Shown: one piece after another, positions 1-34,506 of the stretch
How the letters are laid out: each line of letters begins with the position of its first letter
Numbering within the stretch: position 1 is the first letter of the stretch
Assembly: GCA_903925275.1 (NCBI GenBank)
Contig: CAIYES010000208.1
Coordinates: forward strand, 1 to 34,506
Reading direction: 5' to 3'
DNA length: 34,506 nucleotides
DNA from: an uncultured Bacteroidales bacterium
Lineage (GTDB): Bacteria; Bacteroidota; Bacteroidia; Bacteroidales; FEN-979
The notes under the pieces: generated by a model
What the model was told of the DNA's origin: nothing
Seen by the model: only the letters and a program-made list of their open reading frames with translations
Database searches by the model: none
Position numbers and translations under genes: made by a program

Positions 1-357
1 CGCTACCAACGCGCCTCAGAAAAGATCATGTCGGTCATCGCCGCTTTGAAGGAGCGTCCGGTGACGGTGGAGACTGCAATCCAGGTATTTAAAAACAGAT
101 CGAAAAAGATCAGTACTTCCGCCTTGAACGACTACATCCTGCCTATTATCCAGAACATGCCACCTCCGGTGACCAAAGGTAAATATGTACGCATTAAATA
201 TGCAATGCAACTTCCTACAGCGTTCCCTTCGTTTGCATTTTTTTGCAATCACCCCCAATACTTAAAAGAGTCATACACGCGTTTTATTGAAAATAAGTTG
301 CGCGAGAAATTTGATTTCAACGGGGTGCCGATGGAAATATATTTCCGGCAAAAATAG
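1..357 (+). CDS. der: GTPase Der (EngA), C-terminal fragment
   Basis: The last 118 residues of the ribosome-assembly GTPase Der are visible; the gene begins outside the window. The reading frame is open from base 1 and ends at a TAG at 355-357. The visible part is the C-terminal KH-like domain that packs between the two GTPase domains in this family. It shows the characteristic KYVRIKYAMQLPTAFPSF stretch and the ending ENKLREKFDFNGVPMEIYFR, which matches Der ends in Bacteroidota. Der acts on the 50S ribosomal subunit in the cytosol. The S4-domain RNA-binding gene starts only 4 bases after the stop, so the two are probably co-transcribed. The GTPase motifs are not in this window, so activity cannot be judged here. 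Confidence 0.93.
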   Translation, partial: RYQRASEKIMSVIAALKERPVTVETAIQVFKNRSKKISTSALNDYILPIIQNMPPPVTKGKYVRIKYAMQLPTAFPSFAFFCNHPQYLKESYTRFIENKLREKFDFNGVPMEIYFRQK

Positions 358-361
358 TTTG

Positions 362-748
362 ATGGAACAAGGCATACGTATCGATAAATGGCTATGGGCG
401 GTGCGGGTTTTTAAAACACGCAGCCTTGCTTCTGAAGCCTGCCGTTCAGGAAAAGTCAAAATTCTTGATCAGGTTATAAAACCTTCACGCGTTTTGAAAG
501 ATGGAGAAGTGATAACAGTATCTATCCCCCCGATAACTAAAACCCTGAAAGTAATTGCCCTGACTGGCAATCGTGTATCTGCCAGTCTCGTATCCACGTT
601 AATGGAAGATTTAACGCCGGAAGCAGAATATCAGAAGCTTAAGCGAACGAAGGAATCGGATTTTGAATTCCGGCAACGGGGAATTGGACGCCCAACGAAA
701 CGGGAACGGAGAGAGATCGAATTTCTCAAGTCATATCTTGACAAATGA
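362..748 (+). CDS. S4-domain RNA-binding protein (Hsp15/HslR-like)
   Basis: This 128-residue protein has an N-terminal S4 RNA-binding domain (about residues 5-65). Visible motifs are IRIDKWLWAVRVFKTRS and ACRSGKVKI, typical of Hsp15, which binds stalled 50S subunits carrying nascent peptide. A basic C-terminal tail (GRPTKRERREIEF) follows, as in HslR-type proteins. The frame is open further upstream to 287, but that part overlaps the end of der and lacks the S4 pattern. The ATG at 362, four bases after the der stop, gives the normal family length. The stop overlaps the ATG of the tonB gene (ATGA at 745-748), suggesting translational coupling. The family assignment is firm; the exact ribosome-rescue role is inferred. 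Confidence 0.88.
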   Translation: MEQGIRIDKWLWAVRVFKTRSLASEACRSGKVKILDQVIKPSRVLKDGEVITVSIPPITKTLKVIALTGNRVSASLVSTLMEDLTPEAEYQKLKRTKESDFEFRQRGIGRPTKRERREIEFLKSYLDK

Positions 749-1524
749 TTCATAGCCGCATATCAAGTCTGGAAGATCTGGCTTTTGAAGGCAGAAATAA
801 AGCCTATGGTGCCTATGACCTGCGGAGGAAATATATCCGGAATTTATTGATTTCAGTTATTGTTGGGATTTTTATTATTCTGCTGTTAATATTCATTCCA
901 TGGTTTTATTTTTATTTTGAACCAATTCCCCTTCTTGAAGGGGATATGATGTATGAAGTGGAATATTACGATATGAGTACGCCACCTGATCAGGAGACGA
1001 ACAGGCTGGCACAGGCACTTTCACAGCCAAAACAGGAAGAACTCCAGGCTCCGGTAGTGAAGGATTCGATTCTGCCGAAAGAAGAAAAGCCAGTTGAAAC
1101 TCCGCCTGAACAGCCAAAGGAAGAAGAGAAAGCGACGGTGGATTCGTCAGCAAAACCGGGTGGATCGGGTCAGGGAAAGGGGACAGAAGCGGAGGCGGGT
1201 CCTAATTCAGCCATTGATGTTTATCCGCGTTTTCCGGGCGGTGATGAAGCACGGCTTTACTATTTGCGACTGCATGTTCGGTATCCTGAAGCTGCCATGA
1301 AGAATCTGGTGCAGGGTGTGGTGATGGTGGTTTTTATTGTCGAGGCAGATGGAACGGTTTCCAGTGTGGAGGTGCCCAAGAAAATTGGTGGTGGATGTGA
1401 TGAGGAAGCCATCAGGGTTACCAAAGAGATGCCCCGGTGGGAACCAGGCAAACGCAAAGGCCGGGCTGTAAGGGTTATTGTGCGAATGCCTATTGTTTTC
1501 AGAATGCGCGGCCACACTTCATAA
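745..1524 (+). CDS. TonB-family energy transducer
   Basis: This 259-residue protein has the plan of a TonB. A cytoplasmic start carries the Bacteroidota signature LEDLAFEGRNKAYGAYDLRR (residues 9-28), followed by one membrane helix (about 33-57). A periplasmic Pro/Glu/Lys-rich spacer covers about 85-140. The C-terminal TonB domain (about 160-255) shows FPGG, YPEAA, VFIVEADGTVSSVEV and GCDEEAIRV...MPRWEPGK. TonB proteins couple the ExbBD proton channel to outer-membrane receptors; no exbBD or TonB-dependent receptor gene is nearby, so the partner is unknown. The ATG overlaps the stop of the preceding S4 gene. Transcription probably ends at the hairpin just downstream. Confidence 0.92.
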   Translation: MIHSRISSLEDLAFEGRNKAYGAYDLRRKYIRNLLISVIVGIFIILLLIFIPWFYFYFEPIPLLEGDMMYEVEYYDMSTPPDQETNRLAQALSQPKQEELQAPVVKDSILPKEEKPVETPPEQPKEEEKATVDSSAKPGGSGQGKGTEAEAGPNSAIDVYPRFPGGDEARLYYLRLHVRYPEAAMKNLVQGVVMVVFIVEADGTVSSVEVPKKIGGGCDEEAIRVTKEMPRWEPGKRKGRAVRVIVRMPIVFRMRGHTS

Positions 1525-1530
1525 CAATAA

Positions 1531-1553
1531 AAAAGGGGCACAAAGCCCCTTTT
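1531..1553. terminator. Bidirectional intrinsic terminator
   Basis: A perfect stem AAAAGGGGC / GCCCCTTTT with a 5-base ACAAA loop lies 6 bases after the tonB stop. A-tract and T-tract flank the G/C stem, so it can terminate transcription from both sides. This fits the convergent arrangement of tonB (+) and the small secreted protein gene (-). Confidence 0.85.
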
Positions 1554-1582
1554 AACTTAATTCAAGTCAACTTGCAATTTGC

Positions 1583-1828
1583 TTACTTCTTTTCAGGAGT
1601 AGTTGTTGCAGGCGTCGCTTTTTTGCCATCTTTTGCACAACAGCTTGAGCCTTTTTTTGCTTCACTGCAAGCAGCTTTGGTTTTCTTGTCGCAACCTGAT
1701 TTTTCTTCCTTGGAGCATTCTTTCTTATCGGCTGGTTTTGCAGCTTTTGTTTGTGCCTGGGGAGTTTGGCCAAAAGTTAAACCTGCAAACAGAACAACAG
1801 TAGAAAATAACAACACAACTTTTTTCAT
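1583..1828 (-). CDS. Small secreted Cys/Lys-rich protein
   Basis: This 81-residue protein has a clear signal peptide (MKKVVLLFSTVVLFAGLTFG, cleavage likely near residue 21). The mature part is about 60 residues, rich in Lys, Ala and Thr, with five cysteines (C38, C46, C54, and adjacent C63-C64). I do not recognise a family. Spaced cysteines in a secreted, low-complexity protein suggest metal or thiol binding in the periplasm, but that is inference. The gene has its own promoter-like sequence upstream and a terminator downstream, so it is a single-gene unit. An overlapping ORF in another frame lacks the signal peptide and is treated as a shadow. Confidence 0.75.
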   Translation of the reverse strand: MKKVVLLFSTVVLFAGLTFGQTPQAQTKAAKPADKKECSKEEKSGCDKKTKAACSEAKKGSSCCAKDGKKATPATTTPEKK

Positions 1829-1871
1829 GGTATTTGAGTTTGTTTAGTTAATTAACGTATTTAGAACCGGA

Positions 1872-1902
1872 CAAAATTACATCTTTTTTATAACATGTAC
1901 AA
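1872..1902 (-). promoter_or_regulatory. Bacteroidota-type promoter for the small Cys-rich protein
   Basis: On the minus strand a TTG (1902-1900) is followed after 20 bases by TAATTTTG (1879-1872). This matches the Bacteroidota housekeeping promoter pattern TTG/TTTG-N19-21-TAnnTTTG. The predicted transcript start is near 1865, about 37 bases before the ATG at 1828. Confidence 0.6.
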
Positions 1903-1939
1903 TGACAAAATGTTAATTTATTGTTAATGTCATGATGGG

Positions 1940-4291
1940 TTAATTTCCGTGAAGCGTTTCCTGAATAATTTTCAGTAAGGTTTGTTTGTTATAAGGCTTG
2001 GCAATGTGGTTGGTACATCCGGCAGCATAAAGCTGTTCTTTATCCTCATCCATCGTATAACCGGTTACGGCTATGATAGGGGTAAGCTCGTATCCCGGAA
2101 CTTGTCGTATCTCCCTTGTTGCTTCAATGCCGTTCATTCCATACCCAAGATGAATGTCCATCAGAATGGCATCATATTGTTTGGTTCTGACCATTTCAAG
2201 AGCGGTTGCAGCATCATGTGCATATTCAACATGGCATGTTTGTTTGAGAAAGTGAATAGTAAGTTCTTTGTTCACCCTGTTATCCTCAACAAGCAATACA
2301 ATTGGCAACATTTCTGACAAAGGAATAAATTTTTTCATGGAAATAGCATCACTGGCAACTGGGATGGCTTGTAGAGAAGTTACCGGACCCCGATCGCAGG
2401 GTAACCATATTGAGAAGCAGGAACCTCTGTCAGGTTCACTTTCAATTGTAATCACACCACCCAGCAAATCAATTATTTTTTTACTGATGGTGAGACCAAT
2501 CCCGCTACCCTGGTATTTTCGACCAAAACCTTCGCTAACCTGGCGAAATTCCTGAAAAATTAACGCATAGTTAGCTTTATCAATTCCGATCCCCGTATCC
2601 GATATTTTTACAACCACCCAATTCTTGCCAGATTCTACGACTTCATGGGTCTCAAGGGTGATGCCACCCCGCTCTGTGAATTTTATTGCATTATCCAGAA
2701 TTTGTTGTAACAACTGTTTAAATAACTGATCATCGGTGATTATTGAAAATGGTTTTATTCCATTGGTATTGATGTAGATATCTTTTTCGGAGTAGAGTAA
2801 GTCCAAGGATTTTACAACAGCCAGGATGCTGGTTTGCAGCATGATCATTTTCTTAGAAACAATAATATTACCAGCTTCGAGCTGTGAAAGCGTAATGATC
2901 GAATTAAGCGTGGCCATTAACCGCCGGCCGGAATCATAAATGTTATCCACCATGCTTACATGTTCACTTATACCAAGTTCCTCTTTCAGGATTTCGGCAA
3001 ACCCCAAAATCCCATTTAAAGGCGTACGGAGCTCATGGCTCATATTTGCCAGAATAGATGTTTTAAGCCGGTCAGATTCTTCTGCTTTTTCTTTTGCGAC
3101 AATTAATTCCTGTTCGTAAATTTTGCGCAGGGTAATGTCGCGATCGGCTCCCCGGTAACCTTTATAGACTCCCTGCTCATTAAAAATTGCAATTCCGGAG
3201 GTTTCCAGGTAAACAAGACTGCCATTTTTGTGCCTTGCCCGGTTTACAATTGCATTCAGGGGTTTGAACTGATGAATTATGCTGCGGATTCCCTCTTTTA
3301 CTTTTGCAACATCTTCAGGAAGCAGAAAATCAAATGGGGATCTGCCAATCATATCTTCTGGAAGATATCCAAGGATGTCGAAGATCTTTGGTGAAACAAA
3401 GGAGTATTTCCAATCCGCGTCGATTTCCCATATCCAATCATTTGTGACTTCAACAATCTCGTGCAAACGTCGTTCGCTTTCACGAACCTTGGTCTCAGCA
3501 AGTTTACGTTGGGTTATATCGCGGAAAATTCCAAGTGTACTGGTAAATTTTTGCGCTGAATCAAATTGGGGAGTAGCAGTTATGATAATCCAACGCCGGT
3601 CTCCATCCGGCCTGTTGATTTCAATTTCGTAAATGCTTTTCTTACCCTCTTTGCGAATTGAGGTTTGAAGTTGAATTTCTTCGATAGACTGACTGTTGAG
3701 AAATGATAGCAGATTTTTTCCTATCAGTTTATCAGACGGTAAGCCAAATATTTCACAGGCTGCAGGATTTGCAAAAATAAAATTCTCCGCTGAATCCACT
3801 ACTCCCAGGCCTTCACCACTGTTTTCCACCAGGTCGTGATAACGTGCATCACTGGCTATCAATGCTTTTTCCTTTTCTTTCAACTCACGGATGTCACGGG
3901 CAATGATAATAAACACGGGTTCACCAGGGGCATCTATTTTATTCATGCTTACCCTGACCGGTATTTCATGGCCGTCATGGTGTCGCCAAAATGTTTCTCG
4001 CATGAAAAATAATTCATCGTCTTTGCCTGTTGATTCACCCTCAATAGAAAAAACAGCTGGCAAATCACGCATAAAATCTGCCACCGTCAATCCGGAAAGT
4101 TCATTCATTAAATACCCCAGCATTTCAAGGCACTGCCTGTTGGCTTCCAGCACAATACCTGCGGATGATCCGACAATAACGATCGCATCACTGTCCAGAT
4201 CAAGTAAGGTTTGATAGGCGGCCTCCATTTTCTTGAAGGCACCTTCAATATCCTGTTCCGGGTCAACTCCGATCTTCAAATTTCCTTTCAT
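1940..4291 (-). CDS. Hybrid PAS-domain sensor histidine kinase with receiver domain
   Basis: This 783-residue multidomain signalling protein has no membrane segment or signal peptide, so it is probably cytosolic. In order it has three PAS-type sensor domains (about 25-135, 145-265, 275-395), with the RDI(R/T) ends typical of PAS/PAC. A HisKA dimerisation domain carries the phospho-acceptor H419 in SHELRTPLNG. An HATPase domain (about 515-640) has the N box DNAIKF, the G1 box DTGIGI and the G2 box GSGIGLTISKKI. A C-terminal receiver domain (about 665-780) has VEDN and phospho-acceptor D712 in MDIHLG, plus a KPYNK lysine. No DNA-binding output domain or partner regulator is adjacent, so it is an orphan kinase. 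The ligand of the PAS domains cannot be read from sequence. Confidence 0.92.
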   Translation of the reverse strand: MKGNLKIGVDPEQDIEGAFKKMEAAYQTLLDLDSDAIVIVGSSAGIVLEANRQCLEMLGYLMNELSGLTVADFMRDLPAVFSIEGESTGKDDELFFMRETFWRHHDGHEIPVRVSMNKIDAPGEPVFIIIARDIRELKEKEKALIASDARYHDLVENSGEGLGVVDSAENFIFANPAACEIFGLPSDKLIGKNLLSFLNSQSIEEIQLQTSIRKEGKKSIYEIEINRPDGDRRWIIITATPQFDSAQKFTSTLGIFRDITQRKLAETKVRESERRLHEIVEVTNDWIWEIDADWKYSFVSPKIFDILGYLPEDMIGRSPFDFLLPEDVAKVKEGIRSIIHQFKPLNAIVNRARHKNGSLVYLETSGIAIFNEQGVYKGYRGADRDITLRKIYEQELIVAKEKAEESDRLKTSILANMSHELRTPLNGILGFAEILKEELGISEHVSMVDNIYDSGRRLMATLNSIITLSQLEAGNIIVSKKMIMLQTSILAVVKSLDLLYSEKDIYINTNGIKPFSIITDDQLFKQLLQQILDNAIKFTERGGITLETHEVVESGKNWVVVKISDTGIGIDKANYALIFQEFRQVSEGFGRKYQGSGIGLTISKKIIDLLGGVITIESEPDRGSCFSIWLPCDRGPVTSLQAIPVASDAISMKKFIPLSEMLPIVLLVEDNRVNKELTIHFLKQTCHVEYAHDAATALEMVRTKQYDAILMDIHLGYGMNGIEATREIRQVPGYELTPIIAVTGYTMDEDKEQLYAAGCTNHIAKPYNKQTLLKIIQETLHGN

Positions 4292-4428
4292 ATTTGGATG
4301 CCGTGTGATTGATAAATTGTACAGTCCGGCTTTTTCTCACCGCTTGTTTATCAGAGCCAAAGATCAACATAATATATGTGAAAACCTAATTTTTACATAA
4401 GAGCCGTATAAATAAAAAAATGCAAATT

Positions 4429-4881
4429 CTACTCTTTACAAACCGTATCGATGATAATGGTCACCGGCCCGTCATTTACCAGACTCACGGCCATCATTGC
4501 ACCAAAAACGCCGGTTTGAATTTTTTTTCCAAGCAGATATTCCAGATGCGATATAAATTGTTTGTATAATGTGAAGGCTTTTTCAGGCCGGGCTGCCCGT
4601 ATGTAGGACGGACGATTTCCTTTTTTAGTACTGGCATGCAGGGTGAACTGGCTTACAACGAGCAGATCACCCCCGGTTTCAACGACCGAACAATTCATTA
4701 TTCCCTTTGCATCATTGAAAATACGCAAATTAATCAGTTTGGAGGTTAACCAATCAATATCAGGCCAACCATCGCGCTCCTCAATACCCAAAAGAATGAG
4801 CATTCCTGACCCGATTTTCCCTACCTCTTCAAAGTTGATGGTAACGGATGCTGCCGATACACGCTGAATAACTGCTCTCAT
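4429..4881 (-). CDS. dtd: D-aminoacyl-tRNA deacylase
   Basis: This 150-residue cytosolic enzyme hydrolyses D-amino acids mischarged onto tRNA. It has the full family length and both signature motifs: SQFTL (with ASTKKGNRPSY following) and the C-terminal NDGPVT, which form the cross-dimer active site. The start MRAVIQRVSAASVTI is typical of Dtd. It is monocistronic in appearance, about 137 bases downstream of the kinase start on the same strand with no obvious promoter motif between them. Function is confidently assigned by family. Confidence 0.96.
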   Translation of the reverse strand: MRAVIQRVSAASVTINFEEVGKIGSGMLILLGIEERDGWPDIDWLTSKLINLRIFNDAKGIMNCSVVETGGDLLVVSQFTLHASTKKGNRPSYIRAARPEKAFTLYKQFISHLEYLLGKKIQTGVFGAMMAVSLVNDGPVTIIIDTVCKE

Positions 4882-5003
4882 TTAAAGTAATTAGTTTATA
4901 TTCAATCGGTTATGGATTGAGATGCATTGTACTTTCCGATGACTATAAATTTATCAATAACTTTTTTATTTCAAATGATAATAATTTATTGTTTTAATGA
5001 TAG

Positions 5004-5050
5004 CCTCTCCCCTTCTCCTTCAGGAGAAGGGGTCAGGGGGATGAGGTGGG
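5004..5050 (+). repeat. G/C-rich palindromic dispersed repeat, copy 1
   Basis: The core CCCCTTCTCCT / AGGAGAAGGGG (5009-5032) is a perfect 11-bp stem with a 2-base centre. It is followed by TCAGGGGGATGAGGTGGG. The same layout (long palindrome, then CAGGGGGA.GAGGT) recurs at 11961-12000. There is no T-tract after the stem, so it is a repeat family and not a classical terminator. Confidence 0.7.
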
Positions 5051-5230
5051 TATAGAAATCTGGGGATGAGGAACATTGAATTTTTTTCAATTATCACGAA
5101 TCCTAAAATTTTTAAACTGTATTATGAATCTCATTCCCGGGTTACATAACCATTGTTCGTATAAATATTTCAGAGAAATCGTTTTGAGATAAGGCGGTTA
5201 CCTGCTGGTCGCTGACTTCCATTTTTATTG

Positions 5231-5238
5231 TAGATTTG
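5231..5238 (+). promoter_or_regulatory. Possible pdxJ -7 promoter element
   Basis: TAGATTTG matches the Bacteroidota -7 consensus TAnnTTTG and lies 18 bases before the pdxJ ATG. A good -33 TTG at the usual 19-21 base distance is not visible, so support is partial. Confidence 0.35.
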
Positions 5239-5255
5239 CAACAAATAAGCCTGTA

Positions 5256-5972
5256 ATGACCAGATTAAGTGTTAATATTAATAAAATTGCGACTTTACGA
5301 AATGCACGTGGTGGCAACCTGCCCAATGTCGTTAAAACTGCCCTTGATTGTGAACGTTTCGGTGCCGATGGAATTACAGTTCACCCCCGCCCCGATGAGC
5401 GACATATCAGGTATCAGGATGTTTTTGATCTGAAGCCTCTGCTATCAAGCGAATTTAACATTGAAGGTTACCCTTCGCGTGGGTTCATCGACATGGTTTG
5501 TGCTGTCATACCTGCACAAGTTACACTCGTGCCCGATCCACCTGGTGTTTTGACTTCAAATGCGGGCTGGGATACAGTTCAGCATAATTCCTTTTTAACC
5601 GAAGTAATCACGGAATTTAAAAACAAAGGAATCCGTACTTCCGTATTTATCGACCCCGATCCGGAAATGATCCGTAAGGCCGTTAAAACAGGTACTGACC
5701 GCATTGAACTCTATACAGAATCATATGCCCGCAACTTCCCCTCTGATCGGAAGGAGGCAATCAGACTGTTTCAGATTGCTGCGGCTATTGCATCCGAAGA
5801 AGGACTTGGTGTCAATGCCGGTCACGACCTGAACCTGGAAAATCTCAGATATTTTAAGCAAAATATTCCCGGGTTACTCGAAGTTTCCATTGGGCATGCC
5901 TTGATTTGCGATGCACTCATTTTTGGCCTGGAAAACACTGTTCAACTTTATTTACGACAGTTGAAAAGTTAA
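5256..5972 (+). CDS. pdxJ: Pyridoxine 5'-phosphate synthase
   Basis: This 238-residue TIM-barrel enzyme condenses 1-deoxyxylulose 5-phosphate with 3-amino-1-hydroxyacetone phosphate to give pyridoxine 5'-phosphate in the DXP-dependent vitamin B6 pathway. Family motifs visible are [17 protein letters not shown], the HPRPDERHI segment (residues ~42-51), the TLVPDPPG segment corresponding to the conserved LVPE region, and VNAGHDLN near the end with GHALICDAL. Length and start agree with PdxJ. pdxA and other B6 genes are not adjacent. PLP made by this route would supply the PLP enzymes in the window (the KamA and two class V aminotransferases), but there is no operon link. Confidence 0.95.
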
Positions 5973-6040
5973 TTTGATAATATGGCTGAATGGCGATGAT
6001 AAGTGATTGTAAAAACCCAATTTTGAATTAAGGGATAAAG

Positions 6041-7285
6041 ATGAAAAAAATACCAGGAATCGTTGTGCTTCTTTTACTAGTTTGCAGCAATGCTCATTCC
6101 GCCGAGAAACCGGGAAGTCTTGAAAAAAGAGCAGCAGCGATTCATCATGCTGTATTGACCGTCGATTCGCATACAGACACCCCGTTGCTATTGATGCATC
6201 GGGGATTTGATATATCGGTTCGGCATGATGCCCGAAAAGAATATACGAAAATTGATTTTCCACGCATGAAAGAAGGCGGTCTTAATGGTGCTTTTTTTGG
6301 AGTGTTTGTTTCGCAGGGGACTTGCAATCCCGAAGGATATGAAAAAGTGAAGCAGAAGGCAATCGGGCTTTTTGATACCATTGATGCTGTTTTAAACCGT
6401 AATCACCCGATTGCTGAATTGGCAGTGTCGCCTGCGGATATCGTAAGGTTAAAAAAGGAAGATAAACTGGCAATATTCATTGGTGTTGAAAATGGGTATG
6501 CCATCGGGAAAGATCTGTCATTGATCAGTACCTATTATTTGCGTGGTGCCAGATATATTACACTTTGCCACACCAGGAATAATGATATATGCGATTCTTC
6601 AACCGACACTGTCAGCAACACAGGACTAACCGCATTTGGCTTTGATGTAGTCATGGAGATGAATCATGTTGGGATGATGGTCGATGTTTCACATATTTCA
6701 GATAAGGCATTGCGTGAAGTCTTATCATTCACAAAGGCTCCGGTTATCGCCTCGCATTCTTGTGCAAGATCACTGTGCAACAATCCCCGCAACCTGTCTG
6801 ATGATCTGCTGAAGGCCATTGCAAAAAACGGAGGAGTGGTTCAGATGTGCATCCTGAGTGACTATGTAAAAACACCATCCCCCAATCCTGCCCGCGATTC
6901 GGCCAGGACGGCCGTTCGGAAAAAATTTCATGATTTTGACGGGTTGACCGAAGACGAGATGAAGATAGCCCGAAAAGAGTGGAATGCCATAAATGAAAAA
7001 TTTCCACAGAAATTGGCTACCGTTGCTGATGTGGTTGATCATATTGATCACATCGTAAAAGTGGCTGGAATCGATCATGTGGGTATCGGTACCGATTTTG
7101 ATGGCGGTGGTGGTGTTGAAGGGTGTTTTGATGTAAGTGAAATGGGAAACATCACCCTTGAACTAGTCCGACGGGGATATACAGAGCATGATATTCGGAA
7201 GATATGGGGTGGTAACCTGCTGCGCGTGATGAAAAAAACTGCACGGATAGCGCAGCAATATCAACTCCATTGTCAATGCCACTGA
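6041..7285 (+). CDS. Membrane dipeptidase (peptidase family M19)
   Basis: This 414-residue exported zinc dipeptidase of the renal dipeptidase family cleaves dipeptides, including those with a D-residue at the second position. An N-terminal signal peptide (about residues 1-20, AHSA cleavage region) places it in the periplasm or at the cell surface. The metal site is visible: H44 and D46 in VDSHTDTP, the bridging Glu in GVENGYAIG, and histidines in VSHISDKAL and ASHSCARSLCNNPRNL. The C-terminal HVGIGTDFDGG motif also fits. It starts 68 bases after pdxJ on the same strand. LLVC at residues 12-15 is a poor lipobox because the -1 residue is Val, so I favour signal peptidase I processing. Confidence 0.92.
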   Translation: MKKIPGIVVLLLLVCSNAHSAEKPGSLEKRAAAIHHAVLTVDSHTDTPLLLMHRGFDISVRHDARKEYTKIDFPRMKEGGLNGAFFGVFVSQGTCNPEGYEKVKQKAIGLFDTIDAVLNRNHPIAELAVSPADIVRLKKEDKLAIFIGVENGYAIGKDLSLISTYYLRGARYITLCHTRNNDICDSSTDTVSNTGLTAFGFDVVMEMNHVGMMVDVSHISDKALREVLSFTKAPVIASHSCARSLCNNPRNLSDDLLKAIAKNGGVVQMCILSDYVKTPSPNPARDSARTAVRKKFHDFDGLTEDEMKIARKEWNAINEKFPQKLATVADVVDHIDHIVKVAGIDHVGIGTDFDGGGGVEGCFDVSEMGNITLELVRRGYTEHDIRKIWGGNLLRVMKKTARIAQQYQLHCQCH

Positions 7286-7339
7286 TGATAAATGTATGTT
7301 TTTCAATTGTTCACCCCAGGAAATATAAACTGATAAGCC

Positions 7340-7909
7340 ATGGAAATACATACCCCGCATAATGAGCATCCTGAAATCAAAATTGTTCGCAAGAATCGGC
7401 CGGTTTTTTGGATCAGCCTAAGCATAGTTTTCCTGATGGGCTTTTTTGCAGGGGCTATGATTTTCAGTGGTTCAAAGAGTAATACTAAAGATGCTATAAT
7501 TGCCAATCCCGAAATGCAGGAAAACTTTGCCGCTGCACAACCGGTTGATACTTTTCAGATAACCGATGCACTTCGTTATGACACCCCGCTTGCAAAGGCA
7601 GCGTTTAAAGTGCGTTACTCCACAAAAGTAGTGGAGCTCAGGGTTGAACTCTCTTCTCTTTATCCTGTGAAATCAATGGTCGAATTTGATGTCAATAGTC
7701 TGAATATCCTGGATCTCCGGCATGTCAATGTGAATGATCAGTCTGTGTGTATGACAGCTGGAAATTTAATTCAGTTTAATAGTGTTGGCGATAACACCTA
7801 TACCATTCTTTTATCCAATAATAATAAGTTACCCCACAAAATCGATTTTACAATTTCGCAAAACGAATTGCCGATATATAGGAACTCGGTTCAGATAAAC
7901 ATAGAATAG
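7340..7909 (+). CDS. Unknown single-pass membrane-anchored protein
   Basis: This 189-residue protein is not recognised. A short basic cytoplasmic start is followed by one hydrophobic helix (about residues 22-43, ISLSIVFLMGFFAGAMIF). A predicted extracytoplasmic domain follows (about 55-189) with alternating hydrophobic residues typical of a beta-sandwich, for example VVELRVELSS and KIDFTISQNELPIYRNSVQINIE. It has one cysteine. It lies 54 bases after the M19 dipeptidase and 29 bases before the adenosine-deaminase-like gene on the same strand, so co-transcription is likely. No function is proposed. Confidence 0.75.
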   Translation: MEIHTPHNEHPEIKIVRKNRPVFWISLSIVFLMGFFAGAMIFSGSKSNTKDAIIANPEMQENFAAAQPVDTFQITDALRYDTPLAKAAFKVRYSTKVVELRVELSSLYPVKSMVEFDVNSLNILDLRHVNVNDQSVCMTAGNLIQFNSVGDNTYTILLSNNNKLPHKIDFTISQNELPIYRNSVQINIE

Positions 7910-7938
7910 TGTAATCAGGTCAGAAAAAATCTGCGCAA

Positions 7939-8871
7939 TTGACATTTTCCGATGCATTAAGAAATAGCCGGCTGGCAACTATCAGGGAATTTCCCAAAGC
8001 CGATCTTCATAACCATTGCCTGCTTGGAGGAAAGCGTTCGGTTATCGAAAAATATTTCGGGAAAAAACTTGAAAAATTCAAGGCAACTGAACCTGGCATC
8101 AGGGAACTTAACCATTGGATAGGACAGGTATATCGTCCTTTTTTTGAGTTGCCTGAAGCGTTTGAAAAAGGTGTGGAAGCTGCATTTATACAGGCACGCA
8201 GTGATGGCATTACAAAGCTTGAGATGAGCATTGATGTTTTTTTTGGCCGGATGTTCAAAATATCTGCCGACCATATTGTTTCGACCCTGAAACATTATCA
8301 CCATACTGTGGCTCCTGATATTGACTTCCGTCCGGAACTGGGTTTTTCGCGTAGTATGGCTCCGGCTACTTTGCAGTCTTGTTTTGAATCTTATCTCGGA
8401 TATAACTATTTCAGGTCGGTTGATCTTTACGATGATGAATTTGCCCAACCCATCGGGAATTTTAAAGCATTGTACCGTTTTGCCAAAGAGCAAGGCATGA
8501 AATGTAAAGCCCATGCAGGCGAATTCGGAAGTGCCGATTCGGTCAAGGAAGCCGTAGAGGTACTTGAACTTGATGCTGTTCAGCATGGCATCGGCGCAGC
8601 CGATTCTCCAGGGGTGATGAAATGGCTTGCCGATCATAATATTCCGCTAAATGTTTGCCCGACCAGCAACATCAGGTTAAAACGGGTAAAATCGTACAAG
8701 ACCCATCCGGTCCGCGTTCTGGTCGATCATGGCGTAAAGGTGACGATCAATACCGACGATGCCCTGATATTCCATGATGGTGTTTCGGAACAGTACCTGA
8801 AACTCTTAAAGGCCGGTGTGTTTAGTCCGGCTCAATTGGATATGATCCGGAATAACGGCCTGGAAGAATGA
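7939..8871 (+). CDS. Adenosine deaminase-family hydrolase
   Basis: This 310-residue metal-dependent amidohydrolase has the adenosine/AMP deaminase fold. Visible active-site elements are H24 and H26 in DLHNHCLLGG, H192 and catalytic E195 in HAGEFG, H216 in VQHGIGA, NVCPTSN (238-244), and D273-D274 in TDDALI. It probably deaminates adenosine or a related purine; another amino-purine cannot be excluded. The start is a TTG at 7939: an in-frame TAA sits at 7912-7914 and the next in-frame ATG would remove the first metal ligands. The C-terminus looks short for the family (usually about 330-350 residues), ending at NNGLEE where others continue with a helix. A dispersed repeat begins about 20 bases after the stop. 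Confidence 0.85.
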   Translation: MTFSDALRNSRLATIREFPKADLHNHCLLGGKRSVIEKYFGKKLEKFKATEPGIRELNHWIGQVYRPFFELPEAFEKGVEAAFIQARSDGITKLEMSIDVFFGRMFKISADHIVSTLKHYHHTVAPDIDFRPELGFSRSMAPATLQSCFESYLGYNYFRSVDLYDDEFAQPIGNFKALYRFAKEQGMKCKAHAGEFGSADSVKEAVEVLELDAVQHGIGAADSPGVMKWLADHNIPLNVCPTSNIRLKRVKSYKTHPVRVLVDHGVKVTINTDDALIFHDGVSEQYLKLLKAGVFSPAQLDMIRNNGLEE

Positions 8872-8892
8872 CGATGAAAATCCCTGCATTTA

Positions 8893-8930
8893 GGTTAATT
8901 CCCCGCTGCTCTGCGGCGAGGAGATTCATT
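8893..8930 (+). repeat. Dispersed repeat family R1, short copy A
   Basis: GGTTAATTCC at the left and GCGGCGAGGAGATTCATT at the right match the ends of the longer copies at 11864-11960 and 20317-20389. The inner part CCCCGCTGCTCTGCGG can form a small hairpin. This copy has the shortest interior of the three. It lies in the 226-base spacer between the deaminase and the solute-binding protein genes. Confidence 0.65.
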
Positions 8931-9097
8931 GAGCCAATAAAAGGGGTTGCATGAAATATTTTTTTTAAATGCCGGATTTTTAATTTTAAAGCGTAACTTT
9001 ATTGACCCGGCCGGAGTATGTTTTTAATGAAACCCAATGCCAGTCGGGTAAAACAATATATCAGGATGACAATCGTTTATCATACTTCTGACCCTGA

Positions 9098-10348
9098 ATG
9101 AACCAAAAACTACAAATATTATTTTCAGCCATTCTGGTTTTTCTTGTTGTTTCATGCAGCAAAAAGGAAAATCCAAGATACACACCTGTCAATTCAAAGG
9201 AAATCCGCATTGGCGCCTTACTATCTCTCTCCGGAAGCGGATTTTCAACGGGTCAGGCTACGCAGGTATCGCTGGAACTTGCCAGCCAGGATATCGATGA
9301 ATACCTTGCATCTGTTGGCATTACCGAAAATCTGTCTCTGGACATTGTTGATACAAAGACAGATACGGCTGAAGCTTTAAAACAGCTGAAAATATTTTAT
9401 GAAAAAGGTATCCGGTTGGTTATCGGACCTTACAGCAGTGCCGAACTGCTAGCTGTAAAAAATTTCGCCGATACGCATGGAATGGTAATTGTAAGTCCTT
9501 CCAGTGTTGCCGTTTCCCTTGCGATACCCAATGATAATATTTTTCGTTTTGTTTCCAGTGATCTAATCCAGGGGGAGGCCATGAATAAAATGCTTACCGA
9601 TGATAAAATCAAGGTAATCGTTCCTTTCATTCGGGATGATCTTTGGGGAAATGACCTGCTGAATGTGACCCGGGAAAATTTTATTAAATGTGGCGGTGCA
9701 GTGTTGCCCCCATTGAAATATGAAACCGGAACAACCGATTTTTCAGTGTTGTTATCCCGGCTTGATACCCTTGTAGGTGCAGAATTGGGGCATCACAACG
9801 CCAATGAGGTAGCTGTTTACATGCTTTCATTTGCCGAAGGTTCAGGTGTACTGCGTGAAGCTAATAAATACCTTCATCTGAACAATGTTTACTGGTATGG
9901 AGGTTCCGCATTTGCAGGAAATACATCGGTGCAAAACGACACGAATGCTGCCCTGTTTGCCTATACCCATGGACTTCCTTGTCCGATATACGGACTTGAT
10001 GATGCTGCAAAAGATAAATGGTTGCCACTGAAAGACAGAATTCAGGCTCAGTTAGGCCGTATGCCTGATGTTTATGCCCTCACAGCTTATGATGCACTTT
10101 GGGTTAGTGTGCTTACCTATACTACAACAGGTCTTTCGCCAGACATTGCATTGCTGAAATCGGCGTTTGTGAGGGTTTCAGAAAATTTCTTTGGCGCAAC
10201 AGGAAATACCAGGCTGGATGATAACGGCGACAGGGCCATCGGGAACTATGATTTCTGGGCAGTAAAGCACGATACCACAGGATATAACTGGAAGTTGGTT
10301 GCAAAATACAACTCTTCAGCAGGAACCATCATCAGGTTGCCCGAATAA
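9098..10348 (+). CDS. Lipoprotein ABC-type solute-binding protein (Leu/Ile/Val-type)
   Basis: This 416-residue protein is a type 1 periplasmic binding protein of the branched-chain amino-acid/amide family. The N-terminus is a lipoprotein signal with lipobox VVSC (Cys20). The binding fold starts with IRIGALLSLSGSGFSTGQ (about residues 36-53) and continues with DTKTDTAEALKQL, RLVIGPYSSAELLAVK and a second lobe through VYALTAYDALWV (about residues 328-339). No ABC permease or ATPase genes flank it, so it may work with a distant transporter or as a sensor. It stands alone after a 226-base spacer. The next gene is convergent, 24 bases away. The substrate cannot be read from sequence. Confidence 0.85.
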   Translation: MNQKLQILFSAILVFLVVSCSKKENPRYTPVNSKEIRIGALLSLSGSGFSTGQATQVSLELASQDIDEYLASVGITENLSLDIVDTKTDTAEALKQLKIFYEKGIRLVIGPYSSAELLAVKNFADTHGMVIVSPSSVAVSLAIPNDNIFRFVSSDLIQGEAMNKMLTDDKIKVIVPFIRDDLWGNDLLNVTRENFIKCGGAVLPPLKYETGTTDFSVLLSRLDTLVGAELGHHNANEVAVYMLSFAEGSGVLREANKYLHLNNVYWYGGSAFAGNTSVQNDTNAALFAYTHGLPCPIYGLDDAAKDKWLPLKDRIQAQLGRMPDVYALTAYDALWVSVLTYTTTGLSPDIALLKSAFVRVSENFFGATGNTRLDDNGDRAIGNYDFWAVKHDTTGYNWKLVAKYNSSAGTIIRLPE

Positions 10349-10372
10349 TTTCCGGGTCAGTTATGTCAGAGA

Positions 10373-10861
10373 TCAGAATCTCTTTACAAAGAAAACCTTC
10401 CCGTCACCCTTCATGTAAAAATCATCGATTTTTGCCTCTTGAGAATAACCGATCCTGTCGTAAAAATGGCGGGTGGGTGCATATTTTTCGAGTGATGATG
10501 TTTCGGCAACTACAATACGACCACCCATTTCCCTGATGACCCGGTGGGTTTCTTCTATTATAAGATTACCAATACCCTGGCCACGATAGTCGTTGTGGGT
10601 AACGATCCAATAAAGGTCAAAACTGCCTTCTGTCCCGGCGATCGGACCAAAACATGTATATGAAACGGTTTTTCCGTTCAACCCGGCGAAAATAAAATGA
10701 TAGTCACTCCGGTCACCCAGTTCAATTTTGTCTTCAACAAGTTCAAGGGCAACAGGGACTTCAAAATCATAAAAAAAGCCAGTAGAGAGGATTATATCCC
10801 TGACAATTTCAACATCTTCCGGTTGAACATCCCGGCGAAAAGTAAGGTTGGTATTCATCAT
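10373..10861 (-). CDS. GNAT-family N-acetyltransferase
   Basis: This 162-residue acetyltransferase of the GNAT fold transfers an acetyl group from acetyl-CoA to an amine. The acetyl-CoA loop is visible as DYRGQGIG (motif A, about residues 92-99), followed by the helix NLIIEETHRVIREMGG and the C-terminal motif ATRHFYDRIGY-like segment (APTRHFYDRIGYSQEA). It starts 5 bases after the stop of the second ATP-grasp gene and is the last gene of the kamA cluster, so its substrate may be the product of that cluster. It is much shorter than beta-lysine acetyltransferase AblB (about 270 residues), so it is not assigned as AblB. Two adjacent ATG codons (10861 and 10858) are both possible starts. Confidence 0.88.
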   Translation of the reverse strand: MMNTNLTFRRDVQPEDVEIVRDIILSTGFFYDFEVPVALELVEDKIELGDRSDYHFIFAGLNGKTVSYTCFGPIAGTEGSFDLYWIVTHNDYRGQGIGNLIIEETHRVIREMGGRIVVAETSSLEKYAPTRHFYDRIGYSQEAKIDDFYMKGDGKVFFVKRF

Positions 10862-10866
10862 GGTTG

Positions 10867-11844
10867 CTATTTTCTTAATGCATCAGCAAGGATGCGTGTA
10901 ATGACTTCCTGGAAATTGAGCCCCCTCTTTTTTGAAGCAGCCATGAACCCGCCCGATTCAGACAGGCAGGGATTCAGATTGATATCGATAACCAAAGGCT
11001 CTGATTCATTTGTAACCCTGAAATCGATCCGGACATGTCCTTTCAGTCCCAGCTCGTTCCAGCACTTCTTGCAAATCAGGATCATCTGGCGTTTAAGTGG
11101 TTCGTCAGACCTGGATAACTGAAATGTCCGACTGGTGTGCGAGTACTCAAAAGATTTATCATCCCATTTTGACTTGTATCCCATCATTTTTGGTTTCCCT
11201 TCCGGATAACCGTTGAAGGTCATTTCAGCCAGTGGTAGTACATCAGGCCCACGTTCACTGTAAAGGATGGAATTATTGAACTCCCTTCCATCGATAAATT
11301 CTTCGATAAAGTAGTGATCAGGGCTTTTCATCCCGATTTTCTGAATGAATTCGTGATCTGATCCCCAAAAAACACAATCTTCATCCAACTCCAGCGAACC
11401 TTCTTCCCATATCGGTTTGACAATGTATTTCTTGTCGCTTTTTAGTTTTTTACATTCATTCAGATTAAAACCTTCCGGAGTTTTTACACCGATTTTACTG
11501 AGTTCTTTTTTTGCAAGCAACTTGTTTGAACATTGAAACATTGGGATCAGCGGAGAACCGGTATAAGGAATCCGGACAAAATTTAACACTGAATTTGCCA
11601 GAAAAGTGAATTCTCCTTTGTTTCCGATCGTTTCAGCAAGATTGAAAATAATATCGGGATTTAACTTCCGAAGACGGCCGATTGCTGTTTTTAAATTGAG
11701 ATCAATTTGCAGGTAAAGCACTTCATAATTCAACGCTATCAATGCTTCCGTGACTAAATTGACCTGTTCTATCACATCAGCTTCATCATCTTTCGGTTTT
11801 TTGGATAGTTTATTATAAAGTATGAGAACTGTTTTTTTTATCAT
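10867..11844 (-). CDS. ATP-grasp ligase, D-Ala-D-Ala ligase-like (second of two)
   Basis: This 325-residue ATP-grasp enzyme resembles D-alanine-D-alanine ligase. Features include the N-terminal Rossmann-like region, YIVKPIWEEGS with ATP-binding K143, EEFIDGREF (181-189), HVRIDFRV with R272 and D274, and the metal-binding end VIDINLNPCL (D287, N289). The open frame extends to 11976, but that extension crosses the repeat element and lacks family character. The ATG at 11844 (MIKKTVLILYNKLS) is therefore chosen. Compared with Ddl the omega-loop region diverges, so the acceptor is probably not D-Ala. It lies in the cluster kamA, ligase, this ligase, GNAT. The expected reaction is ATP-dependent amide bond formation; the substrates are inferred from context only. 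Confidence 0.85.
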   Translation of the reverse strand: MIKKTVLILYNKLSKKPKDDEADVIEQVNLVTEALIALNYEVLYLQIDLNLKTAIGRLRKLNPDIIFNLAETIGNKGEFTFLANSVLNFVRIPYTGSPLIPMFQCSNKLLAKKELSKIGVKTPEGFNLNECKKLKSDKKYIVKPIWEEGSLELDEDCVFWGSDHEFIQKIGMKSPDHYFIEEFIDGREFNNSILYSERGPDVLPLAEMTFNGYPEGKPKMMGYKSKWDDKSFEYSHTSRTFQLSRSDEPLKRQMILICKKCWNELGLKGHVRIDFRVTNESEPLVIDINLNPCLSESGGFMAASKKRGLNFQEVITRILADALRK

Positions 11845-11863
11845 ATGAAGTAATTTTCTCCCG

Positions 11864-11960
11864 AATGAATCTCCTCGCCGCAGAGCAACGAAGTACCAAT
11901 TGAATTCTATTTTATAATCCGCTGCAAACAGAGGGGAATTAACCCAAATGACCCCACCCC
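11864..11960 (-). repeat. Dispersed repeat family R1, copy B
   Basis: Read on the minus strand it starts with GGGGTGGGGTCATTTGGGTT followed by AATTCC and ends with CTCTGCGGCGAGGAGATTCATT. Both ends match copy C at 20317-20389, and the right end matches copy A at 8893-8930. About 40 bases of unrelated sequence separate the ends. It lies between the two ATP-grasp genes and abuts a palindromic repeat at 11961-12000. Confidence 0.7.
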
Positions 11961-12000
11961 ATCCCCTCCCCTTCAAGGGGAGGGGGCAGGGGGAGAGGTC
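11961..12000 (+). repeat. G/C-rich palindromic dispersed repeat, copy 2
   Basis: CCCCTCCCCTT / AAGGGGAGGGG (11963-11985) is a near-continuous perfect palindrome. It is followed by GCAGGGGGAGAGGTC, the same tail pattern seen after the palindrome at 5009-5032. There is no T-tract, so it is not a standard terminator. Confidence 0.68.
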
Positions 12001-12008
12001 ATAAAATA

Positions 12009-12986
12009 TTAAATTTCAACCCTTTTTCTTGCCGAAAGCATGATTTCTTTGATGATTCTTTCAAAATCATATCCATGCATATAGGCAAGGATTGGTAAAT
12101 CAGAATGTATCTTATCCAATCCTGCCAAAGGATTTACTTCAATAAAATTCGGGATTCCCGAACGGTCGGCACGGATATCGACTCTTCCTCCATCCCTGCA
12201 ACCCAGAATTCGCCATGTCGCTAGAGCAAGGTCGATACATTTTTCAGAGATCTCTTTTTCCGGAATTCTATACTCCACCGATTTCAGATAATCAGATTTT
12301 GTCTGATAAGAATATATGTTGTTTGTATCCTCATGTTTATACAAAATCTCCATGATACCAACCGGATATCCTTCGGTTCCGGAACCAAGAATCCCGACTG
12401 TAAATTCTCTTCCGGGTAGAAATTCCTCGACCAGCAGGCCTGAAGGATACCGTTTCAGCAAATCCAGGCAAATTACATACAATTCTTCACGATTGTTTAC
12501 CCTTGACAAGGCATTGATCCCTTTTCCCGTTCCCTCCGCACAAGGCTTAACAAATAAAGGATAAGGCAGGTTAACCAGTGCAATGTCCTGAACATTTTCG
12601 ACGATGGCAAAATCAGGTGTGGCGATGCCGCAATCGCGTATAACCCGCTTGGTCATGCCTTTGTGTAAAGTGAGTGAAAGCACCAGCGCATCAGAGAATG
12701 TATAAGGTATCCGGAATGCATCAAGCAACGCAGGAACCTGGGCTTCGCGCCCGATGCCAAACATGCCTTCACAGATATTGAAAACCATGTCCCACCGGTC
12801 ACCTTTGGCTAACCGCTGGGTCAGATGGCGAATATGGCCAATCCGGTCGGTTTGATAGCCCAGTTGTTGCAATGTCATCTCGATCGCCTCAATGGTACTC
12901 TCACGGTCAAATTCCGCTGTTTCCTCTTCACTGTAGCCTTCCTGCTGGTAATCCGACCGTAAATCGTACGTTAATCCTATGGTCAT
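12009..12986 (-). CDS. ATP-grasp ligase, D-Ala-D-Ala ligase-like (first of two)
   Basis: This 325-residue ATP-grasp enzyme resembles D-Ala-D-Ala ligase. It shows YPLFVKPCAEGTGKGI with ATP-binding K147, VEEFLPGREFTVGIL (186-200), GGRVDIRAD with R268 and D270, and the metal-binding FIEVNPLAGL (E283, N285). These match Ddl landmarks, but the protein differs clearly from the second ligase in the cluster, so the two are not a recent duplication. Its ATG lies 3 bases after the kamA stop, so it is translationally close to kamA. The family makes peptide or amide bonds using ATP through an acyl-phosphate. Beta-lysine, made by KamA, is a plausible substrate (inference). No mur or ftsZ genes are near, which argues against a cell-wall ddl. 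Confidence 0.87.
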   Translation of the reverse strand: MTIGLTYDLRSDYQQEGYSEEETAEFDRESTIEAIEMTLQQLGYQTDRIGHIRHLTQRLAKGDRWDMVFNICEGMFGIGREAQVPALLDAFRIPYTFSDALVLSLTLHKGMTKRVIRDCGIATPDFAIVENVQDIALVNLPYPLFVKPCAEGTGKGINALSRVNNREELYVICLDLLKRYPSGLLVEEFLPGREFTVGILGSGTEGYPVGIMEILYKHEDTNNIYSYQTKSDYLKSVEYRIPEKEISEKCIDLALATWRILGCRDGGRVDIRADRSGIPNFIEVNPLAGLDKIHSDLPILAYMHGYDFERIIKEIMLSARKRVEI

Positions 12987-12989
12987 AAG

Positions 12990-14261
12990 CTATTGCGTAA
13001 AATCGGGATATCTGAAGATTTTCTCTTCGTAATTTTTAAATAAGGCATAGCCATTTTCACGTCCCATATAATACTCGGGAAGCAAAGGGATCTTGCCGCC
13101 ACCGCCGGGAGCATCCACAACATAAGTTGGAACCGCATATCCGCTGGTATGCCCGCGCAAACCTTTGATGATCTCAAGCCCTTTTTCGATAGGTGTCCGG
13201 AAGTGCCCTGAACCCAAAACGGGATCGCATTGATATAAGTAATAGGGGCGGACTCGAATTTTAAGCAAGGCATGCATCAGGTTTTTCATTATCTGAACAT
13301 CATCATTGATACCTTTCAGCAAAACCGTCTGACTTCCCAAAGGAATACCGGCGTTTGCAAGCTTTTCGCACGCTTCCTTAACTTCAAGCGTAATCTCATC
13401 TGCATGTGTAAAGTGAATACTCATGAAGAGGGGATGGTACTTTTTCAACATATTTACCAGCGGACGGGTAATTCGTTGTGGCAGTACAGCCGGAACCTTG
13501 GTACCGATACGGATGATCTCAACATGAGGAATACTCCGTAACCGCGAAAGCAGGTATTCAACATGCAGATCAGGCATGGTGAGCGGATCTCCTCCCGAAA
13601 TCAGAACATCACGAACCTCGGGATGTTGTTCAATATAATGTAATCCGGCTTCCCAGGATTTTATCCCGATGTGACATTTGTCTTTTGCCACCATGCGGGT
13701 ACGGGTACAATACCGGCAGTAGGTGGAACAAAAACCGGTTACAAGGAATAAAACCCGGTCGGGATAGCGGTGAACAATGTTTGGTACAGGACTGTATTGC
13801 TCTTCCGATAAGGGATCAGATGCTTCTCCGACATGTGTCAGAAATTCGTCGAATACCGGAACTACACTCTTACGCAAAGCCTGCTCCGGATTGTCCGGGT
13901 CCAACAGGCTTATATAATAAGGTGAAATACGCAACGGAAGCGATTGGCTTTTTGTTTCGAACGGCTTTACTTCATTGTCGGAAAGCCGGATGTACTGTGC
14001 CAACTGCTCGATAGAACGGGCGCTGTTTTTGATCTGCCAATGCCAGTTATTCCAGTCTTTGATCGTTGCTCCGGGGAAATAGCTTTGCATAAATGCAAGC
14101 GAACGATCACTGGTTGCGGTTTTATCACGATCGATACGTGATTTTAAATATTCGTCTAAAAGTGATACTTCGTCTATGAAGGTGGACTGACTTGGAGGTT
14201 CTTCTTCTTCTGATAATTCGGGATGGGGGATGACCAGTTTTTCTGTTGGATTTTTTTCCAT
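12990..14261 (-). CDS. kamA: Lysine 2,3-aminomutase (KamA-family radical SAM enzyme)
   Basis: This 423-residue radical SAM, PLP-dependent aminomutase converts L-lysine to beta-lysine. The radical SAM cluster motif is C178-x3-C182-x2-C185 (GFCSTYCRYC) and the SAM-binding SGGDPL follows at 222-227. The PLP lysine is K390 in DAPGGGGK. D346 (QCD) and D383 (VVD), 37 residues apart, occupy the positions of the two aspartates that bind the lysine epsilon-amino group in the Clostridium subterminale enzyme. In glutamate 2,3-aminomutase these positions are Lys and Asn. This supports lysine as substrate. The first 30 residues are a low-complexity acidic lead. It is first in a cluster with two ATP-grasp ligases and a GNAT protein, with none of the lysine-fermentation genes. 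Confidence 0.9.
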   Translation of the reverse strand: MEKNPTEKLVIPHPELSEEEEPPSQSTFIDEVSLLDEYLKSRIDRDKTATSDRSLAFMQSYFPGATIKDWNNWHWQIKNSARSIEQLAQYIRLSDNEVKPFETKSQSLPLRISPYYISLLDPDNPEQALRKSVVPVFDEFLTHVGEASDPLSEEQYSPVPNIVHRYPDRVLFLVTGFCSTYCRYCTRTRMVAKDKCHIGIKSWEAGLHYIEQHPEVRDVLISGGDPLTMPDLHVEYLLSRLRSIPHVEIIRIGTKVPAVLPQRITRPLVNMLKKYHPLFMSIHFTHADEITLEVKEACEKLANAGIPLGSQTVLLKGINDDVQIMKNLMHALLKIRVRPYYLYQCDPVLGSGHFRTPIEKGLEIIKGLRGHTSGYAVPTYVVDAPGGGGKIPLLPEYYMGRENGYALFKNYEEKIFRYPDFTQ

Positions 14262-14387
14262 TGTTTTTTTCTCGGTTAGGAGGTGAAAGTTATTGATGCC
14301 CTCTACCAGTATAGTAAATGTTTAAATGTTTATAAATCAATTTATTATATATAGTTGGAAAGTTCATCAGGTTGATACTAAATTCGG

Positions 14388-14419
14388 TTGCAAATAGGCT
14401 ACAAATTTATGTACTTTTG
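14388..14419 (+). promoter_or_regulatory. Bacteroidota-type promoter for the alpha/beta hydrolase
   Basis: TTG at 14388-14390, a 21-base spacer, and TACTTTTG at 14412-14419 match the Bacteroidota promoter pattern. The predicted start of transcription is about 45 bases before the ATG at 14472. The site lies in the spacer shared with the divergent kamA gene. Confidence 0.6.
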
Positions 14420-14471
14420 ACACGTAAAAACGATAAGTTTTCAACAAAATTATGTTAATAAGAACCAGGTA

Positions 14472-15242
14472 ATGAAATTATTTTGCAGAAAATTTGGAAT
14501 GGGTAAACCTGTCGTTATTTTGCACGGTTTATTTGGTCTTTCCGATAACTGGGTGTCCTTTGGACGCCAGCTTGGTGAACATTACGCAGTCTATATTCCC
14601 GACCTTCGTAATCATGGACAATCTCCGCATAGCGGGATATTTGATTTCCCATCGCTGGAAAATGATTTGTCGGAGATGCTGGATGAATATAGCTTGAACG
14701 AAATTTCGCTGATTGGACATTCATTGGGTGGTAAAACAGCCATGTATTTCACACTTCATCATCCTGAACTTATCGAAAAATTGGTGGTTGTAGACATCTC
14801 CCTGCGGAAATCACCTCCCGGCATGGAACATCAGCAATTGCTCAATGCCATGATGGCGGTTGATTTCAGCCATAAAAATTCAAGAACCGACGTTGAAAAC
14901 CAATTGAAAGTGATGGTGAAAAGTTTGAAATTACGGCAATTCCTTCTGAAAAATGTTTACTGGCGTGACCGGTACAGCATGGATTGGCGTTTGAACCTGA
15001 AGGCGATCAACGAGAACCTGTTGTCTGTTTTTGAAGGAATCAATGATACCGGCAATTACAAGGGGCCGGTTTTATTCATCCGTGGCGGGTTGTCTGGTTA
15101 TATCAGGGATTCCGATCTGCCGGATATGGAAATGAAATTCCCCGGGGCAGAGGTGAAAACCATTGCAAATGCTTCACATTGGGTTCACGCAGATGCTCCC
15201 GGGGAATTTTACGAAGTGGTGAAAAATTTCCTCGACAGATGA
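14472..15242 (+). CDS. Alpha/beta-fold hydrolase (YbfF-like esterase)
   Basis: This 256-residue cytosolic alpha/beta hydrolase has a complete catalytic triad pattern. The nucleophile is S84 in GHSLGG and the histidine is H236 in NASHWVHADAP. The oxyanion region is HGLFGLSDNW (18-27), and PDLRNHGQSPHS (43-54) is typical of YbfF-type esterases. It probably hydrolyses small acyl or thioester substrates; the physiological substrate is unknown. It has its own promoter-like site upstream. Its stop codon directly abuts the stop of the convergent LiaF-like gene (15242/15243), leaving no room for a terminator. Confidence 0.88.
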   Translation: MKLFCRKFGMGKPVVILHGLFGLSDNWVSFGRQLGEHYAVYIPDLRNHGQSPHSGIFDFPSLENDLSEMLDEYSLNEISLIGHSLGGKTAMYFTLHHPELIEKLVVVDISLRKSPPGMEHQQLLNAMMAVDFSHKNSRTDVENQLKVMVKSLKLRQFLLKNVYWRDRYSMDWRLNLKAINENLLSVFEGINDTGNYKGPVLFIRGGLSGYIRDSDLPDMEMKFPGAEVKTIANASHWVHADAPGEFYEVVKNFLDR

Positions 15243-16181
15243 TTAATAGCGGATGATCTCTATCTTCGAAATGGCAGTTTTAATGGTCAGGTAAATTTTG
15301 TTTTTACCGGTTGCAAAGTTAGCCGTCTGATAAATTCCATCCCCTTTTTTGGTAAATCCTTCGAATTCCTTACTGATCATAAATGATTCCGATTTAACCT
15401 GGCATCCCGATTCTTTTGGAATTTCAACTTTAATAGAAGATAATCCTGCATCGAAAGTCATGTATGTCAATGGGTTTTTATCCCCGATTTTGATGTTGAT
15501 CGAAGATGCCCCGGCGTTAATTGTGGTTGTATCAATTTTATAATCCCGCAAATCTAAATCGATTTCGGCAGCGCCGATTTCAAAAACAAGGTTCCAGGAA
15601 GGTTTATCACTCAGCTTGATCTCAACATCGTTTGAAGATACTGAATGTCGGATCCCCGATTTTTCAAGCGAAAGATTGATCTTTTTTTTGCCGTTTTCAT
15701 TTGTCGTTGTCAGAGAGTAATTTCCGATGTCGCCACTTTTGTTGAATGAAAGAAAATCGGAGGTAACCCCTTGCAGGTGAAAATTGCCTGCTGCTGCATC
15801 GAGCCGTAATTCTCCTTTTCCGATCAATGAATCATACGGAACGCTCAGATTTTGAGGTTGATAGTTGTAGGTTGTTGTTGTATCTTCATCATCCTCCCAA
15901 TCCCTGTCGGAAAAACCCCTGAAATTGTGAAAATGCATCCACGATGATTTCTCAGAAATCCGGTTGAAGAAAATACCTGTCACAACAAGAACAGCAACAA
16001 GGGCGATAACTTTAATGTAATCCTTGATAGGTAAAACCGATATACCCCATAAGATCAGGATCAATGGCCACAGGTTTAATAGCGTAAGGAAACCAAAATC
16101 CAGTATCCCAAAATTATTCAGCATAAATAATGTCCCGATTGCAATAAGGACAAGGGCCCAAAATACATGACGATATTTCAT
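15243..16181 (-). CDS. LiaF-like membrane protein with C-terminal toast-rack domain
   Basis: This 312-residue protein starts with three to four membrane helices (about residues 7-85) of the LiaI/LiaF transmembrane type, with NLWPLILILWG being typical. After a short Asp-rich linker it continues into a beta-rich extracytoplasmic domain (about 120-312) resembling the DUF2154/toast-rack domain, with repeated strands such as IDLDLRDYKIDTTTINAGASSINIKIG. LiaF/PspC-type proteins act in cell-envelope stress sensing. It follows the PspC gene by 18 bases on the same strand, so they probably form a two-gene unit. No two-component partner (LiaRS) is adjacent. The role is inferred from family. Confidence 0.82.
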   Translation of the reverse strand: MKYRHVFWALVLIAIGTLFMLNNFGILDFGFLTLLNLWPLILILWGISVLPIKDYIKVIALVAVLVVTGIFFNRISEKSSWMHFHNFRGFSDRDWEDDEDTTTTYNYQPQNLSVPYDSLIGKGELRLDAAAGNFHLQGVTSDFLSFNKSGDIGNYSLTTTNENGKKKINLSLEKSGIRHSVSSNDVEIKLSDKPSWNLVFEIGAAEIDLDLRDYKIDTTTINAGASSINIKIGDKNPLTYMTFDAGLSSIKVEIPKESGCQVKSESFMISKEFEGFTKKGDGIYQTANFATGKNKIYLTIKTAISKIEIIRY

Positions 16182-16199
16182 TTGTTAAGGATTTTAGCA

Positions 16200-16706
16200 C
16201 TAATTAATATTTTGTTTTCTTCCGGTGAGGGTGTTGAAAAGCAACCCAATTCCGATTACGATGAGGATTACCGGCCAGAGATCCCAGAAATCGACCCGCG
16301 GGATAAATTCGGCAGCCAGAAATAATCCGCCCAGCGTGATGAGCACCAGTCCACCAATCAAACTCCCTTTGTTCTGTTCCTTGTTTTGTTGGACTGATGA
16401 TGTTGATGTTGTTGAATTGACAGTTCCGGTTTTGGGAGATTCATTGGGATTACCGGATGTTTCATAGGTTGGTTCCTGATAATCCCGGGGAGGTTGATCC
16501 GTTGACGATTGTATCCTGATTGGTTTTTCGGGCGTAACGATCCAAAGAACTATGTAAATGGGGACTCCGGCGCCGGCGGAAATTGTGAGGACCACAAAAA
16601 TAAGCCGGATCAGAAGTGGATCCATATTTAAATACTCGGCCAGTCCTCCGGCAACACCGGCAAACTTCCGATCAGTAAGACTGCGATAAAGACGTTTTGG
16701 TTCCAT
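16200..16706 (-). CDS. PspC-domain envelope protein
   Basis: This 168-residue protein begins with a PspC domain (about residues 5-62). Visible are RLYRSLTDRKFAGVAGGLAEYLNMDPLLIRLIF and a membrane helix ending in PIYIVLWIVTPEK. A Ser/Thr/Gln-rich linker (about 65-110) leads to two further hydrophobic stretches (about 115-160) with DFWDLWPVILIVIGIGLL, as in LiaI/DUF5668 proteins. PspC proteins take part in the envelope stress response. It is the first gene of a pair with the LiaF-like protein, and shares the same C-terminal motif type, which fits co-function in the membrane. Confidence 0.86.
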   Translation of the reverse strand: MEPKRLYRSLTDRKFAGVAGGLAEYLNMDPLLIRLIFVVLTISAGAGVPIYIVLWIVTPEKPIRIQSSTDQPPRDYQEPTYETSGNPNESPKTGTVNSTTSTSSVQQNKEQNKGSLIGGLVLITLGGLFLAAEFIPRVDFWDLWPVILIVIGIGLLFNTLTGRKQNIN

Positions 16707-16779
16707 AATAGATATTGTTTAGGTGTTTTCGGGTTTTAGACGGCACCTCTTATAAAAGGTTACATCTGTTAAAGCACCT

Positions 16780-17616
16780 TTATTCAGCTGCTACTTCCTG
16801 TTTTTTACGGTAAATGCGGGAAGAAATGGCAAGGCTCAATTCAAACAGGGCATACAGGGGTATTGCAACGATAATTTGGCTGAACACATCGGGACTGGGA
16901 GTGATAACACCTGCCACGATCAGGATACCAATAATGGTGTGCTTCCTGTATTTTCGCAAATGACGGGGTGTGATAATACCTATTTTGGTAAGGAATAGAA
17001 TAAGTACAGGCAGTTCGAACAGAAGTCCCATCAGCAGGGTCATCATAGTAATTGAACTGACATAGGATGTAAGTGCAATCTGATTGGCCACAGCATCACT
17101 TACGGTGTAACCTCCCAGGAAGTTGATCATCAAAGGGGCTACAACAAAGTAGCTGAACAGGACCCCGGCAATGAAGAGTAATGAAATGACGGTTACAGCT
17201 CCCCTTGAACTCCGAACCTCGTCTTCGGAAAGCCCTGGTTTGATGAAGCGCCACAATTCCCATAGAACATAGGGGAGGGCGATGATCAGGCCTGCTACAA
17301 GTGATATGTTCATATGCGAAGTAAATTGTCCTGCCAGGCTGATATTGATGAGTTGGAAGTGTGATGGATCGATGCACAGCGATGGCATTGAAAGCCATTC
17401 CCCCAGATGGCAAAAGGCACGGTAGGTGATAAATGTTTTTGATTTTGGGGCAAGGATGATGTCGTCAAAAAGGATCCCCTTGAATGCGAATGCGGCAATT
17501 GATGTAACCAATACGGCAATGAGAATACGCCATAATGTACCACGCAATTCATCAAGATGTTCCCAAAAGGTCATTTCTTTTACCTCGTCCGGAATGGTTG
17601 AATCTGTTTTCTTCAT
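16780..17616 (-). CDS. tatC: Sec-independent protein translocase TatC
   Basis: This 278-residue inner-membrane protein has six predicted helices. It is the receptor of the twin-arginine pathway for folded proteins. The N-terminal MTFWEHLDELRGTLWRI motif (twin-arginine recognition face) is clear, as is ALPYVLWELWRFIKPGLSEDE in the first cytoplasmic loop and the FELPVLILFL segment. Length is slightly above the E. coli protein because of an enlarged first periplasmic loop (about residues 50-95). tatA lies about 10 kb away at 27207-27431, not in the same operon. A TACCTTTG element lies 20 bases upstream of the start on the minus strand. Confidence 0.94.
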   Translation of the reverse strand: MKKTDSTIPDEVKEMTFWEHLDELRGTLWRILIAVLVTSIAAFAFKGILFDDIILAPKSKTFITYRAFCHLGEWLSMPSLCIDPSHFQLINISLAGQFTSHMNISLVAGLIIALPYVLWELWRFIKPGLSEDEVRSSRGAVTVISLLFIAGVLFSYFVVAPLMINFLGGYTVSDAVANQIALTSYVSSITMMTLLMGLLFELPVLILFLTKIGIITPRHLRKYRKHTIIGILIVAGVITPSPDVFSQIIVAIPLYALFELSLAISSRIYRKKQEVAAE

Positions 17617-17635
17617 CCTGCTTGTTTTTCGAACA

Positions 17636-17643
17636 CAAAGGTA
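17636..17643 (-). promoter_or_regulatory. Possible tatC -7 promoter element
   Basis: Minus-strand TACCTTTG matches TAnnTTTG, about 20 bases upstream of the tatC ATG. No -33 TTG is visible at the usual spacing, so the evidence is partial. Confidence 0.35.
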
Positions 17644-17668
17644 GAGATAAAAAAATTTCCTGATATAG

Positions 17669-17699
17669 TTTGCACAAAGGATTTAAATTTGTACATTTG
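17669..17699 (+). promoter_or_regulatory. Bacteroidota-type promoter for the Lys-tailed coiled-coil protein
   Basis: TTTG at 17669-17672, exactly 19 bases, then TACATTTG at 17692-17699. This is a near-ideal Bacteroidota promoter. The predicted transcript start would fall about 10 bases or fewer before the ATG at 17716, so the leader is very short. Confidence 0.65.
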
Positions 17700-17715
17700 A
17701 ATAAATAAATCTACC

Positions 17716-17967
17716 ATGGCTGAACGTGAAATAATCCTTGAACAAATGCTCAAGGTACTAAAGGATATTGAAACGAATACCTGCGACAAACAATTCTTCC
17801 CGGATACAAATGTGCTCGAAAAGAAAGTCGATCACCTCATTGAACTTCATGAAAAAGAGATTGAACTTCTGAAGTCGCTTACCAATGACAGGTGCACGTG
17901 CAAGAAGAGCAAGGAAAAAAAGCAGAAAAAAGATAAAAAGGAAAAAAAGGAGAAAAAATCCAAATAG
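17716..17967 (+). CDS. Small coiled-coil protein with poly-Lys/Glu tail
   Basis: This 83-residue protein is of unrecognised family. The first 55 residues have a heptad-like pattern (EIILEQMLKVLKDIE, LEKKVDHLIELHEKEIELLKSL) that predicts a coiled coil. The last 23 residues are almost entirely Lys, Glu and Asp. Three cysteines are present (C23, C60, C62), two in a CTC just before the tail. A strong promoter pattern immediately upstream supports expression. The tail could bind nucleic acid or membranes, but this is inference. Confidence 0.7.
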   Translation: MAEREIILEQMLKVLKDIETNTCDKQFFPDTNVLEKKVDHLIELHEKEIELLKSLTNDRCTCKKSKEKKQKKDKKEKKEKKSK

Positions 17968-18039
17968 GATAATTTTCCGCTCCTCCTAAAATTCACTGTT
18001 TGTTTGAACATGCATGTTCAGGTGAATTTGTTATTTATT

Positions 18040-18047
18040 TAATTTTG
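18040..18047 (+). promoter_or_regulatory. Possible -7 element for the C10 protease gene
   Basis: TAATTTTG matches TAnnTTTG about 96 bases upstream of the chosen ATG at 18143. No TTG lies at the usual -33 distance. Weak support. Confidence 0.35.
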
Positions 18048-18142
18048 CACAAGGAATTCCTGCCCCTTATTTTTAGGAAAATATGATTGTTTTTACAACG
18101 GTCATTCTATCTTATACGTATAAATTAAAATCATTAAGTCAC

Positions 18143-20284
18143 ATGAGAAAAATCACTTTACTTTTTACAGTATTGATTCTTTTAACCGGTTTAAGCACTT
18201 CTGCAAAACTGGTGGAAATTAAAGATGCCAGGCTGGCAGCAAAGAATTTTTATTTCGAACGGTTGACAAAGAATCTACACAGGTCAGTTGTTTACAGTGA
18301 AGTTTCAATCGACAATGAATTTGTTGAGAAAGCAGGGAATCTGCCCGTTTACTATGTTTTCAACTTTACCGATAAGGGTTATATCATCGTTTCAGCCGAT
18401 GATTGTTGTATCCCGGTAATCGGTTATTCCTTTGATTCACAATATAATCCGGACAATCAGCCGGAAGGATTCGCCTTCTGGATGGGTTGCAGAAAACAGG
18501 AAATCGTCGGAAATATTCAAAACAATGTTTTACCCGATTTTACGATCTCAAATGAATGGCAAAGGCTATACAATTTAAATTTATCATCATTGACCGATGA
18601 CCCAGCAACTGTTACAGACGTGGCACCTCTTCTGACAAGTACATGGGACCAGGGTTTTCCATATAATTTCCTTTGTCCTGCTGATGCAGCGTGCGGTACC
18701 TATGGTGGTCATGTTACTGTGGGGTGTGTGGCAACTGCCATGGCTCAGATCATGTATTACTGGAGGTGGCCCAATACCGGAACAGGCCAGCACTGCTATA
18801 CGCCGGCGGGCTACGCTCAACAATGTGCCAACTTTGGGAATACAACCTATGACTGGAACGGAATGACCGATTCTCCAGGCAAGGAATGCAATCCGGTGGC
18901 ACTCATTTCCTATCATGCAGGGATTAGTTTGAATATGATGTACAATCTGGATGGAACTTGCGCCTCCGGTGCATACCAAAATGACGTGCCTGCAGCCTTA
19001 CAGAACTATTTTCAATATGCCTCATCATGCACGGCAGTCAGTAAATCGAGCTATACAACAACCAATTGGAACAATCTGCTCATCGGAGATATAAATACCG
19101 GTAAACCGGTTCAATATGGTGGTCAGGGTCCTAATGGCGGGCATTCATGGGTTTGCGATGGTTACCAGGGAACCGACTATTTTCATATGAACTGGGGCTG
19201 GAGTGGCTCTTCAAACGGATATTTTTATCTGAATAACCTCAATCCAGGCGGGTACACATTCAACAGTCAACAGGGAGCAGTTCTCCATATTGAGCCTAAG
19301 ACCTCACTTTATCCCTCCTATTGCAATGGCAATACGCTTGTTGATGCGTACGATTTCGGCTCCATCGAAGATGGTAGCGGCCCTGTAGCCGGGTACCAGA
19401 ACAATAGCAACTGTAGTTGGCTCATTGCTCCCGACGACAGCGTGAACACCATTACCCTCACCTTTACGCGTTTTGTTACCCTCGCCGGTGATATAGTGAA
19501 CGTTTATGACGGTGCCGACGCCACAGCCCCGCTCATCGGAACCTATAGCGGTACCCCAGGAACAATGCCTGCTGTAACCTCGACAGGTCCGCAAATGTTT
19601 ATTACATTTACAACAGATGGCTCGGGAACAGCAAATGGATGGTTGGCCAACTACACCACCAATACCGTTAAATTCTGTGAATCAGTAACCACGTTGCTTG
19701 AAGGGTGGGGCAATATCACCGATGGCAGCAATCGTTTCCAGTATCGCAACCAATCCAACTGCAGATGGAACATCACCCCTGGAGGCGCTTCAAAAATTGT
19801 TCTGACGGTGAACAGTTTTAATACGGAACAGAATAATGATAAATTGTTGATCTATGATATGGGAGCCGGTACGCTGATGACGACCTTATCGGGCGTTTAC
19901 AGCACTCCTCCGGGACCATTCACCTCAACTACCGGAAAAATGATGCTAGTATGGTTCACCAACAATACTGTGCGTGGTACTGGCTGGGATGTAAGTTATT
20001 CCCCGATGGTTGGCACCGATGAACAGACTTCATTCAACGACCTTTCAATTTATCCCAATCCGGCCAGCCAGCTCTTAAATATCAGCTTTACCATCAACGA
20101 CCCGCAAAGTATTGAGATAGAAATCCTTTCGCTAAATGGGAAGGTGCTTTATTCAGATAACCTGACCCATTTCAAAGGCGCTTTTCTGAAATCCCTGGAT
20201 GTTTCAGCTTTCGCGAAAGGCATCTATATGCTCCGTTTGAAATCTGACCAGGAAACAACAGTTAAAAAGCTTGTGGTTCAATAA
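18143..20284 (+). CDS. Secreted C10 (streptopain-like) cysteine protease with two CUB domains and T9SS sorting domain
   Basis: This 713-residue exported protease has, in order: a signal peptide (1-20); a Spi/propeptide-like region (about 22-140); a C10 peptidase domain (about 150-390) with nucleophile C195 in VTVGCVATAMAQ and H334 in GGHSWVCDGY followed by FHMNWGW; two CUB-like beta domains (about 393-508 and 510-617), each with paired cysteines; and a type A T9SS C-terminal signal (about 632-713) starting DLSIYPNPA and ending KKLVVQ. The last domain sends it across the outer membrane by the type IX system. A start at 18083 is possible, but the ATG at 18143 places the signal peptide at the N-terminus. 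C10 enzymes are broad-range proteases; a role in nutrient peptide capture is inferred. Confidence 0.9.
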   Translation: MRKITLLFTVLILLTGLSTSAKLVEIKDARLAAKNFYFERLTKNLHRSVVYSEVSIDNEFVEKAGNLPVYYVFNFTDKGYIIVSADDCCIPVIGYSFDSQYNPDNQPEGFAFWMGCRKQEIVGNIQNNVLPDFTISNEWQRLYNLNLSSLTDDPATVTDVAPLLTSTWDQGFPYNFLCPADAACGTYGGHVTVGCVATAMAQIMYYWRWPNTGTGQHCYTPAGYAQQCANFGNTTYDWNGMTDSPGKECNPVALISYHAGISLNMMYNLDGTCASGAYQNDVPAALQNYFQYASSCTAVSKSSYTTTNWNNLLIGDINTGKPVQYGGQGPNGGHSWVCDGYQGTDYFHMNWGWSGSSNGYFYLNNLNPGGYTFNSQQGAVLHIEPKTSLYPSYCNGNTLVDAYDFGSIEDGSGPVAGYQNNSNCSWLIAPDDSVNTITLTFTRFVTLAGDIVNVYDGADATAPLIGTYSGTPGTMPAVTSTGPQMFITFTTDGSGTANGWLANYTTNTVKFCESVTTLLEGWGNITDGSNRFQYRNQSNCRWNITPGGASKIVLTVNSFNTEQNNDKLLIYDMGAGTLMTTLSGVYSTPPGPFTSTTGKMMLVWFTNNTVRGTGWDVSYSPMVGTDEQTSFNDLSIYPNPASQLLNISFTINDPQSIEIEILSLNGKVLYSDNLTHFKGAFLKSLDVSAFAKGIYMLRLKSDQETTVKKLVVQ

Positions 20285-20316
20285 CCACCCTTGAGAGACA
20301 ATGAAAAAGAGTTTTA

Positions 20317-20389
20317 GGGGTGGGGTCATTTGGGTTAATTCCGCTTGATCAGTTAATTTCACGTTGCGTGCAGCGGCGAGGAGATTCAT
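20317..20389 (+). repeat. Dispersed repeat family R1, copy C
   Basis: It starts GGGGTGGGGTCATTTGGGTT followed by AATTCC and ends GCAGCGGCGAGGAGATTCAT. The left 26 bases are identical to the left end of copy B at 11864-11960 (which is inverted), and the right 17 bases, GCGGCGAGGAGATTCAT, are shared by all three copies. About 30 bases of interior differ. It lies between the C10 protease gene and its terminator. Confidence 0.7.
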
Positions 20390-20401
20390 CCAGCCGTTAA
20401 A

Positions 20402-20453
20402 TAAAAAACAAAAGGTGAACCCTGGATTGTTCAAATCCGGATTCACCTTTTTT
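20402..20453. terminator. Bidirectional intrinsic terminator
   Basis: The stem AAAAGGTGAA (20410-20419) / TTCACCTTTT (20442-20451), with an inner paired segment GGATT / AATCC, is flanked by an A-tract and a T-tract. It can serve both the C10 protease (+) and the end of the sulfur-relay locus (-). Confidence 0.82.
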
Positions 20454-20478
20454 GTAAATATGCGATTTTGCGGGAAAT

Positions 20479-20682
20479 CTATTCCTTTTTTCCGGTATTT
20501 ATGCCAAAAGGCAGGTACAACGGGCAAAAGCTGATTAAACTTGTAAGTATGAAAATTCCGGCAAAGATCAAAAGGATAATCGCCAAAACGCCTGATATTA
20601 CGTTGGCAAAATATAGTGAAATAACAACAACAGCAACCAAAGCTCTGATCACCTTATCAATTAATCCCATGTTCTTTTTCAT
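20479..20682 (-). CDS. DUF2892-type small inner-membrane protein
   Basis: This 67-residue protein has two hydrophobic helices (about residues 11-28 and 31-52) in the DUF2892 pattern: MGLIDKVIRALVAVVVISLYF at the start, then GLLAIILLIFAGIFILTSLISFCPLYLPFGI-like sequence ending in the CPLY motif. The same module forms the membrane part of the rhodanese YgaP. An upstream start at 20724 adds 14 residues without family match, so the ATG at 20682 is chosen. It lies 78 bases after the cysteine-desulfurase-family gene on the same strand and is the last gene of the sulfur-relay locus. A thiol or sulfide-handling role is suggested by context only. Confidence 0.82.
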   Translation of the reverse strand: MKKNMGLIDKVIRALVAVVVISLYFANVISGVLAIILLIFAGIFILTSLISFCPLYLPFGINTGKKE

Positions 20683-20760
20683 TGTTGAATAATTTAAGGT
20701 TAATAAATGATAAACTGCCGGCAAAGATAAACTAAAAAGTGATACTAAAGCGATTTATTT

Positions 20761-21921
20761 TTAATGTCTTATTGATGCGATCTCCCCGATAGCTTCGATG
20801 GCTGCATCAATGTCTGCTTCGGTATTAAACGGGCCCATACTCAGGCGAACGGTACCATGGATTTTATCGGTTCCGATCACTTCGTGCACCATCGGGGCGC
20901 ATTGCAGTCCGGTACGACAGGCGATATTGTAATCAACATCAAGAATGGTTCCGACATCTCCCGATTCAAACCCTTTGATGTTGAGGCTCAACACCGGGTT
21001 CTGGTTTTCAATGCTTTCCGCACAGTAGGTCGTCACGTTTTCGATGCGCTGAACACCTTTGCGCAGTTTGTCCCATAACTGGATCTCCCGGTGATGAAGG
21101 TTTTCGATACCTTGTTCCAGTACCCATTTTAGGCCTGCATGCAATCCTGCAACTCCCACAAGGTTCAGTGTGCCACATTCCATCCGGTAAGGGTATTCTT
21201 CGAGGTGGTTTTTTTGAGCGGAGCGCACACCGGTTCCGCCAAATCGTGTGCCGCGTACCGGTACGCCTTCCCTGATATACGAACCACCTATCCCTGTTGG
21301 TCCCATCAGGCATTTATGTCCTGTAAAAACCAGGACGTCAATCTCCATGGCCTTCATGTCGATGGGAATAGCGCCGGCGCTCTGGCTGCTGTCGACAATA
21401 AATAACACACCCGCCTCTTTGCAGATCTTCCCGATGGCAGCCAGCGGCTGAACAGTTCCGATCACATTGGAGCTATGGTTGACTACCACCATCCGGGTGT
21501 TCTTGCGAAATGCTTTTTTGAAATCATCCGGATCCACATAACCATGGCTGTCGAATGGGATGTGAGTTACTTCGACATTATTGCTGATGCTCAGGTGATA
21601 CAGCGGACGCAACACGGAGTTGTGTTCCAGCTTTGTGGTGATTACATGATCGCCGGAATTGGCAAGTCCCTGCAAAACCATATTTAACGAATCACTGGCA
21701 TTGTAGCTGAAGGTAAGGCGGTTTGGATCATCCCCGTTAAACAGATTTGTCAGCATTTTACGGGTTTCATGAACAACTTCCTCGGTCGCTATTGCGGCAT
21801 CGAAACCCGAGCGTCCGGGACTGACTCCGTGTTCTCGGTAAAAATGGTACATAAAATCATACACCGCTTCCGGTTTTGGGAATGTTGTTGCGGAATTGTC
21901 GAGGTAAATCTGGTTGCTCAT
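20761..21921 (-). CDS. Cysteine-desulfurase-family PLP enzyme (class V aminotransferase)
   Basis: This 386-residue PLP enzyme is related to SufS/CsdA desulfurases and closest in style to the shorter Firmicutes-type 'cysteine desulfurase family' proteins. It starts IYLDNSATTFPKP. The PLP lysine is K203 in FTGHKCLMGPTG, and the candidate persulfide Cys is C341 in RTGLQCAP, the same place as in SufS (RTGHHCAQ). It would remove sulfur from L-cysteine, giving alanine and an enzyme persulfide. It starts 34 bases after the iron-sulfur protein gene in the same direction, inside the DsrC/DsrMK-like locus. No sufBCD or iscU is adjacent, so sulfur delivery to DsrE2/DsrC is more likely than Fe-S assembly (inference). 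Confidence 0.88.
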   Translation of the reverse strand: MSNQIYLDNSATTFPKPEAVYDFMYHFYREHGVSPGRSGFDAAIATEEVVHETRKMLTNLFNGDDPNRLTFSYNASDSLNMVLQGLANSGDHVITTKLEHNSVLRPLYHLSISNNVEVTHIPFDSHGYVDPDDFKKAFRKNTRMVVVNHSSNVIGTVQPLAAIGKICKEAGVLFIVDSSQSAGAIPIDMKAMEIDVLVFTGHKCLMGPTGIGGSYIREGVPVRGTRFGGTGVRSAQKNHLEEYPYRMECGTLNLVGVAGLHAGLKWVLEQGIENLHHREIQLWDKLRKGVQRIENVTTYCAESIENQNPVLSLNIKGFESGDVGTILDVDYNIACRTGLQCAPMVHEVIGTDKIHGTVRLSMGPFNTEADIDAAIEAIGEIASIRH

Positions 21922-21955
21922 AAGTTTTATCTAAGCTATGTTGATAATCCGTTGA

Positions 21956-23257
21956 TTACTTCTGGTCAAGGATCAGGGCATCGGCAACAATTTCGGCCAA
22001 GGTTTTTATCTGTACCCCGAGTTTGAATTGAATATTGATCTGGGTAAGCTGATCCACACAGTTATGGCAGGGGGCTAAAACAATTTTTGCCCCTGTTTTT
22101 CTGATCTGATCTGCTTTGATCTCTGCGATCTTCATCCTGCGCTCATTGTATTCGCTCATGGCCAATTGTCCCCCGCCCCCGCCACAACAGTAGTTGTCGG
22201 TTCCATGAGGAGTCATTTCAACAAAACCGTGAATGAACTGATGCAATATATACCGTTGTTCATGGATGATACCTCCGTTACGCACCAGGTTGCACGGGTC
22301 ATGGAGGGTGACCACATCTTTAATTTTATCCGGATCCAGGCGAATCTTCCCTTCCCGTATGTATTTTGCGATACATTCCACGGAAGTAATTACTTCGAAA
22401 GGGAAGTGTTTCTGCAGGTAATTGGGAGCCTCCCATCTGAATGCCCTTGACCCGTGTCCACATTCAGCCAGAACCAACGTTTGTGACTTCAGCGCCTCGG
22501 TTTCATTCCACAGCCTGCCGGCTATGAGGCTTGCCTCGCTGGAATTGCCCGAAAAATAAGCATAGTTGGTCACGTCATACATCTTTGTCGACAGTGTCCA
22601 GCTCTCCCCGGCAGCAAAAAAAATCTTGGCCATGGCGGCGATGGAAAGAGGATAGAACTTCGGTTCCCTGGGATTCAGGGTGTACAGCACCCTTTTTCCG
22701 GGTTCATCTATCGGAATCAATGCTTTCGGATCATTGACTTCGTCGATCAACTCCTCCTCCATCCATTTCAGGGTATCAACAAACTCATCGGCAGGGATGC
22801 TCATGTTGTTGCCCGATACGACGGCTGCGTTAACTGTTGATTGAAGGGTAGCCGGAACCATTCCCATTTCCGACAACATGGTTCGGCCGGTTTTGACCAG
22901 GTAGGCGATGTCGACGCCAACCGAACAGTGCATGGTACAACGGCCACACATTGTGCAGGCACCAAACAGCAGGTCGACCATTTCGCGGGTGGTTTGCTCA
23001 TCCAGATCGCGGGCATTTACCAGCGATGGGAAAATTTTCCCCGTGAGGGTATAATAACGCCGGTAAATGGAGGAAACAATATCAACCTTCCGTGCAGGTG
23101 TCAGCCGTTCGTCTTTCGTAACCAGGTAGTAAATACAACTCTCAGCACAGAGTCCGCAATGCACACAACTGTTCAGGTGCGTGATCAGCTTGCTGTCGAT
23201 TGGATCCTGAAAAACTCCCAGCCCTTTATTAATCGTATCTTCGTTCAATGCTCCCAT
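21956..23257 (-). CDS. DsrK/TmcB/HdrD-like iron-sulfur oxidoreductase subunit
   Basis: This 433-residue soluble protein has two ferredoxin-type [4Fe-4S] motifs (C31-x2-C34-x2-C37-x3-C41 and C101-x2-C104-x2-C107-x3-C111). Its catalytic half is of the heterodisulfide reductase type: C266 in AECGHGSR, C322 in DPCN, C357-C358 in YCCGGGGG, and C397-x2-C400 in PCHNC. The pattern C-x34-CC-x38-C-x2-C is that of the special [4Fe-4S] cluster site of HdrB/HdrD/DsrK. DsrK faces the cytosol and exchanges electrons with the disulfide or trisulfide of DsrC. The gene starts 12 bases after the membrane subunit gene and is three genes from a two-cysteine DsrC, which fits a DsrMK-like complex. LUD/glycolate oxidase GlpC-type proteins are the main alternative. 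Confidence 0.88.
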   Translation of the reverse strand: MGALNEDTINKGLGVFQDPIDSKLITHLNSCVHCGLCAESCIYYLVTKDERLTPARKVDIVSSIYRRYYTLTGKIFPSLVNARDLDEQTTREMVDLLFGACTMCGRCTMHCSVGVDIAYLVKTGRTMLSEMGMVPATLQSTVNAAVVSGNNMSIPADEFVDTLKWMEEELIDEVNDPKALIPIDEPGKRVLYTLNPREPKFYPLSIAAMAKIFFAAGESWTLSTKMYDVTNYAYFSGNSSEASLIAGRLWNETEALKSQTLVLAECGHGSRAFRWEAPNYLQKHFPFEVITSVECIAKYIREGKIRLDPDKIKDVVTLHDPCNLVRNGGIIHEQRYILHQFIHGFVEMTPHGTDNYCCGGGGGQLAMSEYNERRMKIAEIKADQIRKTGAKIVLAPCHNCVDQLTQINIQFKLGVQIKTLAEIVADALILDQK

Positions 23258-23269
23258 CAGATCGTTCGG

Positions 23270-23890
23270 TTACAAGGATTTTGGCGGCCACACTCCGCGC
23301 CGACCGTAAAACAAGCCCAGATGATACCGAGCCGCGAAAAAATAGATGGCATGTTTCAGTTTCCCGACCGGGAAATATAGCAGTAGCAAACTTGCTATGA
23401 TAAAATACCCTGGTATCGTTGCAGGAATATAAAGAACCAATGCTGTTATTAATTGGAAAAAAGTAACCAGCACATTGGAAATATAATCGTCGGGACTAGA
23501 AAGACTGCGGAGTTCCTTTTTAGTCATGCGTTTGATCAGGATTGCGATGCCACATCCTCCAGTTATTACAAAGAATCCGGATAACAAGGCGGCAAATACT
23601 CCTGTGAAGGTAACATGAGCCAGGAAAAAAAAGAACAGGAATATCGACATGAATGTTCCCAGGTGATAGAGGATACCGGCAGTATAGGTTGGGAGATGGA
23701 GAAAGGCCGATTCTTTTTTCGACGGGCTCATGGCGCCGGTGAAAGAATATTGTATGGCTGGCAGGGTCTTGCCGGCCGATGGAGCCCAATCCAAGGGTTT
23801 TCCAAGCCGGATCAGCCGGAGCATATGATAAAATGAAACGACCAGACAGAAGCACAGCGAAGCCAGCGCGGCATAGTGATACCAGTTCAT
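23270..23890 (-). CDS. NarI/DsrM/TmcC-like membrane cytochrome b subunit
   Basis: This 206-residue inner-membrane protein has about five hydrophobic helices (about 5-27, 72-92, 94-119, 138-158, 160-176). Histidines able to ligate heme b are H65, H76, H92, H180 and H190. Family-style motifs are SPDDYISN (132-139) before the fourth helix and a basic C-terminus ARYHLGLFYGRRGVWPP (187-203). NarI, DsrM and TmcC proteins carry electrons between menaquinone and a cytosolic Fe-S partner. The partner here is the DsrK-like protein encoded 12 bases downstream. It starts 14 bases after the DsrC stop. Heme content and direction of electron flow are inferred; automated pipelines may call this 'nitrate reductase gamma', but no narGH is present. 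Confidence 0.83.
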   Translation of the reverse strand: MNWYHYAALASLCFCLVVSFYHMLRLIRLGKPLDWAPSAGKTLPAIQYSFTGAMSPSKKESAFLHLPTYTAGILYHLGTFMSIFLFFFFLAHVTFTGVFAALLSGFFVITGGCGIAILIKRMTKKELRSLSSPDDYISNVLVTFFQLITALVLYIPATIPGYFIIASLLLLYFPVGKLKHAIYFFAARYHLGLFYGRRGVWPPKSL

Positions 23891-23904
23891 ATCAATCTGT
23901 CAGT

Positions 23905-24222
23905 TTAAACACAACCATCGGGTTTCGGAAGTCCTGCTACACGACAGGCGCCACGCGCGGGACCAAGAGGGAACAATTCGTAAATTTCACGCAGTTTGAC
24001 CCCTGTCGACTGGCATATCACGCGGATCATGGGAGCCATCCCTTTTTCTTCCCAGTTCGCGCGGATTATTCTAACGATAGCCCAGTGTTTTTCGCTCATC
24101 TCAGCTATTCCGTCATGCCTTGCAATGGCTGCTGCCAGTTCTTCATTCCAGATGGCAGGGTTTGATAAAAAACCGTCTCCGTCAACTTCCAGGATTCTGC
24201 CTTCAATTTCCAATGTTGCCAT
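23905..24222 (-). CDS. DsrC family sulfur carrier (both redox cysteines present)
   Basis: This 105-residue protein belongs to the DsrC/TusE/DsvC family. It has the family core (VDGDGFLSNPAIWNEELA, LREIYELFPLGPARG) and the flexible C-terminal arm GACRVAGLPKPDGCV. C93 and C104 are separated by exactly 10 residues, the arrangement of DsrC (CysB and CysA) that forms the intramolecular disulfide or holds a trisulfide sulfur. TusE has only the terminal one. It is therefore a true DsrC-type carrier and the likely substrate of the DsrMK-like pair encoded next. The ATG at 24222 lies 3 bases after the stop of the small Cys protein. A third cysteine, C70, is also present. Confidence 0.93.
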   Translation of the reverse strand: MATLEIEGRILEVDGDGFLSNPAIWNEELAAAIARHDGIAEMSEKHWAIVRIIRANWEEKGMAPMIRVICQSTGVKLREIYELFPLGPARGACRVAGLPKPDGCV

Positions 24223-24225
24223 AAA

Positions 24226-24483
24226 TTATTTTGTCGAATTGATTGGTAAAGATATTTCATTATCAAACCTGTCCATTATTTCATCAACGGAAAGAGGTAT
24301 GTCGGGTAAAACGAAGTCGGGGCAAAAATGAAGGATGCTGTGGGTTTGGAACCGTTTACAGTTTTTCCAGTTTTCCGGAATGTTGATGCAGAAGTCACTG
24401 ATGTATGTGTCACGCAGGGTTTCGGGTTTAACAAACCCAGAAACGTGGATAAGCTGGCAGGTGGAGTAGTTTGGACAATGCAT
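24226..24483 (-). CDS. Unrecognised five-cysteine small protein in the sulfur-relay locus
   Basis: This 85-residue protein has no signal peptide or membrane helix. Five cysteines are spaced C3-x5-C9-x22-C32-x9-C42-x11-C54, with motifs MHCPNYSTC, YISDFC, WKNCKRFQ and HFCPDF. The last 25 residues are acidic and free of Cys. I do not recognise the family. The pattern resembles small metal- or Fe-S-binding proteins, or a thiol relay partner. The gene stop lies 3 bases before the dsrC ATG and the upstream neighbour is the larger class V aminotransferase, so it is inside the operon and on the coding strand, and is probably real. Confidence 0.72.
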   Translation of the reverse strand: MHCPNYSTCQLIHVSGFVKPETLRDTYISDFCINIPENWKNCKRFQTHSILHFCPDFVLPDIPLSVDEIMDRFDNEISLPINSTK

Positions 24484-24568
24484 CCAGGTTTTTTTCTGAT
24501 GTGCTGACTGCGAAAATAGAAAAAAAAAACGATATCCGGGAGGGTCTATAAAATATATCGCAGGCTTA

Positions 24569-26032
24569 TTATATCATGAACCATGATTTAACCCGGGATT
24601 CTTCGGTGAGCAGGGATTTGTGCATGAATTCGTTGGTGTGTTTATTATAAGAATAGTCACCTCCCCATTCCTTGTGGTTCCGCTGAATCTGTCGCAGGGC
24701 ATCTGCTGTGAAGATAACTTCTTCGCCGGTCATGGTTGGATGCAGTGAGACCCTTACCCAACCTGGTTTTTCCGATAAATCTCCCTGGTTGATCTTGTCT
24801 GTTATTTTTTTTGATTTTTCGTAACTCACATCGAGTAAAAAATGGCCATATGTTCCGGCACAGGCACATCCGCCTCTGACCTGGATCCCGAAGCGGTCGC
24901 TGAGCAGACTTACGATGAGGTTATAATGGATATCCCGGATGTAAAAAGAGATCACACCCAGGCGGTTTTCAATCGAATCAGCAAGCAGATTTAAGTCGGG
25001 TATTTTTCTGAACTCCCTGAAGGCGAGGCTGACGAGCTCTTTCTCCTGTTCATGAATCATGTTCACCCCCATCTTCGTCTTCAGCTCAATGGCGAGGGCT
25101 GTGCGCATGGCTTGCAGGAAGCCTGGGGTTCCACCGTCTTCCCGGATTTCGATATCATCAATATACTTGTGCTCTCCCCATGGATTGGTCCAGTCAACGG
25201 TACCACCGCCCGGCTGATCAGGCACCTTCATGTTGTATAAGTTCGAATCGAAGATCAGCACCCCGGATGAACCCGGCCCACCGAGAAATTTGTGGGGCGA
25301 AAAGAAAACCGCATCTAATTTCTCCATGGGGTCAGCCGGGTGCATGTTCATTTCATCATAAGGTGCTGAAGCGGCAAAGTCAATGAAGGCAAGACCGCCG
25401 TGCTCGTGCATGAGGCGGGCCATGGCATGGTAAGGTGTGCGGATACCTGTAACATTGGAACAGGCGGTGAATGCCCCGATCTTAAGTCTCCTGTTCGCGT
25501 ATTTCTTGAGGGCATCCTCCAGATGGTTGAGATCGACCAAACAATCCTTCTCCGGTTCCACCACCACAACGTCGGCGATGGTTTCATACCATGTAGTCTG
25601 GTTAGAATGGTGTTCCATATGGGTAACAAACACCACCGGTTTTTCCGATTCACCACTGAAGCGATGGGGGGATTCATCACGGCATGTTTTTAGTCCCAGG
25701 ATGCGCTGGAATTTAACGACAGCCCCGGTCATTCCAAATCCGGTAGTGATGATCACATCATCCTTGCCTGCATTCACATGGGCCTTGATTTTTTGGTGGG
25801 CCAGATGATAGGCCTGGGTCATCAGCTTTCCTACTTCGCTTGTTTCGGTATGTGTATTGCCGACGAACGGTCCGATGGTTTCGAGCATGATCTTTTCGAT
25901 GGGCATATAAAGCCTTCCGCTCGCGATCCAATCGGCGTAGATCATCCGCTGCTTCCCATACGGCGAATGGAAATCCAGATTTTGTCCGATTATTTGTTTC
26001 CGGAATTGCTCGAAGTACTTTTCTGTGGTCAT
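24569..26032 (-). CDS. Class V aminotransferase, desulfurase-like, large type
   Basis: This 487-residue PLP enzyme has the class V aminotransferase/cysteine desulfurase fold. PLP-binding landmarks are THMEHHSN (137-144), FIDFAASAPYDE (217-228) and the Schiff-base lysine K248 in FFSPHKFLGGPG. The C-terminal part has RGGCACAGTYGH with C389 and C391, where desulfurases carry their persulfide cysteine. It is about 80-100 residues longer than SufS. Activity could be cysteine desulfuration or C-S cleavage of another thiol amino acid; this is not settled. It is flanked by the DsrE2-like gene upstream and the Cys-rich small protein downstream, all on one strand. A TACTTTTG element at 26088-26081 may give it its own promoter. 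Confidence 0.85.
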   Translation of the reverse strand: MTTEKYFEQFRKQIIGQNLDFHSPYGKQRMIYADWIASGRLYMPIEKIMLETIGPFVGNTHTETSEVGKLMTQAYHLAHQKIKAHVNAGKDDVIITTGFGMTGAVVKFQRILGLKTCRDESPHRFSGESEKPVVFVTHMEHHSNQTTWYETIADVVVVEPEKDCLVDLNHLEDALKKYANRRLKIGAFTACSNVTGIRTPYHAMARLMHEHGGLAFIDFAASAPYDEMNMHPADPMEKLDAVFFSPHKFLGGPGSSGVLIFDSNLYNMKVPDQPGGGTVDWTNPWGEHKYIDDIEIREDGGTPGFLQAMRTALAIELKTKMGVNMIHEQEKELVSLAFREFRKIPDLNLLADSIENRLGVISFYIRDIHYNLIVSLLSDRFGIQVRGGCACAGTYGHFLLDVSYEKSKKITDKINQGDLSEKPGWVRVSLHPTMTGEEVIFTADALRQIQRNHKEWGGDYSYNKHTNEFMHKSLLTEESRVKSWFMI

Positions 26033-26080
26033 AAAACGATATTTCCTGTTATTGCCAAAAACCAGGATATGTTAACGAGG

Positions 26081-26088
26081 CAAAAGTA
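26081..26088 (-). promoter_or_regulatory. Possible internal -7 promoter element in the sulfur locus
   Basis: Minus-strand TACTTTTG matches TAnnTTTG and lies 49 bases before the ATG of the large class V aminotransferase. No -33 TTG is visible at the usual spacing. An internal promoter here is possible but weakly supported. Confidence 0.35.
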
Positions 26089-26110
26089 ATGAATATGCAT
26101 CTGATTCTAT

Positions 26111-26611
26111 TCAGGTGAAGATGATTTGTGTTTGCAGCCCTCCGCACTTTTCGTAAAACTGACCAACCGTAAGCACCTCTTTTACACCTTCCCAAAGATC
26201 TTCCCGCTTTAATTTGAACATATCCATCCCCAGTTTGCAGGCAAAAACCTCACCGCCCCCTGCATCAATCATTTCTAAAAATTCTTTCACCGGAGGGATG
26301 TCTGCTTTATTTATCTGGTTGCGCATCATTGCTGAAACACCCGCTTCCACACCCGGAATCACACCGAGTAGTGTTGGAAAGGGCAACCCACCCGGCATAC
26401 GCATTGACGGATTTCCAGTTACCCCGGTGTGGAGACTGTTCATGGTTTTCGTTGTAATGGCATCTAAACCGAAAAAGGTAAAAAACAATTTTGTTTCAAT
26501 GCCTTCCATTACGGCGCCATTGCCCATTATCAATGCTGCATATACATCTTCAAGTGTCCCTTTGGCACAAATGATGCATACTTTTTTCAAAGGGAATTCT
26601 TCGTTTGCCAC
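26111..26611 (-). CDS. DsrE2-like sulfurtransferase (DsrE/DsrF/DrsH family)
   Basis: This 166-residue protein has the DsrE2-type pattern. The start KKVCIICAKGTLEDVYAAL is followed by NGAVMEGIETKLFFTFFGLDA, and the conserved cysteine C125 lies in VFACKLGMDMF, matching the ACxxSMD region of DsrE2. C12, C15 and C156 are additional. DsrE family proteins bind persulfide sulfur and pass it to TusA or DsrC. DsrE2 is usually membrane-anchored by two helices; here the middle part (about 60-95) is only mildly hydrophobic, so this is probably the soluble form. The neighbours are a one-Cys DsrC homologue 80 bases upstream and a desulfurase-like enzyme downstream, which supports a sulfur-relay role. Confidence 0.88.
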   Translation of the reverse strand: MANEEFPLKKVCIICAKGTLEDVYAALIMGNGAVMEGIETKLFFTFFGLDAITTKTMNSLHTGVTGNPSMRMPGGLPFPTLLGVIPGVEAGVSAMMRNQINKADIPPVKEFLEMIDAGGGEVFACKLGMDMFKLKREDLWEGVKEVLTVGQFYEKCGGLQTQIIFT

Positions 26612-26691
26612 AGTTGAAAAATTTGAATGTGAAAACGTATAACCGAGCGCCGGTTGTCATCTTTGTTGTCTTTGAACAAGAATCAGCCGCA

Positions 26692-27003
26692 TTATATACA
26701 CGAAGCAGGTTTAGGGATACCGGCAATTTTGGCGGCCTTCTTCATGGGGGCACCGGGGAACAAACCATAGAAGCCTTTGATGTCAACGAGCCCGGAATTT
26801 CCAACCGAGCGGATTGTTAGGGCTTCGCCTTTTGCAAATCGTTCACGCAGAAAAACAAGAATAGCAACATGTTTTTCTGTCAGATGGATTCCTTCCTCTT
26901 TGGCAATTTCCACCGCCATCTCTTTGTTCCATTGTGCAGGATTTGTGAAATAACCCTCTTCATTGACATCAACAGTTACACCCGAGATAGTTTTCTTTGC
27001 CAT
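26692..27003 (-). CDS. DsrC/TusE homologue with a single C-terminal cysteine
   Basis: This 103-residue protein has the DsrC/TusE fold pattern: VNEEGYFTNPAQWNKEMA, LTEKHVAILVFLRERF, FYGLFPGAPMKKAAKIAGIPKPASCI. Only the penultimate cysteine C102 (CysA) is present. The CysB position, 11 residues earlier, is Ala91. TusE has the same single-cysteine state, so this copy can carry a persulfide but cannot form the DsrC disulfide. It is the first gene of the sulfur-relay run on the minus strand and is distinct from the two-cysteine DsrC at 23905-24222. It may hand sulfur to a different acceptor. No tusA or tusBCD is visible, so the E. coli tRNA thiolation role is not assumed. Confidence 0.88.
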   Translation of the reverse strand: MAKKTISGVTVDVNEEGYFTNPAQWNKEMAVEIAKEEGIHLTEKHVAILVFLRERFAKGEALTIRSVGNSGLVDIKGFYGLFPGAPMKKAAKIAGIPKPASCI

Positions 27004-27206
27004 GGTTGTTAATTTTTGTATGATGGAGTCAACTCCGACAACTCATTTTCACCGCTTAGACAATAAAACTTATATACTTGAATTTGAAATGTTTGCGTTT
27101 GTAACACAGCTGAAGCAAATACCCTGTTTTTTGGAAAAGGTGAAAAAGGAGGCAATTGATTCCAAAAAATTCAGGAAAAAACGGAAAAGTGGAGAATGGA
27201 ATGGGG

Positions 27207-27431
27207 TCAGACCTTCTTTTCGGTTTGATCAGCCTGGGGAGTTTTATCAGATGGTTTTTTAAGTTCTTCTTCCATGCCATCCATGCCATCTTTAAAGCTT
27301 TTAACCCCTTTTCCTAATCCTTTCATAAGTTCAGGGATTTTCTTACCACCAAAAAGGAGCAGAACAACCAAGGCTATCAGCACCAACTCCGTGGTACCCA
27401 GTCCCAATATTAATAAAATGCCTAAGGTCAT
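27207..27431 (-). CDS. tatA: Twin-arginine translocase subunit TatA/TatE
   Basis: This 74-residue protein has the TatA plan. A short N-terminal membrane helix (about 10-27) contains [10 protein letters not shown] and ends in the hinge [10 protein letters not shown]. An amphipathic helix [16 protein letters not shown] and an acidic/basic tail follow. TatA subunits assemble to form the pore used by TatC-bound, folded twin-arginine substrates. tatC is 10 kb away at 16780-17616 in the same orientation. The gene follows queA with 52 bases between and precedes the sulfur-relay locus by about 200 bases. A TATCTTTG promoter-like element lies at 27468-27461. Confidence 0.93.
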
Positions 27432-27460
27432 GGTTCGTGTTTTTAATTCTCAAATCAGTG

Positions 27461-27468
27461 CAAAGATA
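27461..27468 (-). promoter_or_regulatory. Possible tatA -7 promoter element
   Basis: Minus-strand TATCTTTG matches TAnnTTTG and lies 30 bases before the tatA ATG. No -33 element at the standard distance is obvious. Confidence 0.35.
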
Positions 27469-27483
27469 CAAATCTATATGTAA

Positions 27484-28737
27484 TTATTTCATGGTGTTAA
27501 AAAAGAGGCAGGAATCGCCATAACTTAAGAAGCGAAATCCATTTGAAATGGCGAATGCATAGGCATCTTTCCAATCTTCACCTACCATGGCTGCAACGAG
27601 CAGCAATAGAGTGCTTTGTGGCATGTGGAAATTGGTGATCAGTCCGGATAACAACCTGAACCGGTACCCGGGAACAATCATAAGTTGTGTTTCGCCTGTA
27701 AATTCCTGTAGTCTGCGGGTATCAAGAAACCGAAGGAGGGCTTCGAGCGACCGCTCCGTTTCAATTATTTTCAAATCATTGTCCACATATGGATCCCATT
27801 GAGACACAACGGGGACCTGTCCTTCTCCGTGTCTGATTAATTTTACGCCAAGCCAGTAAAGACTTTCCAATGTCCTTGCCGAAGTAGTGCCAACGGCAAA
27901 AACCGGTCGTTTCAGATTATTCAGCAGCCAGAAAATGGTTTCCTTCGTAACCACAATTTTTTCATGATGCATCACATGGCCGGTAATTTGTTCAGCGGTT
28001 ACAGGTTTAAAGGTTCCGACCCCTACGTGCAGCGTCACCTTGCCGGATATGATTCCTTTCTGGGCCAGTTTCTTGAAAACGGAACCGGTGAAATGGAGTC
28101 CGGCCGTGGGAGCAGCCACCGAACCCTCATGCGATGCATAGATGGTTTGATAACGTTCGGTATCAGATGATTCTGCCGGTCGGCGGATATAAGGAGGTAA
28201 GGGGATCAGCCCTGTCAATTCCAGAATTTCAGAAAATGTTCTTTCCGGCGGGGTCCAGTGAAATTCAATGGTATGACTTCCATCTCCATTTGCACCTGCA
28301 TAGGTTGCAAATAACTGGTGTTGACTGCCATCTTGGGTGCATTCGTGAACCAGCAAACCGCTTTTCCACCGTTTCAGATTCCCGACGAGACATTTCCATG
28401 TCGATCCCGATTGCTGATGAAACGCGGCTTGAATCTCATTAGCCGGAGCCATGGGTTCAAGACAAAAAATTTCTATCAGGGCCCCGGTGGATTTGGTAAA
28501 AATTAGTCTTGCCCTGACTACTTTGGTGTCGTTAAAAACCAACAGACTGTTCGCGGGAAGATGGTGGTCAATATTCGAAAAAATGTCCTGGGATAAAACG
28601 CCGTTGCTGCATATGAGTAATTTCGATGCATCACGATCCGGCAGCGGGAACTGGGCAATCAGTTCAGCCGGAAGCTGGTAATTGTAATCTGCTATGCGTA
28701 TCGCATCAGGGTCAAACATTGCAAAGGTTTCCTGCAA
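27484..28737 (-). CDS. queA: tRNA preQ1(34) S-adenosylmethionine ribosyltransferase-isomerase
   Basis: This 417-residue cytosolic enzyme transfers the ribosyl group of SAM to preQ1 at tRNA wobble position 34, giving epoxyqueuosine. Family motifs are visible: ADYNYQLPAELIAQFPLPDRDASKLL near the N-terminus, VFNDTKVVRARL, GLIPLPPYIRR, TIYASHEGSVAAPTAGLHFT, LHVGVGTFKPV, and GLITNFHMPQSTLLLLVAA near the end. It is longer than the E. coli protein (356 residues) because of insertions in the first half, common in Bacteroidota. Start ATGs at 28737 and 28719 are both possible. No other queuosine genes (tgt, queG) are adjacent. The barrel-protein gene lies 26 bases upstream. Confidence 0.94.
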   Translation of the reverse strand: MQETFAMFDPDAIRIADYNYQLPAELIAQFPLPDRDASKLLICSNGVLSQDIFSNIDHHLPANSLLVFNDTKVVRARLIFTKSTGALIEIFCLEPMAPANEIQAAFHQQSGSTWKCLVGNLKRWKSGLLVHECTQDGSQHQLFATYAGANGDGSHTIEFHWTPPERTFSEILELTGLIPLPPYIRRPAESSDTERYQTIYASHEGSVAAPTAGLHFTGSVFKKLAQKGIISGKVTLHVGVGTFKPVTAEQITGHVMHHEKIVVTKETIFWLLNNLKRPVFAVGTTSARTLESLYWLGVKLIRHGEGQVPVVSQWDPYVDNDLKIIETERSLEALLRFLDTRRLQEFTGETQLMIVPGYRFRLLSGLITNFHMPQSTLLLLVAAMVGEDWKDAYAFAISNGFRFLSYGDSCLFFNTMK

Positions 28738-28763
28738 AGTTCGGAAAAAAAAGACAGGGCTGG

Positions 28764-30209
28764 TCAGTGCTTATCGGAATTGAAAAAAGTTGGCTTGTAG
28801 GTAAGCATGATGTAGGCGTATTGTGCCCATTTGCTGGTGCCGGCATTCAATCCGTTCAATCGTTCCATCGTTGAAGTCGGGAGGAAAAAACAATAGGCTG
28901 CGTTCACTTCAAAATTGTTGAAGGGCTTGTAAACAAACATTAAATCAACTTCAGACCCAAGGTTCTTTTTAACTGCAGCGTAGGGAAGGTCGCCGGTTTT
29001 TTTTACTGTGGCCGGCAAATACCCTTTTGCGAGGCCAAACATCCGCCAGGTTGCTTCAAAAGAGGTTTTTTCACTGAACAGTACCGTTGCTCTTGCGTAA
29101 AGGTCTGTCAGACCGGCGCTGTTGCCATTGGTAACCTGTGTCGAAAACATATCCATGTAACCATAAAAGCCGTGGCTGGTTGGATATAAGGTCGAAAAAG
29201 CAGTGGACTTTGTTTTCAGCGATGCCGTGTTCGAATAATCATTGCCGCTCAGGCTTTCGTACCCAATCAGCAGCGTGATTGGTTTTAAAACTCTATATGA
29301 TGCATAGCCCCCGAAGAAACCGGCATTGATCGTTCTTCCGTCGCTGAGTTGGCCAGCCTGGTAATATCCTGCTGCGAAGATCTTCAGATTTTTCGAGGTG
29401 TACCCGGCAGTACCCCCAAAGGTGAACCGGCCATATAACTGAGTCGGGTAGGATGTCGTTGCCGAAGTTGTGGTTGTAGTTGACACAATGGTCGTTCCGA
29501 TGGTATCGTGGTTGGTATTGGTAACATACAGGGTGTCTCTGTGGATGGTTTTAATGCTGTTGATCGTATTGGCTTTTTGAAAAACATCAAGGATTGCCAG
29601 GACACTGACGGTTAATTTGTCCTTGAAAAATTTCTTCTGTTCATATAAATATCCCATGTATTTGTAATTTTTCAACGGATAGGAGGTCAGGAATGGTGTT
29701 GCAGGGGCTGTGTTGTTAATGGCAAAGCCGAAGTCGCCTTTATAACCATTTGCTGCAGCTTCCCATTGAAAGAGCCCAACATCATGGGAGGCTCCCTTGG
29801 GTGACCAGTTTGAATTTCCTAAAAGGCGCCCATCATCGTAAATCAGTTCCGTACGGCCAATCTTCAGGGCAAAACTTTTTGTAAAGCTATATCGGAACCA
29901 TCCTTCGAAAATATTAACAGTATTGCGGGTGATGGTATCAGAGGCATAATTATTCTCGCCAAAAACATAGGCTTGCTGTAAAGAAAATTTAGCCATGAAT
30001 TTTTCACTCCTGTAATCGAATACCAGCCTGTTCCTTCCCAATATATCAATATATGGAGTCTGACTCGAATCCCTTAACCTGGAATATCCGTCGCGGTATT
30101 CAAGGCGAGGTCTGAATTCGCCGGAAATTGTGAATTGAGCTTTTAAATTTCCTGACAGGATTATTACTCCGCAAAGCAATAAAATAATATTTTTAGCAAA
30201 TTGTCGCAT
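28764..30209 (-). CDS. Outer-membrane beta-barrel protein (alginate-export-like)
   Basis: This 481-residue protein has a signal peptide (about residues 1-24, cleavage near LKAQ). Many amphipathic beta strands with aromatic ends follow, typical of a 16-18-strand porin-like barrel. The start FTISGEFRPRLEYRDGY and FEGWFRYSFTKSFALKIGRTELIYDDGRLLG (about 101-130) are characteristic of the alginate-export/porin-like family in Bacteroidota. A Thr-rich loop of about 20 residues lies near 230-250. It probably forms a channel for small solutes in the outer membrane, substrate unknown. No TonB box or SusC/D partner is seen. It precedes queA by 26 bases. Confidence 0.8.
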   Translation of the reverse strand: MRQFAKNIILLLCGVIILSGNLKAQFTISGEFRPRLEYRDGYSRLRDSSQTPYIDILGRNRLVFDYRSEKFMAKFSLQQAYVFGENNYASDTITRNTVNIFEGWFRYSFTKSFALKIGRTELIYDDGRLLGNSNWSPKGASHDVGLFQWEAAANGYKGDFGFAINNTAPATPFLTSYPLKNYKYMGYLYEQKKFFKDKLTVSVLAILDVFQKANTINSIKTIHRDTLYVTNTNHDTIGTTIVSTTTTTSATTSYPTQLYGRFTFGGTAGYTSKNLKIFAAGYYQAGQLSDGRTINAGFFGGYASYRVLKPITLLIGYESLSGNDYSNTASLKTKSTAFSTLYPTSHGFYGYMDMFSTQVTNGNSAGLTDLYARATVLFSEKTSFEATWRMFGLAKGYLPATVKKTGDLPYAAVKKNLGSEVDLMFVYKPFNNFEVNAAYCFFLPTSTMERLNGLNAGTSKWAQYAYIMLTYKPTFFNSDKH

Positions 30210-30552
30210 GACCAGTTGAAGTTAGATAACTAATAATGAACCTATTATAAAAAATGAAACTTTTCTCACCCAGGTATTCCCAAAAGAGCGGAAATCCTCC
30301 CTCTCATTCATTGGACGGGGTAGGAGGTTGAAGTGAAATGAAGATGCTTTCAATACTGAAATTTTTGTGCGGCAAAAGTAAAAAATTATCTCCGGCGGAT
30401 ATTCATGAAATAGTATCTAATATTATAGCAAATAATAGGTAATTTTGCAGGAAAGTGATGATTATGAAATATCCGTTGGATTCATGTTCCTGCAAACCAT
30501 GAATGACTATAATGGATATTCATTTTGTCCCTAAAAAATAAAATTATTGACA
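30210..30552. other. 343-base non-coding region between the barrel gene and pssA
   Basis: This is a divergent spacer. On the minus strand a TACTTTTG element (30380-30373) could serve the barrel gene. On the plus strand TAATTTTG (30440-30447) could serve pssA; neither has a clear -33 element. An imperfect hairpin (TTCATG/CATGAA within ATATCC/GGATAT, about 30466-30516) lies in the putative pssA leader. A CCTCC...GGAGG pair occurs at 30297-30330. I see no ORF or known RNA. Confidence 0.45.
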
Positions 30553-31296
30553 ATGAAAATCAAACAGTATATCCCAAATTTCCTTACGACGCTGAATCTA
30601 GTTAGCGGACTGATTTCCATTACGCTGACCTTTGATGGCCAATATGGTTATGCGGCTTTATTTATTTTTATTGCGGCTGTTTTTGATTTTCTGGATGGCA
30701 ATGCTGCAAGGATACTAAAGGCATACTCTGAATTGGGGAAACAGCTCGACTCCCTTGCTGATATGGTTTCTTTCGGAGTTGCTCCGGGGATCATGATTTT
30801 TCAGATGTTGTTATCTCATTGTTCGGGCAGTTGTAATGTTCTGGAGCGGATGCATATAACACCCTACCTGGCGTTGCTGATCCCGGTTTGTTCTGCCCTG
30901 AGACTTGCTAAGTTCAACATTGATCTGCGGCAGGAGGTAAATTTTATCGGAATGCCCACCCCGGCCATTGCAATATTTTTTGCTTCTGTTCCGCTCGTCC
31001 TTTATGTTCAACCCAATATGTTCAGTATAATTCACCTTGAGTTTCTTGTCAAATTTTTCTCCAATACCCGTATTCTGGCGATATTGGTTGTTTTCTTTTC
31101 CTACCTGTTGATTTCGGACTTCAGGATTTTTTCGATGAAATTTAAATCACTTGCATGGAAAGGCAACCAACTTCGATATATTCTGTTGATCAGTTCAATC
31201 GTCCTTTTTGCCCTGTTTTTCCTCAGTGCCATACCCATTATCATAATTCTCTATGTTCTGATGTCCATCTTCTTTCAGAACTATATTGTTGATTAA
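30553..31296 (+). CDS. pssA: CDP-diacylglycerol-serine O-phosphatidyltransferase
   Basis: This 247-residue integral membrane enzyme makes phosphatidylserine from CDP-diacylglycerol and L-serine, the first step to phosphatidylethanolamine. The CDP-alcohol phosphatidyltransferase signature is complete: DGNAARILKAYSELGKQLDSLAD (D-G-x2-A-R-x8-G-x3-D-x3-D). The N-terminal KQYIPNFLTTLNLVSGLIS start is the family norm. About six to eight membrane helices are predicted. The ATG at 30553 is preferred to a TTG two codons earlier. psd, the usual partner, is not adjacent. It is a single gene on the plus strand. Confidence 0.93.
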   Translation: MKIKQYIPNFLTTLNLVSGLISITLTFDGQYGYAALFIFIAAVFDFLDGNAARILKAYSELGKQLDSLADMVSFGVAPGIMIFQMLLSHCSGSCNVLERMHITPYLALLIPVCSALRLAKFNIDLRQEVNFIGMPTPAIAIFFASVPLVLYVQPNMFSIIHLEFLVKFFSNTRILAILVVFFSYLLISDFRIFSMKFKSLAWKGNQLRYILLISSIVLFALFFLSAIPIIIILYVLMSIFFQNYIVD

Positions 31297-31316
31297 TGAA
31301 TGAGTGATCGGTGGTT

Positions 31317-32039
31317 TTATCTCAATTCAAAATTCTGTCCAAGGTAAACTTTTCTGACATAAGGATCATCGGAAAGGTCCTTTCCTGTACCGGCGCGAAG
31401 AATGGATCCTTCGAACAACAAATAGGACCGGTCGGTAATTGACAGAGTTTCATGAACATTATGGTCGGTAATAAGGACTCCGATGTTTTTATCCTTCAAT
31501 GTTTTCACGATCAGTTGAATATCTTCCACTGCAATGGGGTCAATCCCGGCAAAAGGTTCGTCAAGGAGGATAAATTTCGGATCAACAGCAAGGGAGCGGG
31601 CAATCTCACACCGTCTCCGTTCTCCTCCCGACAACGTAATTCCAGGACTTTTCCTGACGTGCTGAAGGCCGAATTCATCCAATAGTTTTTCAAGCCGTTC
31701 TTTTTGGAGATTTTTTGTAAGTCCCGTGAATTCAAGGATTGCCCTGATGTTATCTTCAACGCTCAGGTTTCGGAAAATGGATGCTTCCTGTGGCAGGTAA
31801 CTGATGCCGCGCTGGGCTCGTTTATACATGGGCTCTTTGGTGATATTCACCTCGTCAAGAAAAACCTGTCCGGCAAAGGGTTTGATCAACCCTACAATGA
31901 TATAAAACGAGGTGGTTTTCCCGGCGCCGTTGGGACCCAGCAAACCAACAATCTCTCCCTGGTTCAATTCGATGGAAACTTCGTTGACAACAGTCCGCTT
32001 CCGGTATTTTTTGATAATTTTTTCAGTTCTGAGAATCAT
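31317..32039 (-). CDS. lptB: Lipopolysaccharide export ATP-binding protein
   Basis: This 240-residue ABC ATPase powers LptFG for lipopolysaccharide transport to the outer membrane. Visible elements are Walker [11 protein letters not shown]-loop [16 protein letters not shown], signature [16 protein letters not shown], Walker [13 protein letters not shown] and H-loop [10 protein letters not shown]. The LptB-type ending is [26 protein letters not shown]. An open frame extends to 32126, but the ATG at 32039 ([18 protein letters not shown]) is the family start, and the extension overlaps the end of the upstream gene. A TAATTTTG element (32082-32075) lies 36 bases upstream. It is 40 bases downstream of the DUF5686 gene. 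Confidence 0.95.
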
Positions 32040-32074
32040 GTGATGAGTTTTTTGCCATGACAATTGGCTTACCG

Positions 32075-32082
32075 CAAAATTA
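32075..32082 (-). promoter_or_regulatory. Possible lptB -7 promoter element
   Basis: Minus-strand TAATTTTG matches TAnnTTTG and lies 36 bases before the chosen lptB ATG, overlapping the end of the upstream gene. No -33 TTG at standard spacing is seen. Confidence 0.4.
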
Positions 32083-34506
32083 GAAAGAAAAGAATAACGA
32101 AACGAATATTCCGAATTTAGGAACATTCAGATTGCCGGTATCATGCAGGTGGCTCATTCGCCAAATTGCATCGACCCTGATAATTTTAAAAATATTTTCG
32201 ATCCCTGCCCCGGCTTCCCAGTAAGGTTGTCCGGCAAATGACCTCAGGTTTCCCGGAAATTGCGAATATTGTTGATTTTGCCGGCTTAAGGTTCCATACA
32301 CACAATTGATATGACCTACCTCCCTCCATTTCAGTTTTCGGAACAACGGAATTTTATTGAATAGCAATCCCTGGAAATGGTGTGTATAGGAGGCACTGAT
32401 CCAGGTGTCACTTACGAATTCGTAATAATTCATCAGGTTCGATGAGTTGTCATCATAAAAAAAGCTTTGATTGCCATCGTGGATTTTCAAAAGCGGGTAG
32501 GGTAGAGTTCCCCAGATCTTTCCTGCATCGATGATGTACTTTGACCATCCGATGGTTGCAAAATTAAACCATTGGGAAACATTCAAGGCCAGCTTGTGAT
32601 ATTCATAATCACTTTTAAAAACACGGGGAATGCCATAAGCATAGCTCAACTGGATAATCGGGTATACCGAACTGATCGTAACTCTTGAAAATTCAGCAGC
32701 AACAAACCGTTCACGAAATGAAAGCCTCAGGTCTAATTGTACCACAGAGGTGTAAATGGAATTCATATACACCGGGTCGCTCCCCTGATTGGGATAGACA
32801 ATGAATTCTGTTGATCCCAATGGAAATAATTCGCGATGAATCAGATGGATCCTGTTGATAAAGCCGGTATACCATTCATGTTCATAGGCAATCCTGTAAT
32901 CACGAATCCAGGTAAGTTTGTTGTTGGGGCCCCGGTGGAAAAGGGATGAAAGAATGTTGTCGGTCGAAAAGGCAGTAGGGCTTGACCCGAGCTGCTCAAC
33001 ATCATTTTTATAGCCAGCGGTAAGATCACGTCGTGGATTTTTGCTGAACATGTAGATAAGGTCGAGGCCATATTTGAATTTCCGGTCAAAAATCCCATAA
33101 GCCGCATAAGCCTCTAATTGGATTTTTGTGCTGAACGAATTAGCTGTACGAATGCCAAGGCGAAAACGGGGACCTTCCAGACCGTTATAACTGAAAAGCT
33201 TGAAATAGGGGCCAAGTTCGAACTTTCCCCAGCACAGATATCCAGTAAAAACGCCATATACAATGTCGGTGTACGTCCTGAAAACTGGTATTGACTTTAC
33301 CGAATCGATCATGATGTAAATGCCCTTTTCTTTCTCACTTAGTTTTTCGGGCCGCACATCATCCCAGAATGCCTTTGGTTTGTTGCTGGCAGCAGGATCC
33401 ATGAATACATCTGTCGGCAAGCGGAAAAACCTTTTATTTTCAGGGATATCAAATTGAAAATTACGGTATATCGTAGTCCGGTGACCATAAAAGCCTATTG
33501 TTTTTTTTGAATCATCCAAAATATTGAAATCGGCATTTAATTTATCCTGCGTCAGCATCCAGAACAGGTTTTTGGTCCACTCAAATTCCTGTATCACCTC
33601 CAGGTCGTTGATGAAATTGACATTGGCATCATTGGCGATACGCATCTGAAATTGTTTGACTGCGAACGATGTATCATTGATCCAAAGGTTTCCCGTGAAG
33701 GTCAGTTCCTGCTTCCGGCGAGGTTTAAACATGATGTGGTAGCACCACTTATTGCCTATAAAAGCACTGTCGACAAGATAAAACTTGTAATAATCAATGG
33801 CAAAATCGGCAACAGGGCTTACAAAGTTCTGTTCAAACAGGGGGATGAAATTTTTATAGATATCCACCTGTTCTGATAAATTGCCAAGAAATTGCGAGAC
33901 ACTTGGGTTTTTAAAACCAGAGATCGAGGAGGCAGTAATGATCTCTTTTCTTGTCCGGGGCGATTTTCGAAAATAGATATCCGACATGGTTTCGGTAAGA
34001 AAAACCGGCAGATAGGATTTTCCATTCAGCGTAGAAGTATCAAGATAGTTCCAGACAAAATCAAAGTGGTTGAAAATTTTACGGTTTTTGAACCGGTCGC
34101 TGATGTTGTTGGCATCAAGCTCGATTTTTGTATAGGCTTCATACTGATATGCCTGAAAAGACTGAAGGGTATTCTTCTCCTTGTTCCTGATCACATTTTT
34201 AATCAAAACCTCTGCCGGATTCCCCTGGTAGGTGATGGTAACTTCCGGGAGGTTGAGATTTTGCGGGTTAAGTTCAAAGTCGATGGTTTGAAACTGGTTG
34301 TATAGAATTTTTTTGGTACTTCTGTTGTATCCGATGAGGAATGCCGATAAGGAATCACTTTTTTGTTTGAATTCCAATGAATAATTCCCATCAAAATCGG
34401 TGAGTGTCCCGATGGTAGTGCCCGGAATTACAATGTTTACAAAGGGGATGGCCATCTTGGATTGACCATCGCGGACAGAACCCATTATTTTTGTAACCTG
34501 GGTGAA
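32080..34506 (-). CDS. DUF5686 / carboxypeptidase-regulatory-like outer-membrane protein, 5' truncated
   Basis: The reading frame runs off the window edge, so the N-terminus (signal peptide) is missing. It continues above the first internal Met (34485) as [14 protein letters not shown], so 808 residues are visible. The first about 85 visible residues form a carboxypeptidase-D regulatory-like beta-sandwich, with [29 protein letters not shown]5686 region follows, and the C-terminal about 400 residues form a predicted beta barrel ending in the strand [11 protein letters not shown], with the terminal Phe expected for BAM substrates. These proteins are surface or outer-membrane proteins of Bacteroidota with unknown function. 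lptB is 40 bases downstream. Confidence 0.87.

Follow-up and report, generated by a model that had tools for sequence, protein, structure and literature searches.

A candidate thiol-redox cassette joining two-cysteine DsrC to a cysteine-desulfurase-family gene in uncultured Bacteroidota

Several described systems share parts with the locus analysed here. In the DsrMK(JOP) and DsrC systems of sulfate/sulfite reducers and sulfur oxidisers, a CCG Fe-S protein and a NarI-like membrane subunit are found beside a two-Cys DsrC, and minimal DsrMK pairs lacking JOP have been described (PMC10504309). Related electron-transfer proteins include HmcEF and TmcCB of sulfate reducers, HdrDE, and the single-chain EtfD, which is described as running from ETF to menaquinone (PMC13083937). 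According to PMC3397948, the second cysteine of DsrC is, with few exceptions, restricted to organisms with DsrAB, and DsrC proteins with both cysteines but no DsrAB are known from Methylococcaceae, Marinobacter and Lawsonia. The same text reports that E. coli IscS with cysteine, or sulfide, persulfurated DsrC, and that replacing the penultimate Cys prevented this. We found no description in the literature of the cassette reported below.

The locus and its conserved core

The window, positions 1 to 34,506 of contig CAIYES010000208.1 of an uncultured Bacteroidales assembly (GCA_903925275.1), contains nine co-directional ORFs on the minus strand, as a preliminary description had noted. In order of transcription they are:

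DsrC1, 26692..27003, minus strand: one-Cys DsrC/TusE-like protein with Ala at the CysB position; outside the core
DsrE2, 26111..26611, minus strand: DsrE2-like sulfur carrier with a GTG start, paired with DsrC1; outside the core
AT5, 24569..26032, minus strand: SufS-like class V PLP enzyme, 487 aa
Cys5, 24226..24483, minus strand: orphan of 85 aa with five invariant Cys, preceding DsrC2 in many genomes
DsrC2, 23905..24222, minus strand: two-Cys DsrC (Cys93, Cys104); core
M, 23270..23890, minus strand: NarI-like membrane subunit; core
K, 21956..23257, minus strand: HmcF/TmcB/DsrK/HdrD-like Fe-S protein; core
CsdF, 20761..21921, minus strand: cysteine-desulfurase-family enzyme; core
DUF2892, 20479..20724, minus strand: YgaP-like TM protein, a neighbour outside the conserved set

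The gaps measure 80 (DsrC1-DsrE2), 78 (DsrE2-AT5), 85 (AT5-Cys5), 3 (Cys5-DsrC2), 14 (DsrC2-M), 12 (M-K), 34 (K-CsdF) and 36 bases (CsdF-DUF2892). Pfam matches above cut-off comprise DsrC twice, DrsE_2, Aminotran_5 twice, CCG and 4Fe-4S domains, and YgaP-like_TM.

The conserved core is DsrC2-M-K-CsdF, often with Cys5 in front, and its recurrence in the same order in many MAG loci indicates that the arrangement is beyond chance. K, two-Cys DsrC and CsdF occur in an identical 23 of 100 related genomes and in none of the other 77; a CsdF orthologue (at least 66% identity) is confined to those 23. A single operon is seen in relatives with exactly DsrC2-M-K-CsdF (five loci) and without (four loci), and in one relative (G043) the core lies in three pieces on separate contigs, with K on C86, DsrC2 and M on C58, and CsdF on C100.

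We also examined 80 K-bearing MAGs (80 of 229 confirmed loci, gathered with search patterns derived from K itself), 19 of which are the same genomes as relatives within the 100, so that the two sets overlap. CsdF is near K in 68 of the 80 loci, and 2 more end at a contig edge; among the remaining 10 MAGs, a CsdF orthologue is present somewhere in the genome in 9. At L102 the orthologue apparently lies directly beside K, masked by the choice of ORF. The one MAG of the 80 in which no CsdF was found is G466, and the two in which no two-Cys DsrC was seen are G474 and G447; these genomes are perhaps incomplete. Two-Cys DsrC was tallied at 73 loci by motif and 64 by ORF label. M went undetected at 7 of the 80 loci: K opens the locus in four of them and stands alone at L134, and the other two are L116 and L125.

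The carriers are many Bacteroidota MAGs and some Ignavibacteria MAGs, and all 80 K-bearing records are MAGs, none an isolate. K-type matches are sparse across the phylum: of 345 genomes sampled, only G000 and G279 have one. A plasmid search returned a single distant match, in a hydrogenase operon, and a phage search with DsrC2 returned six records, all below 60% identity.

The nine genes had been taken for a single system, a view we reject: both AT5 and the DsrC1-DsrE2 pair are common in genomes that lack K, and DUF2892 has no conserved place next to CsdF. DsrC1 and DsrE2 are adjacent at 28 of 29 relative loci, 25 of the 29 being from K-negative genomes. Of the 100 relatives, 72 have an AT5 match with E <1e-170, and 51 of those 72 are K-negative. 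DUF2892 (PF11127, 72.3 bits) was found at 2 of the 22 relative loci, and at neither does it follow CsdF immediately.

The M-K pair and its relatives

K scores best with HmcF (312 bits) and TmcB (300 bits), ahead of DsrK (234.1 bits), and lies far under every curated cut-off (750, 735 and 400 bits, the last for NF045796). For M no more than a weak HmcE score (28 bits, cut-off 275) is obtained; it also has matches to NarI and to EtfD's membrane half, with a NarI-like helix bundle. The earlier label of a DsrMK-like pair is too narrow as a name, as HmcF and TmcB outscore DsrK and all fall below cut-off. Partners of the glycolate/lactate or GlpC type were ruled out by model scores, K and M scoring much higher with the HmcF/TmcB/DsrK and HmcE/TmcC models, in keeping with the original assignment. 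The pair scores best with Hmc/Tmc models but is far below their curated cut-offs, and by eye no multiheme cytochrome or other Hmc/Tmc subunit is present among the flanking ORFs.

The cysteines of K fit two 4Fe-4S sites plus a CCG site, and Pfam marks one CCG stretch in the protein. Its 14 conserved Cys are kept in 82 rows (one row is gapped at Cys31), and 13 of the 14 are common to seven aligned true DsrK; the CCG-site residue Cys400 is Cys in 82 of 82 K proteins versus Asp in all seven true DsrK. At E 1e-5, K has a single PDB sequence match, to the CCG half of EtfD. When 42 K rows were placed in a tree with seven true DsrK and one Methylovirgula hydrogenase partner, the K rows stayed together and the intervening branches were saturated; this tree contains no named HmcF, TmcB or HdrD, and the place of K in the superfamily rests on model scores. 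Of the 345 phylum genomes, 55 exceed the DsrK cut-off, 54 at 694-730 bits and one split gene at 517; the genomes serving as true DsrK are f75 of the sample, taken to be Chlorobia.

Two histidines of M, His76 and His180, are invariant and are candidate heme ligands, and three others vary (His22 and His65, each in 66 of 73 rows; His190, 57 of 73). M-K resembles a split HdrDE/EtfD quinone module. It differs from EtfD in that M and K are separate genes, and from both HdrDE and EtfD in having only one Pfam CCG stretch and, apparently, DsrC as partner rather than ETF or CoM-S-S-CoB.

DsrC2, CsdF and the search for sulfite reductase

DsrC2 matches TIGR03342 at 99.5 bits (cut-off 53.5) and has both redox cysteines, Cys93 and Cys104, confirming that the locus encodes a two-Cys DsrC. 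In a tree it groups with DsrC of two dsrA loci with branch support of 98, and its PDB relatives include DsrC from sulfite reductase complexes (the profile used, A3, contains one-Cys rows as well). Two-Cys DsrC is present in 23 of 23 K-bearing relatives and 78 of 80 K-bearing MAGs (overlapping sets), and in each of the 24 K-negative relatives with a DsrC the CysB position is occupied by Ala, Ser or Thr.

Since DsrC and DsrMK-like genes normally mark sulfite/sulfate reduction, the locus might belong to an ordinary dissimilatory pathway with dsrAB elsewhere in the genome. We found no dsrA match in the whole genome of the window, in the other 99 of the 100 relatives, or in 50 further K-bearing genomes (of the 61 K-bearing MAGs outside the relatives, the search covered 50, leaving out L123-L130 and L132-L134), giving 73 K-bearing genomes with no match in total. 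The same search found dsrA in two of three control genomes with true DsrK; for the third, G135, either the search may miss the gene or the assembly lacks it. On these results we reject dsrAB elsewhere and regard that pathway as extremely improbable, in agreement with the initial report of a locus without sulfite reductase. The locus thus differs from DsrMK systems in having no dsrA match, K below the DsrK cut-off, Cys400 in place of Asp, and a desulfurase-family gene tied in. As for aprA, the one match in the genome of the window falls far short of the cut-off (20 of 641.75 bits), and 5 of 100 relatives have one above it.

In these genomes the second cysteine of DsrC tracks K rather than DsrAB, which supports the view that two-Cys DsrC exists for a CCG electron-transfer partner. 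The Methylococcaceae, Marinobacter and Lawsonia proteins likewise have both cysteines and no dsrAB (PMC3397948); here the carriers are Bacteroidota and Ignavibacteria, and a dedicated partner would explain the second cysteine. Matches to dsrC or dsrMK-like genes in MAG surveys need not signify sulfate reduction.

CsdF exceeds the TIGR01977 cut-off (435.8 versus 377 bits), and its PLP-type Lys203 and catalytic-type Cys341 are both present in 67 of 67 rows. A cysteine-desulfurase-family gene is thus tied to K and two-Cys DsrC, and CsdF is probably a sulfur-releasing enzyme. The CsdF family is broad and its substrates vary, a point against the circuit proposed below.

A proposed circuit and the neighbouring genes

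The sequences establish the parts, their ligand- and catalytic-type residues, their tight co-occurrence and the lack of a dsrA match. That the cassette forms a dedicated desulfurase-DsrC-quinone redox circuit, running in either direction, seems to us probable. More specifically, and at somewhat less than even confidence, we propose that (Cys5)-DsrC2-M-K-CsdF is a membrane thiol-redox module in which CsdF would load DsrC2 and menaquinol, through M-K, would reduce it with release of H2S. We infer the sulfur loading, the direction of electrons, the type of quinone and the H2S release. CsdF would draw sulfur from L-cysteine, or possibly a related substrate, leaving a persulfide on Cys104 of DsrC2; Cys93 would attack it, expelling H2S and closing a Cys93-Cys104 disulfide, which K would reduce at its CCG cluster. 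Electrons would pass from menaquinol to heme b of M, then through the two 4Fe-4S clusters of K to the CCG site. The net reaction would be cysteine + MKH2 -> alanine + H2S + MK, and it would serve anaerobic Bacteroidales as an electron sink. That this amounts to a respiration-like reduction of cysteine (persulfide) in anaerobic Bacteroidota, an energy or redox module independent of sulfite reductase, is a more speculative suggestion; if the reductive direction holds, the cassette would be a hidden source of H2S from cysteine.

We favour the reductive direction because in it the genes at hand make up a complete cycle, and an oxidised DsrC trisulfide would have no DsrAB to consume it. Reduction of a protein disulfide by menaquinol may be uphill, which counts against this direction, and transfer from a dithiol to menaquinone is expected to be downhill, which favours an oxidative alternative. 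There K would oxidise either the DsrC2 dithiol or sulfane sulfur supplied by CsdF, TusA or DsrE2, and M would pass electrons to menaquinone, as proposed for DsrMK of sulfur oxidisers and for EtfD. The solved relative EtfD is described as feeding menaquinone, opposite to the reductive reading (PMC13083937), and many close relatives have TusA, another DsrE2 and a Qmo-like set behind CsdF, so that the sulfur source in those genomes may not be cysteine. With no true aprA in the genome of the window, aprA in so few relatives, and no known user of DsrC trisulfide where dsrA is unmatched, we regard the oxidative alternative as unlikely.

Many relatives also have MvhD, two HdrA-like proteins and a QmoC-like protein adjoining the cassette, as would suit a DsrC2 that shuttles electrons between soluble HdrA/MvhD-type complexes and M-K, with CsdF only supplying or repairing sulfur. 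The cassette is nevertheless kept in the genome of the window, where no QmoC-like match is full-length (best E 4.6e-10), and CsdF was missing in just one of the 80 K-bearing MAGs and in none of the 23 relatives, making such a shuttle quite doubtful. The cassette hints that cysteine sulfur may be connected to the respiratory quinone pool in a way not yet described, and it offers a setting for studying DsrC-K-M chemistry where no sulfite reductase takes part.

The presence of a cysteine desulfurase with a DsrC/TusE-family protein recalls the E. coli Tus relay (PMC3397948), and the cassette might serve a biosynthetic sulfur relay for a thio-cofactor, tRNA or Fe-S clusters, M-K merely keeping DsrC2 reduced. 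Tus, as described in that text, ends in tRNA thiolation without a membrane redox pair, whereas DsrC2 has a second Cys; the more Tus-like pair is DsrC1-DsrE2, separate and present without the cassette. The patchy distribution of the cassette (23 of 100 relatives) would be unlike a housekeeping relay, and we consider this reading highly improbable.

DsrC1 (TIGR03342, 73.4 bits, cut-off 53.5) carries the penultimate Cys only. DsrE2 scores 92.3 bits with Pfam DrsE_2 (cut-off 25) and 93 of 210 bits with SulfCarrDsrE2. It had been suggested as a loader of DsrC2, which is not supported because it travels with DsrC1, yet relatives do have the second DsrE2 and TusA behind CsdF. AT5 (Aminotran_5, 141.9 bits; its top match among solved proteins is a cysteine desulfurase, at 108 bits) has a PLP-type Lys248 and a CxC motif (Cys389, Cys391), all three residues being kept in 18 of 18 rows. 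Cys5 returned no Pfam or NCBIfam match, no family and no useful fold match; its five cysteines are invariant in 33 aligned members, and it perhaps has a role in Fe-S or sulfur transfer.

The locus and its setting

The nine ORFs are co-directional, as the preliminary description stated; all lie on the minus strand, and the intergenic gaps are 3 to 85 bases. Pfam and NCBIfam scans returned a one-cysteine DsrC (DsrC1), a DsrE2-like protein, a large SufS-like class V PLP enzyme (AT5), a two-cysteine DsrC (DsrC2; Cys93 and Cys104), a NarI-like membrane subunit (M; a weak HmcE match alone), an HmcF/TmcB/DsrK-like Fe-S subunit (K), a cysteine-desulfurase-family enzyme (CsdF; TIGR01977 above its cut-off) and a YgaP-like transmembrane protein. 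The remaining one, Cys5, had no Pfam or NCBIfam match; its five cysteines are invariant across 33 rows and its structure model is confident, and the single chain offered by Foldseek as a fold relative did not match. The PLP-type lysine and catalytic-type cysteine of CsdF are kept in 67/67 rows. DsrC2 groups with the DsrC of two dsrA loci from f75, our reference group for true DsrK, apart from the one-cysteine rows (36-row tree, support 98).

The assembly (G000; 5.65 Mb in 574 contigs, completeness 95%, contamination 3.6%) has two DsrC matches in total, both within this locus. The genes framing it presumably represent queA, tatA, a secreted peptidase and tatC, and since queA, tatA and tatC matches also flank the loci of close relatives (L036, L037, L039), a foreign origin of the contig seems unlikely. 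Other features of the window are:

10373-14261, minus strand: consecutive genes that we take to be lysine 2,3-aminomutase-like, two ATP-grasp (D-Ala-D-Ala ligase-like) and GNAT-like; together they resemble a small pathway for amino acids or peptides
18083-20284, plus strand, between tatC and the sulfur genes: presumably a peptidase C10-like secreted protein that has CUB-like repeats and ends in a sorting-domain-like region
24569-26032, minus strand: AT5, whose catalytic loop holds an invariant CxC (Cys389, Cys391)

Two gene units

The proposal that the nine genes form a single system did not hold: the locus comprises two units, and DsrC1-DsrE2 and AT5 also occur in genomes lacking K. Among 100 related genomes (G000 included), AT5 was found in 72 at E below 1e-170, 51 of them without K (counted by eye), and in six K-positive and eight K-negative genomes it shares a contig with a DsrC1-type DsrC no more than about 5 kb away (coordinates compared by eye). 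DsrC1 and DsrE2 are neighbours at 28 of the 29 loci read from relatives; the exception is L193, whose contig stops 60 bases beyond the DsrC1 match.

DsrC2-M-K-CsdF makes up the second unit, and Cys5 often precedes it. Within 4.5 kb of K at 80 MAG loci (of 229 confirmed), labels were assigned to M in 73, CsdF in 68, DsrC2 in 64 (73 by C-terminal motif), Cys5 in 33 and AT5 in 17; AT5 is downstream of CsdF in L072 and L105. L059 (SACF01000007.1), titled Alphaproteobacteria, has a gene order identical to the Bacteroidales record L058, and its title is probably wrong.

Co-occurrence, sulfite reductase and putative function

Exactly the same 23 of the 100 relatives, from five families, carry three markers, a count uncorrected for relatedness: an orthologue of K (under E 1e-170, the runner-up being at 1e-23), a DsrC scoring over 110 bits (runner-up 102) and an orthologue of CsdF with at least 66% identity. 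The 39-42% CsdF matches of G069 and G075, both K-negative, were excluded as paralogues. All 23 have a two-cysteine DsrC; in the 24 K-negative genomes that have a DsrC, Ala, Ser or Thr occupies its CysB position. Because the parts are spread over three contigs in G043, their tie is not one of operon structure alone. The 80 MAGs include 19 that are also among the relatives. Of the 80, 78 have a two-cysteine DsrC, which lies at the locus in 73 and elsewhere in five, leaving G474 (Ser-type only) and G447 (no DsrC); CsdF was found in 79 (68 near K, two cut at contig ends, nine of the remaining ten), with G466 the sole case where it was not. The cassette is sparse at the scale of the phylum, since K-type matches in an even 345-genome sample were limited to G000 and G279.

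Sulfite reductase, originally noted as missing from the window, was not found in the genomes searched either: dsrA (E 0.001) was found in 0/100 relatives and 0/50 further K-bearing genomes, covering 73 K-bearing genomes. Among control genomes, that of E. coli included, the model does give matches. Of the three f75 genomes with true DsrK it matches two (G123, G240); no match was found in the third, G135 (L142), despite its high-scoring DsrK (724 bits). Five of the 100 relatives, which belong to the order Bacteroidales, have aprA over the cut-off (G021, G028, G049, G056, G094), of which G021 and G028 carry K and the cassette; none of the five has a dsrA match, and G000 has no aprA over the cut-off.

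Judged from sequence, the parts likely serve a quinone-linked DsrC thiol/disulfide (or trisulfide) cycle. Desulfurase loading has in vitro precedent, since PMC3397948 reports that A. vinosum DsrC is persulfurated with IscS and cysteine, or with sulfide, and that this is lost once the penultimate cysteine is replaced. A reductive cycle would be closed by the genes present, whereas the alternative, an oxidative cycle, would require an additional consumer; electron direction, quinone and products are inferred.

We place the cassette with DsrC plus HdrD/DsrK-type electron-transfer systems, as a variant. The literature already describes minimal DsrMK and some assemblies that have DsrMK or DsrM but no DsrAB (PMC10504309), and exceptions with two-cysteine DsrC yet no DsrAB (PMC3397948). 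No description of the cassette appeared in passages of PMC10920352, PMC13293266, PMC8674449, PMC10266427, PMC12740246 and PMC11406059, or in a literature search that covered mainly openly accessible papers.

An operon with and without the cassette

Five loci (L033, L034, L035, L045, L046) share the order AT5, DsrC2, M, K, CsdF, DsrE2b, TusA, MvhD, HdrA-GltD, HdrA, QmoC-like. Four others (L224-L227), picked for AT5 and a QmoC-like gene on one contig, have the identical order minus exactly DsrC2, M, K and CsdF. These four genes therefore behave as one cassette, and the contrast fits insertion or loss alike. In G000 the cassette stands behind AT5 and Cys5, and the genome has no full-length QmoC-like match; at two further cassette loci (L039, L044) the Qmo-like set was not found within the stretch read. 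DsrE2b-TusA-MvhD-HdrA/GltD fusion-HdrA-QmoC-like is a Bacteroidales operon, seen at these nine loci with or without the cassette; L056:11628-18872 is an example. No aprA match exceeded the cut-off in the genomes of the nine loci, so their Qmo-like set may serve something other than APS.
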